A DNA stretch of 64,000 bases from Paludibacteraceae bacterium (GTDB lineage Bacteria > Bacteroidota > Bacteroidia > Bacteroidales > Paludibacteraceae): assembly GCA_017527905.1 (NCBI GenBank), contig JAFXPK010000030.1, forward strand, positions 62,001-126,000. Reading direction: 5' to 3'. The translations under genes and the position numbers were made by a program. Under the pieces are notes generated by a model. The model had not been told where the DNA came from. It did no database searches and was given only the letters and a program-made list of their open reading frames with translations. Position 1 is the first letter of the stretch; every line of letters begins with the position of its first letter. This document shows, piece after piece, positions 1 to 64,000 of this stretch.

Positions 1-1128
1 TCTGACACCGCCTTTTGGCGGTTCATGATGGCCTCCGCATTAATCATGTCGATTGTCGCGGCAGGTATTTTGATTCCGCAAATCCTACTAATTGCGTTTA
101 GGAAGAAGTTGTTCGATGAGCCTGATGAGCGGAAAATCCACCACAGTACAGTGCCAAGATTAGGAGGTATAGCATTTGAGCCTGTCATTCTTTTCACCAT
201 TTTCATACTTCTGGTATTTGACGTTCATGCGCTCAGATTCCAATTGATGGAAGAGTTGGGTAACAATGTGTTGAGCCTTTCGATTTGCGTTTGCTCCCTG
301 ATCCTTCTCTACTTGGTCGGCATCGCGGACGATTTGATCGGAGTGAAATACAGTGCGAAGTTTGTCGTGCAGATAGGGTGCGGCCTTCTGTTCCTTTTCG
401 GAGGACTGTACATTTCGGATCTGCACGGGCTGCTGTTCCTCAACAGATTGCCATGGTGGGTATTCTGGCCCCTGACGGTCACATTGGTTGTCTTCATCAT
501 TAACGCGATGAACCTGATCGACGGCATCGACGGCTTGGCCTCGGGACTAAGCGGTGTCGCCTTGGGATACTACGGCTGCGTGTTCTTCGAAATAGGGGAG
601 TACACTTTCGCGCTTGTCGCCTTCGCCACACTGGGAACAGTGATCCCGTTCTTTTACTACAACGTGTTCGGAAAAGCGGAGAAACAACAGAAAATATTCA
701 TGGGCGATACGGGTTCTCTCACCATTGGTCTCATCCTCTCGTTCTTGAGCTTCAGGATGGCCAACGTCGACATTTCGGCCGACCACACGTGTCTCTCAAG
801 GGTTCATCCATTCTTCTTGGCCTTCTGCCCACTATTAGTGCCTTGCATGGATGTGATAAGGGTATTCATCCACCGTATCAGGATGGGGAATAGCCCATTC
901 CTGCCAGATAAGAGCCATATCCACCACAAATTACTGAACTTGGGGATGTCGCAACACAAAGCGATGATCTCGATTCTGGTATTCTCAGCCTTTTTCATCG
1001 TCGTATGCTTGATTTTGTCAAAAATAATGGATCCTACGTTGCTGCTGATTTGCTGCGTGGCGCTTTACACCCTGTTGAATATTTGGATGTCCAAACTTAT
1101 TAACAAGAAAGAACTGGAAAACAAATAA
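1..1128 (+). CDS. WecA/MraY-family undecaprenyl-phosphate sugar-1-P transferase, copy 1 (5' end outside window)
   Basis: Polytopic membrane enzyme that starts a polysaccharide repeat unit by moving a sugar-1-phosphate from a UDP-sugar to undecaprenyl phosphate. Family signatures are visible: DERKIHHSTVPRLGG near the start, a GIADDLIG loop, NAMNLIDGIDGLASG, FMGDTGSL and PDKSHIHHKLL. About ten hydrophobic segments are seen. The reading frame is open from base 1 (SDTAFWRF) and the paralogue at 14129 has the eight extra residues MLDFFTTM before that point, so the ATG at 25 is probably not the true start and the gene is cut by the window edge. It is followed 11 bases later by wza. GlcNAc-1-P is the usual WecA substrate; the exact sugar cannot be read from sequence. 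Confidence 0.93.
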   Translation, partial: SDTAFWRFMMASALIMSIVAAGILIPQILLIAFRKKLFDEPDERKIHHSTVPRLGGIAFEPVILFTIFILLVFDVHALRFQLMEELGNNVLSLSICVCSLILLYLVGIADDLIGVKYSAKFVVQIGCGLLFLFGGLYISDLHGLLFLNRLPWWVFWPLTVTLVVFIINAMNLIDGIDGLASGLSGVALGYYGCVFFEIGEYTFALVAFATLGTVIPFFYYNVFGKAEKQQKIFMGDTGSLTIGLILSFLSFRMANVDISADHTCLSRVHPFFLAFCPLLVPCMDVIRVFIHRIRMGNSPFLPDKSHIHHKLLNLGMSQHKAMISILVFSAFFIVVCLILSKIMDPTLLLICCVALYTLLNIWMSKLINKKELENK

Positions 1129-1139
1129 AGTATCGAAAT

Positions 1140-1964
1140 ATGAAAGTCAAATCACTCATTCTGACAGCGCTTGCTTGTTTGCTGTTGAGCTCATGTTCGT
1201 CTTACGAGAAAATTCCGTATTTTCAGGATGCGGACCGTGTCAAAGGCATTAACATCTCTGCGGTGCAGGAAATCACACTTCGCCCGAAAGATAAAATTTC
1301 CATCGTGGTGAACTGTAAAGACCCGCAGTTGTCCGCCTTGTTCAACCTTCCGTATGTCACACAGCGTGTGGTAGCCACGGGAGCCCGCAACACCCTGTTC
1401 GGTGAGGAGACGGGTGCCGTCTCCGGATATACGGTGGACAGCGAGGGTAACATCGACTTCCCTACAATCGGAAAGATGAATGTGGCCGGACTGACCCGTA
1501 GCGAATTAGCCACGCTGATCAAGGACGAAATCGAGTCAAGGAACCAGGCGAAGGACCCTGTCATCACCGTCGACTTCCTGAACTTGAGCTTCACAATCAT
1601 GGGTGAGGTGGCGAACCCAGGCATCTACCGTATTTACAAAGACAACATGACTTTGCTCGAGGCCATCAGCAGTGCAGGTGACCTGACCATTCAAGGCAAA
1701 CGCGAGAACGTATTGGTACTCCGTATGGAAGAGGGCAAACAAAAATCATACCGCGTCAACCTGACCTCGTTGCAGAATGTGGTGCAATCACCTATCTTCT
1801 ACCTGCAACAGGACGACATCGTGTATGTGGAGCCGAACAAGATGAAGGCTAAACAATCCACCGTCAACGGAAACGAGGTGAGATCCACATCATTCTGGAT
1901 TTCGCTCTCCTCATTGGCAGCCACGGTTGTAGCCATTGTGCTGAACAATAATAATAAGGATTAA
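1140..1964 (+). CDS. wza: Wza-like polysaccharide export lipoprotein, copy 1
   Basis: Outer-membrane polysaccharide export (Poly_export/SLBB) protein expected to form the exit channel with Wzc. A lipoprotein signal peptide ends in LLLSSC with the lipidated cysteine at residue 19. The export domain follows (VNCKDPQLSALFNLPYVTQR, GYTVDSEGNIDFPTIG), then an SLBB-like segment (MGEVANPGIYRIYKDNMTLL), and a hydrophobic C-terminal helix (FWISLSSLAATVVAIVL). At 274 residues it is shorter than E. coli Wza, which is usual for Bacteroidota members. It sits between the wecA and wzc genes and has close paralogues at 15303 and 33456. Confidence 0.93.
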   Translation: MKVKSLILTALACLLLSSCSSYEKIPYFQDADRVKGINISAVQEITLRPKDKISIVVNCKDPQLSALFNLPYVTQRVVATGARNTLFGEETGAVSGYTVDSEGNIDFPTIGKMNVAGLTRSELATLIKDEIESRNQAKDPVITVDFLNLSFTIMGEVANPGIYRIYKDNMTLLEAISSAGDLTIQGKRENVLVLRMEEGKQKSYRVNLTSLQNVVQSPIFYLQQDDIVYVEPNKMKAKQSTVNGNEVRSTSFWISLSSLAATVVAIVLNNNNKD

Positions 1965-2006
1965 TACTTCGAAAAATAAATAGTAACAAAGAACAATAAA
2001 AATTTT

Positions 2007-4403
2007 ATGGAAGAAAACAAAAAAAACGGTGGCCAAACGGAGGACTTCATCGAGTTCGGTGAACTAATCCTAATGTGTGTCAGGAAGTGGCATTGGTTTG
2101 CCGCATCCTTTGCTATTGTTTTGGCTCTAGCCATTCTCTACATTTTGAAGACTCCAGAGTCTTTCACCAGAACGGCTGAGGTCCAAATCAAGTCGGAAGC
2201 GAAGAACGGACCAAGTATGAACATCCAGAACGCTTTCAACGACATGGGTGGCATGTTCGCCATGAACACCAATGTCAACAACGAATTGCGCGCGCTGCTC
2301 TCTTCTGACGTCATGTTCGAAGTGGTTAGGCGTCTGAACCTGGACGTGAACTACACAATCGACGGTAGTTTCCACGACATCGTGCTGTATGGCTCTAATC
2401 TGCCTGTTCAAGTCTCATTCGTCGACTTGACGGACTATGACAACGTGTTCTGCGATGTCTTTTTGGGCGATTCAGTCGCTTCAAAGGACTACGTGAAGAT
2501 CGACAACATCGCATATACCGTAAATGGTGAGGTGAAACAAGTGAACGAACCTGCGATGGCGTCATTAGGCGACACCATCAACACGGCCATCGGTCGTTTG
2601 GTCGTTCAACGTAACCTCCGATACACGGGCAACGATATCAGAAGCCTTCATGTAACCCGCACCAACATGTTCTCATCCCAAGAAAACTGGTCGGGTGCCT
2701 TGAACGTCACACAAGACGACGAGAAGGCGGACATCATCACACTGGAGGTGAAGGATGTATCCATCCAACGTGCTGACGATATCTTGGATATGTTGATCAA
2801 GGTGTACAACGAGAACTGGATTAAGGACAAAAACCAGATCGCTGACGGTACGTCCATGTTCATCAACGAACGTTTGAACATCATCGAGAATGAGCTTTCT
2901 TCTGTGGATAACGACATTTCCTCCTATAAGAGTAAGAACCTCTTGCCTGACGTGAAGGCCGTGGCTGAGATGTACATGCAAGAGAACGCCAACATCTCCA
3001 ACCAGTTACGTGACCTGAACGCTCAGTTGTATATGACCAACTACATCCGTGACTACCTCTCCGTGCAAAAGAATCAGACAAAGGTTTTGCCGGTGAGCTC
3101 CGGTTTGCAGAACGCCAACATCGAGTCTCAGATCTCCGAGTATAACGACAAATTGTTGCAAAGGAACCGTTTGGAGTCTAACAGTAGTTCCGAGAACGAC
3201 CTCGTGAAACAAATGGACATCGATTTGGGATCCATGCGAAGCGCCATCTTGGTTTCCATCGATAACCAAATCGCCGCCATCGACAACCAGATTCGCAACC
3301 TGAAACATAGTGAGAGACAGGCATTGTCCCGCATCTCATCCAACCCTAAACAAGCTGAGATGTTGCTCTCCGCCGAGCGTCAACAAGCGGTCAAAGAGGC
3401 CCTGTACCTCTTCCTGCTCCAAAAACGTGAGGAAAACGAGTTGTCCCAATCGTTCACAGCCTACAACACCCGTGTGATCAAACGTCCTGGTGGTAGCCTG
3501 CTTCCAGACGCACCGAAGAAGCGCAACATTTTGCTGGTCGCATTCGCCATAGGATTGATCATCCCTATGTCCCTCATCTACATCAAGGAAACGTTGAACA
3601 CGACGCTCCGAGGAAAGAAGGATCTGGAACATGTGCCTGTTCCGTTGTTGGGCGAGATTCCTTTGTCTAAGCAACCAAAGAAGTGGTGGCAATTCTGGAG
3701 GAAAGAACAGAAAGTGCAGGATGCTGTGGTCGAACATGGCAACAGGAACGCAATCAACGAAGCCTTCCGTATCTTGCGTACGAACTTGGAATTCATGGTG
3801 AAAAAGGACAGCAACGTATTGCTCTTCACCTCCTACAACGCCGGTAGCGGTAAAAGTTTCCTCTGTGTGAATACTGCACTGAGTTTGGCGATCAAAGAGA
3901 AGAAAGTACTCGTGATCGACGGTGATATGCGCCACGCCTCTCTCTCCAAATGGGCGAACAGTCCAAACATCGGTCTGAGCACCTTCCTCAGCGGGAAAGT
4001 GAGCGACATCGAGGAAGTGATGGTGAAGAATGTGGACGGCAATGTCGGTTTGGATATGGTTCCGGTCGGCACCATTCCGCCAAACCCTTCCGAGTTGATC
4101 GGTAATGGTCTGTTGGGTGAGTCGATTAACAAATTGAAAACACAATACGACTATGTCTTCATCGATTGTCCACCAATTGACATCGTGGCGGATGCCCAGA
4201 TTGTTGAGAACTATGCGGACAGAACGTTGTTCGTTGTACGTACAGGATTGTTGGAGCGTTCTATGCTTGAAGACCTCACCGCATTGTACAACGAAAACAG
4301 ATTCAAGAACATGACTCTGATCCTGAACGGTACGCCAATGGAAAAAGGCAAGTACAGCTACCGTCACGGATATTACAACAGTGATTATTATTCTTACAGT
4401 TGA
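2007..4403 (+). CDS. wzc: Wzc-like chain-length regulator with tyrosine autokinase domain, copy 1
   Basis: Inner-membrane co-polymerase that spans to Wza, controls chain length and autophosphorylates. The order is: cytoplasmic N terminus, TM1 (about 31-47), periplasmic Wzz domain with long coiled-coil stretch (about 280-470), TM2 (about 510-528), then the bacterial tyrosine kinase domain. Kinase motifs are Walker A AGSGKS (Lys616), Walker A' VLVIDGDMR (about 635) and Walker B YVFIDCPP. The C-terminal tail is tyrosine-rich (YSYRHGYYNSDYYSYS), the usual autophosphorylation cluster. At 798 residues it is a full-length fused Wzc. It is followed by a strong hairpin and then the phosphatase gene at 4474. 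Confidence 0.94.
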   Translation: MEENKKNGGQTEDFIEFGELILMCVRKWHWFAASFAIVLALAILYILKTPESFTRTAEVQIKSEAKNGPSMNIQNAFNDMGGMFAMNTNVNNELRALLSSDVMFEVVRRLNLDVNYTIDGSFHDIVLYGSNLPVQVSFVDLTDYDNVFCDVFLGDSVASKDYVKIDNIAYTVNGEVKQVNEPAMASLGDTINTAIGRLVVQRNLRYTGNDIRSLHVTRTNMFSSQENWSGALNVTQDDEKADIITLEVKDVSIQRADDILDMLIKVYNENWIKDKNQIADGTSMFINERLNIIENELSSVDNDISSYKSKNLLPDVKAVAEMYMQENANISNQLRDLNAQLYMTNYIRDYLSVQKNQTKVLPVSSGLQNANIESQISEYNDKLLQRNRLESNSSSENDLVKQMDIDLGSMRSAILVSIDNQIAAIDNQIRNLKHSERQALSRISSNPKQAEMLLSAERQQAVKEALYLFLLQKREENELSQSFTAYNTRVIKRPGGSLLPDAPKKRNILLVAFAIGLIIPMSLIYIKETLNTTLRGKKDLEHVPVPLLGEIPLSKQPKKWWQFWRKEQKVQDAVVEHGNRNAINEAFRILRTNLEFMVKKDSNVLLFTSYNAGSGKSFLCVNTALSLAIKEKKVLVIDGDMRHASLSKWANSPNIGLSTFLSGKVSDIEEVMVKNVDGNVGLDMVPVGTIPPNPSELIGNGLLGESINKLKTQYDYVFIDCPPIDIVADAQIVENYADRTLFVVRTGLLERSMLEDLTALYNENRFKNMTLILNGTPMEKGKYSYRHGYYNSDYYSYS

Positions 4404-4421
4404 TAGAGTAGGGTATGGAAC

Positions 4422-4457
4422 AGGTGCATTCCTTATGACGCCATAAGGAATGCACCT
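4422..4457 (+). terminator. Strong intra-operon hairpin after wzc (attenuator candidate)
   Basis: A perfect 15-bp inverted repeat (4422-4436 AGGTGCATTCCTTAT and 4443-4457) surrounds the six-base loop GACGCC and is followed by a short T run (TTTAAATT). The T run is weak, so it may terminate only part of transcription. It lies between wzc1 and the phosphatase gene. In the E. coli group 1 (K30) capsule operon a stem-loop attenuator also lies just downstream of wzc; function here is inferred. Confidence 0.7.
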
Positions 4458-4473
4458 TTAAATTAAACAGGAA

Positions 4474-5181
4474 ATGTCTTTGTTCGGATTTTTAACCAAG
4501 AATGTGACATTGGCGGATTCCCACGTATGCAAGGGAATGGTCGACTGCCATTCGCACATCATTCCTGGCGTAGACGACGGAATACAAAAAATTGAGGATT
4601 CCCTCGCCGTGCTCGACTTATACGAGAAGCTAGGCATGAAAGAATTATACTGCACCCCCCATATCATGGAGGATTTCCCGAATTCAACCCAAAAGTTGAA
4701 GGATCATTTCGATCAGTTATGCGACGCCTACAAAGGTGGAATCAAACTACATTTGGCGGCGGAATACATGATAGACAACCTTTTGCTTCAACGTTTATCG
4801 GAAAAAGATTTGCTGCCTCATGGCGTGAACGGTGACCATCTGTTAATCGAGACCTCCTACTATTCCTCCCCCGGCTATTTCGACGAGGTGGTGGAGAAAG
4901 TCAGGTCAATGGGACTATGGCCATTACTCGCTCATCCTGAACGTTATAACTACATGGAGAAAGAGCGATACGAACAACTGAAATCGCAAGGAGTCAAATT
5001 CCAAATGAATCTGCCCGCCCTTTTGGGTAGATACGGCGACGACGTGAAGAAAAAGGCCAGCATGCTCCTGAGCAAAGGCATGTACGATTTCATCGGCACG
5101 GACGTCCACCGTTTCGAGCCGGACCTGGGTCTGCGGAAAATCAGGAAGAGTGACGTGGAACTGCTAAAGAGAATGAGATGA
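4474..5181 (+). CDS. CpsB/YwqE-type PHP tyrosine-protein phosphatase
   Basis: Metal-dependent phosphatase of the PHP superfamily that removes phosphate from Wzc-type tyrosine kinases and so resets the export cycle. Metal-ligand motifs are visible: VDCHSHIIPGVDDG (His26, His28), AAEYMID, LAHPERY and GTDVHR near the C terminus. At 235 residues it is close to the usual length of the family. It follows wzc1, separated by a hairpin. It is the only phosphatase of any kind seen near the three wzc genes in this window, so it may serve all three kinases; low-molecular-weight Wzb phosphatases are absent here. Confidence 0.9.
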   Translation: MSLFGFLTKNVTLADSHVCKGMVDCHSHIIPGVDDGIQKIEDSLAVLDLYEKLGMKELYCTPHIMEDFPNSTQKLKDHFDQLCDAYKGGIKLHLAAEYMIDNLLLQRLSEKDLLPHGVNGDHLLIETSYYSSPGYFDEVVEKVRSMGLWPLLAHPERYNYMEKERYEQLKSQGVKFQMNLPALLGRYGDDVKKKASMLLSKGMYDFIGTDVHRFEPDLGLRKIRKSDVELLKRMR

Positions 5182-5223
5182 CATAATGGATGTCCCATTA
5201 CAGAATTCACTTAATAAACAAAA

Positions 5224-6333
5224 ATGGATAATAGTTTGATTACCGTCACATCACCGTTGCTCCCAAATCTGGAAGAGTTCTACGGGTTATTGAAAGAAAT
5301 CTGGAATTCCAAGTATATCACGAATAACGGCTCCTTTCACAAACAATTAGAGAAGGAATTGGCGACCTATCTGAAGGTTCCTTACGTCAGCCTTTTCACG
5401 AATGGTACGTTACCGCTCATCACAGCTTTACAAGCCCTTCGAGTGACCGGTGAAGTGATCACAACCCCTTACAGTTTTGTCGCGACCACCCACGCCTTGT
5501 GGTGGAACGGCATAAAACCAGTATTCGTGGACATTGACATGAAGACGGGCAATCTGGATCCGGACAAGATCGAGGCTGCCATTACACCGAAGACTACCGC
5601 CATTATGCCGGTGCACGTCTACGGAAAGCCATGCGACACGAAGAAAATACAGGAAATAGCAGACCGTTATGGCTTAAAAGTCATCTATGACGCCGCCCAT
5701 GCCTTTGGTGTCGAGGTGGAGGGGGAGAGTGTGCTCAATGCGGGCGATATGTCTACACTATCTTTCCATGCCACAAAGGTCTACAATACGATAGAAGGAG
5801 GTGCGATGGTGATGCATGACGAAAAGACGAAACAGCGCATCGATTACCTGAAGAACTTCGGTTTCGCGGGCGAGACAACCGTCGTCGGACCGGGCATCAA
5901 CTCCAAAATGGACGAAGTGCGTGCCGCCTATGGCATACTGAACCTACGCCAAGTGGACGATGCAATCGCTGCGAGAAGGGAAGTGGCTGTCGCATACCGC
6001 AAGGCTTTGCGCTCCGTCGAAGGAATCACCTTCTTCGACGACATGCCAGGCGTCAAACATAACTATTCCTATTTCCCTATCTTCATCGACGAAAGAAAAT
6101 ACGGAATGAGTAGAGACGACCTGTACATGAAGATGCGTGAAGCGAAAGTTTTGGGCAGACGCTACTTCTATCCGTTGATTTCTGAATTCTCCACTTACCG
6201 CGGATTAGAGTCCGCCGATCCTAAGAATTTGCCGAATGCGCACAAAATGGCCAATTCTGTCATTTGTCTTCCTATGCACCATACACTCACGGAGGAAGAT
6301 ATTCAACGAATCATAGATCAAATCATCAGATAA
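5224..6333 (+). CDS. DegT/DnrJ/EryC1/StrS family sugar aminotransferase
   Basis: PLP-dependent enzyme that typically converts a 4-keto (or 3-keto) nucleotide sugar to an amino sugar for capsule or O-antigen. Residues STLSFHATKVYNTIEGG place the PLP lysine at Lys185; the FTNGTLPLITALQAL region binds the cofactor phosphate, and YDAAHAFGV carries the conserved Asp/His area. At 369 residues it is full length. No nucleotide-sugar dehydratase is seen nearby, so the keto-sugar substrate must come from elsewhere. The nearest family names would be PglE, WecE or FdtB types; the substrate cannot be assigned. Confidence 0.88.
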   Translation: MDNSLITVTSPLLPNLEEFYGLLKEIWNSKYITNNGSFHKQLEKELATYLKVPYVSLFTNGTLPLITALQALRVTGEVITTPYSFVATTHALWWNGIKPVFVDIDMKTGNLDPDKIEAAITPKTTAIMPVHVYGKPCDTKKIQEIADRYGLKVIYDAAHAFGVEVEGESVLNAGDMSTLSFHATKVYNTIEGGAMVMHDEKTKQRIDYLKNFGFAGETTVVGPGINSKMDEVRAAYGILNLRQVDDAIAARREVAVAYRKALRSVEGITFFDDMPGVKHNYSYFPIFIDERKYGMSRDDLYMKMREAKVLGRRYFYPLISEFSTYRGLESADPKNLPNAHKMANSVICLPMHHTLTEEDIQRIIDQIIR

Positions 6334-6375
6334 GATAACTGGGTAACACATTAGTTACAATAAAAAAGACGAGAT

Positions 6376-7101
6376 ATGATACTAGCATGCAATCAGCCCT
6401 ATTTTATTCCTTACATCGGATATTGGCAATTAATTAACTGCGCTGATATATTTGTGATTGGCGACGATTACGCATACATCAATCGAGGATGGGTGAATAG
6501 GAACCGCATCTTGAACCAGAACGAACCCATGTACTACGGGTTGTCATTGGCCAAGGCGAGCCAAAACAAATACATAAACGAGATATCTTTGGCCGACATG
6601 AACTTCGACAAAATGTTGAAGACCATAACCTACAATTACAACAAGAGCCCCTACTTCCAGGAAGGATATGACTTGTTGAAGAGAATATTTGACTGTAAGG
6701 AAACGAACTTAGCCTACTTCCTGGGCAACTCCATGGAAGTGGTTTGCGATTACTTGAACATCAAGACCCGTCTGTGTTACTCATCCTCATTCCCTGAGAA
6801 CAATAATTTGAAAAGAGAGTACCGCATCTACGATTTCTGCGAAAAAACAGGGGCAGACACTTACATCAACTCGATTGGAGGTACCGCCTTGTATGATTTC
6901 GACGAGTTCAGGAAGAGGAATTTGACGTTGAAGTTCATCAAATCCAACGAAATCGCCTATAAGCAATTCGGCAACGAGTTCGTGCCTTGGCTCTCAATTC
7001 TAGATGTCATCATGTTCAATTCCAAGGAAGAGATAAGCCGCATGTTGAATGAATATAGATTGATAGACAATAAAAACGATATACCTGTTGTCCACGAATA
7101 A
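6376..7101 (+). CDS. WbqC-like family protein
   Basis: Matches the WbqC family by its start, ILACNQPYFIPYIGYWQLI, followed by the DDYAYINRGWVNRNRIL stretch. Family members occur in O-antigen and capsule clusters, commonly beside DegT aminotransferases as here (43 bases downstream). Their precise reaction is not well established; a role in amino-sugar or amino-acid decoration of the glycan is often suggested. The protein is soluble, without a signal peptide or membrane segment. The gene lies in a compact run of plus-strand capsule genes and is probably co-transcribed with them. Confidence 0.82.
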   Translation: MILACNQPYFIPYIGYWQLINCADIFVIGDDYAYINRGWVNRNRILNQNEPMYYGLSLAKASQNKYINEISLADMNFDKMLKTITYNYNKSPYFQEGYDLLKRIFDCKETNLAYFLGNSMEVVCDYLNIKTRLCYSSSFPENNNLKREYRIYDFCEKTGADTYINSIGGTALYDFDEFRKRNLTLKFIKSNEIAYKQFGNEFVPWLSILDVIMFNSKEEISRMLNEYRLIDNKNDIPVVHE

Positions 7102-7165
7102 AAGGGCGATGGGGCAACCCAAGCTCATCTGACGAAATCCGTTTCATTCTGTTTCTTAAGGGATT

Positions 7166-8230
7166 ATGGAGAACAATAAAGACATCTACTTCGCACCCGT
7201 GCTGATCCCGACGTTATGTCGGTCGAAACACTTCATCCGATTGATGGAGAGCCTAAAGCGTAACACATGGGCCAAATATACGGATGTGTATGTGGGTTTG
7301 GACTATCCGCCGGCAGAGAAATACCGGCAGGGATGGCAGGAAATCTGCGACTATGTGGACAACGGCGACTTCTCATGTTTCGCCAAATTCGTCGTTTTCA
7401 AACGCACCGAGAACTATGGCAGTGCAAGGAATTCCTCCCATCTGATAGAATACGCCTACGAGCATTATCCATGTTGGATCCGTACGGATGATGACGTGGA
7501 ATTCTCTCCCAACTTCCTGGAGTTCGAGGATAAATGCCTATGGGAGTATCGGAACGACCCAGACGTGATGTTCGTCTCCGGATACTGCTATCCCGTCACC
7601 TGGAAGGTGAACGAAGGAGCCACCTGCTTCAAGCAGAACTTCACGCTCTCCGCTTGGGGATTAGGCTTTTGGGCATCCAAAAAAGAGACCTATTCCTCCT
7701 ACATTAAGTCCGGGAAAATGTTACGGGATGCAGACACAATCGTGAAGAAAGGATTATATCAACGGATGATAGACTCCTGTTTCCGCGATTATTTTTCGTC
7801 AGCACTTTCATACGGTAGCCAGACATCGTTGCTGCTAATCTGTTCCGATGTGGCGCTTCGGGCATATCTCGCCTGCCAAAACAAATACTGCATCTCGCCA
7901 GTCATATCGAAAGCCAGGAACTATGGTTTCGACGGTTCGGGAGAATACTGCACGGCAATTGAGGGGAGCGGAGAACATGCGCTCGACTACAATTATTCGT
8001 CGCAGGTAATCGACACGTCCGATAACTTCAATTTCATACCGGACGATTCGCTTCGTTACTCGGAGGAAAACAAGCAAGCCTTGAACGCATTCGACTACCG
8101 ATCTCCAGAGGATATGAAACTTGCGAACCATAACTTCCACCTGATAAAACGCTATGGCTTGACGCTAGCCAAATTAATTCATGGAGTGGAAACAATTTTA
8201 AAGAACAAATTACACCTGTTTAAGTCATGA
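7166..8230 (+). CDS. Glycosyltransferase (GT-A like)
   Basis: Predicted cytoplasmic glycosyltransferase. It begins with a nucleotide-sugar-type fold (FAPVLIPTLCRSKHFIRLME), has an ENYGSARNSSHLIEYAYEHY segment and an acidic metal-binding motif IRTDDDVEFSP near residues 107-117, typical of GT-A enzymes. The LSAWGLGFWASKK segment resembles the second half of GT2-like proteins. No membrane helix is evident. Its last four bases overlap the next gene (ATGA), which indicates translational coupling. Donor and acceptor sugars cannot be read from the sequence. Confidence 0.8.
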   Translation: MENNKDIYFAPVLIPTLCRSKHFIRLMESLKRNTWAKYTDVYVGLDYPPAEKYRQGWQEICDYVDNGDFSCFAKFVVFKRTENYGSARNSSHLIEYAYEHYPCWIRTDDDVEFSPNFLEFEDKCLWEYRNDPDVMFVSGYCYPVTWKVNEGATCFKQNFTLSAWGLGFWASKKETYSSYIKSGKMLRDADTIVKKGLYQRMIDSCFRDYFSSALSYGSQTSLLLICSDVALRAYLACQNKYCISPVISKARNYGFDGSGEYCTAIEGSGEHALDYNYSSQVIDTSDNFNFIPDDSLRYSEENKQALNAFDYRSPEDMKLANHNFHLIKRYGLTLAKLIHGVETILKNKLHLFKS

Positions 8231-9027
8231 TTCCAAAGGTCATTCACTACTGTTGGTTCGGCCATAACCCATTACCGAGTTTGGCAGAACAATGCATCGC
8301 ATCGTGGAGGAAGTTCCTTCCAGACTACGAAATCAAGGAGTGGAACGAGGATAATTTTGACGTAAACATGGTTCAATATACCCGCGAGGCATATGCTGAA
8401 CGCAAGTATGCTTTCGTGAGCGATTATGCCCGCTTCTGGATTCTGTACAACCATGGCGGTTTGTACTTCGATACAGATGTGGAAATCATCAAACCGCTGG
8501 ACAAAGTCATCGAGCGAGGCGCATTTATGGGGTGTGAGCAAGACTATACACCCACTGAAAACGGATCCTTCGCACGAGGTGCCGGTTTCGCCGTTAATCC
8601 GGGCTTAGGGATCGGCGCGGAAGCAGGATTGCCGATTTACAAGGAGATTCTGGACAAATACGCGGCTCTCCGCTTCTTACATGCGGACGGAAGTCCAAAC
8701 ACGAAGACTATCGTATCTTACACGACCGAGCTGATGGAAGAGAAAGGGTTGTCGCAAGAAAACGCAATACAATGTATAGATGGCGTGTACATCTACCCGA
8801 AAGACTATTTCGGTCCGAAGGATTACGTGACCAACCATATAAATATCACGGAAAACACATTGGCGATACATCACTACAACGCAAGTTGGAGGGATAAAAC
8901 GGCATGGGGACGTCTGTGCGCGACCATCAAGAACGATTTCTTGCTGAAATACCTGCCAAACAAACTAGTGAAGAAGATACTTCTCCTGAAAGAGAGAAAA
9001 AGAACTACGGGTTCTTATTTTAACTGA
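8227..9027 (+). CDS. GT32-type capsular glycosyltransferase
   Basis: Resembles GT32 enzymes with the DXD sugar-binding region: IPKVIHYCWFGHNPLPSLAEQC at the start, then FVSDYARFWILYNHGGLYFD and the DXD triad Asp82-Thr83-Asp84 in FDTDVEI. A C-terminal IHHYNASW is also typical. At 266 residues it has the usual length for these capsule transferases, which often move hexoses or galactose; the actual sugar is unknown. The start codon overlaps the stop of the preceding gene by four bases, and the polymerase gene follows almost directly. Confidence 0.88.
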   Translation: MIPKVIHYCWFGHNPLPSLAEQCIASWRKFLPDYEIKEWNEDNFDVNMVQYTREAYAERKYAFVSDYARFWILYNHGGLYFDTDVEIIKPLDKVIERGAFMGCEQDYTPTENGSFARGAGFAVNPGLGIGAEAGLPIYKEILDKYAALRFLHADGSPNTKTIVSYTTELMEEKGLSQENAIQCIDGVYIYPKDYFGPKDYVTNHINITENTLAIHHYNASWRDKTAWGRLCATIKNDFLLKYLPNKLVKKILLLKERKRTTGSYFN

Positions 9028-9036
9028 TTGGATCAT

Positions 9037-10152
9037 ATGTTTCTCGCTTATTACGTCTATAATATACTGCTGATCGTCCTAATCTATTTGGCGTATCAGT
9101 ATGCGATGACAAGTAAAAGAGTCTTCGCATATATGATTATCACCATATTCACCTTGGTGATAGGCCTTCGATATAATGTGGGCGACGACTACGTATCCTA
9201 CAAGGGTTTCTTCTTCAACCAGAAGTTGTTTCCCCACATGGAGTACGGCTACACCTACGTCTGTAAGTTCTTCAATTACTTGAAGTTCCATTACAGCACC
9301 ATATTCCTATTGATGGGTTGCCTAGAGATTTATTTCTTTGTCAGGGCGTTCCAGAAATTCAAATTTATCATGCCATGGGCATTCTTCTTCCTATTCACCA
9401 CGTTGGAATTATTCATTTGGAACAACGCGATGAGGCAGAGTGTCGCCTTTTGCATCTTCTTGTACGCAATCCGTTTCATCCAAGAGCGAAGGCTGATACC
9501 ATATGCCCTATGCATCGTGTTCGCCGCAGCTATCCACAAAACGGCCTATCCACTGATCGTATTCTACTTCGTGCTGAATTTCAAAATCAAGGACGATAAA
9601 TGGCTACAATATTCGCTGCTCTTCAGCTCGGTCGTGGCAGGCGCATTCCTGAGGGAATTCATATTCAACAACATAAGCACTCTAGCGGGGGCCATCGGTT
9701 TCGGTGAGACTACGAACGATATAGAATACCTGAAAACCCTAGACTGGTCCAATAATAAGAATTCAATGGGTATCGCCACACTCATCTGGCTGATACTGGA
9801 TATGACGGTGATATGGATGTACGATAAACTGAAACGGCTCCATAACGACGTCGGCTTCGAATTATACTATAAGCTATACTTCGTAGGCATATTCCTGCAG
9901 AACTGTATCGGAGGCACGTACCTAGACCGCGTGAACATGTATTTCCTTCCATTCCGTATCGTCATCTATTCATTCCTCATGTATGAATTGTCGAAAAAGA
10001 AGGATGTGCTGTACAGAGTTCCCATCATTATGTTCTGCGGCCTAACCTATGCACTCTGTATGTGGGCTGTGTATAACCACGCCGCGACATGTTCACCATA
10101 CGAATTTGTCGATCTGGAGTTCTTCCCTTCCAAACAAACATTTTTCGACTAA
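9037..10152 (+). CDS. EpsG-family polysaccharide polymerase (Wzy function)
   Basis: Polytopic membrane protein of the EpsG family, expected to polymerise lipid-linked repeat units on the outer face of the inner membrane. About ten hydrophobic segments are present; the diagnostic pieces are GLRYNVGDDYVSYKGFF after the second helix and NAMRQSVAFCIFLYAIRFI. I place the start at the ATG at 9037; a TTG three codons upstream (9028), directly after the previous stop codon, is possible. It is the only polymerase candidate in block A. No flippase was found in block A, so one from block B may serve it. Confidence 0.85.
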   Translation: MFLAYYVYNILLIVLIYLAYQYAMTSKRVFAYMIITIFTLVIGLRYNVGDDYVSYKGFFFNQKLFPHMEYGYTYVCKFFNYLKFHYSTIFLLMGCLEIYFFVRAFQKFKFIMPWAFFFLFTTLELFIWNNAMRQSVAFCIFLYAIRFIQERRLIPYALCIVFAAAIHKTAYPLIVFYFVLNFKIKDDKWLQYSLLFSSVVAGAFLREFIFNNISTLAGAIGFGETTNDIEYLKTLDWSNNKNSMGIATLIWLILDMTVIWMYDKLKRLHNDVGFELYYKLYFVGIFLQNCIGGTYLDRVNMYFLPFRIVIYSFLMYELSKKKDVLYRVPIIMFCGLTYALCMWAVYNHAATCSPYEFVDLEFFPSKQTFFD

Positions 10153-10215
10153 GGGGAGTCAAATCGTTCAAAATCAGTTTAATTCATAGAAAAAAAAACT
10201 AAAAACCATTTGCAT

Positions 10216-11157
10216 ATGTTCCTTTCGATAGTAATGCCTGCATATAATGTCGAACAATATGTCAAAGATTGTGTGACAAGTTGCATTCATCAGAACATAG
10301 AGAAGGATGACTACGAGATAATAGCAATCAACGATGGGTCCCAAGACTCAACATTGGAGGTGATGAATCATCTAGCCGAGAGCAACCCTGACGTGAACAT
10401 CCAAGTCATCAGTCAGGAAAATAGGGGATTGAGCGCAACCCGAAATAGAGGAACTACACTCGCCCAAGGCGAATATATATGGTTTTTGGATAGCGACGAT
10501 TGGATTGCGGACAATTGCCTCCAAAAAATACGTGAATTCATCTATTCCCATCACAACCCCGACATCATAGCACTGAACACCATTCAGAGGAAAGGAGGAG
10601 TGGACACCCTGATCGACAGGAATTTAGCGTCCGAAGCAGGGGATGGGAAGTATATATATGACAATTCCTACATCTTCCCGTACAGCGGAGCAAACTTCTA
10701 TATATTCAACCGGAAATTCTTGATAGACAACGAATTGTACTTCAAGGAAGGTATATACTTTGAAGATTGCCTATTCACCCCTACAGCTTTAAGCATAACG
10801 AGGAACTGTTGTTATTACGCGCAACCGACATATATCTACAGGATACGGGAGAATTCCATCACGACCTCTCCCATTTCCGAAAAAAAGCTATATGACTCCG
10901 TCACCGTCGCCGAAGAACTGATAAAAAGGCTAGGGAACGAGCAAACATTGTACAAAGATGTGATAAAGGATGCGGCTTGCAGAACTTACGAAGTCTTGTT
11001 CCGTTACTATATCCTCAAGTCTGATCGAGCCACACAAAAGAAGTTTTTGGGTATAATCAATGCGAATAACAACTGGAAGTCCTTGCTTTCGGGCGTACGG
11101 TTAAAGCATAAAATCTATTACCTCATCGCACGGGTCTATTCCGTATTCATGGGGTAA
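10216..11157 (+). CDS. Family 2 glycosyltransferase
   Basis: GT2 enzyme with the standard N-terminal fold: LSIVMPAYNVEQYVKDCV, INDGSQDSTLEVM (nucleotide binding), SATRNRGTTLAQGEYIWFLD and the DXD-like DSDDW. The remaining half (FEDCLFTPTALSI) is the typical EDxxF region. The ATG at 10216 is used; a TTG two codons earlier would give only two extra residues. It is six bases upstream of the next glycosyltransferase, in the block A operon. Sugar specificity is not assignable. Confidence 0.9.
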   Translation: MFLSIVMPAYNVEQYVKDCVTSCIHQNIEKDDYEIIAINDGSQDSTLEVMNHLAESNPDVNIQVISQENRGLSATRNRGTTLAQGEYIWFLDSDDWIADNCLQKIREFIYSHHNPDIIALNTIQRKGGVDTLIDRNLASEAGDGKYIYDNSYIFPYSGANFYIFNRKFLIDNELYFKEGIYFEDCLFTPTALSITRNCCYYAQPTYIYRIRENSITTSPISEKKLYDSVTVAEELIKRLGNEQTLYKDVIKDAACRTYEVLFRYYILKSDRATQKKFLGIINANNNWKSLLSGVRLKHKIYYLIARVYSVFMG

Positions 11158-11163
11158 TCGGGT

Positions 11164-12264
11164 ATGAATCAGATTCAGATGAAGATAGCGGTTTTCCATC
11201 TCTTCAATGATTATTCGGGCAGTCCGAAGGTATTGAAAACAGTGCTTACCGGACTATTACGGAAAGGTTGTCCGATAGATATACTCACCTCCAAGGGGGG
11301 AGTACTGGATGAGCTGCAAGGGACGAACCTGCGACAGTATCACTACAGCTACCATTTCTCCATGAACCCTGTAGTCACTATGCTGCGGTACACGTATGCG
11401 CAAGTCTACATGTTCTTCTTCTCATGGAGGTATCTTTTCAAGAAAGACATTGTCTTTTACATCAACACCATACTTCCCGTAGGAGCCGCATTGGCAGGAC
11501 GGATGATGGGGAAGCGGGTCATATACCATTACCACGAGAACTCATTCGCCAAAAGCGGTTTCTACCGAGGATTGGCATGGGCGATGACCCATCTCGCATC
11601 CGACATAATATGCGTCTCGGAGTTCCAAAAGTCCCATTTGGATAGGGTAGAGAGGGTACACGTGATTCCCAACGCATTGCCCGACACATTTGTGGAACGT
11701 TTTGAGTTCAACCCATCTTCCGCCTACTCGAAACAATGCGTGTTAATGGTCGCGTCCTTAAAGAAATACAAAGGCGTCACACAATTCTGCGAGTTATCCA
11801 ATCGCCTTCCGCAATTCAATTTCGTGATGGTTGTGAATGACGAGCCAAAGACGATAGACGAATTCCTGAAAGAAAACAACATCGTCCTGGGGGATAACAT
11901 CAAGATATATCCGCGGCAAGACGATGTGGCGCCCTTCTACGCAAACGCATCCATGGTGCTGAACCTAACAGACGCGAACATGGCGGTGGAAACCTTTGGG
12001 CTCACGGCACTGGAAGCCATGTCAGCCGGACTGCCGGTAATTGTGCCGACCAAAGGAGGTGTCGCCGAAATGGTGGAGGACGACGCGAATGGATACAAGA
12101 TAGATGTAAAAGAGTTGGACAAAATAGAAAAAAAGATTACGACCATATTGACAGACTATACGTTATACGAAAGTTTGTCAGAATCTGCTTATAAGAAATC
12201 GAAAAATTACTCGGAAGAAACAATCAATGAGATGATATCATCGATCGTTTGGATTGAAAAATAA
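11164..12264 (+). CDS. Family 4 (GT-B) glycosyltransferase
   Basis: Retaining GT-B glycosyltransferase. The N-terminal domain begins KIAVFHLFNDYSGSPKVL and the C-terminal nucleotide-sugar domain holds VVASLKKYKGVTQFCELS and the family signature ETFGLTALEAMSAGLPVIVP (E-x7-E type motif) followed by KGGVAEMVEDDANG. No membrane anchor is seen. A second in-frame ATG lies six codons in. It lies 12 bases upstream of the RgpA-like transferase gene, in the same operon. Sugar donor unknown. Confidence 0.9.
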   Translation: MNQIQMKIAVFHLFNDYSGSPKVLKTVLTGLLRKGCPIDILTSKGGVLDELQGTNLRQYHYSYHFSMNPVVTMLRYTYAQVYMFFFSWRYLFKKDIVFYINTILPVGAALAGRMMGKRVIYHYHENSFAKSGFYRGLAWAMTHLASDIICVSEFQKSHLDRVERVHVIPNALPDTFVERFEFNPSSAYSKQCVLMVASLKKYKGVTQFCELSNRLPQFNFVMVVNDEPKTIDEFLKENNIVLGDNIKIYPRQDDVAPFYANASMVLNLTDANMAVETFGLTALEAMSAGLPVIVPTKGGVAEMVEDDANGYKIDVKELDKIEKKITTILTDYTLYESLSESAYKKSKNYSEETINEMISSIVWIEK

Positions 12265-12276
12265 TTAGTTTTTACA

Positions 12277-13341
12277 ATGAAACAGATTGCGATAGTGGGA
12301 TGTCAGGGAATCCCTGCCAATTACGGCGGGTTCGAATCCATGGTGGAGAATATTGTGGGAGAAAACGCTTCGGCGAATGTACACTATACAGTATTCTGCA
12401 GTGGAGTCGATATGCCAGGAAGACTGCATGAATACAAAGGATGCACACTAAAATACATCAATGTGAAGGCCAACGGCATGTTGAGTGTGATGTATGATAT
12501 ATTCTGCATGATGCATACCTTTAGAGGATATGATACGATTTTGGTGCTAGGAGTGTCAGGATGCATGTTCCTCCCTGTGCTGAAGCTGTTCAGCAAGAAC
12601 CGATTGGTTGTGAACATTGACGGATTGGAGCACAAAAGAGCCAAATGGGGATGGTTCGCCCGCTGGATTCTCCGTTCGTCGGAGAAATTAGCGGTGAAGT
12701 GTGCGGATGTGATCATCGCCGACAACAAAGGAATACAGGACTATGTGACCGAAGTGTACGGCAAGCCTTCCCAACTAATCGCCTACGGAGGAGACCATGT
12801 GATCCGTGAAATCGAGCAAGAGAAATGCGACAAGATATTATCAGACTATGGGCTAACCCAAAGGAACTATGCGGTTTGCGTCTGTAGGATCGAGCCGGAG
12901 AACAACTGCCATATTTCGTTGAAGGCATTCTCCCAAAGCGACAAGCCATTCGTGTTCATCGGTAACTGGAACCATAGCGACTACTCGAAGAAGCTGAAGA
13001 AACAGTATTCCAACTTCCCTAACATCCACCTTTTGGACGCGATATATGATTTGGACATCCTCTACGTCATCCGTTCGAACGCATCCATTTACGTACATGG
13101 TCATAGTGCGGGAGGAACCAACCCATCATTGGTGGAGGCGATGTTCTTCGGTATGCCGATCGTGGCGTACGACTGCGTCTATAACCGCGCCACCACACAG
13201 GAAAAAGCCTATTATTTCAAAGACGACAAGAGCCTGTTGGAGCTATTGAAGAGGGAACTGGATGGAAGTCCGATGCGATCCATAGCGGAACAGAACTACA
13301 TATGGAAAAAGATCGCAGAGCAATATGAACAAACATATTGA
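12277..13341 (+). CDS. DUF1972/WchF-type glycosyltransferase (rhamnosyltransferase-like)
   Basis: GT-B glycosyltransferase with the DUF1972 N-terminal domain, recognised from IAIVGCQGIPANYGGFESMV and VLGVSGCMFLPVLKL. The C-terminal half has VCRIEPENNCHISLKAF and VHGHSAGGTNPSLVEAM, matching the WchF/RgpA group, several of which transfer rhamnose to a GlcNAc- or Glc-lipid acceptor. Rhamnose as donor is therefore plausible but not proven. It is the last gene of block A; a 226-base gap with a promoter-like element and a leader hairpin follows before the upxY-like gene. Confidence 0.86.
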   Translation: MKQIAIVGCQGIPANYGGFESMVENIVGENASANVHYTVFCSGVDMPGRLHEYKGCTLKYINVKANGMLSVMYDIFCMMHTFRGYDTILVLGVSGCMFLPVLKLFSKNRLVVNIDGLEHKRAKWGWFARWILRSSEKLAVKCADVIIADNKGIQDYVTEVYGKPSQLIAYGGDHVIREIEQEKCDKILSDYGLTQRNYAVCVCRIEPENNCHISLKAFSQSDKPFVFIGNWNHSDYSKKLKKQYSNFPNIHLLDAIYDLDILYVIRSNASIYVHGHSAGGTNPSLVEAMFFGMPIVAYDCVYNRATTQEKAYYFKDDKSLLELLKRELDGSPMRSIAEQNYIWKKIAEQYEQTY

Positions 13342-13444
13342 CGAAGCAACATCGGAAATTCAACAAAACGAAGGATAAATTACACATACAACTATCAAAA
13401 ACATATTTTTCACAATCTCCTCGTCTCAAATAAAGATTTTTACT

Positions 13445-13452
13445 TACTTTTG
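13445..13452 (+). promoter_or_regulatory. Candidate -7 element ahead of the upxY-like operon
   Basis: TACTTTTG fits the Bacteroidota -7 consensus TAnnTTTG and lies about 115 bases before the upxY-like start codon, leaving a long leader. No clear TTTG -33 element is seen 19-21 bases upstream, so the call is tentative. No inverted repeats of the kind that flank invertible capsule promoters in B. fragilis are visible around it. Confidence 0.35.
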
Positions 13453-13469
13453 TAGATGGTGCTTTTGAA

Positions 13470-13496
13470 GGGGGAAAATAAAATCATGATTCCCCT
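13470..13496 (+). other. Leader hairpin upstream of upxY-like gene
   Basis: GGGGAA (13471-13476) pairs with TTCCCC (13490-13495) around a 13-base AT-rich loop, inside the predicted 5' leader. No T run follows. UpxY-type proteins act on the leader of their own operon, so a leader structure is the expected place for a pause or termination signal; the role is inferred. Confidence 0.4.
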
Positions 13497-13567
13497 CAGA
13501 AGACGATAAATGCAAATTTTCCTCATTGCTGTTTTGGTAGAGGGAAACGATTATTTGAGCGGGAGGT

Positions 13568-14101
13568 ATGAATAAAGCACAGGAGTTCGGGTGGTTTGCC
13601 GTAAACGTCTTTTTCAATCGGGTCACGAAGATGTCTTCCATATTGGAGGGCGACGAAATTCGATATTATATACCGATGAGGACGGTCGAATCATTTAAAG
13701 ACGGACAAAAAGTATATGAGAAAAAACAGCTGATTACCTCCTTGTTGTTCATAAAATGTAACCCGAAGTATCTAATTTCACTGAAAGAGAAGTTCGGCGA
13801 CTCATTTTATGTATATTCCGACATTGAGACGAAACAACCCCGGCTTATTCCTGACAAAGAGATGGATTCGTTCATTTTGGTGACTTCTGTCGGGGATATG
13901 GGTTTGGAACTTCTTCCTGAAGGCACAGTCGACTATAAGATCGGAGACCATGTCAAAGTGATTGACGGCGTGTTCAAAGGTGCGGAAGGTTACGTGAAGA
14001 GAATACAAGGAAGGAAACGGCTAATCGTATCGATAGAGGGTGTGGCGGTTGTAGCTACATCATACATTCCAAGATCCTTCTTGGAAATCATAGATAATTG
14101 A
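13568..14101 (+). CDS. UpxY-like NusG-family transcription antiterminator
   Basis: Specialised NusG paralogue expected to let RNA polymerase read through its own long polysaccharide operon. The N-terminal NGN-type domain begins FGWFAVNVFFNRVTKMSSIL and includes IRYYIPMRTVE and SLLFIKCN; the C-terminal KOW region is IGDHVKVIDGVFKGAEGYVK. At 177 residues it matches the UpxY proteins that are the first gene of Bacteroides capsule operons. GGGAGG lies just before the ATG. It sits 27 bases before the second wecA, so it marks the start of block B. No upxZ-like partner was recognised next to it. Confidence 0.88.
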   Translation: MNKAQEFGWFAVNVFFNRVTKMSSILEGDEIRYYIPMRTVESFKDGQKVYEKKQLITSLLFIKCNPKYLISLKEKFGDSFYVYSDIETKQPRLIPDKEMDSFILVTSVGDMGLELLPEGTVDYKIGDHVKVIDGVFKGAEGYVKRIQGRKRLIVSIEGVAVVATSYIPRSFLEIIDN

Positions 14102-14128
14102 ATTAGAACTTAAGATAACAAGAAATTC

Positions 14129-15283
14129 ATGTTGGATTTTTTCACCACAATGTCTGACACCGTCTTTTGGAGGTTCGTGATGGCCTTCGCCCTTGTGATG
14201 TCAATAGTTGCCGCAGGTGTGCTGATACCGCAAATTCTGTTGATTGCCTTCCGCAAGAAACTATTCGACGAGATAGACGAGAGGAAAATCCACCATAGCA
14301 CAGTACCGAGGCTAGGAGGATTGGCGTTTGAACCCGTCATCCTATTCACAATCTTCATATTATTGGTTTTCGATGTCCACACCGGCAGGCTCCAACTAAT
14401 GGAGGAATTGGGTGAAAACATATTGAGTCTATCCATCTGTGTATGTTCTGTGATTCTTCTCTACCTAGTCGGCATCGCGGACGATCTGATCGGAGTAAAA
14501 TACAGTGCGAAGTTCGTTGTGCAAGTCATCTGCGGTTTACTGTTCCTATTCGGGGGATTGTACATATCCGACCTGCACGGGTTGTTCTTCCTCAACAGAT
14601 TGCCACAGTTCCTTTTTTGGCCGCTGACGATTTTCCTAGTCGTCTTTATCATCAACGCCATGAATCTGATAGACGGCATTGACGGATTGGCTTCCGGACT
14701 CAGTGGAGTAGCACTTGCATTCTACGGATTCATATTCCTCGAAATAGAGGAGTACACCTTCGCTTTGGTCGCATTCGCCACGCTAGGGACGGTAATACCA
14801 TTCTTCATCTACAATGTATTCGGCAAAGCGGAGAAACAGAAGAAGATATTCATGGGCGACACAGGTTCACTCACCATCGGGCTAATTCTCTGTTTCTTAA
14901 GTTTCCGCCTGGCGAATGTGGAAATTGCTCCGACGCACACGGTTCTATCAAAGGTGCACCCGATGTTTCTCGCCTTCACACCGTTGATGGTGCCTTGCAT
15001 GGATGTGATCCGCGTGTTCATATTCCGTCTGAAGTGCAAGAGAAATCCTTTCATGCCGGACAAAAGCCACATCCACCACAAACTGTTAAGTTTAGGGATG
15101 ACACAACACGTCGCAATGATCAGCATACTATTCTTTTCCGCATTCATCATCGTTGTAAGCCTAAACTTGTCCAAACAAATGGATCCGACATTGCTGTTCA
15201 TGGGAATAGTTTTGTTCTACTCCGCGATAAACATTTGGACGCATTACAAAATAGAAAAGAATAAATTGAAGAATAAGGAATAA
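14129..15283 (+). CDS. WecA/MraY-family undecaprenyl-phosphate sugar-1-P transferase, copy 2
   Basis: Close paralogue of the truncated gene at the left edge, here complete with 384 residues. It has the same family motifs: DERKIHHSTVPRLGG, GIADDLIG, NAMNLIDGIDGLASG, FMGDTGSL and PDKSHIHHKLL, in a polytopic membrane frame. Protein similarity to copy 1 is very high, but the DNA differs at many third-codon positions, so this is not a recent duplication. It opens the wecA-wza-wzc set of block B directly after the upxY-like gene and is expected to initiate repeat-unit synthesis on undecaprenyl phosphate. Confidence 0.93.
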   Translation: MLDFFTTMSDTVFWRFVMAFALVMSIVAAGVLIPQILLIAFRKKLFDEIDERKIHHSTVPRLGGLAFEPVILFTIFILLVFDVHTGRLQLMEELGENILSLSICVCSVILLYLVGIADDLIGVKYSAKFVVQVICGLLFLFGGLYISDLHGLFFLNRLPQFLFWPLTIFLVVFIINAMNLIDGIDGLASGLSGVALAFYGFIFLEIEEYTFALVAFATLGTVIPFFIYNVFGKAEKQKKIFMGDTGSLTIGLILCFLSFRLANVEIAPTHTVLSKVHPMFLAFTPLMVPCMDVIRVFIFRLKCKRNPFMPDKSHIHHKLLSLGMTQHVAMISILFFSAFIIVVSLNLSKQMDPTLLFMGIVLFYSAINIWTHYKIEKNKLKNKE

Positions 15284-15302
15284 TAAATAAAAAGATACGC
15301 CA

Positions 15303-16118
15303 ATGAAAGCTAAATGGTTGATTTTTAACACACTATTCATTCTTGTATTGAGTTCTTGCTCATCGCACACCAAGATACCGTACTTCCAAGATGCGGATCG
15401 AGTAAAAGGCATCAACACCTCTGCGGTGCAAGAAATCACACTCCGTCCGAAGGATAGGATCTCCATCGTGGTGAACTGTAAGGATCCACAACTCTCCGCA
15501 TTGTTCAATCTGCCATACGTGACACAGCGCGTGGTCAGCACGGGAGCGCACAGCACATTATACGGAGAAGAGACAGGAGCGGTTTCCGGATACACGGTGG
15601 ACAGCGAGGGAAACATAGACTTCCCTACGATAGGAAAAATCAATGTGGCCGGCTTGACAAGAAACGAATTGGCGACACTGATCAAGGACGAAATCGAGTC
15701 AAGGAACCAAGCGAAGGACCCTGTCATCACGGTCGACTTCCTGAACCTGAGCATTTCAGTCCTCGGTGAGGTCGCACATCCGGGCATCTACCGCATTTAC
15801 AAAGATAACATGACGCTTTTGGAGGCGATAAGCGGTGCGGGAGACATCACCATCCAAGGAAAGAGGGAGGACGTGCTCGTGCTGAGAATGGAGGAAGGGA
15901 AACAGAAGACCTTCCGCATCAACCTGAACTCTCTGCAGAACGTGGTTCAATCACCGGTTTACTATCTGCAACAAGACGATGTGATATACGTCACACCTAA
16001 CAAGATGAAAATCAAGCAATCAACCGTCAATGGTAACAATGTGAGATCCACATCATTCTGGATATCCATCTCATCTTTGGCGGCGACGGTTGTCGCACTT
16101 GTCCTGAACAACAAATAA
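15303..16118 (+). CDS. wza: Wza-like polysaccharide export lipoprotein, copy 2
   Basis: Outer-membrane export lipoprotein. The signal peptide ends ILVLSSC with the lipid-attached cysteine at residue 19, followed by the export domain (VNCKDPQLSALFNLPYVTQR, GYTVDSEGNIDFPTIG), an SLBB-like part (LGEVAHPGIYRIYKDNMTLL) and a C-terminal hydrophobic helix. It shares most residues with copy 1, including the VRSTSFWIS stretch before the last helix. It lies 19 bases after wecA2 and before wzc2, the same order as in block A. Confidence 0.93.
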   Translation: MKAKWLIFNTLFILVLSSCSSHTKIPYFQDADRVKGINTSAVQEITLRPKDRISIVVNCKDPQLSALFNLPYVTQRVVSTGAHSTLYGEETGAVSGYTVDSEGNIDFPTIGKINVAGLTRNELATLIKDEIESRNQAKDPVITVDFLNLSISVLGEVAHPGIYRIYKDNMTLLEAISGAGDITIQGKREDVLVLRMEEGKQKTFRINLNSLQNVVQSPVYYLQQDDVIYVTPNKMKIKQSTVNGNNVRSTSFWISISSLAATVVALVLNNK

Positions 16119-16177
16119 GGCGATATCGAATAGGCAGATTGACGTTGTATTGATGTATTGATGAGTATATAACGTGT

Positions 16178-18568
16178 ATGGATCAGAATTGGATCTTTAA
16201 TGAAGACATTATAGTTGAGGACTCGCTGGACTTTCAGGAGTTATTCGTTCAAGTAAAAAAGCATTGGCATTGGTTCGCCATCTCGATGCTTGCCGTATTA
16301 TCATTGGCAGTACTCTATATCCTGAAGACCCCATCATCGTACACTAGGTCGTCGGAGATACAGATAAAGTCGGAGTCATCGGGCAATTCGGCATTAAAAC
16401 TCCAGAATGCGTTCAACGATATGGGGTTGTCGTCTTCGGGAACTACCGTAAACAACGAGCTCCGCGCCCTGATTTCGCCTGACTTGATGTGCGAAGTCAT
16501 CAAACGCTATCATTTGGATATCGAATACAAAGAGGTAGGGGGATTGAAGGGGCAAGTCCTGTACGGATCCAAGCTTCCGGTGATGGTCAATTTCCTGGAC
16601 ATCACGGATTATGTGGACGTGACATGTGTCATGGACTTAGACCGAAATGACTTCGTCGTACTCTATGATTTCACATTCCATGACCTTGAGGAAGGGAATA
16701 AGATGGAGAGTGGCGATAAATGTAGGATCCACATCGGAGACACGACAAACACGCCTGTTGGTCGAGTATTGGTGACCAGAGTGCCTGAATTCAACAACCG
16801 GAAGCAACTATCAACGATAGAAATCAAACGCACCAACCTCTTCAAGTCCCAAGAGAACTGGTCCGCCAGATTATCCGTTTCACAAGAAGATATTAAATCG
16901 AACATCATCACATTGATGGTCAGGGATGTCTCCACACAACGAGGAGACGCATTCCTCGGCGGTATCATCGCCATATACAATGAGAATTGGGTCAACGATA
17001 AAAACCAGATAGCGGAAGGTACCTCCATGTTCATCAACGAACGTCTGAAAATCATCGAGGAGGAATTATCCAACGTCGACAACAACATCTCCTCCTATAA
17101 GAGTAAGAACCTTTTGCCTGACGTGAAAGCGGTGGCGGAAATGTACATGCAGGAGAATGCGGCCATCTCCAACCAGTTGCGAGACTTGAATTCGCAATTA
17201 TACATGACCCAATACATCAGGGACTACCTAGCTATCGAATCGAATCAAACGAAAGTATTGCCTGTAAGTTCAGGTATACAGAACGCCAATATCGAGAGCC
17301 AAATATCAGAGTACAACGACAAGCTCTTGAAGCGAAACAGACTGGAGGCGAACAGTAGTTCGGAGAATGACCTGGTGAAAGGCATGGATGCGGATTTGGC
17401 CTCCATGCGTAGCGCCATATTAGTCTCCATCGACAACCAAATCGCCGCCATCGACAACAAGATTAGGACATTAAAGCACAGTGAGCGTAACGCATTGTCG
17501 AAGATATCCTCCAATCCTAAGCAAGCGGAGATGTTGTTGTCCGCTGAACGCCAGCAAGCGGTCAAGGAAGCCCTCTATCTCTTCCTGTTACAGAAACGAG
17601 AGGAAAACGAGTTGTCGCAAGCCTACACAGCCTACATCACAAGAATAATAAAACGTCCCGGGGGCAGCATATTCCCGGATGCGCCAAAGAAGCGTAACAT
17701 CTTGGTTGTAGCCTTCATGCTCGGTCTGCTCATTCCATTAGGCATCCTATACACCAGGCTCACGACAAACAACACCGTACGAGGAAGGAAAGATCTGGAG
17801 CAGGTACCTGTTCCGTTACTGGGAGAGATTCCGTTGGTACAGAGACAGCGAAAATGGTGGCGTTTCTGGAAGAAGCCACATCGAATACATACCGCCGTGG
17901 TGCAACCAGGCAATAGGAACGCTGTCAATGAGGCCTTCCGCGTCATGCGTACGAATCTGGAGTTCGTGTCCAAAAAAGGTTGTCAGGCCATCATGATCAC
18001 CTCATTCAATGCAGGTAGCGGAAAGAGTTTCATCAGCGTGAACATCGCATTGAGTTTGGTGGTGAAGGACAAACGAGTATTGATGCTCGATTGCGACATG
18101 AGGCACGCATCCTTGTCAAAGTGGGCGAAGAATCCTACGACAGGACTCAGCGCATATATGAACGGGAAGGTGAAGAACCTGGACGACATTATGGTGAAAT
18201 CCGCCGGAGGCTATGTCGGACTGGATATACTTCCTGTGGGAGGACTTCCGCCGAACCCAACGGAGTTGATCGGCAATGGCGTATTGGGTGAAATCATAGA
18301 GAAAATGAGGCCTGAATATGATTATATCTTGATAGACTGTCCTCCGATAGACATTGTCGCCGACACACAGATCATTGAAGAATACGTCGACAGGACATTG
18401 TTCGTTGTTCGCGCAGGCTTGTTGGAACGATCCATGCTGGACGAATTGACAAGCATGTATAATGAGCAAAGGTTCAAGAATATGTCATTGATCCTGAACG
18501 GAACCTCCATGGAGAAAGGCAAATTCGCCTACCGATATGGATACCATTCAGACTACTACATAAAATGA
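16178..18568 (+). CDS. wzc: Wzc-like chain-length regulator with tyrosine autokinase domain, copy 2
   Basis: Full-length fused Wzc of 796 residues with TM1 near the N terminus, a periplasmic coiled-coil domain, TM2, and a kinase domain with Walker A AGSGKS (Lys616), Walker A' VLMLDCDMR and Walker B YILIDCPP. The coiled-coil (about 280-470) and kinase regions are nearly the same as in copy 1, while the periplasmic part around residues 160-225 differs strongly. The tail (YRYGYHSDYYIK) has fewer tyrosines than the other two copies. No phosphatase gene follows it, unlike copy 1. Confidence 0.93.
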   Translation: MDQNWIFNEDIIVEDSLDFQELFVQVKKHWHWFAISMLAVLSLAVLYILKTPSSYTRSSEIQIKSESSGNSALKLQNAFNDMGLSSSGTTVNNELRALISPDLMCEVIKRYHLDIEYKEVGGLKGQVLYGSKLPVMVNFLDITDYVDVTCVMDLDRNDFVVLYDFTFHDLEEGNKMESGDKCRIHIGDTTNTPVGRVLVTRVPEFNNRKQLSTIEIKRTNLFKSQENWSARLSVSQEDIKSNIITLMVRDVSTQRGDAFLGGIIAIYNENWVNDKNQIAEGTSMFINERLKIIEEELSNVDNNISSYKSKNLLPDVKAVAEMYMQENAAISNQLRDLNSQLYMTQYIRDYLAIESNQTKVLPVSSGIQNANIESQISEYNDKLLKRNRLEANSSSENDLVKGMDADLASMRSAILVSIDNQIAAIDNKIRTLKHSERNALSKISSNPKQAEMLLSAERQQAVKEALYLFLLQKREENELSQAYTAYITRIIKRPGGSIFPDAPKKRNILVVAFMLGLLIPLGILYTRLTTNNTVRGRKDLEQVPVPLLGEIPLVQRQRKWWRFWKKPHRIHTAVVQPGNRNAVNEAFRVMRTNLEFVSKKGCQAIMITSFNAGSGKSFISVNIALSLVVKDKRVLMLDCDMRHASLSKWAKNPTTGLSAYMNGKVKNLDDIMVKSAGGYVGLDILPVGGLPPNPTELIGNGVLGEIIEKMRPEYDYILIDCPPIDIVADTQIIEEYVDRTLFVVRAGLLERSMLDELTSMYNEQRFKNMSLILNGTSMEKGKFAYRYGYHSDYYIK

Positions 18569-18618
18569 GCAAACGCAGTATAGATCTAAAAGTATTGAAT
18601 GATTAATTTGGACCATTA

Positions 18619-19254
18619 ATGAAGCAAATAATAATAATAGGCGCAAGAGGATTCGGAAGGGAGTGCTATGAACTATTCAAGAACAAAAAAGGATATAAGT
18701 GGCACTTTAAGGTAAAGGGATTCCTGGACGACAAAGCCGATGCATTGTCAGGCATGGAAGGTTATCCCCCAATCCTAGGCCCTGTCGAGACCTACCAGAT
18801 ACAAAAAAACGATGTATTTTTCTGCGCATTGGGAGATCCTATCCAGCGAAAAAAATATACGGAAATAATTTTGAGAAATGGCGGCGAATTTATATCTTGC
18901 ATAAGTGATTACGCATTAATCAATTTCACCGCCAAGCTAGGAAAGGGAGTTTTTGTAGGTGCGCATTCAATTATTTCCGCGAATGTGATTGTGGGTGACT
19001 TCTCCGTAATCCATCCGTTTTGCAATTTTGGGCACGACGCTAAAGTGGGCAAATATGGAGAAATCGAGTCATACACAGCATTGGGAGGGTATTCCGAAAT
19101 AGGGGAATACGTGACCATCCATCCGCACTCGACGGTATTACCTCGGATTCGTGTGGGTGACTATTCGACGGTTGGCTCAGGTAGCGTCGTACTGAAGGAC
19201 GTGAAGGAGCGGACGACCGTATTTGGTGTACCTGCAAAGGTATTAGATATTTAA
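18619..19254 (+). CDS. NeuD/PglD-like sugar O/N-acyltransferase
   Basis: Left-handed beta-helix acyltransferase. The N-terminal nucleotide-binding domain starts KQIIIIGARGFGRECYELF, typical of NeuD/PglD, and the C-terminal half has hexapeptide repeats (GKGVFVGAHSIISANVIVGD, IGEYVTIHPHSTVLPRIRVG) with the conserved His in FGHDAKVG. Such enzymes acylate nucleotide sugars or sialic acid-like sugars, usually from acetyl-CoA. Here it precedes an acyl carrier protein and three fatty-acid-type enzymes, so an acyl group made by that cassette is a plausible donor; that link is inference. Confidence 0.85.
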   Translation: MKQIIIIGARGFGRECYELFKNKKGYKWHFKVKGFLDDKADALSGMEGYPPILGPVETYQIQKNDVFFCALGDPIQRKKYTEIILRNGGEFISCISDYALINFTAKLGKGVFVGAHSIISANVIVGDFSVIHPFCNFGHDAKVGKYGEIESYTALGGYSEIGEYVTIHPHSTVLPRIRVGDYSTVGSGSVVLKDVKERTTVFGVPAKVLDI

Positions 19255-19284
19255 CTTTATTTACTTTAATTAAACGATTACGAA

Positions 19285-19518
19285 ATGAAAACTTTGGATG
19301 AATTTGTTGTTTTATTCGCAGAACAATTGGACGAAACAGATCCATCAAATGTAACTGCTCAGACTAAATTCCGAGATTTAGAGGAATGGTCGTCACTTTT
19401 GGCGCTTTCATTGATTTCCATGGTAGACGAGGAATTCGATGTGACGCTGAAGGGAGATGATGTGAAAAACTCCGAAACAATTGAGGATGTATATAATATA
19501 ATTGTTTCTAAGAAGTAA
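19285..19518 (+). CDS. Acyl carrier protein
   Basis: Small acidic helical protein (77 residues) fitting an acyl carrier protein. The expected phosphopantetheine site is in LEEWSSLLALSLISMVDEEF, with Ser37 as the likely attachment residue (SSL in place of the usual DSL). The IEDVYNIIV end matches helix 4. Its stop codon overlaps the start of the first KAS III gene (TAATG), so the two are translationally coupled. It is distinct from a housekeeping AcpP, which would normally sit next to fabF, and is likely dedicated to this cluster. Confidence 0.85.
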   Translation: MKTLDEFVVLFAEQLDETDPSNVTAQTKFRDLEEWSSLLALSLISMVDEEFDVTLKGDDVKNSETIEDVYNIIVSKK

Positions 19519-20591
19519 TGGCATATTTCGAATTTAAAGACGTTGAGTTGGTCGGTATGGCGGCAGGTGTTCCAAGTTTCATTGCGAACAACCTGCACCC
19601 ATTACCGGACGACGATGTGTCATCTGACTACGCCCCAGAGGACTTTGTGAAGAATATTGGTGTGCTGGAACGGCGCATAACCTACACACAGACAACCTCA
19701 GACTTGTGTTTCCACGCGACGGAGAGACTGCTTGCCGACCTGAAATGGAAACGGGAAGAAGTGGATGCGCTCATCCTCGTCTCGCAGACCAGAGACTACG
19801 CCACACCACCTACATCATGCATATTGCAAGATCGTCTAGGTTTCAGCAAAGGGACTTACTGCATAGATCTGACTCTAGGTTGTTCCGGATGGGTTTACGG
19901 ACTGCATACGGTCGCCTCTCTGCTCTCCACAGGCTGCATCAAAAAAGCCCTTTTAATGGCAGGAGACTCAAAAGCAGTACATCCGATGAAGCTCTCTCCC
20001 TTATTCGGTCATGCAGGTACGGTGACCGCCTTGGAATACAAGCCAGGAGCGAAAGGGTTTCAATTCCATTGTGGAACGGACGGCAGCGGATACGATGCGA
20101 TTATCGTTCCGGATGGTGGCACACGTCATCTAATGTCCCCAAGTTCTTTCCAATATGAAGAATGCGAGGACGGCATGAAGATGAGGATCCAGCCACGCAT
20201 GAAAGGTATGGATGTTTTCTCATTCGGCATCACGACAGCGCCAAAATCCATCAAAAAGATAGCGGAACATTTTGGATTCGACTACCAATCATACGACTAT
20301 CTGGTGCTCCACCAAGCCAATATGGCAATGAATAATATGATTGCCAAGAAGTTGAAAATGCCTGCAGAAAAAGTTCCATCCTGCATGTACCACTTCGGAA
20401 ACACATCCTCCGCCTCCATTCCAATGACGATTGTGACGGAACTGAAAGACAAGACGTCAGGGAAAGTGAATTTCTTATGTTGCGGATTCGGAGTCGGTCT
20501 TTCATGGGCCACGGTCGCTTTCACTACGGAGAACCTGTTCATCTCCGACCTTGTGGAAATAGACGAAGAAGGCAACGTCATTAACAAGTAA
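19518..20591 (+). CDS. 3-oxoacyl-ACP synthase III (KAS III) family, first of two
   Basis: Thiolase-fold condensing enzyme joining an acyl-CoA or acyl group with malonyl-ACP. The catalytic triad is visible: Cys122 in DLTLGCSGWVYGL, His265 in LVLHQANMAMN and Asn295 in HFGNTSSASIP. At 357 residues it is a little longer than E. coli FabH. The start overlaps the ACP gene and the paralogue follows 10 bases after its stop. Being in a capsule operon, it probably makes a short acyl group for sugar decoration and not membrane lipid. Confidence 0.9.
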   Translation: MAYFEFKDVELVGMAAGVPSFIANNLHPLPDDDVSSDYAPEDFVKNIGVLERRITYTQTTSDLCFHATERLLADLKWKREEVDALILVSQTRDYATPPTSCILQDRLGFSKGTYCIDLTLGCSGWVYGLHTVASLLSTGCIKKALLMAGDSKAVHPMKLSPLFGHAGTVTALEYKPGAKGFQFHCGTDGSGYDAIIVPDGGTRHLMSPSSFQYEECEDGMKMRIQPRMKGMDVFSFGITTAPKSIKKIAEHFGFDYQSYDYLVLHQANMAMNNMIAKKLKMPAEKVPSCMYHFGNTSSASIPMTIVTELKDKTSGKVNFLCCGFGVGLSWATVAFTTENLFISDLVEIDEEGNVINK

Positions 20592-20601
20592 TTCAAGAGA
20601 C

Positions 20602-21672
20602 ATGGCATTTCTAGAAATAAAAAACGTACGTATTACCGGTCTGGCTACCGCTGTTCCGAAGAATGTGATCAGCATTGACAATAAAGGATACGACGAGGAA
20701 TATATCGAAAGATTCATCGACCAAACAGGTATCGCGGAAAGACGGGGAAGCAACGAGCTCACATCCTCGGACCTTCTCGTAATGGCTGCTGAGCGCCTGA
20801 TGGAAGACCTCCATTGGGAAAAAGAATCGATAGACGCTATCCTGTGCGTCACGAACACGCCAGACTACACCTTGCCGATCAATGCTTGCATATTACAAGA
20901 CCGATTGGGATTAAACAGGGAATGTTACGCCCAAGACATCAGCCTCGGCTGTTCTGGCTGGGTTTGTGGACTAAACGTACTATCCGCTCTCCTGCGCGAC
21001 GGGAAAAACAAAAGGGGATTATTGCTGACTGGCGACTCGAAAAACACTTGGGGACCAGGCAACAACGCTCTATTGTTCGGATCAGCAGGATGCGCGACCG
21101 CATTGGAATATGACCCGAACAGCGATGGATTCAAGTTCGAGTTCGGCACCGACGGAAGTGGATATGATGCGATCATCATGCCAAAGAGCGGTATGCGCAA
21201 TATGAAACTTGACGAAAACTCATACAAAGAATTCATAGATTCGTTCAAGGAGCCAAACACTGTGCCGGACTTGAAACCTATCGACATCTTTTCGTTCAGC
21301 ATATCACATGCTCCGAAATCCATCAACGCATTATGCGAACATTTCGGACTCGATTACAAGGCATGTGATTATCTGGTGCTCCATCAGGCGAATAAGAAAA
21401 TCAACCAGCATATCCAAAAGAAGATGAAAATGGAGCCAGAAAGGACTCCTTCTTCGTTGAGACATTTTGGGAACACGATGGCGGCCAGTATTCCTATCAC
21501 CATCACGACTGAGCTCAAAGGTAAAGTGGAAAACAAGAAAACGAACTTCATCTGTTGTGGCTTTGGCGTAGGTCTTTCATGGGGAAGCGTCGCTTTCTCC
21601 ACAGAAAACCTTGTGATTTCGGATATGATAGAAGTAGATGACAATCAATTTGAGAATTTAAAATGGGTATAA
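20602..21672 (+). CDS. 3-oxoacyl-ACP synthase III (KAS III) family, second of two
   Basis: Paralogue of the preceding enzyme with an intact triad: Cys117 (DISLGCSGWVCGL), His261 (YLVLHQANKKIN) and Asn291 (HFGNTMAASIP). It differs from its neighbour through much of the substrate region, so the two probably act on different chain lengths or starters and are not redundant. The last ten bases overlap the reductase gene. Two condensing enzymes with one reductase would fit two successive two-carbon extensions. Confidence 0.9.
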   Translation: MAFLEIKNVRITGLATAVPKNVISIDNKGYDEEYIERFIDQTGIAERRGSNELTSSDLLVMAAERLMEDLHWEKESIDAILCVTNTPDYTLPINACILQDRLGLNRECYAQDISLGCSGWVCGLNVLSALLRDGKNKRGLLLTGDSKNTWGPGNNALLFGSAGCATALEYDPNSDGFKFEFGTDGSGYDAIIMPKSGMRNMKLDENSYKEFIDSFKEPNTVPDLKPIDIFSFSISHAPKSINALCEHFGLDYKACDYLVLHQANKKINQHIQKKMKMEPERTPSSLRHFGNTMAASIPITITTELKGKVENKKTNFICCGFGVGLSWGSVAFSTENLVISDMIEVDDNQFENLKWV

Positions 21673-22424
21673 CGAATAATCCATTTTCCTTAGAGGGAAA
21701 AACGATATTGATGACAGGTGCCTCATCCGGTATCGGTCAGGGATGCGCATTGATGGCGGCGCAAATGGGTGCGAAAGTCATCGTATGCGGCAGAAATGAG
21801 GAGAGGCTGAAGGAAACCATCAGCCAATTGCCAGGAGAGGGCCATTCGAGCTTCGCCGGCGAATTGACGGACCAGACAGTCATTGAGAAACTTGTGGCGG
21901 AAATACCTTCGTTGGACGGGGTGGTCTTTTCCGCAGGCATCTCCATGACAGCACCTTTCACCTTCTCCACTAGAGAGAAATTCGACAAAGTGTTCGACGT
22001 GAACTTCTTTTCCCCTATAGAAATCCTGCGACTTCTGGTGAAGAAGAAAAAGCTGGTCAATGGGGCTTCCGTGGTCTTCATATCATCCGTTGGAGGCAAT
22101 TTCGGCTTCTCCGTGGGCAATGGAATCTATGGAGCGTCGAAAGCCGCTCTGAACTCCATGGCACGGTTATGCAGCCTCGAATTGGCGCCGAAGAAAATAC
22201 GCGTCAATTCAATATGTCCAGGCATGGTGGTGACCCCTTTGGTGGAGGGATTCTCCGAGAACATCACCCAGGAAGCAATCCAAAAAGACATGGACTTTTA
22301 TCCTTTGAAACGATACGGCAGACCGGAAGACATCGCCGGCGGTGTCGTGTATCTATTGTCCGAGGCGGCGTCATGGGTAACCGGACAAGCCATTTGTATT
22401 GACGGTGGCATCACAGCTTATTAG
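21663..22424 (+). CDS. SDR-family reductase (FabG-like ketoreductase)
   Basis: Classical short-chain dehydrogenase with the cofactor motif TGASSGIG (residues 18-25), the catalytic Ser in VFISSVGG (about 143), and Tyr156/Lys160 in YGASK. GQAICIDGG near the C terminus is typical of FabG-like enzymes. At 253 residues it is standard. Overlap with the second KAS III gene and the nearby ACP make reduction of 3-oxoacyl-ACP the most likely reaction. The stop codon is the first unit of a TAG heptamer repeat. Confidence 0.88.
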   Translation: MGITNNPFSLEGKTILMTGASSGIGQGCALMAAQMGAKVIVCGRNEERLKETISQLPGEGHSSFAGELTDQTVIEKLVAEIPSLDGVVFSAGISMTAPFTFSTREKFDKVFDVNFFSPIEILRLLVKKKKLVNGASVVFISSVGGNFGFSVGNGIYGASKAALNSMARLCSLELAPKKIRVNSICPGMVVTPLVEGFSENITQEAIQKDMDFYPLKRYGRPEDIAGGVVYLLSEAASWVTGQAICIDGGITAY

Positions 22425-22470
22425 ACTTTAGATTATAGTTCCTAGACTTTAGACTATAGTGTTTAGATGA
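22422..22470 (+). repeat. Seven-base periodic TAG repeat at a gene end
   Basis: Seven consecutive heptamers each begin with TAG (TAGACTT, TAGATTA, TAGTTCC, TAGACTT, TAGACTA, TAGTGTT, TAGATGA). The first TAG is the stop codon of the reductase gene. Because seven is not a multiple of three, the array puts a stop codon in all three forward frames. A 21-base unit is also repeated twice with few changes. Confidence 0.85.
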
Positions 22471-22493
22471 TTTGAGGGGAGTTTGAGTAATTT

Positions 22494-23984
22494 ATGGCTG
22501 AAGAAGAATCATTAAGAAACAAGACAAAAAAGGGGCTTTTCTGGAGCGCATTGGAGCGTTTCGGAACGCAAGGCATATCTGCATTATTCGCCATTTTCCT
22601 TGCCAGGCTACTTTCGCCGGCTGATTATGGTTTGGTGGCGATGCCGATGGTGTTCCTTGCGTTGGCGCTATGCTTCATCGATAGCGGTTTCGGTTCCGCA
22701 TTGATCCGTAAGCCAGACCTGAAAGATGAGGACATCACGACGGCCTTCTTCTTTAACATCATCGCAGGAGTTGTCTGTTATGGCATACTCTTCCTCACTT
22801 CCCCCTTAATCGCTGATTTCTACAACGCACCGATCCTCGCATCCCTGCTGAAGGTATCAGCCCTGAGCATGCTCATCGGCTCACTCTGCACGGTACAACA
22901 AGCGTTGTTGACCAAGCAGATCGACTTCAAGCGCCAAGCGAAAATATCGTTGTGCGCCTCCATCGTGGGCGGGTCCATCGGTGTCGGATTAGCGCTCTAC
23001 GGCTTTGGCGTATGGGCTTTGGTCTTCCAAGCCATCTTCGCCCAGACAGTTCGCGCCATCCTATTGTGGCGGACGAGCACTTGGAGACCACACGGAAGAT
23101 GGTCAAACGAATCATTCCACTATCTATGGAACTTCGGAAGCAAGATGTTGGCATCAGGCATCCTCGACACACTCTATGTCAACATCTATCCGATCGTGAT
23201 AGGCAAGTTGTTCAAGCCCGCAGACTTAGGTAACTACACTACGGCAAACCACTTCGCCTCGATCCCCTCAAGCAATCTGACGGGTGTCCTGCAGCGCGTC
23301 ACCTTCCCGGTATTGAGCACGATACAAAACGACGACGAACGTTTAGCCCGCAACTACAGAAAGATACTTCGGCTCTCAGCCTTTATCGTTTTTCCTCTGA
23401 TGATGGGATTGTCATCCGCAGGCGAACCATTCGTCCGCATCTTCCTAGGAGACAAGTGGGAAGGTTGTATCATCCTATTGCAGTTAGCATGTTTCTACAT
23501 GATGTTTTACCCTATACATGCCATCAACCTGGATCTACTGCAAGTGAAGGGAAGATCCGACCTCTTCCTCAGACTGGAGATTATAAAGAAACTGATGGGC
23601 GTGGCCATAATGGTCATTGCGATACCACACGGAATAGTGGTCATGGTGGCGAGCGGTATCGTGACCTCCATACTCGCATTGGCCATCAACACATACTATA
23701 CGGGAAAGCTGATCAATGTGGGCTTCTTCAAACAAATGAAGGATATCTCACCAATCTTGCTAATCGGTATGTTCATGTGGAGCGTCATCATGATATTCAA
23801 CCATTATGTCCATAACATCTACATCGCTTTGCCGTGCGACATCGTCATCGGTGTGTTTATCTATTTATGCTGCGCGAAGCTGTTCTTGAAGGATGACCTG
23901 AAAGAGATCATCTCCATGATGCCCGCATCTATCAGAGGGAAATTGTCAGGTTTTATCGACGTTGATGAAATAGAGGAGAAGTAA
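22494..23984 (+). CDS. Wzx/WzxC-type polysaccharide flippase
   Basis: Polytopic membrane protein of the polysaccharide-transporter (PST) family, 496 residues with 12-14 hydrophobic helices. The start (KTKKGLFWSALERFGTQGIS, then LARLLSPADYGLVAMPMVF) is typical of the WzxC/TuaB-like group, and EPFVRIFLGDKWEGCI is a familiar loop in the second half. It is expected to move lipid-linked repeat units across the inner membrane. A second, different flippase gene begins five bases after its stop. Confidence 0.9.
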   Translation: MAEEESLRNKTKKGLFWSALERFGTQGISALFAIFLARLLSPADYGLVAMPMVFLALALCFIDSGFGSALIRKPDLKDEDITTAFFFNIIAGVVCYGILFLTSPLIADFYNAPILASLLKVSALSMLIGSLCTVQQALLTKQIDFKRQAKISLCASIVGGSIGVGLALYGFGVWALVFQAIFAQTVRAILLWRTSTWRPHGRWSNESFHYLWNFGSKMLASGILDTLYVNIYPIVIGKLFKPADLGNYTTANHFASIPSSNLTGVLQRVTFPVLSTIQNDDERLARNYRKILRLSAFIVFPLMMGLSSAGEPFVRIFLGDKWEGCIILLQLACFYMMFYPIHAINLDLLQVKGRSDLFLRLEIIKKLMGVAIMVIAIPHGIVVMVASGIVTSILALAINTYYTGKLINVGFFKQMKDISPILLIGMFMWSVIMIFNHYVHNIYIALPCDIVIGVFIYLCCAKLFLKDDLKEIISMMPASIRGKLSGFIDVDEIEEK

Positions 23985-23988
23985 GGAA

Positions 23989-25512
23989 ATGTCGAATTCA
24001 ACCCGCATAGCTAAAAACACGTTGTTCCTGTACGTGAGGATGTTTTTCATCATGTTGGTCACCCTTTTCACGAGCAGGGTGATTTTAGAGGTGCTTGGCG
24101 TAAATGATTTCGGAATCTACAATGTAGTGGGGGGCGTCTCCAGTTCGTTCGTGTTCTTCTCAAGCGCATTGTCCAATTCCACCCAACGTTTCTTGAACTT
24201 TAAGATGGGTGAGAACGACATGGCGGGTGCGAAGGCCGTATTCAACAATAGCGTCCTCATCTATTCGGCGATTTCAGCCATCGTTTTACTGATAGGAATA
24301 CCAGTCGGATACTGGTTTGTCACACATAAGTTGGTGATACCGGAAGAGAGGATGGACGCGGCGATAGGCGTATTCTTCGTGACCGTGTTCATGTTCGTCG
24401 CAACGATGATGCTCTCCGTCTACGATTCCGTACTGATCGCAAGGGAAAACATGAAGTGTTATGCTTTCGTCGGCGTGTTCGATGCGGTATCCAAGCTGGC
24501 GATTGTATATGCGTTGATGTTAACGGAAGGCGACCGGCTATTGCTCTACGCAGTGTTGCTCTGTATAGTGCACCTCATCTCGAAGATGATACCGGCGATC
24601 GTCTGTATGCGCAAATACGAGGAGTGTAAGTTCGCCTTGCACTACGACAAGACATTGGTGCGTCAATTATTCAGTTTCATCGGCTGGAACGGATTCGGAT
24701 GTGCGGTTTGGATGATCAACGGGCAAGGCATCAACATTCTGATCAATACCTTCTTCGGAACGGTGGTCAATGCGGCGAACGGAATCGCCACGCAGGTGAC
24801 GCAAGCAGTCAACAACTTCAGCGTCAATTTCTTCACGGCGGTGAGGCCACAGATCGTCAAATCGTTCGCCGCCAAAGATTACGAATATTTCAACAAATTA
24901 GTATACGCAAGCTGCAGGTTCTCCTTCTACATGACATGGATGGTATGTTTGCCTATCATGGCGAAGTCTGATTATATCCTGCAATTATGGTTGGGAAATC
25001 CACCCGAATACGCCAACAAGTTTGTGATCTGGACGTTATTGTTCAGCGCGATCAATGTCTTGACAAACCCAGTGTGGTGTGCGGCGCAGGCCTCGGGGAA
25101 AATAGCCAAGTTCATCATGATAGGAAGTTCGGTCTTCCTGATGGCCTTCCCGATCAGTTGGGTGATGCTTTCGTTCGGACATGAGCCGACCATTGTCTTT
25201 CAGGTAATGTGTGTGATGCGTTTAGCCTATCTGGTTACAATCACAAAGGTATTAGGCGGATACATCGACTTCCCGCTGAAACGTTTCTTAAAGAATGTGA
25301 CATTGCCCGTCCTGAAGGTGGGCGCAAGCAGTGCGTTGGTAGTATTTTACCTCGCCGGATTTTTCTCCGACAACATACATATGCTCTTCCTATTCGTCTT
25401 GATCACGGTTCTCATCACAGGAGTTTTTTCCTACATGATCGGAATGAACAGCAAAGAACGACAGATGTTAAAGGACAAAGCGATGGGTATCTTGCGAAAG
25501 GTGCGACGATAG
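23989..25512 (+). CDS. Second polysaccharide flippase (MATE/PST-like)
   Basis: Polytopic membrane protein of 507 residues in the MOP superfamily, distinct from its neighbour. The opening (RIAKNTLFLYVRMFFIMLV, LEVLGVNDFGIYNVVGGV) and the central VVNAANGIATQVTQAVNNFS are typical of the Bacteroidota group often annotated as lipopolysaccharide biosynthesis protein. It lies in tandem with the first flippase. One may serve block B and the other block A, where none was found; this is inference. Confidence 0.85.
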   Translation: MSNSTRIAKNTLFLYVRMFFIMLVTLFTSRVILEVLGVNDFGIYNVVGGVSSSFVFFSSALSNSTQRFLNFKMGENDMAGAKAVFNNSVLIYSAISAIVLLIGIPVGYWFVTHKLVIPEERMDAAIGVFFVTVFMFVATMMLSVYDSVLIARENMKCYAFVGVFDAVSKLAIVYALMLTEGDRLLLYAVLLCIVHLISKMIPAIVCMRKYEECKFALHYDKTLVRQLFSFIGWNGFGCAVWMINGQGINILINTFFGTVVNAANGIATQVTQAVNNFSVNFFTAVRPQIVKSFAAKDYEYFNKLVYASCRFSFYMTWMVCLPIMAKSDYILQLWLGNPPEYANKFVIWTLLFSAINVLTNPVWCAAQASGKIAKFIMIGSSVFLMAFPISWVMLSFGHEPTIVFQVMCVMRLAYLVTITKVLGGYIDFPLKRFLKNVTLPVLKVGASSALVVFYLAGFFSDNIHMLFLFVLITVLITGVFSYMIGMNSKERQMLKDKAMGILRKVRR

Positions 25513-25576
25513 ACATGCGTCTTTGAAAAATATAAATTGTAAATAGAAAACAGAGAATATAATTACTTGTGTATCA

Positions 25577-26725
25577 ATGAAGAAGGTGATGTTAGTCTTC
25601 GGAACACGTCCGGAGGCAATTAAGATGTGTCCATTGGTTAAAGAGTTTCAAAAGCACCCTGATGATTTTGAGACCATAGTTTGTGTAACAGGGCAACACA
25701 GAGAAATGTTGGATCAGGTGTTGAAGATTTTCGAGGTGAAACCTGATTATGATTTGAACATCATGAAGCAAGGTCAGGACCTGTATGATGTGACGGCCCG
25801 TGTCCTGACAGGCATGCGGGATGTTTTTGCGCAATGCAAACCTGATGTCGTGTTGGTCCATGGAGACACGACGACCTCCACGGCGGCCGCGTTGGCGGCT
25901 TTCTATCAGCAAATTCCTGTAGGACACGTCGAGGCCGGTCTTCGCACGCACAACATCTACAGTCCGTGGCCGGAAGAGATGAACCGTCAGATCACGGGAC
26001 GTATCGCGACTTATAACTTCTCTCCGACACCACTCTCTGAAAGCAACCTCAAGGAAGAGAAGGCTCACGGACAAATCTTCGTCACAGGCAATACGGTAAT
26101 CGACGCACTCCATATGGTGGTCGACAAACTAAAGGGAGATAAGAAGCTCGCCGACGAGCAAATCCAAGTATTGAAAAACGCCGGCTACGATGTGTCCCGC
26201 CTGGACAACGGTAAGAAGCTCGTGCTCATCACAGGCCACAGACGTGAGAACTTCGGCGACGGATTCATCAGCATGGTGACCGCCATGAAGGATCTTTCAG
26301 AGAAATACCCGGAGGTTGATTTCGTCTATCCGATGCACCTCAACCCGAACGTCCGCAAGCCGATCCACCAAGTGTTCGGCGAAGACCTCACGGCGTACGA
26401 GAACTTCTTCTTCATCGAACCGCTCCAATATCTGGAGTTCGTCTATCTAATGGAGAAGTCCACCTTGGTCCTCACGGATTCGGGTGGAATACAGGAAGAA
26501 GCACCGGGACTCGGCAAACCAGTGCTCGTCATGCGCGACACGACCGAACGTCCGGAAGCGCTTTCCGCAGGCACAGTGAAACTAGTCGGCACAGACTACA
26601 ACGCCATATTCGACAATGTCTCGGAACTATTGGACTCTCCGGAGGCCTACGAAAAAATGTCCAAGGCGGTGAACCCTTACGGGGACGGGCTTGCCTGCGG
26701 CAGAATCGTGAAAGCATTAAAGTGA
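25577..26725 (+). CDS. wecB: UDP-N-acetylglucosamine 2-epimerase (non-hydrolysing)
   Basis: Interconverts UDP-GlcNAc and UDP-ManNAc. The family is clear from KVMLVFGTRPEAIKMCPLV, VHGDTTTSTAAALAA, VGHVEAGLRTHNIYSPWPEE and LTDSGGIQEEAPGLGKPVLV. At 382 residues it is full length. wecC follows 78 bases later, and together they supply UDP-ManNAcA. UDP-GlcNAc is likewise the donor for WecA-type enzymes, so both uses draw on the same pool. Confidence 0.95.
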   Translation: MKKVMLVFGTRPEAIKMCPLVKEFQKHPDDFETIVCVTGQHREMLDQVLKIFEVKPDYDLNIMKQGQDLYDVTARVLTGMRDVFAQCKPDVVLVHGDTTTSTAAALAAFYQQIPVGHVEAGLRTHNIYSPWPEEMNRQITGRIATYNFSPTPLSESNLKEEKAHGQIFVTGNTVIDALHMVVDKLKGDKKLADEQIQVLKNAGYDVSRLDNGKKLVLITGHRRENFGDGFISMVTAMKDLSEKYPEVDFVYPMHLNPNVRKPIHQVFGEDLTAYENFFFIEPLQYLEFVYLMEKSTLVLTDSGGIQEEAPGLGKPVLVMRDTTERPEALSAGTVKLVGTDYNAIFDNVSELLDSPEAYEKMSKAVNPYGDGLACGRIVKALK

Positions 26726-26759
26726 ATTTTATAAAATACAACTAATAACAGACACGAAA

Positions 26760-26783
26760 ACGATTGGTTAACAGCCAATTCGT
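26760..26783 (+). other. Hairpin between wecB and wecC
   Basis: ACGATTGG (26760-26767) pairs with CCAATTCGT (26775-26783) with one bulged base around the loop TTAACAG, followed by a broken T-rich stretch (TTGTTCTTTT). It could pause or partly terminate transcription between the two genes. The T tract is interrupted, so this is weak. Confidence 0.4.
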
Positions 26784-26803
26784 TTGTTCTTTTAAGATTA
26801 TTT

Positions 26804-28030
26804 ATGTCTATGATTAACGTAATTGGATTGGGTTACATCGGACTTCCCACCGCTCTCATGATGGCGTCTCATGGTGTGGAAGTGATTGGAACGGACTACA
26901 ACAAGGAACTTGTAGCCACTTTGAACGAAGGAAAAACGACCTTCAAGGAAGACGGCCTAGATGAACTTTTCAACGCAGCTGTCAAAGCGGGCATCAAGTT
27001 CACCACCGAATACCAGAAGACGGACATGTACATCGTATCCGTGCCAACCCCTTACAACAAGTTCTCCAAGAAAGTGGACGCTTGTTATGTGGTGGCCGCA
27101 GTCAAGGAGGTGATGAAAGTTTGTCCGAAGGGCGCTACCGTCGTGGTGGAGTCCACCGTAAGTCCAGGCACAATGGATAAGTTCGTACGCCCGGTTGTCG
27201 AGGCGAACGGATTTGTCATCGGTAAGGACATCAACCTAGTACATGCGCCTGAGCGTATCATCCCAGGCAACATGGTCTATGAGTTGCTCCACAACAACCG
27301 CACAATCGGTGCCGACAGCAAGGAGATCGGAGAGAAGGTGAAGAAATACTACGCATCCTTCTGCCAAGGGGAAATCGTCGTCACGGACATCCGTACGGCC
27401 GAAATGACCAAAGTGGTGGAGAACACTTTCCGCGCAGTCAACATCGCCTTCGCGAACGAGCTCGCCAGAATCTGCCGTCACGACAACATGGATGTCTATG
27501 AGATCATCAAGATCTGTAACATGCACCCTCGCGTGAACATCCTTCAGCCAGGTCCTGGCGTCGGCGGACACTGCATCTCCGTGGACCCTTGGTTCCTCGT
27601 GGGCGACTATCCGCAGTTGGCGAAGGTGATTGACGAGTCCATGAAGACGAACGATAGCCAACCAACCTTCGTGCTGAACCGTATCTACGAGATCATGCAG
27701 GAGAACAACATCACAGACAACCGCAAGGTCGGCTTGTATGGCATCACCTACAAGGAGAACGTGGACGACTTCCGCGAGTCACCTACACTGCAGATGCTCG
27801 AAGCGCAAGAGCGCCATTTGGCTCGTCCGCTGAAATGCTACGACCCGTTCCTGAAGCAAGACATCGTGAAGAACCAGTTCCACGACTTCGACGAGTTCCT
27901 CAACGACGTGGACATGGTGGTGATCATGGTGAAACACGACCAAATCAAGCAAAACTGGGACAAGCTGAAAGGAAAGGTCATCCTGGATTGCCATAACATC
28001 TGTCCGTTGGAGGGTGTATATCACATCTAA
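26804..28030 (+). CDS. wecC: UDP-N-acetyl-D-mannosamine dehydrogenase
   Basis: NAD-dependent four-electron oxidation of UDP-ManNAc to UDP-ManNAcA. The Rossmann start INVIGLGYIGLPTALMMA, the central EMTKVVENTFRAVNIAFANE and the catalytic-cysteine loop GPGVGGHCISVDPWF (Cys257) are all present; YKENVDDFRESP is in the C-terminal domain. At 408 residues it is intact. An ATG two codons later is an alternative start. Placement after wecB makes the ManNAc substrate more likely than Glc or GalNAc. Confidence 0.94.
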   Translation: MSMINVIGLGYIGLPTALMMASHGVEVIGTDYNKELVATLNEGKTTFKEDGLDELFNAAVKAGIKFTTEYQKTDMYIVSVPTPYNKFSKKVDACYVVAAVKEVMKVCPKGATVVVESTVSPGTMDKFVRPVVEANGFVIGKDINLVHAPERIIPGNMVYELLHNNRTIGADSKEIGEKVKKYYASFCQGEIVVTDIRTAEMTKVVENTFRAVNIAFANELARICRHDNMDVYEIIKICNMHPRVNILQPGPGVGGHCISVDPWFLVGDYPQLAKVIDESMKTNDSQPTFVLNRIYEIMQENNITDNRKVGLYGITYKENVDDFRESPTLQMLEAQERHLARPLKCYDPFLKQDIVKNQFHDFDEFLNDVDMVVIMVKHDQIKQNWDKLKGKVILDCHNICPLEGVYHI

Positions 28031-28054
28031 CAACCGGGCATCGTACCAAACGGA

Positions 28055-28105
28055 AGCAGCCACACAGGTGGAACGCAGGTTCGTGGTTCGATACCACTGG
28101 CTGCT
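28055..28105 (+). other. Truncated tRNA-like fold after wecC
   Basis: An 8-bp closing stem (28055-28062 AGCAGCCA with 28098-28105 TGGCTGCT) encloses two hairpins: GAAC/GTTC with loop GCAG (28071-28082) and GTGG/CCAC with loop TTCGATA (28083-28097), the latter like a TpsiC arm abutting the acceptor stem. Only about 51 bases are present, with no anticodon arm, so it is not a functional canonical tRNA. It may be a tRNA remnant or a processing/terminator structure. Confidence 0.45.
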
Positions 28106-28139
28106 ACAAAAAAGAAAGCACAGAAAAGCAAGCTGAGTC

Positions 28140-29561
28140 ATGTTAGAGAAAATGGTTTATAACACAGTATGGGACAAGATAAACGCTTATCTTGTATTTA
28201 TGATACCCATACTGATAATAGGGGTACTACTGAACATCATCAAGTTCCCTATCATCGCCATGCTGATATTTCTATCCTTCATCTTTCTCTGCAACAACCA
28301 TGAGAAGAGCGTAGTCTGCGCATTGGTATTCTGTAAGTTGTTCGGAACGTTCGGTCCCGCATTGGGAATCCATTTACCTGGTACGGTAGTCGCCTTCACC
28401 CTGATCCTAATCTTCATGCGGAAGGACCTTACAAAGATGTTCTCCAAGAAAACGACAAAGCCGATCATCTTCATCCTTTCCATCTTTTTCATCTTCATGG
28501 TCTATTACCTATTGACCGGAGAGACGAAGAATTCGGGGACGAAGTTCAATGTCATGCTCATCTCACTCTTTGTGGACACCATCGCATTCCTTATCCTCGT
28601 GACGTTCAACGACATCAGGATGGAGCGGGTGACGGTACCATTCCTGCTCTTCGCATTGATGCAGATGGGTTATGTGGAAGCGATGTCGGGACATGGTGCG
28701 GCGGGATTGCTGGACTTCTCCTTCTTCCGTAATGCCTGTACCGAGATGATGAAGAAGAACATGCCTGTGCTATCCTACCATAACATGGGTATCGCCGCCT
28801 TCATCGGAGCAGCCTTCATGATGAGCCAGCGCCGGAAAATCAACAACTACTTCGACATCGTATTCCTCTTCAGCGCATTTTGGCTGATTGTCTTGTCGGG
28901 CGCACGCCAAACCATCTTCGGATTCATATTCCTGATATTCGTTTGGTTAGTCTTCCGTACGGGAAGATTCAAACTGGCCACAGTCTTTCTGGCGGCGGCT
29001 GTGATCGTAGGTATCTATCTATGCCTACAGCTATTGGAGGTACCGATCCTTCAAGGAAACTCCTCCCGTGGAGCACACATGGGTAGCGAGTTGAACCGTA
29101 ACTACGACTATCCTTTGATGATTATTTCCTACCATTTTCTGGATGGCATCGGGTTCGGCAACTACCACAACCCACACACAGGAGAGATCTATCCTCACAA
29201 CATCATCCTCGAGATCCTTTGCGAAATGGGCTTTATCGGTCTAATATTCGTCAGCATGGTGGTGTTCGCCTTCGTACGGTCACACCACTTCCTTCTACGG
29301 AACGAGCTGCCGAGCGGAGGTATCTGCCTCCTTCTATGGATACCATACCTCATCCGTTCCATGATCAGTGGAGACCTGAGTGATAATATCTCATTGTTCA
29401 TATCCATGTTCCTATTGTTCCATTATAGAGGCATCGTATTGAGCAGGAAACGGTTAGAGCAGTTGATGAAATTAAGACAGAACGCAAAGTCTGGATACTG
29501 GAAGAAAGCTGCGGAAGAGGTGCCAGCCGCCAACAATGACCTCATAGAGACTAATAAATGA
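28140..29561 (+). CDS. O-antigen polymerase/ligase-like membrane protein (Wzy candidate)
   Basis: Polytopic protein of 473 residues with about ten to twelve helices. A stretch LSGARQTIFGFIFLIFVWL and the later periplasmic segment with DGIGFGNYHNPHTGEIYPHN, followed by ILEILCEMGFIGLIF, is the usual layout of O-antigen ligase/polymerase family proteins. In block B it is the best candidate polymerase. The C-terminal tail is cytoplasmic and basic. A second ATG lies four codons in. The family does not separate polymerases from ligases by sequence alone, so context drives the call. Confidence 0.8.
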   Translation: MLEKMVYNTVWDKINAYLVFMIPILIIGVLLNIIKFPIIAMLIFLSFIFLCNNHEKSVVCALVFCKLFGTFGPALGIHLPGTVVAFTLILIFMRKDLTKMFSKKTTKPIIFILSIFFIFMVYYLLTGETKNSGTKFNVMLISLFVDTIAFLILVTFNDIRMERVTVPFLLFALMQMGYVEAMSGHGAAGLLDFSFFRNACTEMMKKNMPVLSYHNMGIAAFIGAAFMMSQRRKINNYFDIVFLFSAFWLIVLSGARQTIFGFIFLIFVWLVFRTGRFKLATVFLAAAVIVGIYLCLQLLEVPILQGNSSRGAHMGSELNRNYDYPLMIISYHFLDGIGFGNYHNPHTGEIYPHNIILEILCEMGFIGLIFVSMVVFAFVRSHHFLLRNELPSGGICLLLWIPYLIRSMISGDLSDNISLFISMFLLFHYRGIVLSRKRLEQLMKLRQNAKSGYWKKAAEEVPAANNDLIETNK

Positions 29562-29665
29562 AGCATATGTCAGCATATGTGATATTTCCGTATACGAATC
29601 ACAGATCTTAAAGCTATCGGACTAACTCCAAAACTGAGCGATAAAGATCAGAATTATACCCAAGC

Positions 29666-30709
29666 ATGAAAATATTCATAAATACACCTAGTTTCAAGTT
29701 ATGCGGTGGCGTCGCGAACCATTTTATGGGGCTGGAAACCTTCTGGACGGAACAAGTGAAACACAATTTCGTAGGCAAACGTATGCGCCGCGCCCTATGG
29801 ATGCGCTACCTCATTGTGCCGTATGACATCCTGAAGTTCACCATCCGCATATTGCTCTTCCGTCCGGACATGGTGATGGTGAATCCTTCCATGGCCCCGG
29901 TGGCGGTCAAACGAGACTTCACCTACCTGAAGATCGCCCGCTTTTTCGGATTCAAGGGAGCTGTCATGTTCCACGGATTCCACACGGAATCGGTGAAGGA
30001 TATCAAACCATACATCGTCGAACAACTCAACAAGACAAGCCTGATCTTCGTCTTGGCGAAAGAGTTCAAAACCATTCTGGAAGAGTGGGGGGTAACCGTC
30101 CCGATCGAACTGACGACAACGAAGGTGGACGACCGCATGCTGAAGGGATACACGGTAGACCAACGACAAGGGAAAGTGAAGAACATCCTCTTCCTGGCGA
30201 GGGTCACAAAGGCGAAGGGAATCATGCTATCCCTAGAGGTGTTCAAGGAGCTGAGCCGTCAATATCCAGACCTGAAATATACAGTCGTGGGAGATGGCAC
30301 CGACCTCGACGAGGCGAAGGCTTTCGTGAAAGAGCAAGCGATTCCGAACGTCACATTCACGGGCGCCTTGTCCGGAGAGAAACTGACCGAAGAATTCAAA
30401 CGGGCCGATTTATACCTTTTCACCTCCTACCATGAGGGAATGCCTACCTCCGTGTTGGAGGCGATGGCTTTCGGACTGCCGGTCGTGACACATCCCGTGG
30501 GCGGTATGGTCGACTTCTTCAATGAGAACATGGGCTTCGCAGTCGACACCTTCGAGGCTGCCGACTTCGTTCCGCCAATCGCAGAATTGATCGAGAACCC
30601 AGAAAAGACAAAACAGATATCCGAATATAACTACCAATATGCGCATGAGCATTTCTTGGCATCCATGGTGGCAAAACGGATGGAAAACATTTTCCGCAGA
30701 TACATATAA
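29666..30709 (+). CDS. Family 4 (GT-B) glycosyltransferase
   Basis: GT-B enzyme with KIFINTPSFKLCGGVANHFM at the start, a nucleotide-sugar domain beginning NILFLARVTKAKGIMLSLEV, and the signature EGMPTSVLEAMAFGLPVVTH followed by PVGGMVDFFNENMGF. At 347 residues it is intact and soluble. Ten bases separate it from the acetyltransferase gene. The sugar donor is unknown. Confidence 0.9.
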   Translation: MKIFINTPSFKLCGGVANHFMGLETFWTEQVKHNFVGKRMRRALWMRYLIVPYDILKFTIRILLFRPDMVMVNPSMAPVAVKRDFTYLKIARFFGFKGAVMFHGFHTESVKDIKPYIVEQLNKTSLIFVLAKEFKTILEEWGVTVPIELTTTKVDDRMLKGYTVDQRQGKVKNILFLARVTKAKGIMLSLEVFKELSRQYPDLKYTVVGDGTDLDEAKAFVKEQAIPNVTFTGALSGEKLTEEFKRADLYLFTSYHEGMPTSVLEAMAFGLPVVTHPVGGMVDFFNENMGFAVDTFEAADFVPPIAELIENPEKTKQISEYNYQYAHEHFLASMVAKRMENIFRRYI

Positions 30710-30718
30710 TCTTATGAT

Positions 30719-31156
30719 ATGAAATTAAGTCGTATACGTAAACTGATATTCCTTCATCTGCAGCATCTGCCGATGAAGTCGAGGGGTTGGCGAGCCACTT
30801 GCTGCAAGTGGGGCGGCGTCAATGTCCTATGCCCACAACGTACCTTCGTGGGCGAGAATGTCACCTTCGACACCAACTTCCCTGAGGACATCACCTTGGA
30901 AGAGGGTGTCCGCCTCACTACTGGCGTCTGCATCGTGACCCACTTCATGAACCCAAAGACCGGCAAGTATGACCGAGGGAAGGTGCTCATCAAAAAGAAG
31001 GCTTATCTAGGTATGCACACATTGGTCGTCAAACCGGTCACCATCGGCGAAGGCGCCATCGTGGGAGCGGGGAGTGTCGTGACCAAGGACATACCCGCTT
31101 TCGAAGTATGGGCTGGTAACCCCGCACGTTTCATAAAGAAAAGAGAACTAGAATGA
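30719..31156 (+). CDS. Hexapeptide-repeat acyltransferase (WcaF/maltose acetyltransferase-like)
   Basis: Left-handed beta-helix acetyltransferase of 145 residues. Hexapeptide repeats run through VGENVTFDTNFPEDITLEEG and VKPVTIGEGAIVGAGSVVTK; the catalytic-type histidine lies in VCIVTHFMNP, and the end EVWAGNPARFIKKRE is typical. It probably O-acetylates a capsule sugar. The stop overlaps the start of the next gene by four bases (ATGA). Confidence 0.86.
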   Translation: MKLSRIRKLIFLHLQHLPMKSRGWRATCCKWGGVNVLCPQRTFVGENVTFDTNFPEDITLEEGVRLTTGVCIVTHFMNPKTGKYDRGKVLIKKKAYLGMHTLVVKPVTIGEGAIVGAGSVVTKDIPAFEVWAGNPARFIKKRELE

Positions 31157-32400
31157 GCGCGGCATTAGAATCTTTCAAAAAGCTCAAGGCATATTGCGAG
31201 AAAGAGCAATTCAAAGGCTGGGATCCGTATGACGGACTGAACTCCAAACTCTTCAACGCAGTGTTGCCCCTGAAACATTCCGCCTTGCTACGACTATCCA
31301 TCATACAAGGATTCAAACGGTGTCCGTTCAATCTCAGACGGATCGCCCTCGTCCCGAAACAGCATAACGCAAAGGGAATCGGTCTCTTCCTGCAAGGCTA
31401 TTGCAACCTAGTGAAGGCAGTGGAACGGAACCCTGAGTTAGCATCCGAACTAGGCACAAAAGCAGCCTTGACGGAACGGGTGAACGAGTTGGCGAAGCTC
31501 CTGCTCTCCATGCGATCCCAAGGGGATTACCACGGCGCATGTTGGGGATACAACTTCGATTGGCAAGCCCGTCGGCTCTTCTTGTTCCCCGCCTACACGC
31601 CTACGGTGGTCGCCACGAACTTCTGCGCCTCCGCACTGTTCGCCGCTTATGAGGTGACGGGCGTGGAGGAATACAAGCAGGTGGCGCTCTCCTCCGCGGA
31701 GTTCGTCATAAAAGACCTGCACCGCCATACGATCACGGACGCGACAGAGGGTCGGGGAGAGTCCTTCCTCTTCTCGTACAGCCCGTTGCAAGGCAACGAT
31801 ACGGTCTACAACGCATCCCTACTGGGCAGTAAGTTGCTGAGTCAATGCTATAAGCACACGGGCAATGAGGAGTACAAACGTCTGGCCGCCGCCTCGGTGC
31901 GAGCCGCCTTGGACGGACAAGGAGAGGACGGCTCCTGGGTCTACGGACTGCTTCCCGTACAACAGTGGGTGGACTCTTTCCATACAGGTTATAACCTCGA
32001 CGGACTCATCGCCTTCTACGAAAACTGCGTGAAGGGGATCGAACCGGACGAGGTGGCGCAACCAATACTCGCCGGGATAGAAAAAGGTTTCGACTTCTAC
32101 ATCAAAAACCTATTCGACGAGGGGAATGTGCCAAAATATTATTCCCACAAAATGTACCCGATCGACATCCATTGTCCAGGACAACTCTTCGTCACGCTAC
32201 ATCGGCTGCATAAGACGGACAACTACCTCAAGATGGAAGATGAGGTGTTGGACTGGACGATCCGAAACATGCAGGACCCTGAAGGTTATTTTTATTATCA
32301 GTTGAAACAGGGCATCAGCAGCAAAATCAGCTACATGAGATGGAGTAACGCATTCATGTTCAATGCCTTATCTTATTATATCCTGGACAGAGAGGTATGA
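31153..32400 (+). CDS. Conserved capsule-locus protein of unknown function, probable alpha/alpha-toroid
   Basis: I do not recognise an established function. The 415-residue protein is rich in helical repeats with aromatic and Gly/Pro turns (ACWGYNFDWQARRLFLFPAY, ATEGRGESFLFSYSPLQGND, QGEDGSWVYGL, WVDSFHTGYNLDGLIAFYEN, IDIHCPGQLFVTL), a pattern like (alpha/alpha)6 glycan epimerases, lyases or hydrolases. There is no signal peptide, so it would act in the cytosol. Proteins that look like this are sometimes labelled delta-aminolevulinic acid dehydratase in Bacteroides capsule loci, which does not fit the sequence. It is coupled to the acetyltransferase by an ATGA overlap and ends block B. Confidence 0.75.
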   Translation: MSAALESFKKLKAYCEKEQFKGWDPYDGLNSKLFNAVLPLKHSALLRLSIIQGFKRCPFNLRRIALVPKQHNAKGIGLFLQGYCNLVKAVERNPELASELGTKAALTERVNELAKLLLSMRSQGDYHGACWGYNFDWQARRLFLFPAYTPTVVATNFCASALFAAYEVTGVEEYKQVALSSAEFVIKDLHRHTITDATEGRGESFLFSYSPLQGNDTVYNASLLGSKLLSQCYKHTGNEEYKRLAAASVRAALDGQGEDGSWVYGLLPVQQWVDSFHTGYNLDGLIAFYENCVKGIEPDEVAQPILAGIEKGFDFYIKNLFDEGNVPKYYSHKMYPIDIHCPGQLFVTLHRLHKTDNYLKMEDEVLDWTIRNMQDPEGYFYYQLKQGISSKISYMRWSNAFMFNALSYYILDREV

Positions 32401-32444
32401 ACCCTTTCGACCATTTAGGATAAATGTTTATCTAGATCCTAATC

Positions 32445-32465
32445 GGTGAGTTTTTCGCACTCACC
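32445..32465 (+). terminator. Hairpin at end of block B
   Basis: GGTGAGT (32445-32451) and ACTCACC (32459-32465) form a perfect 7-bp stem around TTTTCGC. A second palindrome, GATAAATGTTTATC, lies just upstream. The T-rich stretch after the stem is broken (TTAACTATAACTATTTTT), so termination would be partial. It is the clearest break between blocks B and C. Confidence 0.45.
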
Positions 32466-32520
32466 TTAACTATAACTATTTTTCGAATTGATTCATTGTC
32501 AATATTTATCAGAAAATAAT

Positions 32521-33228
32521 ATGCAAAAAGAAGCATGTGTTGAGGTGAATGGACTTAATATCTACCCATTCACCACGTTCGAGCAGTTATTGAATCATGT
32601 GGACGAAAACAAGGGTATTCTCGTCGCCATCAATGCGGAGAAAATCCTGCACGCCACGGATCAGACGAGGGATATCATCAACCGCAATATCGGCTACTGT
32701 GATGGGGCCGGAGCTGTGATGGTACTCCACAAGAAAGGTTACTATGATGTGACCAAAATACCTGGATGTGTGCTTTGGCTACGTATCATCGCCAATACAT
32801 ACAAGGACAAAACATTCTACTTCGTGGGTGGTAAACAAGAAGTCATCGAAGAAACCATCAACAAGTTGAAGACAGAATATCCAGGCATCAACATCGTCGG
32901 TTATCGTAACGGATACATCAAGACCGACGAGGAACGCAACGCTCTCATCGCGGATGTGGCGGAGAAAAAGCCGGACGTAGTGTTCGTCGCCATGGGCTCC
33001 CCGAAACAGGAACTGCTGATGATGGACATGGCCAAGCAGCATCCTGCCATCTACCAAGGCTTGGGTGGTTCGTACGACGTCTATACGGGTCATGTGAAAC
33101 GTGCCCCGGCTTGGTGGCAGAACCACAATCTGGAATGGCTCTACCGATTGATCAACCAGCCTTCCCGCATCAAAAGGCAAATCAAGCTGCTAGGGTTTGT
33201 CTGGAATGTGAAAACGGGAAGATACTAG
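32521..33228 (+). CDS. WecG/TagA/CpsF family (GT26) glycosyltransferase
   Basis: GT26 enzymes add N-acetylmannosamine or its uronic acid (or glucose in some capsules) to a lipid-linked GlcNAc. Family markers are VAINAEKILHATDQTRDIIN, CDGAGAVMVLHKKG, IPGCVLWLRIIA, and VFVAMGSPKQELLM. I use the ATG at 32521; a longer frame from a TTG at 32488 adds eleven residues that do not match the family start. With WecA, WecB and WecC elsewhere in the window, a ManNAc(A)-GlcNAc lipid intermediate is plausible. The stop codon is followed by the left arm of a 54-bp inverted repeat. Confidence 0.88.
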   Translation: MQKEACVEVNGLNIYPFTTFEQLLNHVDENKGILVAINAEKILHATDQTRDIINRNIGYCDGAGAVMVLHKKGYYDVTKIPGCVLWLRIIANTYKDKTFYFVGGKQEVIEETINKLKTEYPGINIVGYRNGYIKTDEERNALIADVAEKKPDVVFVAMGSPKQELLMMDMAKQHPAIYQGLGGSYDVYTGHVKRAPAWWQNHNLEWLYRLINQPSRIKRQIKLLGFVWNVKTGRY

Positions 33229-33229
33229 A

Positions 33230-33283
33230 GAATTAAGAATTAAGAATTAAGAATTTTGAAACGTCAGTTCGACGAAGTCAATT
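33230..33283 (+). repeat. Left arm of a perfect 54-bp inverted repeat around wza3-wzc3
   Basis: Three heptamers AATTAAG, then AATTTTGAAACGTCAGTTCG and the core GACGAAGTCAATT. Every base matches the reverse complement of 36811-36864. It begins one base after the stop codon of the GT26 gene. A degenerate partial copy of the TTCGACG core follows near 33312. Confidence 0.95.
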
Positions 33284-33455
33284 ATGATAGTTCGTTAGAG
33301 TAGGGGATTTGTTCGACGGAACTATATATCAATAAATAATATCAAAAAAAATTGTATTTTCGCGTCATAAGCGGATGTGGAGAGAAAGATCTTCCGTGAA
33401 GGTCCTTCTATTGGTTGAAAGAAAATGCAATTAGATTATTAATTTTTAGAGTTTT

Positions 33456-34286
33456 ATGGATAGATTGTTTAAGGCTTTACCGATTCTCCTGTTGGGTGTC
33501 ATATTCTTTTCATCTTGCAACCCGCAAAAGAATGTGACATATATACAAGACACGGAAAACATGATGAAATTGCGTGCGTCGTATGAACAGAACATTGTGT
33601 TGAAGCCTGAAGACCAAGTATTCATCATCGTGAGTTGCCGGGACCCTCAAATCTCTGCCATGTTCAACCTCCCTTACTATACGAACCGTATCGGCGGGGT
33701 GGAGTCTTTCAGTTCCTCCAATTTCACGATCAACAGCTACTCTTCCGCCAACAGCGTCGTCGGCTACACGGTCGACAACGAAGGGAACATCGACTTCCCG
33801 ATCCTTGGCAAAATCCCAGTGGCGGGCCTCAGACGTCAGGAAGTGGCTGATTTAATAAAACAGAAATTGATCGAAAGCAATCAGATAAAAGATCCAGTAG
33901 TGACAGTCGAATACATGAATTTAGGCGTCGCCATACTGGGCGAGGTGGCTCGTCCGGGACGCTTCCGCATCGACCGTGACCATTTCTCCCTCTTCGACGC
34001 ATTGAGCATGGCGGGCGACCTGAACATCAACGGTAAAAGGAAGGACGTCACCCTCATCCGCCACACCTTGGAGGGTGACCAAGTCTATAAAATCGATCTG
34101 ACTAGCGGAAAGGAGATTTACAAGTCACCTGCGTTCTATATCCAGCAGGGAGACGTCGTCTATGTGGCGCCGACCTCCAAACGCGCCCGTGAATCGTCCG
34201 TCAACGGCAACACCGTCCGCTCTACCTCCTTCTGGATTTCCGTCGCTTCCTTGGCCACCTCGGTAGCGGTGCTCATCAAGAAATAA
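33456..34286 (+). CDS. wza: Wza-like polysaccharide export lipoprotein, copy 3
   Basis: Third export lipoprotein, more distant from copies 1 and 2. The signal peptide ends IFFSSC with the lipidated cysteine at residue 21. The export domain (VSCRDPQISAMFNLPYYTNR) has an inserted serine-rich segment (ESFSSSNFTINSYSSANS), then GYTVDNEGNIDFPILG, an SLBB-like part (LGEVARPGRFRIDRDHFSLF) and the conserved VRSTSFWIS before the last helix. It is preceded by a 172-base non-coding stretch after the inverted repeat, which may hold its promoter (TATTTTCG near 33355 is a weak -7 match). Confidence 0.92.
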   Translation: MDRLFKALPILLLGVIFFSSCNPQKNVTYIQDTENMMKLRASYEQNIVLKPEDQVFIIVSCRDPQISAMFNLPYYTNRIGGVESFSSSNFTINSYSSANSVVGYTVDNEGNIDFPILGKIPVAGLRRQEVADLIKQKLIESNQIKDPVVTVEYMNLGVAILGEVARPGRFRIDRDHFSLFDALSMAGDLNINGKRKDVTLIRHTLEGDQVYKIDLTSGKEIYKSPAFYIQQGDVVYVAPTSKRARESSVNGNTVRSTSFWISVASLATSVAVLIKK

Positions 34287-34365
34287 TATAGCTTAATTGA
34301 TTGAATATAAATACATAGAAATATAAATTCCCAAAAGGGATGACTATCTCCTATAAACGAATATT

Positions 34366-36750
34366 ATGACGAATAATGCCTCTCCGAAAACTCCCGTCAA
34401 AAGGGACGAGATCCTTTTGCAAGACATTTTCAGCATCTACATCTCCAATTGGAAGTGGATTTTGCTCTCGCTTTTCATATGCTTGGCGATTGGCACCTAC
34501 CATATCCTGACCACTCCTCCGTCCTATAAATGCACCTCCTCCCTCCTGATCAAGCAGGACAAGGACGGACAGTCGCTTTTGGGCGACGTGGCGATGTCCA
34601 TGACGGATATCGGTCTATCACAATTCAAGATCAACACCTCGAACGTCATCATGACGTTCCAGACGCCGGACATCATCCACACGGTGATCCAACGGCTCCA
34701 CCTGAACGACAGCTATACGGTGAAGGGCACTTTCCGTGACGAGATCCTCTATGGATCCTCCCTCCCTTTCACCCTCTCCTTCATCGATATGCCGAACCAT
34801 GGCAAGGGCAATCTGGTCGCTTGCCTCAAGTCGGACAGTTTGATCCATCTCACCAACTTCGCCATAGGAGATTCGCTCTTCAAAGAGGAGTATACCGTCC
34901 ACATGGGCGACACGATCCTCTCTCCATTGGGGCACATCTCCGTGCAACGCAACAACTATTACACGGGGGACAGCTTCACCCAACCTATCCAGGTCGCTCA
35001 CATCAGCGCCTATGACGCCATCGGCGAATTCAAGGAGAAGCTTTCGGTCTCCCTGCGTGACAAGATGGGAACGGTCTTCGACCTCTCCTTCACCGACCAG
35101 AGCCGCGAGCGCGCGATCGACGTGCTGAAGATGGTGACCAACGTCTACGACGAGTTCTGGATGCAGGACAAGAACAAGGTGACGCTGAGCACCGTGAACT
35201 TCATCACCCAACGCCTGCGCATCCTGGAGGACGACCTAAACTCCGTGGACGGGGAAATCGCCACCTACAAGAGTAGCCAACGCATCCCGGACATCCACGC
35301 CACCGCCAATTACGACCTGACTTTGGCGGGTGAGAACGAACGCAACCTGCAACAGCACGCCAACGAACTCACCGTGGCGCAATACCTACTAAACCACCTC
35401 AAAAACAACAAGGACCAGCTCATGCCGGCCAACGTGGGCGTCACGGAACAGAGCATCCAAGCACAAATAGCCGAATACAACAAACTGACCCTACAACGTA
35501 GTCGCTTCGTGGAAAGCAGTAGCGAGGAGAACCTCCTCGTGAAGGACATCGACAACCAACTCGTCGCATTGCGCGGAGCAATCATCTCTTCCGTGGAGAA
35601 CTACATCGCCGCCCTGCAACTCCAGCTGGACTCCTACGAGTCGAACCGCCACGAAATCAACTCCAGAATCAGTTCCAACCCGAAACAGGCGGGACATCTG
35701 CTCTCCGCCGAACGTCAGCAGAAAGTGAAGGAAGGTCTCTACCTCTTCCTGCTGCAGAAGAAGGAGGAGTTCGAAATATCCCAAGCATTCACCGCCTACG
35801 ACACACGCGTCATCATGGAACCTGAGTACGGCGGAGGCGATAAGCCATTCGCTCCGAATAAACGGAACGTGGTCGCCTTGGCATTCCTTCTGGGATTGTC
35901 CATCCCGTTCGTCTTCCTCTACGTGAAGGAACTGCTGAACACCAGGGTGCGCGGCCGCAAGGACTTGGAGTCGCTCACCATCCCATACGTCGGCGAGATT
36001 CCACTCGTCTCTCAGAAGAACCATATCAGCCCATTCTCCTTCCTGCGCAAGGAGGAGACGGATGAGGAGGTGGAGCTAGTGGTCAAACCGCAGAGCCGCG
36101 ACATCATCAACGAGGCCTTCCGCGTCATCCGTACCAACACGGAGTTCATGTGCAAGGAGGACGGCGCCGCGACCATCATGATCACGTCCGCCAATATCAA
36201 CAGTGGAAAAACATTCATATCCAGCAACTTGGCTCTCTCCTTCGCCATCAACGGCAAGCGGGTGATCGCCATCGACTTGGACCTCCGTAAGGCGACGCTC
36301 TCCAAGACGTTCGACTGCCCGAGACATCATGGCGTGGTCGACTACCTCAGCGGCAACGAGAAGGATTACCACGGGCTCATCATCCATCAAACCTTGGACA
36401 TCCTGCCTGCGGGTAAGTTGCCACCGAACCCTGCCGAATTGCTCACCTCCAACCGCTTAGGCGACCTGATCACCGAGTTGCGCAAGGAGTATGACTATAT
36501 CTTCATCGATTGCCCTCCGGTTGAGATCGTCACCGATGCCGATATCATCAAGCAATGGGCGGATATGACCCTCTTCGTCGTCCGCGCCAACCTCCTCGAA
36601 AAGGCGATCCTGCCGGACATCGAGAAGTACTATACGGACAAGCGCTTCAACAAGCTGGCCATCGTCCTCAATGGTACCGAATCCATCGGACATTACGGCT
36701 ATAAATACGGCTACTACAAAGGCAAATACGGCTACTACGGCCACGAGTAA
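34366..36750 (+). CDS. wzc: Wzc-like chain-length regulator with tyrosine autokinase domain, copy 3
   Basis: Full-length fused Wzc of 794 residues. TM1 is in WILLSLFICLAIGTYHIL, a coiled-coil periplasmic domain follows, TM2 is in VVALAFLLGLSIPFVFLYV, and the kinase domain has Walker A NSGKT (Lys615), Walker A' VIAIDLDLR and Walker B YIFIDCPP. The tail YGYKYGYYKGKYGYYGHE is very tyrosine-rich. It is clearly divergent from copies 1 and 2 and its DNA is visibly richer in G and C. The stop codon is directly followed by tandem repeats. Confidence 0.93.
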   Translation: MTNNASPKTPVKRDEILLQDIFSIYISNWKWILLSLFICLAIGTYHILTTPPSYKCTSSLLIKQDKDGQSLLGDVAMSMTDIGLSQFKINTSNVIMTFQTPDIIHTVIQRLHLNDSYTVKGTFRDEILYGSSLPFTLSFIDMPNHGKGNLVACLKSDSLIHLTNFAIGDSLFKEEYTVHMGDTILSPLGHISVQRNNYYTGDSFTQPIQVAHISAYDAIGEFKEKLSVSLRDKMGTVFDLSFTDQSRERAIDVLKMVTNVYDEFWMQDKNKVTLSTVNFITQRLRILEDDLNSVDGEIATYKSSQRIPDIHATANYDLTLAGENERNLQQHANELTVAQYLLNHLKNNKDQLMPANVGVTEQSIQAQIAEYNKLTLQRSRFVESSSEENLLVKDIDNQLVALRGAIISSVENYIAALQLQLDSYESNRHEINSRISSNPKQAGHLLSAERQQKVKEGLYLFLLQKKEEFEISQAFTAYDTRVIMEPEYGGGDKPFAPNKRNVVALAFLLGLSIPFVFLYVKELLNTRVRGRKDLESLTIPYVGEIPLVSQKNHISPFSFLRKEETDEEVELVVKPQSRDIINEAFRVIRTNTEFMCKEDGAATIMITSANINSGKTFISSNLALSFAINGKRVIAIDLDLRKATLSKTFDCPRHHGVVDYLSGNEKDYHGLIIHQTLDILPAGKLPPNPAELLTSNRLGDLITELRKEYDYIFIDCPPVEIVTDADIIKQWADMTLFVVRANLLEKAILPDIEKYYTDKRFNKLAIVLNGTESIGHYGYKYGYYKGKYGYYGHE

Positions 36751-36864
36751 TTCAAAATTGACTTCGTCGAACTGACGTTTCAAAATTGACTTCGTCGAAC
36801 TACGTTTCAAAATTGACTTCGTCGAACTGACGTTTCAAAATTCTTAATTCTTAATTCTTAATTC
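36751..36864 (+). repeat. Tandem repeat array including right arm of the 54-bp inverted repeat
   Basis: Three direct copies of a 27-28 base unit beginning TTCAAAATTGACTTCGTCGA (36751, 36779, 36806; the middle copy lacks one base) are followed by TTCAAAA and three TTCTTAA heptamers. The last 54 bases (36811-36864) are the exact reverse complement of 33230-33283. The array fills the whole gap between the wzc3 stop and the next ATG at 36867, leaving no normal ribosome binding site. Confidence 0.95.
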
Positions 36865-36866
36865 CC

Positions 36867-37841
36867 ATGCCCGCTATCTCCATCATCTGCCCAGTCTACC
36901 AAGCCGAAGCATACCTGGACAGATGCGTGCAATCCATCCTGGCGCAGACCTTCACCGACTTCGAGCTAGTGCTGGTCGACGATGGTAGCCGTGACCGTAG
37001 CGGGGAGATGTGCGACGAATATGCCCGTCAGGACAGCCGCGTGCATGCCTACCATAAGCCCAACGGCGGACTCTGCAGCGCACGGAACATGGGACTTGAC
37101 CATATCTCGGGAGAATACTCCGTCCATGTGGACCCTGACGACTGGCTGGAACCCACCATGCTGGAGGAACTCTATGCGAAGGCGAAGGCGGAAGACGCCG
37201 ACATGGTGATCTGCGATATCTACATCAACCGTTACGGCCAGCAATACTACTCCAAACAGGAGCCTGAGGCGCTGGACCACAAAACGGTCATGAAGGGGTT
37301 CTTCCATGACCTCCACTCTGCATGCTGGAACAAGCTGGTGCGCCGTTCCTGCTACACGAGCCGAGGCCTCCGCTTCCCCGACAAACTCTACATCTGGGAA
37401 GACATGTACTTCAACGCATCCCTCTGCATGGAGGAGATCAAAATCGTCTATTTGAACAAAGCGTTCTATCACTACGACTGCTCTTCGAACCCTAATTCCC
37501 TGGTGCGGACCTGCCGCCCGGAAACCGTCGAATCGCAGAAGTGGGTGATCAGTCATTTCGAGCAGATCTTGTCGGATCCCTCGTGGCTGGACAACCTCAA
37601 GATGGGCACGAAAGAACGCCTCTTCTACTCCAAATTGGCCAACGGAAAGAATTTGTACGACCTCTATCCTGAGGTGAATGATATATACCTTTCGGGAAAC
37701 CGCTCCGCAACCATTGTGGGACGGTGGACGACCCATGCGCTCAGACATCCGTCGCTTTGTGGCGCATACCGACTGATGCTCTCCGCGGAAGAATCCGCAA
37801 GGACATTGGCCGGAAAATTGAAAAGATTCATTATCGGCTAA
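36867..37841 (+). CDS. Family 2 glycosyltransferase
   Basis: GT2 enzyme of 324 residues: ISIICPVYQAEAYLDRCV, LVDDGSRDRSGEMCDEYARQ, SARNMGLDHISGEYSVHVDP and the acidic DPDDW motif. The second half has ACWNKLVRR and WEDMYFNASL. It is related to the GT at 43993 (shared CWNKL, NKAFYHY stretches) despite the different base composition. The start codon lies two bases after a repeat array, so translation may depend on readthrough from wzc3 or an unusual leader. Confidence 0.9.
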   Translation: MPAISIICPVYQAEAYLDRCVQSILAQTFTDFELVLVDDGSRDRSGEMCDEYARQDSRVHAYHKPNGGLCSARNMGLDHISGEYSVHVDPDDWLEPTMLEELYAKAKAEDADMVICDIYINRYGQQYYSKQEPEALDHKTVMKGFFHDLHSACWNKLVRRSCYTSRGLRFPDKLYIWEDMYFNASLCMEEIKIVYLNKAFYHYDCSSNPNSLVRTCRPETVESQKWVISHFEQILSDPSWLDNLKMGTKERLFYSKLANGKNLYDLYPEVNDIYLSGNRSATIVGRWTTHALRHPSLCGAYRLMLSAEESARTLAGKLKRFIIG

Positions 37842-37881
37842 CGGAGAGGGGAAACCTTCCTCGTTACAAACGCTATTTTGA

Positions 37882-38838
37882 ATGGACAAACGAATTGGAA
37901 TGGACAGTAACACTGTCCCTACACCGAAAGTTTCGGTCATCGTGCCGATCTATGGCGTGGAGCGCTACATCGAACGTTGTGCACGCTCTCTCTTCTCGCA
38001 GACTTTCAAGAGCGTGGAAATCATCTTCGTCAACGACTGCACGAAAGATGGCTCCATGGAGGTGTTGTCCTCCGTGAGGAATGAGTTCCCCGAGGCGAAC
38101 GTCAAAGTCATCAACCACGAACACAACATGGGTCTACCACAGGCCCGCCGATCCGGAGTGGGGCAGGCCACAGGGGAATTCATCCTCCATGTGGACTCCG
38201 ACGACTGGATCGAACCCGACATGATAGAGCGGCTCTACCAACGAGCGGAGGAGACTGGCTCGGATATGGTATGCTGCGATTGGAAGGAAGAGTACGAAGA
38301 CCACGACAAACTCTTCAGCCACGATGAGGCTTCCCGCGACATCTACTACGAAAAGATACTCGCATTGGAAACGGACGCATACGTGTGGAACAGAATGACG
38401 AAACGTGAGATATATGACGGATTGGAGTTCCCGACATGCAATATGTTCGAGGACTTCGTGATCACCTCACAATTGATGGCCAAATGCCGCGCCATTGGGT
38501 TCGTCCATTCCCCGCTATACCACTATCGGAGGAGCAATTCATCCTCGATCCGCTCTTCCTCAGACACGAGGGAAATACTCTCACAGGAGATCCAGAATAT
38601 CTTCAACGTCTACCAACGGGTGACGGAAAAAGAACCCGGGCAACATCAACGGGCGCTCGGAAGAATGCTATTCGCCATGGGGTACCACATCATGAGGCAT
38701 AACCTACACAGCTGCCTCCCGAAGGAGCAACGGCGAATCATCTCCCATGGCATACGGACCCACCTCCCGAACAAGGATCTGGGATTCTCCATGGCCAAGC
38801 AAATCGCGCTCTGGATCAAGGAGAAAATCAAATACTGA
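37882..38838 (+). CDS. Family 2 glycosyltransferase
   Basis: GT2 enzyme of 318 residues with VSVIVPIYGVERYIERCARS, IIFVNDCTKDGSMEVL, ARRSGVGQATGEFILHVD and the DSDDW metal motif. FEDFVITSQLMAKC gives the usual second-half acidic site. An in-frame ATG six codons downstream is an alternative start. It lies 40 bases after the preceding GT2 gene and before an ornithine-cyclodeaminase-like gene. Sugar unknown. Confidence 0.9.
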   Translation: MDKRIGMDSNTVPTPKVSVIVPIYGVERYIERCARSLFSQTFKSVEIIFVNDCTKDGSMEVLSSVRNEFPEANVKVINHEHNMGLPQARRSGVGQATGEFILHVDSDDWIEPDMIERLYQRAEETGSDMVCCDWKEEYEDHDKLFSHDEASRDIYYEKILALETDAYVWNRMTKREIYDGLEFPTCNMFEDFVITSQLMAKCRAIGFVHSPLYHYRRSNSSSIRSSSDTREILSQEIQNIFNVYQRVTEKEPGQHQRALGRMLFAMGYHIMRHNLHSCLPKEQRRIISHGIRTHLPNKDLGFSMAKQIALWIKEKIKY

Positions 38839-38853
38839 ATCAGACGACGGTTC

Positions 38854-38877
38854 GCCGAAAGGTCTCTTACCTTCGGC
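38854..38877 (+). other. Intergenic hairpin
   Basis: GCCGA/TCGGC plus AGGT/ACCT pair with one bulged A around the loop CTCTT, between the GT2 gene and the ornithine-cyclodeaminase-like gene. No T run follows, so it is more like an RNA-stabilising or pausing hairpin than a terminator. Confidence 0.35.
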
Positions 38878-38920
38878 ACCCATATGAATCCGAATAAATA
38901 GAATTTTATACAAAAGAAAT

Positions 38921-39883
38921 ATGAAGGTCATTTCCCACCAGACAATCCAATCATTGAACATCACGCCACGGCAGTGTGTCGTTTGGATATATGAAAGCTT
39001 CGCGCAAAAGGCGAACGCTCAACTTCCCGCAAAGATCAGTGTGCACCCCGCGGATTACGATTTCTTCACCTCGATGCCCTGCCTGCTGGAATCCAAGGAA
39101 GGCTCCAACCACCGCTATTTCGGCATCAAGGAGGTTCATCGCATCCAAGGAGCTGTTCCTTCGTTGGGAAGCGACATGATGCTCTATGACGCGAACAACG
39201 GTGACCTCCTGGCGTTGATCGACTGTGACTGGATCACGACAATGCGGACGGGGGCGGTGGCTGCCGTGTCCGCCAAGGCGCTTCGCAAAAGCGGGGCCTC
39301 GAAGTATGGTTTTATCGGCTTAGGGAACACCGCCCGCGCGACGATGCTATGCGTCTTAGAGGCCGAGCCGGAGAAACACTTCGACGTGAAGTTGCTCCGC
39401 TACAAAGACCAGGCGGAATCGTTCGCTGAACGCTTCAAGGGCTATACCAACGTGCGGTTTGAGATCGTGGACGACGTGAAGGAGCTCATCAGCGACATCG
39501 ATGTCCTGATCAGTTGCATCACAAGCGCGGACGGTTTATTGGTGGAGGACGAGAAGCTCCTAAAGCCGGGCATCACAGTCATCCCAGTCCACATGAGGGG
39601 GTTCCAGAACTGCGACACCACCTTCGACAGGGTGTTCGGAGACGACACCGACCACGTGAAGGGTTTCAAGTATTTCAGCCAATTCAACGATTACAACGAG
39701 ATCGGGGAGGTTCTGTCGGGGAACGATCCGGGCAGGAAATCAGACGAGCAACGCATCATAGACTACAATTACGGCCTCGCGCTGCACGACGTGGTCTATG
39801 CCAGCAAAATATTCGAGTTGGTGAAAGACAGCGACATCCCGGAGGTGGAAATCCAGAAGGAAACAGCCAAATTCTGGGTCTGA
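38921..39883 (+). CDS. Ornithine cyclodeaminase/mu-crystallin family enzyme
   Basis: NAD(P)-binding enzyme recognised by LLALIDCDWITTMRTGAVAA and the Rossmann segment KYGFIGLGNTARATMLCVLE; DVLISCITS and the metabolite-pocket region follow. At 320 residues it is the usual length. Family members deaminate ornithine, reduce ketimines or act as imine reductases, and some make non-standard amino acids. In this operon it may supply an amino-acid-like substituent for the glycan, but the substrate cannot be told from sequence. It precedes a repeat-filled gap and a flippase. Confidence 0.83.
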   Translation: MKVISHQTIQSLNITPRQCVVWIYESFAQKANAQLPAKISVHPADYDFFTSMPCLLESKEGSNHRYFGIKEVHRIQGAVPSLGSDMMLYDANNGDLLALIDCDWITTMRTGAVAAVSAKALRKSGASKYGFIGLGNTARATMLCVLEAEPEKHFDVKLLRYKDQAESFAERFKGYTNVRFEIVDDVKELISDIDVLISCITSADGLLVEDEKLLKPGITVIPVHMRGFQNCDTTFDRVFGDDTDHVKGFKYFSQFNDYNEIGEVLSGNDPGRKSDEQRIIDYNYGLALHDVVYASKIFELVKDSDIPEVEIQKETAKFWV

Positions 39884-39887
39884 TTGC

Positions 39888-40140
39888 CATGCGATACCGC
39901 ACAGGCGAATAATAGCGCCCATCATACGAGGCGAGGCGACCTCCGTACAGACGCAAAATTCTGCGTCTCTACATTGCCTAACCGCACAGATGCACGATAA
40001 TCGCACCATGCGATACCGCATAGGCGAATAATAGCGTCCACCATGCGATGCAGGTTCCGGTCCGTACAGACGCAAAATTTTGCGTCTCTACAATGCCTAA
40101 CCGCACTGATGCAGCATATTGCGCCCCATGCGCCGCAGAT
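39888..40140 (+). repeat. Two-and-a-bit copies of a ~119-base repeat with palindromic cores
   Basis: The unit starting CATGCGATACCGCA recurs with a period of 119-120 bases (39888, 40007, and a truncated third start near 40127). Each full unit contains a hairpin: AGACGCAAAATTTTGCGTCT at 40068-40087 is a perfect 20-base palindrome and 39949-39968 differs by one base. The array fills most of the 345-base gap before the flippase; no gene is seen in it. I recall similar GTAGAGACGC...GCGTCTCTAC palindromes as common intergenic elements in Bacteroidota. Confidence 0.9.
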
Positions 40141-40228
40141 CCTGCCTGTAAAAGGATGATGTGTAACGATAGATTGAATAGGGAGAAATCCACGAAAATA
40201 TAGATAAACGACAAACGCATTATTTACG

Positions 40229-41749
40229 ATGTCGAAAAACAACCAACTGAAAGCGGGTGCCGCGCTGAACTATGTCGTCATAGTCCTGAACATCCTAGTT
40301 GGCCTTCTCTATACCCCTTATATGCTCCGTATGATGGGGCAGAGCGAGTATGGTCTATACTCCTTGGTGGCCTCCGTCATCGCCTACCTGACGGTCTTGG
40401 ACCTAGGCTTAGGCAACGCTATCGTGCGCTACACCTCCAAATTTAAGGCGGAGGGGAAACAGAAGGAGCAGTATGAGATGTTCGGTATGTTCCTCATCCT
40501 ATACATCGTTATCGGTTGCATCGCACTGGTGGGTGGACTCGCCCTCTACTTCAACGTGGATAGGCTCTTCGACGAAACAATGACGGTGGAGGAGATCAGC
40601 AGGGCACAGACTATGATGCTGATTTTGGTCTTCAATCTGGCCTTCACCTTCCCAATGAGCATATTCGGCTCAATCCTAACCGCTTACGAGCAGTTCGTCT
40701 TCCCGAAAATCGTCAACATCGCCCGAATCATCCTGAACACGTGCATCATGATCGCCCTGCTCTCCTTAGGCTACCGGGCGGTCGCAATGGTGGTGCTACT
40801 CACCATCTTCAACGTAGTCACACTACTGCTGAACTTCTTCTACTGCAGAACCAAACTCCGCATTCAGATACACTTCGTCGCTTTCCGCTGGGACTTCCTG
40901 CGAGAGGTGGCGATTTATTCGTTTTGGATATTCCTCAACGTCATCATGGACCGCATCTACTGGAGCACAGGCCAGTTCGTTTTGGGGGCGGTTTCTGGCA
41001 CCATCGCAGTCTCCGTCTTCGCTGTGGCGATTCAGTTGGAGCATCTGTACATGCAGTTCTCAACCTCCATTTCAGGCGTGTTCCTGCCCAAGGTGACAGG
41101 CATGGTGGCCTTGCAGAACAACGAAAAGGAAATCTCTGATCTATTTATCAAGGTGGGACGCATCCAGAACATCGTGATGAGTTTCATCCTCTTCGCTTTC
41201 ATCGTCTTTGGCCAACCATTCGTCATCCTTTGGGCGGGCGAAGAGTACAAGGAGGCCTATGTTATGACCCTGCTCTTCTTTGTGGCGCTCTACATACCAT
41301 TGATACAAAACCTAGGCATCACCATTCTGCAGGCACGCAACCAAATGAGGTTCAGGAGTTTACTTTACATTGTCATCGCCGCTTTCGCCTTGCTGGCTGA
41401 ATACCTCTTGGCGAAGGTTTGGGGCGGAATCGGGTGCGCCATCGCCGTCTCAATCGCCCTGCTTTTGGGGCAAGGCCTCATAATGAACATTTACTACCAA
41501 GTAAAGCAGAAGCTGAATATTGTCGGGTTCTGGAAGGAAATCATCAAGATGAATGCGATACCCTTGCTGGTATCCGCTTTTTTCTACTGGCTGACCCATT
41601 CGGTCATTCCAATAGACTCTTGGTTGATTCTGATAGGAATGGCCCTATTGTACACGCTGGTGTATGTGGCCACATGTGGAAGATTCAGCATCAACGCCTA
41701 TGAAAAGGAGCTGATTTTCGCCCCACTGATGAGAAGATTACGCAGATGA
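40229..41749 (+). CDS. Wzx-type polysaccharide flippase, block C
   Basis: Polytopic membrane protein of 506 residues in the PST/MOP family. The start (LKAGAALNYVVIVLNILVGL, LRMMGQSEYGLYSLVASVIA, DLGLGNAIVRYTSKFKA) is typical of Wzx-like flippases, and LGITILQARNQMRFRSLLYI lies in the second half. It is the third flippase in the window and the only one in block C. The stop overlaps the following gene by four bases (ATGA). Confidence 0.9.
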   Translation: MSKNNQLKAGAALNYVVIVLNILVGLLYTPYMLRMMGQSEYGLYSLVASVIAYLTVLDLGLGNAIVRYTSKFKAEGKQKEQYEMFGMFLILYIVIGCIALVGGLALYFNVDRLFDETMTVEEISRAQTMMLILVFNLAFTFPMSIFGSILTAYEQFVFPKIVNIARIILNTCIMIALLSLGYRAVAMVVLLTIFNVVTLLLNFFYCRTKLRIQIHFVAFRWDFLREVAIYSFWIFLNVIMDRIYWSTGQFVLGAVSGTIAVSVFAVAIQLEHLYMQFSTSISGVFLPKVTGMVALQNNEKEISDLFIKVGRIQNIVMSFILFAFIVFGQPFVILWAGEEYKEAYVMTLLFFVALYIPLIQNLGITILQARNQMRFRSLLYIVIAAFALLAEYLLAKVWGGIGCAIAVSIALLLGQGLIMNIYYQVKQKLNIVGFWKEIIKMNAIPLLVSAFFYWLTHSVIPIDSWLILIGMALLYTLVYVATCGRFSINAYEKELIFAPLMRRLRR

Positions 41750-42876
41750 TTACCATTACGGACAAACATAATTGTTGCGGATGTTCGGCATGTGTGCAAA
41801 CCTGCCCTAAACAATGTATATCTTTTGAGGAGGATGAGCAAGGCTTCCGCTATCCCTTGGTGGACAAGGGGGTATGCGTGGATTGCGGCCTCTGCGAGAA
41901 GGTCTGTCCGGTGCTGAACGCAGGCGAACCCCGTCAGCCCTTGGAGGTTTACGCCGCCATCAATCCCAATGAGGAGATCCGCAGGGAAAGCTCCTCGGGA
42001 GGCATTTTCACAGCATTGGCGAAAGCGGTGCTCGACGAAGGCGGTGTAGTCTTCGGCGCCCGTTTCAACGACCAGTGGGAGGTGGTTCACGCCTACACGG
42101 AGAGCAAAGAGGGGCTGGCACCCTTCCGTGGCTCCAAGTACGTGCAGAGCAGAGTGGGGGAAACATACCGCCAAGCCAAAGCGTTCCTGCAGCAAGGGCG
42201 CAAGGTCATGTATACAGGAACCCCCTGCCAGATCGCAGGCCTAAAGCGATACTTGGGGAAGGAATATGACCAACTGCTCACGGTGGACGTGGTTTGCCAT
42301 GGTGTACCCAGTCCCTTGGTATGGCGGGATTACCTTCGCGACATCACCGCAAATAATCTTTCACAGATTGCAAGCATAAATTTCAGGGATAAATCCACAG
42401 GTTGGAAGAATTATAGTGTGAAGATTAGCGGGAAAGAGGGGAAAGACTATGTGAATGAATCATTCAGACAGAATCTTTTCATGCAGGTCTTTCTGAAGGA
42501 TTTATGCTTAAGGCCTTCTTGCACCAACTGCGCCGCAAAATCAGGCAAGAGCTGTAGTGATTTAACCATTGCGGATTATTGGGGAATGGAAGATCCAAAT
42601 TGGGATGATAACAAGGGGACATCTTTGGCCCTGGTTCACTCCAGCCAAGGGCAACAATCGATGGATGCATGCGGTGTTTCCAAGAAGCAGACAAGCTACG
42701 AAGAGGCTTACAGACACAATCCATCAATCGAAAGGAGTGTAGCGGAGAACAAATACATAGCTCCGTTTTGGAGTAGCTTTTCAAGCAATGGTTTGAAGGG
42801 CGTACAACCAGTTTTGGATAAGATGAAACCTTCTTTAGTAAAAAGAATCTATAGGAAATTCAGAAGATTGTTATGA
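41746..42876 (+). CDS. Coenzyme F420 hydrogenase beta-like iron-sulfur protein of capsule loci
   Basis: Two complete 4Fe-4S motifs lie at the N terminus: Cys10-x2-Cys13-x2-Cys16-x3-Cys20 and Cys44-x2-Cys47-x2-Cys50-x3-Cys54. The FrhB-like domains follow (ESSSGGIFTALAKAVL, GTPCQIAGLKRYLG, VDVVCHGVPSPLVWRDYL, DLTIADYWG). Proteins of this type are commonly paired with polysaccharide pyruvyltransferases, as here (4-base overlap), though their role in the modification is not well established. Base composition changes inside the gene: GC-rich up to about 42340 and AT-rich afterwards, yet the frame is intact. Confidence 0.87.
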   Translation: MITITDKHNCCGCSACVQTCPKQCISFEEDEQGFRYPLVDKGVCVDCGLCEKVCPVLNAGEPRQPLEVYAAINPNEEIRRESSSGGIFTALAKAVLDEGGVVFGARFNDQWEVVHAYTESKEGLAPFRGSKYVQSRVGETYRQAKAFLQQGRKVMYTGTPCQIAGLKRYLGKEYDQLLTVDVVCHGVPSPLVWRDYLRDITANNLSQIASINFRDKSTGWKNYSVKISGKEGKDYVNESFRQNLFMQVFLKDLCLRPSCTNCAAKSGKSCSDLTIADYWGMEDPNWDDNKGTSLALVHSSQGQQSMDACGVSKKQTSYEEAYRHNPSIERSVAENKYIAPFWSSFSSNGLKGVQPVLDKMKPSLVKRIYRKFRRLL

Positions 42877-44000
42877 AAATAGGGATACTTTCACTTAATC
42901 CAGGTCATAATTACGGAGGAATACTTCAATCATATGCACTGCAGAAAGTGTTAGAACGCTGTGGGCATAAGGTTCATATCATTGCAAAGAATCATAAAGA
43001 AAAAGAAATATACTGGGGTATAATTCCAAAATTAGGAGTTCGACTTATTAGAAAAATTTATAAGAATCGTAACGCCCTTATTTTCACGGAGAGATATCAT
43101 AATCGTATTACTCCAATAATCTTTCAACATACATTTCGTTTCTGTAAAGAATATCTAAACATACATCTTATAGACAAGTTTTCGGATATTAAGACTTCTG
43201 ATTATGACGCTTTTATTGTTGGTAGCGATCAAGTATGGAGACCCCGATATTTTGAGAAACAATATAAAGAAAACATATCAAATGCATTCTTAAAATTCGC
43301 AGAAGGATGGAAAGTAAAAAGAATTGCATATGCACCTTCTTTTGGAACGGATTCGTGGGAATACACTTCTAGAAAGACAAAACAATGCAAAGAATTGATT
43401 AGAAAATTTAATGCAATATCAGTCAGAGAAGAATCTGGGATTAAGTTGTGTAACGAATATCTTGGTGTGGACGCAATACAATTATGTGATCCGACACTTC
43501 TATTAAAGAAAGAAGATTACGAGAGTCTTGTGCAATCTGCCCCCCAAGGAAACACTGGTTCGCTTCTAGTTTATTGTTTAGACAAATCGGAAGAACTTGA
43601 CTCTCTTGTTGATAAAATCGCAAGACAAAAGAATCTTAAACCATTTTATGTTAATTCAAAACATGGAGAAAACCTTTCTGTCGAAGAGAGAATAAAACCA
43701 TCCGTAGAATCATGGATACGTGGATTTATGGATGCTGATTATGTTGTAACAGATAGTTTTCATGCTTGCGTTTTTTCTTTAATTTTTCACAAAACATTTG
43801 TCGTATTGGGGAATAAGAATAGAGGCCTCTCAAGATTTGAATCTTTTTTAAAGATAGTAGGTCTAGAATCTAGGCTATTGTATAATAGTTTAGATTATAA
43901 TGAAAAACTAAATGAAATTTCTTATGATGATACTGATATTATCATAGAAAAACTTCGACTTCAATCTATGAATTTTTTAAGAAATGCATTGAATGAATAA
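42873..44000 (+). CDS. Polysaccharide pyruvyltransferase family protein
   Basis: Member of the WcaK/CsaB/PssM-like family that adds ketal-pyruvate from phosphoenolpyruvate to a sugar. Seen are KIGILSLNPGHNYGGILQSY at the start, DAFIVGSDQVWRP in the middle, and the C-terminal VTDSFHACVFSLIFHKTFVV motif. At 375 residues it is intact. Ends overlap both neighbours, so translation is coupled. The DNA is AT-rich, like the next five genes, and unlike the flippase upstream. Confidence 0.9.
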   Translation: MKIGILSLNPGHNYGGILQSYALQKVLERCGHKVHIIAKNHKEKEIYWGIIPKLGVRLIRKIYKNRNALIFTERYHNRITPIIFQHTFRFCKEYLNIHLIDKFSDIKTSDYDAFIVGSDQVWRPRYFEKQYKENISNAFLKFAEGWKVKRIAYAPSFGTDSWEYTSRKTKQCKELIRKFNAISVREESGIKLCNEYLGVDAIQLCDPTLLLKKEDYESLVQSAPQGNTGSLLVYCLDKSEELDSLVDKIARQKNLKPFYVNSKHGENLSVEERIKPSVESWIRGFMDADYVVTDSFHACVFSLIFHKTFVVLGNKNRGLSRFESFLKIVGLESRLLYNSLDYNEKLNEISYDDTDIIIEKLRLQSMNFLRNALNE

Positions 44001-44946
44001 TCCAAAGATATCCATAATTATTCCTATTTACAGAGCGGAAAAATATATTAAACGATGTATTGATAGTATATTGTCTCAATCACTCACAGATTTTGAAGTT
44101 CTATTAATAGATGATGGAAGTCCTGATAAAAGTGGAGAAATCTGCGATGAATACGCTAGAATTGATAATCGGATTCGTGTATTTCATAAAAGAAATGAAG
44201 GGGTTAGTAGTGCAAGGAATTTAGGCATAGAAAATGCAACGGGTGATTTTACAATTCATGTAGATTCTGACGATTGGGTTGAATCTGATATGCTTAAGGA
44301 ACTATATTTAAAAGCAATGGAATCTAATGCAGATATTGTATTTTGTGACTATTTTCTGCATCAATTCGGGCAAGTTAATTATAGAACACAATGCCCAACA
44401 TCCGAGGATAATCAACAAATTCTTTGTGAACTATTCAGTAAATTAAATGGTTGTTGTTGGAATAAACTAATAAAGAGAGAGCTCTATTCAGAATATAAAG
44501 TTATATTTCCTACGGAAATTTCCTTCTGTGAAGACTTATATGTTATTGCATCTTTTTTGAAAAATAAAATCAAGGTATCATATTGTAATAAAGCATTTTA
44601 TCATTACATTAAGAACGAAAACCCAAGTAGTTTGTCTTCCGTTACAAATGGTTCATTTGAAAAAGACAAATTAATGTTTGACATGTTTGTCAATTTACTA
44701 AAAGGATTGCCTGCTGAGAAAGTATTTAAAAGAGTGTTTTCTATGCGTATAGCTCTGAGAAATTTTTGGAGAAATAAAGATTCTTCGTCTCAATTTGCCA
44801 AGCATTGTTTTCCTCTTCTCAGATACATAAATCCCTTAGATGATTTAAAGGGCTATATGCTTGTAATGCCATCCTCAATTGGATTATATTCGATAATTAG
44901 ATCTATGTATAATGTAAAGCATTCTATAAAATGTCCCAATCAATAA
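43993..44946 (+). CDS. Family 2 glycosyltransferase
   Basis: GT2 enzyme of 317 residues: ISIIIPIYRAEKYIKRCIDS, LLIDDGSPDKSGEICDEYAR, SSARNLGIENATGDFTIHVD, and the DSDDW motif; second-half features are CCWNKLIKRELY and NKAFYHYIKNENPSSL. It resembles the GT2 at 36867 along its whole length but is AT-rich. It overlaps the pyruvyltransferase gene by eight bases and the polymerase gene by sixteen. Confidence 0.9.
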   Translation: MNNPKISIIIPIYRAEKYIKRCIDSILSQSLTDFEVLLIDDGSPDKSGEICDEYARIDNRIRVFHKRNEGVSSARNLGIENATGDFTIHVDSDDWVESDMLKELYLKAMESNADIVFCDYFLHQFGQVNYRTQCPTSEDNQQILCELFSKLNGCCWNKLIKRELYSEYKVIFPTEISFCEDLYVIASFLKNKIKVSYCNKAFYHYIKNENPSSLSSVTNGSFEKDKLMFDMFVNLLKGLPAEKVFKRVFSMRIALRNFWRNKDSSSQFAKHCFPLLRYINPLDDLKGYMLVMPSSIGLYSIIRSMYNVKHSIKCPNQ

Positions 44947-46121
44947 AAGAATTCCTATATGGATTTTTATTCCTTATTTCAGCATTTAGTTACAGTATAT
45001 ACTTTATATTGTATTCGGGACTAAATTTACCTGAAAATGGTATCTTGTTCAAGATATATAGCGTTACACTTACCTTTCTCATTCTTATAATTTTTGTGTC
45101 TGATTTTAATAAATTACCTTTACAAGAAAGAAATAATTGTATATTAATATCATGTGGCGTCGTATTCCTATTCTTTATAACACGTTTAATCTACAATGAA
45201 CCAAATGAATTATATAACACCTATTTTTTTTCAATGGGTGTAAGATTTATTCCTGCTATACTTTGTGGCGTTATAATGCTAAAAGAGGAGAATGCCCTTT
45301 CATATATGGAGAAAGCTTTATTACCATTCGTCTCCATATATACTATCGTGTTAGCTAGTGTTATATTTAATGCAAATGCAAATAGTAACATGGTACTAAC
45401 ATATAATGTTGAAGGAGGAATGAATTATCAAACCTTGTCGTATTATAGCGTATTTTCATTTGGATTAACCTTATACTTATTGGTTAATAGTTCATTTAGT
45501 AAATTGGTTAACTTCTTTCTTTTTATAATATCGTTTATACAAATAGTTATGGCATTGATGACAGGAAGTAGAGGAGCATTTGTGTTGGCTATTATCATTG
45601 TTGCATATTACATATTTAACCATTTTTCCATAAAAAAAGCAGTTTTAATATCATCTTTAGTTATACTGATATCGTATATCTTTTTCATGAACTTTGAAAA
45701 TGGCTATTTATTGGATATGGGAATCAGTCGAATTATGAATTTCTGGAGTGATTCATCTGCTATTGAACAGGATTCTCGATGGATTCGATGGAATTTGGCA
45801 TGGAATGCATTTGAGGAAAGCCCAATATGGGGAAATGGTATAGGATCTGTATTTTATAAAGTTGGATTTTATTCTCACAACATTTTTACAGATTTATTAT
45901 GTGAAGGAGGTATTTTGTTGACTGGTGTGTGTATATATATATTATTTCGATTCCTAGTTAAAATCAAATATCTAATTTCATGCGATCGTAAATTCGAATT
46001 AATTTTAATTATATTCTTGTGCTCTTTTGTAAATATATTGTTTAGCGGATACTATTTATCAGAGACGGGTATATGGTTATCATTTATGTACATTCTAGGA
46101 TATAAAAGTGACTGCAAGTGA
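44931..46121 (+). CDS. O-antigen polymerase-like membrane protein (Wzy candidate, block C)
   Basis: Polytopic protein of 396 residues with about ten or eleven helices. The pattern MALMTGSRGAFVLAIIIVAY, then a long external loop with WIRWNLAWNAFEESPIWGNG and YSHNIFTDLLCEGGILLTG, matches O-antigen ligase/polymerase proteins. It is the only polymerase candidate in block C and lies in the AT-rich cassette. Overlaps on both sides (16 and 4 bases) point to one operon. Confidence 0.85.
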   Translation: MSQSIKEFLYGFLFLISAFSYSIYFILYSGLNLPENGILFKIYSVTLTFLILIIFVSDFNKLPLQERNNCILISCGVVFLFFITRLIYNEPNELYNTYFFSMGVRFIPAILCGVIMLKEENALSYMEKALLPFVSIYTIVLASVIFNANANSNMVLTYNVEGGMNYQTLSYYSVFSFGLTLYLLVNSSFSKLVNFFLFIISFIQIVMALMTGSRGAFVLAIIIVAYYIFNHFSIKKAVLISSLVILISYIFFMNFENGYLLDMGISRIMNFWSDSSAIEQDSRWIRWNLAWNAFEESPIWGNGIGSVFYKVGFYSHNIFTDLLCEGGILLTGVCIYILFRFLVKIKYLISCDRKFELILIIFLCSFVNILFSGYYLSETGIWLSFMYILGYKSDCK

Positions 46122-47308
46122 TGGTAGGTAATAAATACAAAATGATTCTTTCGTTTTCTTTTATCAAAGCAATTATTGATTTGATTTTCAAATACATACC
46201 AATAAGATTCTATGTAAAACTATTTTGCGACAAAGAACAATGTTGGTTAATTTCTGAAAGGCCAACAGAAGCTAGAGATAATGGGTTTTTCCTTTGTAAA
46301 TGGATTCGTGAAAATCACCCTGAAGTTCGTATTATATATGTGATTAAACAGAATTCGAACGATTACTTTAAGGTGAAAGACTTATGCAAAACAGTTGAAT
46401 ATGGTTCCATAAAACATTGGTATTATTATTTTCATGCAAGTATCTGTTGTGACACAGGTTGGGGTATATGTTGTCCTAATTCATTCTGTTATATACTTAT
46501 GCGCAACATATTTCCCCCTCAAAATAAAAGAGTATTTCTTCAGCATGGTATTATAAAAGACTATATGTCTCAAGGTATAAAAACAAAACTTAATGCGAAT
46601 GTTTTTGTATGCGGGGCATACCCTGAATGGAAGTATATATCCGAAAATTATGGATATAACAACAATGAAGTTAGATATTTGGGATTATGTAGATATGATT
46701 ATTTAGTTAATTGTGCAACAAGGGGAAAATTTCTTTTTATGCCTACATGGAGAAAAAATCTAGAAAAAAAAGATGACATAGAGTTATCGGACTATTATAA
46801 AACCATTTCAACATTTCTATCCTCGATAGAATTATATGATTTTCTAGAAAAAAATGATATTGAACTAATTTATTTTTTGCATCCTCATATAAAGAACTGT
46901 AAAAATCTATTTGATAAATTCGCAAATAAACGTATAAAAATACACAGCAATGACACATGCGATTTGCAAAAACTAATCTGTGATTGCAAGGCACTTATAA
47001 CCGATTTTAGTAGTATTTATTTTGATTTTGCATATCAATATAAACCTATCATATATTTCCATTTTGATTATGATTCATATAGGAAAAATCACTATGAAGA
47101 AGGCTATTTTAATTATTCTTCTGATGGGTTTGGTCCTATTGTCAAAAACGGAAATTCTTTAGTACAAGAAATGAAAAAGATTATCGATAATAATTGGGAA
47201 GCGGATGATGTTTATAAAAAAAGAGCGGATGTTTTTTTCCCAATTAGAGACAAATGTAATTGCCAACGACATTATAATGTCTTATGTGAGTTGGAAGATG
47301 GCATATAA
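46118..47308 (+). CDS. CDP-glycerol glycerophosphotransferase family (TagF/TagB-like)
   Basis: GT-B-like transferase that moves glycerol- or ribitol-phosphate, or another phospho-polyol, from a CDP donor. Family markers are CDTGWGICCPNSF, KRVFLQHGIIKDYMSQ, FVCGAYPEWKYISEN, FLFMPTWRKNL, and the LITDFSSIYFDFAYQYKPII stretch with its conserved Asp/Ser. At 396 residues it is intact and AT-rich. It suggests a phospho-polyol substituent or backbone linkage in the block C polymer. The genes that would make CDP-glycerol are not in this window. Confidence 0.87.
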   Translation: MMVGNKYKMILSFSFIKAIIDLIFKYIPIRFYVKLFCDKEQCWLISERPTEARDNGFFLCKWIRENHPEVRIIYVIKQNSNDYFKVKDLCKTVEYGSIKHWYYYFHASICCDTGWGICCPNSFCYILMRNIFPPQNKRVFLQHGIIKDYMSQGIKTKLNANVFVCGAYPEWKYISENYGYNNNEVRYLGLCRYDYLVNCATRGKFLFMPTWRKNLEKKDDIELSDYYKTISTFLSSIELYDFLEKNDIELIYFLHPHIKNCKNLFDKFANKRIKIHSNDTCDLQKLICDCKALITDFSSIYFDFAYQYKPIIYFHFDYDSYRKNHYEEGYFNYSSDGFGPIVKNGNSLVQEMKKIIDNNWEADDVYKKRADVFFPIRDKCNCQRHYNVLCELEDGI

Positions 47309-47331
47309 ATTCTTTATTATCCGTTTTTAAC

Positions 47332-48432
47332 ATGAGCAAAACATGTCTTGTATATAACTTTGCACAACATTATCGGAAAGAGATCTTTTCTTTAATGGAT
47401 AAGGGCCTTGACATTGTGTTCTATTTTGGAGACAAGATGGGCGATGTGAAAAAGTTAAACTATGATATATTCCAGCATCCCGTACATGAGGTGAAAAATT
47501 ACCAGTTCGGGCCTTTGAAATGGCAAAGCCATGTGGCATGGTTGGGTTTTAAGAAAAAATATAAAACCTTTATAATGTTGGGAGAACCCATGACCATAAG
47601 CACGTGGATTCTTCTTCTGACAGGGAAACTATTGGGCAAAAGAATGATCTTTTGGACCCATGGCTGGTATGGTAGGGAAGGGGTCTTGAAGAAAATCATC
47701 AAAAAGGTTTTCTTTGGCTTGGCAGACTACACTTTAACGTATGGTGAATATGCTAGGAATCTGATGATTGAGGCGGGGCTTGATGGAGAAAAAATAAAAG
47801 TGATCCACAATTCTCTGGCATATAGTGAACAACTTTCCTTGCGTGAGCATCTTTCAGGAAAGCCCCTTTACACCGAGCATTTCCAGAATAATCACCCTGT
47901 CATAGTATTCATCGGAAGGCTAACACCCGTAAAAAAATTACACATGCTTCTTCAGGCATGTGTTGTCTCAAAACAAAAAAACAGCAACTACAATCTGGTT
48001 TTTGTCGGAGACGGAGAAGAAAAAGAGAGACTCATCCAGGAAACAAAGGATTTAGAAATAGAAGGAAACGTGTGGTTTTATGGACCATCATACGATGAAA
48101 AAGAATTGTCTGAATTATTATACAACGCTGATGTATGCGTTGCTCCTGGCAATATAGGCCTTACCGCAATGCATGCGATGTCGTATGGGTGTCCTTGTAT
48201 TTCACATGATGACTTCACCTTACAGATGCCTGAATTTGAAGCTATTAACGAAGGTGTTACAGGCTCATTCTTCAAATACAATGACGTGGATTCTCTCTCG
48301 ACGTGTATTGACAATTGGATTACAACACATTCAAACGATAGGGAACAAATCCGCACGAATTGTTTCAGGGAGATTGACGAGCGGTGGAATCCTTACCGAC
48401 AAATGGATTTATTAAAACAAGTTGTGCAATGA
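47332..48432 (+). CDS. Family 4 (GT-B) glycosyltransferase
   Basis: GT-B enzyme of 366 residues. The N-terminal half contains YNFAQHYRKEIFSLMDKGLD and MIFWTHGWYGREG; the C-terminal domain begins VIVFIGRLTPVKKLHMLLQA and has GDGEEKERLIQETK and VAPGNIGLTAMHAMSYGCPC. It is moderately AT-rich. Its stop overlaps the start of the acetyltransferase gene. The sugar donor is unknown. Confidence 0.88.
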   Translation: MSKTCLVYNFAQHYRKEIFSLMDKGLDIVFYFGDKMGDVKKLNYDIFQHPVHEVKNYQFGPLKWQSHVAWLGFKKKYKTFIMLGEPMTISTWILLLTGKLLGKRMIFWTHGWYGREGVLKKIIKKVFFGLADYTLTYGEYARNLMIEAGLDGEKIKVIHNSLAYSEQLSLREHLSGKPLYTEHFQNNHPVIVFIGRLTPVKKLHMLLQACVVSKQKNSNYNLVFVGDGEEKERLIQETKDLEIEGNVWFYGPSYDEKELSELLYNADVCVAPGNIGLTAMHAMSYGCPCISHDDFTLQMPEFEAINEGVTGSFFKYNDVDSLSTCIDNWITTHSNDREQIRTNCFREIDERWNPYRQMDLLKQVVQ

Positions 48433-48980
48433 AGAAGATAATCATAGGCCTATTACGGCAGGCCAAAAGGACTTTCTACAGACATAAATATGGCTTGAAA
48501 AAAATATCCAAAACTTGTCTGGTCAGCAATGGTTGCAATGTGTCTAAAGATTTAGAAGCAATGGATTATGTATATATTGGACCTAATTGCATTATCTATC
48601 CTAAAGTAAAAATTGGTAGATATTCGATGTTAGCTAACGAGGTTCAAATTATTGGAGGTGATCACAAATATGACAATCCAAACTTACCCATGATGTTTGC
48701 AGGACGAGAAACGATTGAGACCACAGAGATTGGTGATGATTGTTGGATTGGCGCTAGGTCAACAATCTTTGTCGGCGTAAAGATTGGGGATGGTGCTATT
48801 ATAGCTGCTGGCTCCATTGTCACAAAAGATGTTGAACCATACTCCATCTATGCAGGTGTTCCCGCAAAAAAAATTAAGATGAGATTTACGGATGAAGAGA
48901 TTGCTTTACACAAAGAAATGCTAAGAAAAAACTTTTCTTTCACAGAAGCATCAAAACTAACATGTGATAGACTAATATAA
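48429..48980 (+). CDS. Hexapeptide-repeat acetyltransferase (xenobiotic/CatB-like group)
   Basis: Left-handed beta-helix acetyltransferase of 183 residues. Hexapeptide turns run through VYIGPNCIIYPKVKIGRYSM and GARSTIFVGVKIGDGAIIAA, with the catalytic-type histidine in IGGDHKYDN. I use the ATG at 48429, which overlaps the previous stop (ATGA); an upstream ATG at 48384 lies inside the glycosyltransferase gene. It probably O-acetylates a capsule sugar and is the last gene of the AT-rich cassette. Confidence 0.87.
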   Translation: MKKIIIGLLRQAKRTFYRHKYGLKKISKTCLVSNGCNVSKDLEAMDYVYIGPNCIIYPKVKIGRYSMLANEVQIIGGDHKYDNPNLPMMFAGRETIETTEIGDDCWIGARSTIFVGVKIGDGAIIAAGSIVTKDVEPYSIYAGVPAKKIKMRFTDEEIALHKEMLRKNFSFTEASKLTCDRLI

Positions 48981-49008
48981 CTATACCATACTAAATTCAT
49001 AAACTAGA

Positions 49009-49911
49009 ATGTTAGATCTAACCGTCATCATCCTAACCTACAACGAAGAGTTGCATATTCGTCGTTGCTTGGAGAATGTATGTCCCATCGCCAAAGAGGT
49101 CTATGTGATCGATTGTTTTTCCACAGACCAGACCCAAGAGATATGCGCCGAGTTCAAGAACGTAAGGGTAGTGGAACATGAATGGCCAGGCAACCAAGCC
49201 ACGCAATTCAATTGGGCCATGGACCATCTGGAAATCAATACGGATTGGATCTTGCGATTGGATGCGGACGAATATCTACTTCCCGAACTAGCGGAGGAGA
49301 TAACCCAAAAGGTTCCCACATTACCTCAAGATGTAACCGGCATAGAGTTGAAACGCAGACATATCTTCATGGGCAAATGGGTGAAGCGGGGTATATATCC
49401 AGTGGTGCTAATGCGCATGTTCCGAAAAGGAGAAGCGAGGTACGACGAAAGATTAATGGATGAACACCTTTCGCTACGAAACGGCCGTTCCATCACCCTG
49501 CATAATGATTTCTGCGACCACTCATTAATCTCTATTTCAGACTATTGCAGGAAACACATCGTCTATGCGCAACGAGAGGCTTGCGAGGTGCTCAACGAAC
49601 TGTACCAACTAAAGGATGCGCCTCAGGAAGCGACGCATCTAGGCCATCAAGCCTCCGCCAAACATAAAACAAAAAGCGGATACAACAAACTGCCCCTATT
49701 CTTGCGTAGCTTCGCCTACTTCCTTTACCGCTACATCCTACGCGGTGGTTTCCTCGATGGAAAGGAAGGATTCCTCTTCGCATTTATCCAAGGCTGGTGG
49801 TACAGAACCTTGGTAGACGCAAACATTCTGGCCTGCAAAAAAGCTTGCGGAAACGACAAGGAAAGGATAAAGGAATACATTAAGAAAGAGTGGGGGATAG
49901 AAGTAAACTAA
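49009..49911 (+). CDS. Family 2 glycosyltransferase (WaaE/KdtX-like)
   Basis: GT2 enzyme of 300 residues with LTVIILTYNEELHIRRCLEN, VYVIDCFSTDQTQEICAEF, NQATQFNWAMDH and the DXD motif RLDADEYL, a layout close to lipopolysaccharide core beta-glucosyltransferase WaaE. The C-terminal third has a hydrophobic pair (LPLFLRSFAYFLYRYILRGG). Base composition returns to that of the general region here, so it lies just outside the AT-rich insert. A 248-base gap with a promoter follows. Confidence 0.88.
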   Translation: MLDLTVIILTYNEELHIRRCLENVCPIAKEVYVIDCFSTDQTQEICAEFKNVRVVEHEWPGNQATQFNWAMDHLEINTDWILRLDADEYLLPELAEEITQKVPTLPQDVTGIELKRRHIFMGKWVKRGIYPVVLMRMFRKGEARYDERLMDEHLSLRNGRSITLHNDFCDHSLISISDYCRKHIVYAQREACEVLNELYQLKDAPQEATHLGHQASAKHKTKSGYNKLPLFLRSFAYFLYRYILRGGFLDGKEGFLFAFIQGWWYRTLVDANILACKKACGNDKERIKEYIKKEWGIEVN

Positions 49912-49983
49912 TAATCAAGTACTTATGTTAATTAACTTTGTTCGGGCAGATAAATAGATTGTTCAAAAAAACGCAAAAACCCA

Positions 49984-50014
49984 TTGTAAGAAATTTAAAT
50001 AAATCGTATGTTTG
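49984..50014 (+). promoter_or_regulatory. Bacteroidota-type promoter for the GT2 gene at 50160
   Basis: TTG (49984-49986), a 20-base spacer and TATGTTTG (50007-50014) match the -33/-7 consensus of this phylum exactly in the -7 box. The predicted leader is about 140 bases. The gene behind it is thus transcribed on its own and not as part of block C. Confidence 0.7.
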
Positions 50015-50159
50015 CACCCAAAAGTGTATAATGTGTCACCCAAATATCAATTGAAGTAAAATCAGGATAAAAATGCAGAAGAAATCTGCACGGATGGATA
50101 AAAAACGTCAAAAAATTAACCGAATTGAGTATGTAAGCCGTTAATGTGTAAAGTTTCAT

Positions 50160-50945
50160 ATGACAAAGAAGATATCGATCATCACCACGTCGTATAACAG
50201 TGGCGAGACCATACGGGACACGTTGGAGAGCGTGCTCAGACAGACCTTCCGGGACTACGAGCTGATCGTCAAGGATGGAGGTTCGACAGACGACACCATC
50301 GCCATCTGCCGAGAGTATGAGCCTCGCTTCGGCGGTAGACTCACCATCGTCTCCGAACCCGACAAGGGCATCTACGACGCCATGAACAAGGGCCTCGCCA
50401 TCGCGACGGGCGACATCATCGGCATTCTCAACTCAGACGACTACTACACCGCGGACAACGTCCTCCAAATGGTCGCCGACACCATGCGCGACCCTATGCT
50501 CGACGCTGTCTATGGAGACGTGCACTACGTGTCGCCCGAAAACCTCGAACGGTGCGTCCGATACTACTCCTCGAAGGTCTTCCGCCCTTCCCTGATGCGC
50601 TTCGGCTTCATGCCCGCGCACCCTTCCTTCTACTGCCGCAAAAGCGTCTACGACCGCTACGGCACCTTCGACAAGCGCTACCGCATCGCGGCAGACTTCG
50701 ACCTGCTCCTCCGCTTCATCTACCTCGGTAAGATCAAGACCAAATACCTTCCCCTGGACTTCGTCACCATGCGCACGGGCGGCGTCTCCACCTCCGGTCT
50801 CCGCTGCCACCTCAAAGTGCTCAAGGAACACCACGCCTCCCTCAAACGCAACGGCGTCAAATCCAACTACTTCACCTCGGCATGCAGGTTCCTGTATAAG
50901 CTGAAGGAGTTTAGGATAGGGAAGAAGTTAAAAATTAAGAATTAA
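50160..50945 (+). CDS. Family 2 glycosyltransferase
   Basis: GT2 enzyme of 261 residues with ISIITTSYNSGETIRDTLES, IVKDGGSTDDTIAIC, SEPDKGIYDAMNKGLAIATG, and NSDDYY as metal motif; MPAHPSFYCRKSVYDRYG and YRIAADFDLLLRFI are typical of the group that includes PGL/p-HBAD-type and WcaA-like transferases. It has its own promoter and a GC-rich composition. The last codons and the TAA stop (50943-50945) are made of the AATTAAG heptamer repeat. Confidence 0.9.
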   Translation: MTKKISIITTSYNSGETIRDTLESVLRQTFRDYELIVKDGGSTDDTIAICREYEPRFGGRLTIVSEPDKGIYDAMNKGLAIATGDIIGILNSDDYYTADNVLQMVADTMRDPMLDAVYGDVHYVSPENLERCVRYYSSKVFRPSLMRFGFMPAHPSFYCRKSVYDRYGTFDKRYRIAADFDLLLRFIYLGKIKTKYLPLDFVTMRTGGVSTSGLRCHLKVLKEHHASLKRNGVKSNYFTSACRFLYKLKEFRIGKKLKIKN

Positions 50946-50953
50946 GAGTTAGT
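50926..50953 (+). repeat. AATTAAG heptamer repeat overlapping a stop codon
   Basis: Four consecutive heptamers (AGTTAAA, AATTAAG, AATTAAG, AGTTAGT) cover the 3' end of the glycosyltransferase gene. They give TAA/TAG at 50929, 50936, 50943 and 50950, one in each forward frame and the gene's own stop at 50943. Confidence 0.8.
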
Positions 50954-50966
50954 TGGGAAATTTAAA

Positions 50967-51026
50967 TTCCAGCCCTGAAAGGACGTAATAACCTAGGCAG
51001 GTGTATGACCTCCTGTGAATCGAAGG
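50967..51026 (+). repeat. Dispersed repeat, copy 1 (CCCTGAAAGG type)
   Basis: Begins TTCCAGCCCTGAAAGGACGT and continues with AGGCAGGTGTATGACCTCCT. The same element, better conserved, is at 52756-52816 in the same orientation. Each has a small hairpin at its start and another around AGGxGTGTGAACCCCT. The two copies flank the Rpn-like genes. I recall such elements as common intergenic repeats in Bacteroidales. Confidence 0.75.
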
Positions 51027-51089
51027 GACGACACATTATCGACGATTCAAAAGAACAAGGGGAGATTTAATACCTGTCCATCTTCAGAT

Positions 51090-51120
51090 TTTGCAGCATT
51101 AAAATATTTCTTTAATTTTG
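51090..51120 (+). promoter_or_regulatory. Bacteroidota-type promoter of the 51.1-51.6 kb unit
   Basis: TTTG (51090-51093), a 19-base spacer and TAATTTTG (51113-51120) match the consensus closely. Transcription would begin near 51125, at the first copy of a 19-base motif, and run through two terminator-like hairpins before the short ORF at 51286. Confidence 0.7.
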
Positions 51121-51152
51121 CAGTGTTCAAAATTTACATACGCGGTACATTA

Positions 51153-51175
51153 GGCCGATTTCGATCGGCTTTTTT
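51153..51175 (+). terminator. Intrinsic terminator-like hairpin in the leader
   Basis: GCCGAT (51154-51159) and ATCGGC (51164-51169) pair around a TTCG tetraloop, followed by six T (51170-51175). The position, about 30 bases after the predicted transcription start, suggests attenuation or a very short RNA. The sequence ATCGGC recurs at 51204-51209 and offers an alternative partner. Confidence 0.7.
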
Positions 51176-51206
51176 GTGCCATTTTATACATACTGATAGA
51201 GATATC

Positions 51207-51285
51207 GGCACGAAGTGTGCGGTAGTGGAAACACCCGCAAAGTTTTAGCGTATGTAAACTTGAACAACACTTCCGTGCCTTTTTT
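51207..51285 (+). ncRNA. Three-stem structured RNA ending in a U run (leader switch or attenuator candidate)
   Basis: P1 pairs 51207-51218 (GGCACGAAGTGT) with 51267-51279 with one bulged base. Inside are P2 (GCGG TA GTG, GAAA tetraloop, CAC CCGC, 51219-51238) and P3 (AAGTTT 51240-51245 with AAACTT 51256-51261), packed without gaps as a three-way junction. Six T follow (51280-51285), so it also looks like a terminator. It is in the leader of the small ORF at 51286. I do not recognise it as a named RNA family. Confidence 0.55.
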
Positions 51286-51432
51286 ATGTTCAAAAAATAC
51301 ATACGCATGAACAAACAATCAAAAAACAGCAAACTGCTGCAAGTCCTTAACAAAAACGAACAGCTTGGACGGCGGTTCGAAATCAATGGTCCAACCCAAC
51401 AACCATCATCCAACCTAAACGTCAGACTATGA
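51286..51432 (+). CDS. Small ORF, 48 residues, coupled to the Rpn-like fragment
   Basis: Starts MFKKYIRMNKQSKNSKLLQV and is basic and polar, with no membrane segment or known domain. The stop TGA overlaps the ATG of the next gene (ATGA, 51429-51432), the usual sign of translational coupling. The first seven codons lie over the third copy of a 19-base motif that can pair with the leader. An alternative start is the ATG at 51307. It may be a real leader or accessory protein or the remains of a longer Rpn-type gene; I do not recognise it. Confidence 0.45.
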   Translation: MFKKYIRMNKQSKNSKLLQVLNKNEQLGRRFEINGPTQQPSSNLNVRL

Positions 51433-51641
51433 ATCCAATAGATTTAATCAAAGGTAAAAAGCTGACAAAACAGGAAGCCTGGTTGTTTTTGTTCAATTAC
51501 TTGCAGGATCTGGACGAGATTCCACAGGAAATCCTTGATGTCGCCGACGAAGGCATGCTGGCATTAATTGAAAGGGCTAAAATCTCTAATCTCTCAGAAG
51601 AGGAGCGTATTCAGTACGACGAAAGCCTGAAAAGGATGTAA
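51429..51641 (+). CDS. Rpn-family C-terminal-like short protein or remnant
   Basis: The 70-residue product aligns without gaps to the C-terminal region of the intact Rpn-like protein on the opposite strand: AWLFLFNYLQDLDEIPQEIL matches IWIYFFKNLGNMEFIDPSVY, and ADEGMLALIERAKISNLSEE matches ADEGLRQLIKRAEVGALSEK. The nuclease domain is absent, so it is either a decayed transposase-like gene or a stand-alone C-terminal domain. It is coupled to the 48-residue ORF and ends before a two-way terminator. Confidence 0.6.
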   Translation: MNPIDLIKGKKLTKQEAWLFLFNYLQDLDEIPQEILDVADEGMLALIERAKISNLSEEERIQYDESLKRM

Positions 51642-51661
51642 TGACCATTTTACTAAAACGG

Positions 51662-51696
51662 AAAAAGCAGCGAACAATCATATTCGCTGCTTTTTT
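51662..51696. terminator. Bidirectional intrinsic terminator
   Basis: AGCAGCGAA (51666-51674) and TTCGCTGCT (51683-51691) form a perfect 9-bp stem with loop CAATCATA. An A run precedes it and a T run follows (51691-51696), so it works on either strand. It lies between the convergent Rpn-like fragment and the intact Rpn-like gene. Confidence 0.85.
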
Positions 51697-51713
51697 CATA
51701 TCAGATCGGATGA

Positions 51714-52616
51714 TCACAGATTATCAATCTCCTCCTTCGTCAAGTGGGTCACCTCCATGATGACCTCCACAGGCATCTTGCTCTGTTTCATCTCTTTGGC
51801 GACTTGGGCGATACCCTGCTGCATACCTTGTTGCATACCTTGGGCAATGCCCTGCTGCATACCTTGGGCAATGCCCTTCTGCATGCCGTCCGCCATGCCA
51901 CGCTCGTAGCCTTGCTTCTCCATGTCGATCTCGTCGGCCAGGAGCTTCATGCTGGCCTCATACTGGTCATACTCCTTCTCGCTGAGGGCTCCCACCTCGG
52001 CGCGCTTGATGAGCTGCCGAAGTCCCTCGTCAGCCCGCTCATATACAGATGGGTCTATAAATTCCATATTGCCTAGGTTTTTGAAGAAATAAATCCAAAT
52101 GTTCCGCGTCGTGATATCTTTCCTATCAAACTCGAAATGAGGCAAAGATACGAAATATTTTCGCATTCTGTCCCAAAATTCTTTGCCCGTGTCCAGATCG
52201 CACTCGGCCGTGCGGGTCAGCACCTTGGTCAGGCCCATGCCGGGGCGACCCACGATGAAAATCCCCATGATACGGGAGATGTCCTCCTGCATCTCCGACC
52301 ATTGGAAGCCCTTCTTGAACTTCCGCCGCATCAAATTATAGACATAAAAACTGGAACGGGTCTTGAAGAACCGTTGCGTGCTGTTCTGCATCTCGATCAG
52401 GATATGGTCGCCCGTCTCCGTCGTGCAGAGGAGGTCGAAAATCACCCCACGCCCCTCGTGCGCGTAACGGGGTGTCTCCACGTTCTCGAATTTCACACTC
52501 GTAATCTTCTCGCAGTCGCCGTCGAGGATAGCGTTCAGGAAAGATTTCATAATCGTTTCGTCCTGCATGCAGAACTTAAATCCGAAGTCGCTCTTCAGAT
52601 CGATGTACTTTGCCAT
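51714..52616 (-). CDS. Rpn-family recombination-promoting nuclease / PD-(D/E)XK transposase-like protein
   Basis: Matches the Bacteroidota PDDEXK_2/Rpn group: AKYIDLKSDFGFKFCMQDE at the start, NAILDGDCEKITSVKFENVE, and the nuclease core FDLLCTTETGDHILIEMQN with the acidic Asp and the E-x-Q pair. The C-terminal tail has repeats of GMQQ/GIAQ encoded by a near-repeat DNA stretch (about 51810-51895), then a short helical end. I use the ATG at 52616; a longer frame up to 52733 lacks family similarity. It is one of the few minus-strand genes. Confidence 0.87.
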   Translation of the reverse strand: MAKYIDLKSDFGFKFCMQDETIMKSFLNAILDGDCEKITSVKFENVETPRYAHEGRGVIFDLLCTTETGDHILIEMQNSTQRFFKTRSSFYVYNLMRRKFKKGFQWSEMQEDISRIMGIFIVGRPGMGLTKVLTRTAECDLDTGKEFWDRMRKYFVSLPHFEFDRKDITTRNIWIYFFKNLGNMEFIDPSVYERADEGLRQLIKRAEVGALSEKEYDQYEASMKLLADEIDMEKQGYERGMADGMQKGIAQGMQQGIAQGMQQGMQQGIAQVAKEMKQSKMPVEVIMEVTHLTKEEIDNL

Positions 52617-52680
52617 ACAATTATTTTTTATGTAGTTAACAAAAAGGTAGAAATCATCTTCAGGGAAGAATCTTTCGGTG

Positions 52681-52688
52681 CAAAGATA
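52681..52688 (-). promoter_or_regulatory. Candidate -7 element for the Rpn-family gene
   Basis: Read on the minus strand this is TATCTTTG, a perfect TAnnTTTG match, about 65 bases before the start codon. A TTG lies 17 bases upstream, slightly closer than the usual 19-21. Confidence 0.5.
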
Positions 52689-52755
52689 GAAAAAATAATT
52701 AAAAACAAGCATCAAGAAATGTAAATTATACATGTTTGATTAAGGGTGGATTAAC

Positions 52756-52816
52756 TTCCCAGCACTGAAAGGGCGTAACAGCACAGGCAGGGGTGTGAAC
52801 CCCTGTGAAGCACGAA
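52756..52816 (+). repeat. Dispersed repeat, copy 2 (CACTGAAAGGG type)
   Basis: Second, better-preserved copy of the element at 50967: TTCCCAGCACTGAAAGGGCG, then a GCACAGGCAGGGGTGTGAAC stretch ending CCCCTGTGAA. The AGGGGTGTGAACCCCT part folds as a hairpin. It lies just upstream of the intact Rpn-like gene and in the same orientation as copy 1. Confidence 0.75.
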
Positions 52817-52880
52817 CGTCTGTACGGTATCCCCCTGTTGACGACACGCCTCCTGCATATTGAAAAAAACCGCCGATAAA

Positions 52881-52911
52881 TTGACAAATTAAAAAACATT
52901 TCCTATATTTG
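52881..52911 (+). promoter_or_regulatory. Bacteroidota-type promoter for the epimerase gene
   Basis: TTG (52881-52883), a 20-base spacer and TATATTTG (52904-52911) fit the consensus. The leader to the ATG at 52997 is about 80 bases. The rest of the gap between the Rpn-like gene and this promoter is the dispersed repeat. Confidence 0.72.
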
Positions 52912-52996
52912 TACCGAACGATGTTTGGCATTTACCCCAAACAATCTATCTACGATTTTAACCTGAATTATTAACTTTTAAACCAATTGATTGTAT

Positions 52997-54013
52997 ATGA
53001 AAATCTTAGTGACAGGTTCGGCGGGATTCATAGGGTACCACCTGACGAAACGTTTGCTGGAAGAAGGCCACGAGGTGGTCGGACTGGATAACCTGAATGA
53101 ATACTACTCCGTATCGCTGAAACGAGCGAGATTGGCCGAATCTGGGGTGGTGGACCCGATGCTACCGTATGGCGTCCACATCTGCAGCGAGACAAAACCC
53201 AACTATAAGTTCGTCCGCATGGACCTCCAGGATAGGCAGCAACTGCCGAAACTATTCGTCCAGCACCACTTCGACTGCGTCGTCAACCTGGCCGCCCAAT
53301 GCGGCGTGCGTTACTCCACCGAGAACCCGTTCGCCTACATCGAGAGCAACCTGCTCGGCTTCGCCAACCTGCTCGAATGCTGCCGCCACAACAACGTGAG
53401 ACACCTCGTCTACGCCTCCTCCTCCAGCGTCTACGGCGGCAACGCCAAGACCCCTTTCACGGAAGAGGATAGGGTGGACACCCCGGTCAGCCTCTATGCC
53501 GCCACGAAAAAGGCGGACGAGCTCATGGCCAGCTGCTACAGCAAACTGTATAACCTCGCCTGCACGGGCCTCCGCTTCTTCACAGTATACGGTCCGTGGG
53601 GCCGCCCCGACATGGCCCCCATGCTCTTCGCCGACGCCATCCGCAGCGGCAAGGAGATCAAAGTGTTCAACCACGGCGACATGCTCCGCGACTTCACCTA
53701 CGTCGACGACATCGTGGAGGGAATCACCCGCGTCATGGGCAAGACACCGAAGCCCCAGGAGGACGGCAGACCGCATAAGATATACAACCTCGGCTGCTCC
53801 AACCCGATCCGCCTCATGGACTTCATCCAGACCATGGAGAGCATCTTCGACAAGGAAGCCAAGAAGGTCTTCCTCCCTATGCAACCAGGCGACGTCTACC
53901 AAACCTACGCGGACACTTCCGCCCTGGAACGTGACTTCGACTATAAACCGTCCACCGAACTCAAAACCGGTCTGGAGAAATTGGTGGAATGGTACAACGC
54001 ATACTACAAGTGA
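52997..54013 (+). CDS. UDP-glucuronate 4-epimerase-like NAD-dependent epimerase
   Basis: Extended SDR epimerase of 338 residues with the cofactor motif in KILVTGSAGFIGYHL, the GLDNLNEYYSVSLKRARL segment typical of GlcA/GalA epimerases of the Cap1J/GAE type, ASSSSVYGG, and the catalytic YAATKK (Tyr-x3-Lys). RFFTVYGPWGRPDMAP and FTYVDDIVEGITR are standard. It probably supplies UDP-GalA for a capsule. I use the ATG at 52997; a TTG two codons earlier is possible. The stop codon is followed by an AATTAAG-type repeat. Confidence 0.88.
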   Translation: MKILVTGSAGFIGYHLTKRLLEEGHEVVGLDNLNEYYSVSLKRARLAESGVVDPMLPYGVHICSETKPNYKFVRMDLQDRQQLPKLFVQHHFDCVVNLAAQCGVRYSTENPFAYIESNLLGFANLLECCRHNNVRHLVYASSSSVYGGNAKTPFTEEDRVDTPVSLYAATKKADELMASCYSKLYNLACTGLRFFTVYGPWGRPDMAPMLFADAIRSGKEIKVFNHGDMLRDFTYVDDIVEGITRVMGKTPKPQEDGRPHKIYNLGCSNPIRLMDFIQTMESIFDKEAKKVFLPMQPGDVYQTYADTSALERDFDYKPSTELKTGLEKLVEWYNAYYK

Positions 54014-54068
54014 ATTAAGAATTATGAATTATGAAACGATAGTTCGACGAAGTCAATTAAGAATTATG
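54013..54068 (+). repeat. Third locus of the AATTAAG/TTCGACGAA repeat family
   Basis: AATTAAG, AATTATG, AATTATG, then the core AGTTCGACGAAGTCAATT and two more heptamers. It begins in the stop codon of the epimerase gene and has the same orientation as the repeat at 33230, with a few changes. Confidence 0.8.
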
Positions 54069-54108
54069 TAGGGGGTGTCATAATTCGCAATGTTTTTTCA
54101 TATTCTTT

Positions 54109-54148
54109 TTTGCGGTTAAGGTTTTTTGAGATAACTTTGCTATCTCAA
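54109..54148 (+). promoter_or_regulatory. Promoter with overlapping inverted repeat, upstream of lipoprotein gene
   Basis: TTTG (54109-54112), a 19-base spacer and TAACTTTG (54132-54139) match the phylum consensus. The -7 box overlaps a perfect 8-bp inverted repeat, TTGAGATA (54126-54133) and TATCTCAA (54141-54148), seven bases apart. The repeat could be an operator or a cruciform/hairpin at the transcript start. Confidence 0.6.
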
Positions 54149-54168
54149 TTCGGAAACATACAGATAAG

Positions 54169-54960
54169 ATGATGCATAGAGGATATCTTTCAGCAATAGG
54201 GGCGGCGCTCCTCGCCATTTCACTGAATTCCTGCAAAGAACAGCCGGAATACGTGGAGAAAATATATCCCATTCAAGAAGAGGTGGAACTCAAGTTGGCG
54301 GGCAAGTGGGAGATCGCTACCGTGGACAACGTGCCGGTGCTGACCAACGAGAAGCAGGTGGTCACCTACAAAGAGGGATGGACCGCCTTCAGAAGCGCAT
54401 CAACCCCTTCGAAGGACCAGAGCTGGATGGAACAGGTTCAGATGAAATGCTCCATCTACGGCAACGACATCACGGAAGAGGGTCCCTTCAAGCTGACCAC
54501 CAACGTCGAAACCATCACAGAGAACCAAATGACCGCCAACGTGAAGGATTTATCCACCACCGACACGGCTCAACAGAAAACGCGTTTCATCGTATACAGG
54601 AAGATCGACAAAGACTTCTCGAAGGATATCGTCGGCTATTGGGAGGTGAAACTGGCCTTGCCAGGCATCCCAGGCGTGACCGACCACCGGCTCTCTTTCA
54701 GGGAGGACGGCACCTTCCTCTCGTTCGACCGCGACACGATCAACGACGAATGGGTGGTGAACCATATCACCACCAACCAGTATATGGTCGACGGAACATG
54801 GCTTGCCCTCCGCAAACAGTCCCTGAACCCAACGACAGACACCCACGAGTGCTGGGACATCTCCGTCGAGGGAGACAAGATGTATTGGAGCGCCCTGCGC
54901 GTCGACAGCACAGGCCTGCGCCGCGAAGACCAACTGGAGTTGACCCGCATCACCGAATAA
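54169..54960 (+). CDS. Lipoprotein of unknown function with lipocalin-like halves
   Basis: The 263-residue product has a lipoprotein signal (AALLAISLNSC, lipidated cysteine at residue 22). The body has two similar beta-rich segments starting LAGKWEIATVDNV (about 44) and IVGYWEVKLALPG (about 150), each followed by strands, resembling the lipocalin-like domains found in many Bacteroidota lipoproteins. I do not recognise a specific function. It has its own promoter with an inverted repeat. Two adjacent ATG codons are possible starts. It is unlikely to belong to the capsule pathway itself. Confidence 0.75.
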   Translation: MMHRGYLSAIGAALLAISLNSCKEQPEYVEKIYPIQEEVELKLAGKWEIATVDNVPVLTNEKQVVTYKEGWTAFRSASTPSKDQSWMEQVQMKCSIYGNDITEEGPFKLTTNVETITENQMTANVKDLSTTDTAQQKTRFIVYRKIDKDFSKDIVGYWEVKLALPGIPGVTDHRLSFREDGTFLSFDRDTINDEWVVNHITTNQYMVDGTWLALRKQSLNPTTDTHECWDISVEGDKMYWSALRVDSTGLRREDQLELTRITE

Positions 54961-55026
54961 AGGGTACAACAACAACTATGTGAAGTCACCTCTTATTTAG
55001 GGGGAAGTATAGTTATATTTTATATA

Positions 55027-55887
55027 ATGGTTAAAGACATACTAAAAACCATATTGTCCCCCTCGCTGATCAGCGAGGTGAAACGGGACATCCGACGGGC
55101 GAAAAATATGCTGAAGAAAGCGGACAAGACCTCCTTGTCCGACTTCAAGGAGGCACTCTCGCGGCTCGGGCTGCAACAGGGAGACAAGGTGTTCGTCACC
55201 TCCAGCTTCGGCAACCTGAACGCAGAAGGTTATTCCCCGGAGGAGGCCATCCGCGCGATAATGGAAACAGTGGGGCAGGAGGGACTGATCATGATGCCCT
55301 ATTACCCTCCCGTATCATCGATGGATTGGGTAAAAAGCGGGGCGGTGTTCGACATGAAAAACACCGCTTCGGGCATGGGCGTGATGACCAATGTATTCTC
55401 CCGCATGGAGGGTGTGGTGAAAAGCGCGCACCCCACCAAGGCGGTCTGCGTGTGGGGCAAGGACGCGGAGCAATACGCCAGCCTGCACTACGAATCGGTG
55501 GAACCCTACGGCGACAATACACCTTACGGCAGACTGCTGGTGGCCCAACAGTCCAAGTCACTCTCGCTCGGCGTGGTCAACCTACCGATGTTCCATGCGA
55601 TCGAGGACAAGTATCAACAGAAGGAGACGCTCTATTATGCGGAGAGAATCTTCGATGTGCCGCTGAGGAAAGAGGACGGCGAGGAGATCATCTGCCACAC
55701 GAAGGTGCATGATCCCGCCAAAAGCGCGCATACAATGATGGGAGGCGAGTTCTCTAAACGTTTTTCGGAACCAATCAGGAAGGTCGTCCGCTTCGGATAC
55801 GACAACCTGTATATGATAGACAATACACTGTTAGCCGAGGCCGCCCGCAAGGAATTCGCCTTAGGCCACACACGGAAAAAAGATTGA
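55027..55887 (+). CDS. AAC(3)-family N-acetyltransferase, probably sugar-modifying
   Basis: Fits the antibiotic N-acetyltransferase fold by GLQQGDKVFVTSSFGNLN, QEGLIMMPYYPP and the SAHPTKAVCVWGKDAEQY motif. At 286 residues it is typical. Many members in polysaccharide loci act on amino sugars (for example FdhC-like enzymes) and not on aminoglycosides, and the company of deacetylase- and acetyltransferase-like genes supports that here. Resistance should not be inferred. It lies eight bases before the deacetylase-like gene, likely in one operon. Confidence 0.8.
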   Translation: MVKDILKTILSPSLISEVKRDIRRAKNMLKKADKTSLSDFKEALSRLGLQQGDKVFVTSSFGNLNAEGYSPEEAIRAIMETVGQEGLIMMPYYPPVSSMDWVKSGAVFDMKNTASGMGVMTNVFSRMEGVVKSAHPTKAVCVWGKDAEQYASLHYESVEPYGDNTPYGRLLVAQQSKSLSLGVVNLPMFHAIEDKYQQKETLYYAERIFDVPLRKEDGEEIICHTKVHDPAKSAHTMMGGEFSKRFSEPIRKVVRFGYDNLYMIDNTLLAEAARKEFALGHTRKKD

Positions 55888-55894
55888 AGACATT

Positions 55895-56956
55895 ATGAAA
55901 GAGATAATTCTAACACTAGACTATGAATTGTTCGGCAACGGAAAGGGGGATGTATTCCGCCATATTGTCGAACCGACCCAACATATAATGAAAATCGCCA
56001 AGCGACACAACGCGCACCTGACCTTCTTCTTCGAAGTGGTCGAATACTGGCGCATGAAAGAGGAGTGGGAGCGTGGCAATACAATGGGCTACACGGAAAA
56101 CCCTATCGCCGCCATGGAGAAACAAATCCTCGAAGCGGTGAGGGAAGGCCACGACGTGCAACTGCACCTCCACCCGCAATGGGTGGACGCACAATGGACC
56201 GAGGCGGGATGGGTCGTGGACGACACCTCCCACAGGTTGGGCCACTACAGCAGGGAAGGGGAATACTCCATGGTCGAACTGCTCCGCAAGGGCAAGGAGA
56301 CGCTGGAGCAACTCATCACACCCGTGAAACCCTACTACCACTGCACAGCACTGCGGGCGGGAGGCTACAACGCATTCCCTTCCGATGAAATCGTAAAAGC
56401 GATGCGTGAGGTGGGGATGAAAATGGACAGTTCCCTCTATCCCGGAGGTTTCGCCCAAGGAGAAATAGCGGACTACGACTACCGTACCCTGCCGAAAGAC
56501 AAGGGAGTCTGGAGCGTGGAGAATAGGCTGGAAGAGCCGACGCAAGGCAAAACAGGAATCTACGAGCTGCCGATCTGCAGCCTGGAAATCACCCGATGGC
56601 GCAAATACGCCTCTTGGGAAAGAGTGAAGAACATCCTCTCCAACACCCAGCAATCAAAGGAGTTCTACGCCTCCAAGATGAGCCAAACATCCCATACGAA
56701 AAAGAGCATGACCGACAAGATAAAATTCCTGTTCGAGAAGGAGTGCCAGACATGGGACTACTGCCTACTGCCCGAAGCGGTGCACAACCTCTTCCTCGCA
56801 GAGATGGAGAAACAGACCGACAGGAGATATTACACCCTTGTGGGACATCCCAAGAGCTACATGGGAGAACAAGGATACTCGTTCCTGCTGAAAACGCTGA
56901 ACGACAACGGATACCGCTTCACAACAATTCAAGAAATATTGTCAAACATAGAATAA
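55895..56956 (+). CDS. Polysaccharide deacetylase-like protein (WbmS-like)
   Basis: A 353-residue protein with a NodB-like layout: ILTLDYELFGNGKG at the start (first acidic site), AHLTFFFEVVEYW, the metal-binding histidine pair in VQLHLHPQWV, and RAGGYNAFP in the middle, then MDSSLYPGG. These match the putative deacetylases of O-antigen/capsule loci. It would remove an acetyl group from an amino sugar, complementing the neighbouring acetyltransferase. No signal peptide is present, so it acts in the cytoplasm on a precursor. Confidence 0.78.
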   Translation: MKEIILTLDYELFGNGKGDVFRHIVEPTQHIMKIAKRHNAHLTFFFEVVEYWRMKEEWERGNTMGYTENPIAAMEKQILEAVREGHDVQLHLHPQWVDAQWTEAGWVVDDTSHRLGHYSREGEYSMVELLRKGKETLEQLITPVKPYYHCTALRAGGYNAFPSDEIVKAMREVGMKMDSSLYPGGFAQGEIADYDYRTLPKDKGVWSVENRLEEPTQGKTGIYELPICSLEITRWRKYASWERVKNILSNTQQSKEFYASKMSQTSHTKKSMTDKIKFLFEKECQTWDYCLLPEAVHNLFLAEMEKQTDRRYYTLVGHPKSYMGEQGYSFLLKTLNDNGYRFTTIQEILSNIE

Positions 56957-56968
56957 AACCAATCATCC

Positions 56969-57397
56969 ATGATCAACGCAATCTTCTTCTATCGAATATC
57001 GAGATGGCTCTATCTCCATCACATACCCTTTTTGCCGAAACTGATCACTTTGTTTATCTTTCTGATATACAACAGCAAAGTATCCTACAAATGTGAGATC
57101 GGCGCAGGCACGAAGCTAGGCTACGGAGGCATCGGCGTCGTGATCCACCAGAACGCGAAAATCGGAAGGAACGTCTCCATCGCACAACAGGTGACCATCG
57201 GCGGAGGCAACAGCCATTACCCGGGCGTGCCTACCATCGGCGACAACGTCCATATCCACAAGGGTGCCATCGTATTCGGAGGCATCACCGTGGGCAACAA
57301 CGCTGAAATCGGTGCGAACGCAGTGGTGAATAAGCCAGTGCCGGAGAACGCTGTGGTCGTGGGGGTGCCGGGGAAGGTGATACGAATTAAGAGTTAA
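56969..57397 (+). CDS. Serine acetyltransferase-like hexapeptide acyltransferase
   Basis: Beta-helix acyltransferase of 142 residues: an N-terminal helical part (FFYRISRWLYLHHIPFLPKL), then hexapeptide repeats GAGTKLGYGGIGVVIHQNAK, IGDNVHIHKGAIVFGG and the end ENAVVVGVPGKVIR. This matches short CysE-like/capsule O-acetyltransferases and not true serine acetyltransferase, which is longer. The last codons and the TAA stop are built from the AATTAAG heptamer repeat. Confidence 0.85.
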   Translation: MINAIFFYRISRWLYLHHIPFLPKLITLFIFLIYNSKVSYKCEIGAGTKLGYGGIGVVIHQNAKIGRNVSIAQQVTIGGGNSHYPGVPTIGDNVHIHKGAIVFGGITVGNNAEIGANAVVNKPVPENAVVVGVPGKVIRIKS

Positions 57398-57412
57398 GAA
57401 TTAAGAGTTAAG
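57385..57412 (+). repeat. AATTAAG/AGTTAAG heptamer repeat overlapping a stop codon
   Basis: Four heptamers (AATTAAG, AGTTAAG, AATTAAG, AGTTAAG) with TAA at 57388, 57395 (the gene's own stop), 57402 and 57409. All three forward frames meet a stop. The minus-strand barrel gene ends 15 bases further on. Confidence 0.85.
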
Positions 57413-57426
57413 AGCATATTGCTTGC

Positions 57427-57921
57427 CTAAAACCGGTAGGTGGCCCAGACGCCCAATGAACCAATACCCACTTGAGGCACCCATGACCGATTCCAATTCT
57501 CCTGCACCCCAAACATGCCAATATCAGCGGAAATGTCCCAATGATCACTGACACGGAAACGCAACGAAGGAATCAATCCACACCGAAACAATAAAAAATT
57601 ATCTTCCTCACCAAAGGCCCATCCCCAAGCAGCATCAGCCTTTAAATCAAAGAAGAAAAAATCACTGTGACAAGGAGTGAATCTAAGGAATGGTTCCATC
57701 AACCAAAAACTCGCATCAGCGTTAGAATTATAGCCTATACCAATACCCGTTCCCATAGCGAAGATATCGCTAAACTCATAGCCTATGGTCGGCTCCAAGG
57801 CGAGCGAAAAGTAATCCGCATAAGAGATTGACGTTGTGAAACCTAAGTCAAAATGTTTTTCGGCCATCATTGAAAATTGGATTCCAAGAGCCATTAGCAA
57901 GAGAATCAATAACTTCCTCAT
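57427..57921 (-). CDS. Outer-membrane beta-barrel-like protein
   Basis: The 164-residue product has a signal peptide (RKLLILLLMALGIQFSMMA) and alternating beta-strands with aromatic belts (FDLGFTTSISYADYFSLALE, FAMGTGIGIGYNSN, ISADIGMFGVQENWN), ending in VWATYRF with the terminal Phe seen in many outer-membrane barrels. I use the ATG at 57921; a longer frame adds residues that break the signal peptide. TATATTTG on the minus strand about 35 bases upstream is a candidate -7 box. Function unknown; it does not look part of the capsule operon. Confidence 0.75.
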   Translation of the reverse strand: MRKLLILLLMALGIQFSMMAEKHFDLGFTTSISYADYFSLALEPTIGYEFSDIFAMGTGIGIGYNSNADASFWLMEPFLRFTPCHSDFFFFDLKADAAWGWAFGEEDNFLLFRCGLIPSLRFRVSDHWDISADIGMFGVQENWNRSWVPQVGIGSLGVWATYRF

Positions 57922-58068
57922 TTCAATTACGTTTAAATTAATTCCTGAAAATATGTGGCAAATATAATACAAAGTCATCCCAACTTCATATAATTCTTAC
58001 CGTTTCATTCTAATATCTTAACTAAAATTCCTAATTTCGCGTTGTCTATAAACGCTAGATGTTTTTTT

Positions 58069-58623
58069 ATGAGCGCATTAAAGAAAATTTGTAAGTTTAT
58101 ATTCGACCGAATCGGGTGGAAGGCGCAGTTGAGCGTGGCGATTCCACCGAAATGTGTATTCGTCGTGGCGCCCCACACGAGCAACTGGGACTTCATCATG
58201 GGCGAGATCATGTACCAAGCCTTCGAAGGCGATGGAAAGGTCAATTTCCTCATCAAAAAAGAGTGGTTCAAATTCCCTTTCAACTATATCATGGGACCAA
58301 TGGGCGGCGTGCCGGTGAACCGAGGACACAGCACCTCACTTGTCAACCAGTTGGTCAACGAGTTCCAACAGCGCGACAAGATACGCATAGCCATCACACC
58401 AGAGGGTACCCGTAAGGCGAACCCCAAATGGAAGATGGGCTTCTACCACATCGCCAAGAACGCCAACGTGCCTATCCTGCTGGTCTATCTGGACTACGGC
58501 AGGAAAGTGGCTGGCATCGACGAGATCTTCATCCCGACGGACGACGAGGCGGCCGATATCCAATACATCAAGCAATACTACACCCAATTCCAGGGCAAAC
58601 ACCCTGAATCCTTCGCCATATAA
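58069..58623 (+). CDS. 1-acylglycerol-3-phosphate acyltransferase family (PlsC-like)
   Basis: Membrane-associated acyltransferase of 184 residues. The catalytic HX4D motif is PHTSNWDF (His36, Asp41), the acceptor-phosphate site is in GGVPVNRGHS, and ITPEGTRKAN matches the third motif. I use the ATG at 58069; the longer frame from a TTG at 58042 lacks similarity. It is short, like the lysophosphatidic-type acyltransferases of Bacteroidota that may act on other lipids. The nitrilase gene follows six bases after the stop codon. Confidence 0.84.
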   Translation: MSALKKICKFIFDRIGWKAQLSVAIPPKCVFVVAPHTSNWDFIMGEIMYQAFEGDGKVNFLIKKEWFKFPFNYIMGPMGGVPVNRGHSTSLVNQLVNEFQQRDKIRIAITPEGTRKANPKWKMGFYHIAKNANVPILLVYLDYGRKVAGIDEIFIPTDDEAADIQYIKQYYTQFQGKHPESFAI

Positions 58624-58629
58624 CGCACG

Positions 58630-59394
58630 ATGAGAATAGCGATCGCACAGATGGATCTGGCATGGCGTGACGAGGCCGCCAACCTTCGAAAGGTGGAACA
58701 ACTCGCCCAACAAGCCCATGAGGCGGACCTCCTGGTGTTGCCGGAGATGTTCACCACGGGCTTCTGCATGGACGCAGCCGAACTGGCCACCACCATGGAG
58801 GGCGCTGTCATCCAACAATTGAAGGAGATATCCAAGCGATACAACCTCGCCCTGTACGGCAGCCTCATTGTCGAGGAGAACAACCGCCACTACAACCGAG
58901 GGGTCTTCATCACCCCAGACGGCGCACTCCACACCTACGACAAGCACCACCTCTTCAGCCCAGGCACCGAGGCGGAAAGCTACAGCGCCGGAAAAGAGAA
59001 GGTGATCGTCTCCTACAAGGGATGGAACATCTGCCTGCAGATATGCTACGACCTGCGATTCCCCGTCTTCGTGCGCAACGTCGGCAACGAATACGACCTC
59101 ATCCTCTACGTCGCCAACTGGGCGGAGTCCCGGATCTCCTCATGGTCCCGGCTATTGCCCGCCCGCGCCATCGAGAACATGGCCTACGTCTGCGGCGTGA
59201 ACAGGATAGGCGAGGACCCCTACGGCGCACAGGGAGGCGAATCCGTGCTGCTCGATCCGTTGGGCAACAGCCTGCTCAGCTGCGGCAAGGAAGAGGTGCT
59301 CCTCATCTCAGAAGAGCTCACCAAGGAGCGCTTGGAAAGAATGCGCCTGAAATTTCCCGTACACAAAGACGCGGACCATTTCACTATTCAATAA
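58630..59394 (+). CDS. Carbon-nitrogen hydrolase, omega-amidase (YafV/NIT2-like)
   Basis: Nitrilase-superfamily enzyme with the complete triad Glu39 (VLPEMFTTGF), Lys105 (YDKHHLF) and Cys139 (ICYDLRFP). The TGFCM and NRIGEDPYG stretches match the omega-amidase group that hydrolyses alpha-ketoglutaramate and alpha-ketosuccinamate in methionine-salvage-related nitrogen metabolism. At 254 residues it is full length. It is six bases downstream of the PlsC-like gene, likely co-transcribed. Confidence 0.88.
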   Translation: MRIAIAQMDLAWRDEAANLRKVEQLAQQAHEADLLVLPEMFTTGFCMDAAELATTMEGAVIQQLKEISKRYNLALYGSLIVEENNRHYNRGVFITPDGALHTYDKHHLFSPGTEAESYSAGKEKVIVSYKGWNICLQICYDLRFPVFVRNVGNEYDLILYVANWAESRISSWSRLLPARAIENMAYVCGVNRIGEDPYGAQGGESVLLDPLGNSLLSCGKEEVLLISEELTKERLERMRLKFPVHKDADHFTIQ

Positions 59395-59409
59395 AAAAAA
59401 TTATATTTG
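59379..59409 (+). promoter_or_regulatory. Promoter for the glycoside hydrolase gene
   Basis: TTTC (59379-59382), a 19-base spacer and TATATTTG (59402-59409). The -7 box matches perfectly and the -33 box has one mismatch. It overlaps the end of the nitrilase gene. With this start site the ATG at 59420 would be almost leaderless, which favours the ATG at 59462. Confidence 0.55.
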
Positions 59410-59461
59410 CGTATAGGAGATGAAGGGTCAGACGCAAACGGCCCATTCCATCCCCGCAGAT

Positions 59462-61396
59462 ATGAGTATGAATGGTTTCGCTAAAATAATCACAATAACC
59501 GCTTTGATGGCGGGCGTTTCCCTGACGGACGTGGTCGCCGCGGATACGCTGACGGTGGATCTGACGCACACGATCCGCCCTGCGACCCATTGCGCTTCCG
59601 GTTCCCTCTACGGTCTGACGGAGAAACTTCCGGTGGACATCAACGAGATGGTCGCTCCCCTCAAACCCAACGTGTTCTGCCAACCCGCCTCGGCGTTGTC
59701 AAGCAACCAGCATGACTTCGGCGATGGATTCGTGGTGGCCGAAAGGTTGAAAAACACCACGGGAAGCGTACAGTTCCTGCTGGCCGACCTACTTCCCAAT
59801 TGGCCCTACAAATGGCCAGGGCAGGAGAAGTGGCTGGAGCTGGTGGAGGAGGTCCTGAAGCGGCACGAAGAGACCAACCTATCGAACATAGACAGCTACG
59901 TCATCTGGAACGAATCCAACGAGACATGGCAGGAGTCCAACGGAGATTTCCTCAAGGATCTCTGGGAACCCACCTACCGATTGATACGCCGCTATCAACC
60001 CAACACCAAAATCGTGGGGCCCGCCACCTCCTTCTACAGCAGGGGGTACTTCGAACCGTTCCTGACGTTCTGCAAGGAAAATGATTGCTTGCCAGACCTG
60101 ATCTGCTGGCACCAATGGGGCAGTGGCGGATTCGTCGCGGCCGTGGAGGACCTCCACAAGCTGGAGAAGGAATTGAAGATACCCGACCTGCCCCTCTGCA
60201 TCAACGAGTACAGCGCCAGTTCAGACTACGAGATGAGGAAGTACGAGGGATGTCCCGGCTACAGCGTCCCCTTCATCTCCAAGTTCGAGCGCAACAACGT
60301 GGAGAGCGCCACCATCTCCTGGTGGTTCCCCCACCTGCCCGGACGCATGGGTAGCCTGCTGACGGAAAGCAACGAACGGGGCGGAGGCTGGTGGCTCTAC
60401 AAATGGTACGGAGAGATGGAGGGCGACATGACCATGGTCACACCCCCTAACGACAAGAGCGATGGATTGGACGGCTTCGCCTGCGTCAACAAGTATTGGC
60501 ACACCGCCAGCGTGGTGTTGGGAGGCAACTATGTGGGAGACGTGGATGTCGTATTCCCGCAACTGCCACAATGGCTGCAGGGCAAGGCGAGGATAAAGAT
60601 AGAGCGCGTCACGTGGGAAGACAAAGACATCCCTGTGGACGGCACCGACCTGATCGACGAATATGAGACCACCCTCACAGGGAAACCCTTCACACAATCC
60701 GTGAAGGTCGAGAGCGAGCTATACGCCTACCGCATCACGTTGACCGCCATCGATGTTCCCCGCAAACCATACAAGAACACGATCGCCACCGTGCCGGGCA
60801 CCATCGAGGCGGAGAACTTCGACGAGTCAGGTCAGGCCATCTCATATTACGACACCGACGACAAGAACAACGGAGGAGAATACCGTGATGAATGCGTGGA
60901 TATCGTCGCAACAAAGGAGGGTGGATACGCCATCGGATACACGCAAAAAGGAGAATGGGTGGAATATACCATCCAAGTGGAGGAAACAGGCGACTACGAC
61001 ATCACCGCCCGCGTCTCCGGCACATGGGAACTGGACGGGTTCCATCTCTATGTCGACGGGAAGGAAATCACCGAAGCCTACACGATCCCAGCGACCTGCG
61101 ACGATTGGAGCCAATACGAGGAAATAGGCGTTTCCACCGCACATCTGACCCAAGGGAAGCACATCCTGAGACTGCAGATCGAGGGAAGCTACGTGAACAT
61201 CGATTGGCTGAAGTTCAAGCCAGCCCAATATACAAACATAACGGAGGTGCTGGCGTTCGCAGAGAGGTTCTCCCTGAAGGATACGCAGTTCTACGATCTC
61301 CTAGGGAACAAAATAGCCACAGAGAGACTGCAACCCAACACGCTCTACATCGCCGTGCAGGCAGGGCAAAGCAAGTTAATACTAATAAAGCAATAG
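59462..61396 (+). CDS. Secreted GH39-like glycoside hydrolase with CBM6 module
   Basis: A 644-residue extracellular enzyme. A signal peptide (FAKIITITALMAGVSLTDVV) supports the start at 59462; an upstream ATG at 59420 adds 14 polar residues. The catalytic part is clan-A-like: the acid/base Glu in YVIWNESNETW and the probable nucleophile Glu in LCINEYSAS, with RMGSLLTESNERGGG between domains. A CBM6-like module follows (TIEAENFDESGQ, GEWVEYTIQVEETGDYDITA, SYVNIDWLKFKP), and the last 35 residues (FYDLLGNKIATERL and after) resemble a type IX secretion tail. Substrate unknown; agarose/xylan-like glycans are typical for relatives. Confidence 0.8.
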   Translation: MSMNGFAKIITITALMAGVSLTDVVAADTLTVDLTHTIRPATHCASGSLYGLTEKLPVDINEMVAPLKPNVFCQPASALSSNQHDFGDGFVVAERLKNTTGSVQFLLADLLPNWPYKWPGQEKWLELVEEVLKRHEETNLSNIDSYVIWNESNETWQESNGDFLKDLWEPTYRLIRRYQPNTKIVGPATSFYSRGYFEPFLTFCKENDCLPDLICWHQWGSGGFVAAVEDLHKLEKELKIPDLPLCINEYSASSDYEMRKYEGCPGYSVPFISKFERNNVESATISWWFPHLPGRMGSLLTESNERGGGWWLYKWYGEMEGDMTMVTPPNDKSDGLDGFACVNKYWHTASVVLGGNYVGDVDVVFPQLPQWLQGKARIKIERVTWEDKDIPVDGTDLIDEYETTLTGKPFTQSVKVESELYAYRITLTAIDVPRKPYKNTIATVPGTIEAENFDESGQAISYYDTDDKNNGGEYRDECVDIVATKEGGYAIGYTQKGEWVEYTIQVEETGDYDITARVSGTWELDGFHLYVDGKEITEAYTIPATCDDWSQYEEIGVSTAHLTQGKHILRLQIEGSYVNIDWLKFKPAQYTNITEVLAFAERFSLKDTQFYDLLGNKIATERLQPNTLYIAVQAGQSKLILIKQ

Positions 61397-61399
61397 CCT

Positions 61400-61852
61400 A
61401 TGAACCGTCGGGAAATCATGTATAGTGCAGTGAAGGCATTGCCCTATGTCGCCATTTTACTCATATCGAGCACCCTTCTTTTCCTCTTCACCCCAGAAAA
61501 AATCAACGGGCATTGCTTACCACCGTGCTTCTTTTACATACCCGTATTGTTCTGCATCTCGCCCATATTCTTGTTCCTGCTGAAGAAATATCCCTATATA
61601 CCAGGAATCATCTGGGGCATTATAGTACCCATATTGGCCTTTTTTTCATCAAACTACAAAAATGACCCATGGGTTTTGGTCCCTTTCATATTGTTCCCTA
61701 TAGGGGTATGGGCCTTCACATACTATTACCATAAAAAAATGTACGATGAAATGGAGAATAACAAACAAACGCTGAAAACATCATTAACACTCTTTTTTAT
61801 AATATCGTTCATTGCAATAATATCCACAGTGATCTTTTTTAGCGTGATATAG
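61400..61852 (+). CDS. Small polytopic membrane protein of unknown function
   Basis: A 150-residue hydrophobic protein with about five predicted membrane helices (ALPYVAILLISSTLLFLF, CFFYIPVLFCISPIFLFL, GIIWGIIVPILAFF, VLVPFILFPIGVWAF, LTLFFIISFIAIISTVIFF). No catalytic motif or known domain is recognised. It starts three bases after the hydrolase stop, so it is probably co-transcribed. It is more AT-rich than the hydrolase gene. Confidence 0.65.
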   Translation: MNRREIMYSAVKALPYVAILLISSTLLFLFTPEKINGHCLPPCFFYIPVLFCISPIFLFLLKKYPYIPGIIWGIIVPILAFFSSNYKNDPWVLVPFILFPIGVWAFTYYYHKKMYDEMENNKQTLKTSLTLFFIISFIAIISTVIFFSVI

Positions 61853-61978
61853 GCATTGTTCTATGCCACACCAACCACTCATCCCACCATCAAATAGGAT
61901 ACTTCTTACAATCAAAAAGCAAAATAGCGGAAATACCACTAATCCATCACAAATGTTCCCTTTTAGGAAATAACATAT

Positions 61979-62017
61979 TATCTTTGTGGTACAAAATATA
62001 AACCGATAAAAAGGAGG
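61979..62017 (+). promoter_or_regulatory. Candidate -7 element and strong ribosome binding site for panB
   Basis: TATCTTTG (61979-61986) matches TAnnTTTG; no clear -33 box is seen. AAGGAGG (62011-62017), seven bases before the ATG at 62025, is a full-strength Shine-Dalgarno sequence, which is unusual in this phylum where most genes lack one. Nothing else is recognised in the 170-base gap. Confidence 0.6.
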
Positions 62018-62024
62018 TATTGAA

Positions 62025-62840
62025 ATGTCAGTACACAGTGAAATCAAGAAAGTGACCACGAAAGTCCTCGCGGACATGAAAGCCCGTGGCGAGAAAATCT
62101 CCATGTTGACCGCCTATGACTACTCCATGGCGAGCGTCATCGACCAAGCCGGTATGGACATCATCTTAGTCGGCGACTCCGCATCCAACGTGATGGCAGG
62201 CAACGCCACCACATTGCCCATCACATTAGACCAGATCATCTACCATGCGCAATGCGTAGTGCGTGGTGCGAAAAGAGCCTTCGTGGTGGTCGACATGCCT
62301 TTCGGCACCACAGAAGTCGGCAAGGAAGAGGCGGTGAAATCAGCGGTCAGGATCATGAAAGAGAGTGGGGCGGACGCTGTGAAGATCGAGGGAGGCGAAG
62401 AGCTCATCGATTCCATCCGCGCCATCATAGCAGGAGGCATACCCGTCATGGGACACCTCGGCCTCATGCCACAATCCATCAACCAATACGGATCCTTCGC
62501 GTTGCGCGCCAATGACGACGCAGAGGCACAGAAGCTCATCAACGACGCCCTGTTGCTCGAGAAGGCGGGATGTTGCTCCCTCGTCCTCGAGAAGATACCT
62601 GCGGCGCTCGCCAAGAAGGTGGCCTCACAGCTCCACATACCAGTCATCGGTATCGGTGCGGGTAACGGAGTGGACGGACAAGTGCTCGTCATGCACGATA
62701 TGCTAGGCATCAACAAAGGTTTCTCACCTAAGTTCCTCCGCCGCTACGCCAACCTATTCGACGTGATGACGGAAGCTTTGCAACACTACATCTCTGATGT
62801 GAAATCGGGAGACTTCCCGAACGAGAACGAATCCTATTGA
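62025..62840 (+). CDS. panB: 3-methyl-2-oxobutanoate hydroxymethyltransferase
   Basis: First enzyme of pantothenate synthesis, moving a hydroxymethyl group from 5,10-methylene-tetrahydrofolate to ketoisovalerate. Family signatures are strong: [59 protein letters not shown] and [20 protein letters not shown]. At 271 residues it is full length. It has its own promoter and a perfect ribosome binding site, and is followed by a terminator, so it is an ordinary chromosomal gene beyond the capsule region. Confidence 0.95.
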
Positions 62841-62868
62841 TTTTTAGGCACATAAAAAAATGCGACAG

Positions 62869-62900
62869 AAAAAAGGGGAATCTTCACAGACTCCCCTTTT
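62869..62900 (+). terminator. Intrinsic terminator after panB
   Basis: AAAAGGGGA and TCCCCTTTT pair with one mismatch below a short TC/GA extension, around loop TTCACA. The run of A before and T after make it usable in either direction. Confidence 0.75.
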
Positions 62901-62951
62901 CTACTTTATTTAACCTAAACCATAACTAAGAAAATATAATATGTTTATGCA

Positions 62952-62983
62952 TTTGTAAAGTTCCCATATTTTTATGATATTTG
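62952..62983 (+). promoter_or_regulatory. Candidate promoter for mtgA
   Basis: TTTG (62952-62955), a 20-base spacer and GATATTTG (62976-62983), one mismatch from TAnnTTTG. The start codon at 63005 follows about 20 bases later. It overlaps a TTG at 62981 that would otherwise be taken as an upstream start. Confidence 0.45.
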
Positions 62984-63004
62984 AAAGTGCAAAACGAAAA
63001 AAAT

Positions 63005-63850
63005 ATGGGTGTAATCAAAAAAAATGTTAACATACTGAAGATATTCACACAAAAACCGGACTTGAAGGGGTGGAAAGGGGTCCTGAAATATGTGTTGAAG
63101 CGTGTATTGTTCATTTTTTTCGCATCCAGCATCTTCATGACCCTCCTGTATCGTTTCGTGCCCGTGCCCATCACCCCGCTCATGCTGATACGCTCCATGG
63201 AACAGCTGACCGACGGGAAGGTCGTCCAACTCAAGAAGCAATGGGTACCCATCGAGAAGATATCCCCCGAGATGGTCAATGCGGTCGTCGCCTCCGAGGA
63301 CAACCTCTTCATGAGCCATTGGGGCTTCGACTTCGACGCCATCTCCAAGGCCAAGAAGATGAACGAGAAAGGGAAGAAGGTATACGGGGCGAGCACCATC
63401 TCGCAACAGACCGCCAAGAACGTCTTCCTATGGCCCAGCCGCACATGGGTGAGGAAAGGGCTGGAATGCTACTTCACCGTGCTGATCGAACTCTTCTGGC
63501 CCAAAGAGCGCATCATGGAGGTCTACCTGAACGTGGCGGAGACAGGCAACGGCATCTACGGTGTCGAGGCGGCCAGCAAACACTACTACCAAAAGAGCGC
63601 CAAGAACCTGACCCAAGAGCAAGCCGCCCTCATCGCGGCCTCACTGCCCGCACCCCGCAGGTACAACCCCGCCAACCCCACCGCATACATACGCAGTAGG
63701 CAACAGAAAATCCTCCGCCTGATGAAACAGATCGGGCCCATACAGCTGAAAAAGACCGATAAAAAGGAGAAAACGAAGGAGTCATCCCCCAAAAAAACAA
63801 AACAGAAAAGCACAAAAAACAAGAAAAAAACGAGTGCGAAGGGGAAGTGA
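63005..63850 (+). CDS. mtgA: Monofunctional biosynthetic peptidoglycan transglycosylase
   Basis: Glycosyltransferase family 51 enzyme that polymerises lipid II. An N-terminal membrane anchor (VLFIFFASSIFMTLLYRFV) precedes the GT51 domain: NAVVASEDNLFMSHWGFD with catalytic Glu98, GASTISQQTAKNVFLWPSRT, ELFWPKERIMEVYLNVAETG, and the LAASLPAPRR-type end motif IAASLPAPRRYNP. A lysine-rich tail follows. I use the ATG at 63005; a TTG eight codons earlier is possible. At 281 residues it is a complete MtgA, with a longer basic C terminus than in E. coli. Confidence 0.93.
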   Translation: MGVIKKNVNILKIFTQKPDLKGWKGVLKYVLKRVLFIFFASSIFMTLLYRFVPVPITPLMLIRSMEQLTDGKVVQLKKQWVPIEKISPEMVNAVVASEDNLFMSHWGFDFDAISKAKKMNEKGKKVYGASTISQQTAKNVFLWPSRTWVRKGLECYFTVLIELFWPKERIMEVYLNVAETGNGIYGVEAASKHYYQKSAKNLTQEQAALIAASLPAPRRYNPANPTAYIRSRQQKILRLMKQIGPIQLKKTDKKEKTKESSPKKTKQKSTKNKKKTSAKGK

Positions 63851-64000
63851 GACCAACGACAAGAATAATGCGTGATGGTGAAAAAATAAGTCATTTCAAA
63901 CGATTCCGAGGAAAAACTCTTTATCGGCACATAAGGAATTATATACCATATAACCAATCATCAATTAAAACGAATATTGTTAAATAAATTTGGACGATTT

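Follow-up and report, generated by a model that had tools for sequence, protein, structure and literature searches.

The C4 RNA of the phages P1 and P7 acts in trans and blocks translation at a ribosome-binding site (PMC5320573, PMC8198154, PMC12197685), having been cut out of a longer transcript by RNase P (PMC5320573). In the GenBank record of P1, the order of elements is promoter, putative a1/b1, the 77-nt C4, a2/b2, and then icd and ant1, which share 4 nt. In the P1 leader (755–815 of our extract L276), the putative b1 is immediately followed by an antiterminator, TGCGG/CCGCA, that competes with a terminator, CCGCA/TGCGG. A second RNA of the same Rfam clan (C4), c4-2 (RF02944), reportedly comes from a 2017 NAR study of 224 candidate structured RNAs. 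No assignment of a target to c4-2 was found in the literature that we searched; the family's defining paper lies outside that literature, and earlier antisense proposals may exist.

Here we consider a c4-2 locus in a window of 64,000 nucleotides (the whole stretch of DNA analysed) from a Paludibacteraceae bacterium. Judging from sequence comparison, positions 51088–51310 are the leader of a C4-type antisense-controlled operon, a reading to which we give a probability of roughly 85%. Four lines of comparison carry it: membership of the RNA family, complementarity of the RNA to two target sites (T1 and T2) together with the covariation of that pairing, the arrangement of terminator and antiterminator in a class of related loci, and the layout of the operon (Table 1).

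Table 1. Predicted features of the c4-2 leader, its operon and the convergent rpn gene (window coordinates)
Feature	Position	Strand	Details	Basis
Bacteroidota-type promoter	51090–51120	+	-33 TTTG 51090–51093, 19 bp, -7 TAATTTTG 51113–51120	sequence
T1, first c4-2 target site, at transcript 5' end	51124–51143	+	equivalent of P1 a1/b1	repeat, own-vs-swapped pairing, P1 annotation
Antiterminator	51143–51157	+	CGGU 51143–51146 / GCCG 51154–51157, 4 bp	conserved in class
Terminator 1, hairpin and T run	51152–51175	+	stem 51152–51159/51164–51171, then T's	
c4-2 antisense RNA	51206–51282	+	77 nt, three stem-loops	Rfam RF02944, fold
Antisense loop, a'/b' equivalents	51248–51265	+	GCGTATGTAAA pairs with variable box, TTGAAC with GTTCAA box	
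T2, second target site	51287–51306	+	equivalent of P1 a2/b2; ends directly 5' of ATG 51307	repeat, own-vs-swapped pairing, duplex
41-aa ORF, in P1 icd position	51307–51432	+	48 aa if started at 51286	weak PHROG_4615 match, E 0.011
70-aa stand-alone Rpn-segment homologue, in P1 ant position	51429–51641	+	overlaps 41-aa ORF by ATGA	
Terminator-like hairpin between operon and convergent rpn	51662–51695	.		sequence
Rpn-family nuclease gene, convergent neighbour	51714–52733	-		TIGR01784 E 3.8e-22, PF12784 E 9.2e-36

An earlier note, made from this DNA alone, had proposed a switch-like leader here, and all the sequences that it named lie at the positions it gave. Its promoter is present and is of the Bacteroidota type, with transcription predicted to start at about 51124–51126; a TANNTTTG-type box lies 5' of T1 in most other c4-2 loci. 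The hairpin that it placed ahead of a run of T's folds on its own with a dG of -9.9 (z -3.4), and its second, three-stem structure likewise folds significantly (z -3.4). The note recognised no named RNA family in this second structure, which the Rfam scan assigns to c4-2 at 47.9 bits (gathering score 41; E 2.5e-7; model positions 1–79). The RNA is present as a single copy in the window's genome, and its closing stem, with the T's after it, is also terminator-like. In the same scan, RF01695 (C4 proper) has no match listed up to an E of 5 within 50950–51800, where only the best overlapping clan member, c4-2, was kept; RF03163 (c4-a1b1) has no match in the window leader but does match P1.

The recurring motif on which the earlier note was built was given as 19 bases with two changes; the two changes are there, and the repeat is 20 nt long, its copies being T1 and T2. 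A pattern derived from it, with the two differing positions left open and up to three mismatches allowed, has two matches in the window as against 0.04 expected by chance. The loop sequence GCGTATGTAAACTTGAAC is complementary to both copies, as the note had seen, with duplex energies of -22.8 and -22.0 kcal/mol, the latter for T2.

To ask whether this complementarity is maintained, each c4-2 loop was paired with the flanks on either side of it and with those of all other loci. Searching Bacteroidales, the window's GTDB family and the phylum with the c4-2 model gave 53 loci, or 51 without two copies identical to the window. In these 51, a set chosen by the Rfam model alone, loops pair better with their own flanks than with swapped ones, both upstream at T1 (7.73 versus 5.74 bp) and downstream at T2 (6.69 versus 4.85 bp; p<5e-5 in each case, 0/20,000 permutations). 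The difference recurs as duplex energy in 38 loci thinned for relatedness and including viral ones (z -12.9 and -14.9), and as base pairs in 22 loci of the window's layout, class B below (T1, 9.45 versus 4.88 bp, z 15.6; T2, 7.5 versus 5.04 bp, z 11.1), part of the IMG/VR set behind these 38-locus and 22-locus tests having been picked by pairing itself, that is, by what the tests measure. Because pattern searches of viral contigs had returned many chance or C4-proper matches, a filter on closing stem or pairing was applied to the loci; one further pattern scan found nothing.

Across loci, T1 lies just 3' of the TANNTTTG-type promoter box and T2 at the start codon of the next ORF. The loop is the most variable part of the RNA and tracks T1 and T2, the second box covarying in six forms (GTTCA-TGAAC, GTCA-TGAC, GTCTA-TAGAC, GCTA-TAGC, GTTA-TAAC and GTCC-GGAC), and even paralogues in one genome can have different loop/target pairs. 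Loop and targets thus vary in step, which is the signature of antisense recognition. Since the three window-type copies are virtually identical, this signal comes from the other loci, and a clear T2 is missing in some of the relatives (L005, L006, L010, L013 and L014). Among annotated phage records, no DNA is similar to the window leader and almost none to its relatives.

As in P1, antirepressors are frequent products of the operon in Bacteroidales phage relatives. Among viral and genomic loci of the order, a protein of this type is encoded by the first or second gene in six (L016, L056, L060, L061, L078 and L182), with PHROG matches down to 1e-52, and a KilA-N-like protein lies further downstream in L021. 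Loci L025–L053, except L034, belong to a genus of the same class whose genomes measure about 5 Mb, with two to six c4-2 copies per positive genome; these copies have differing loop/target pairs and mostly lie upstream of a conserved 77-aa protein that has no family match above the cut-off. Tandem c4-2 copies or c4-2-like repeats in series occur in L031/L048, L032/L050 and L011.

The loci fall into two layouts. In class A, seen in most Bacteroidales loci outside the window's family and in the same-class multi-copy genus, T1 runs straight into c4-2; as the reading frame varies, we do not claim a leader peptide starting in T1 of these loci. In class B, a terminator stands between T1 and c4-2, as in roughly 20 IMG/VR viral loci and eight loci of the window's family, including that of the window. 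Both the stem of terminator 1 (own 5.38 versus swapped 4.0 bp, z 6.7) and a competing antiterminator (4.31 versus 3.66, p 3e-4) covary in 26 class-B loci; the 5' arm of the antiterminator overlaps the c4-2 site in 23 of the 26, and its 3' arm overlaps the 5' arm of the terminator in 25. For 25 class-B loci together with P1, the antiterminator score is 14.2 as compared with 9.5 in shuffled spacers (z 8.2); 88% of cases, versus 24% of shuffles, have a strong antiterminator that overlaps the c4-2 site. At the level of the class, terminator and antiterminator are mutually exclusive and the antiterminator lies within reach of c4-2, an arrangement that is weak in the window copy: there the antiterminator overlaps the T1 pairing site by 1 nt, as well as the 5' arm of terminator 1, and scores 10 against the class mean. 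On the strength of the conserved arrangement, binding of c4-2 at T1 is predicted to favour termination, a feedback step that is least certain in the window because the antiterminator there has only 4 bp.

This conserved competition differs from the short ones in the earlier note. Of the three competitions it proposed, that of the loop for the 5' end and the start-codon region holds, whereas GTGCC (51176) with GGCAC (51207) and GCCGAT (51154) with ATCGGC (51204) do no better than chance in homologues (own-versus-swapped p=0.44 and p=0.79, respectively) and are judged coincidental. A candidate pairing of the bases after the U run of terminator 1 with the end of T1 (GGYAC:GURCC) was dropped as weak (p=0.013 with G-U pairs, 0.14 with Watson-Crick pairs only).

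From these comparisons we infer the following mode of action. Transcription would begin at T1, and RNA polymerase that passes terminator 1 would make the 77-nt c4-2 RNA. The loop of this RNA would act in trans by pairing with T2 and masking the start region of the 41-aa ORF; by way of the ATGA overlap, the block would also silence the translationally coupled 70-aa Rpn-segment protein, whatever role that protein may have. On new transcripts the loop would pair with T1 and thereby remove the 5' arm of the antiterminator, in most relatives and weakly in the window; with the antiterminator lost, terminator 1 would form and transcription would stop early, giving negative feedback. Alternatively, in the free leader T1 may pair in cis with the c4-2 loop. 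In this model, the best supported of those considered, the translational block at T2 is the firmer step and attenuation at T1 the more tentative; taken alone, we would put the feedback step at even odds. Other uses of T1, as a decoy or in the cis fold, could coexist with attenuation.

What the operon is for is a separate matter. On the basis of comparison with relatives, its first ORF, to which the earlier note gave 48 residues, probably starts at ATG 51307 directly 3' of T2, and hence has 41. The product of the second has 37% identity (E 1e-12) to residues 205–263 of the convergent Rpn, is also homologous to similar segments encoded elsewhere in the genus, and is predicted to be all helical (pLDDT 86.7), with no fold match to this model among PDB entries or viral models. 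In a further genome of the genus, the gene for a 77%-identical, 74-aa homologue lacks a c4-2 directly upstream; gene and RNA are therefore separable. This c4-2-free homologue (L250, 1300–2100) adjoins a full rpn gene and a divergent helix-turn-helix-like ORF.

In Rpn systems, small antitoxins may be encoded separately (PMC10327210). The Rpn/RpnS systems described there, whose intragenic antitoxin RpnS matches the C-terminal tail of Rpn and blocks the cognate RpnL, resemble the window in that a small stand-alone Rpn-derived protein lies beside a full rpn and in the 4-aa repeats of the Rpn tail, which in the window are encoded by 12-bp repeats (51803–51898). However, the 70-aa protein aligns ahead of that repeat tail and has no fold match, and we do not call it an RpnS antitoxin. 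Downstream, the rpn-derived ORFs differ among the near-identical loci L001, L019 and L020. On either side of the c4-2/Rpn unit (~50968–51020 and 52757–52807) lies a diverged copy of a dispersed repeat, some 50 bp long, which reads CTGAAAGGgCGTAAyA...GGCAGGnGTnTGAnCnCCTGTGAA and, with 52745–52820 as query, has 37 matches in the genome.

The operon could be a toxin-antitoxin-like module, in which c4-2 keeps a harmful 41-aa or 70-aa protein off as C4 does the P1 cell-division inhibitor Icd. Such a module overlaps with the C4-type antisense reading and differs from it only in the purpose of the operon. The 41-aa ORF does occupy the icd position, and in class-A relatives, with as many as six copies on the chromosome, it is single small proteins that are controlled, but the 70-aa protein resembles a helical segment of Rpn and not its nuclease core, and we consider this purpose possible, if somewhat unlikely.

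With C4-type antisense control retained, T1 might still be only a decoy, the short transcript from T1 to terminator 1 soaking up c4-2 with no feedback attenuation. Terminator 1 would release an RNA of about 50 nt bearing T1, and the shortness of the window antiterminator fits this idea. So do the cofolding energies: c4-2 gains -6.6 kcal/mol with the T1 RNA, more than the small -2.4 kcal/mol of whole c4-2 with the T2 mRNA, where c4-2 has to unfold in part. A pure decoy would, however, need no antiterminator, and one overlapping the c4-2 site is conserved far beyond shuffles and also present in P1, which leaves a T1 that is nothing but a decoy unlikely.

The minimum free energy fold of 51124–51330 (-60.8 kcal/mol, z -5.4) has T1 paired with the c4-2 loop in cis. 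This is exactly the pairing expected of a cis switch, in which nascent T1 would break the closing stem of c4-2 (terminator 2) and admit transcription to the operon, with c4-2 working mainly in cis. Such a switch would have no role for the conserved T2 copy or for a separate antiterminator, and C4 of P1 is described as trans-acting; we regard it as quite unlikely.

The earlier note's description of an RNA switch remains apt in that the leader is a control element made of RNA, with two terminators and pairings that exclude each other, but not as regards ligand sensing, the key pairing being antisense as in P1 C4. A metabolite riboswitch or tandem attenuator would share the promoter, the two terminator-like hairpins and the exclusive pairings; its would-be conserved ligand pocket, however, is the very loop that varies most and tracks its targets, no riboswitch family was matched in the Rfam scan of the window leader, and the downstream genes are diverse small ORFs and antirepressors of no single pathway, all of which makes it very improbable. 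Chance repeats, the note's own reservation, would account for the two short extra pairings only and are scarcely credible for the core pairing in view of the 0.04 matches expected and of the own-versus-swapped results in 51, 38 thinned and 22 class-B loci; the note had named variation without compensation in homologues as evidence against its model, and in the core pairing the changes are compensated.

There is also a wider hypothesis, in which our confidence is evenly balanced: that in C4-family RNAs, from P1 to Bacteroidota phages, one RNA silences a start codon and also switches a conserved attenuator in its own leader through an a1/b1-type site, limiting its own synthesis; that such modules have passed from antirepressor operons of phages to genes of the chromosome like the Rpn-segment operon; and that each loop evolves with its targets, so that the pairs make up an orthogonal specificity code. 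As the RNA family itself is already catalogued, what is new here is limited. What is gained is a target and a proposed mechanism for a family typed merely 'sRNA', a link from it to antirepressor control in Bacteroidota phages, and, for the upstream a1/b1 sites listed as 'putative' in the P1 record, a role that can be tested. One genome can hold up to six c4-2 copies, and antisense/target pairs of this kind, orthogonal by nature, would also be useful regulatory parts.

Among known systems, attenuators of the pT181 type (PMC3753616) are alike in that binding of an antisense RNA to the leader favours a terminator over an antiterminator, but in the window the antisense lies on the same strand inside the transcript that it would control, and also matches the start-codon region. 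With RF02944 the agreement extends across the full model, above the gathering score; Rfam does not type this family 'antisense', and its target sites are derived here by covariation. Strict membership of C4 appears to fail, because the RF01695 and RF03163 models are unmatched and the antirepressor target is absent from the window operon. The order of fixed and variable boxes and the type of promoter also differ from those of P1 and P7, and the closing stem of the window RNA is followed by a T run. In its working, nevertheless, the window locus would be C4-like, and its layout agrees with that of the P1/P7 C4/immI operon nearly part for part: a promoter, an a1/b1-like site, a terminator, a 77-nt three-stem RNA, an a2/b2-like site and a small ORF, overlapped through ATGA by a second; an antiterminator/terminator pair in the position that follows b1 in P1; and an RNA whose loop is complementary to two parts of its own transcript, a site upstream and the start of the following ORF.
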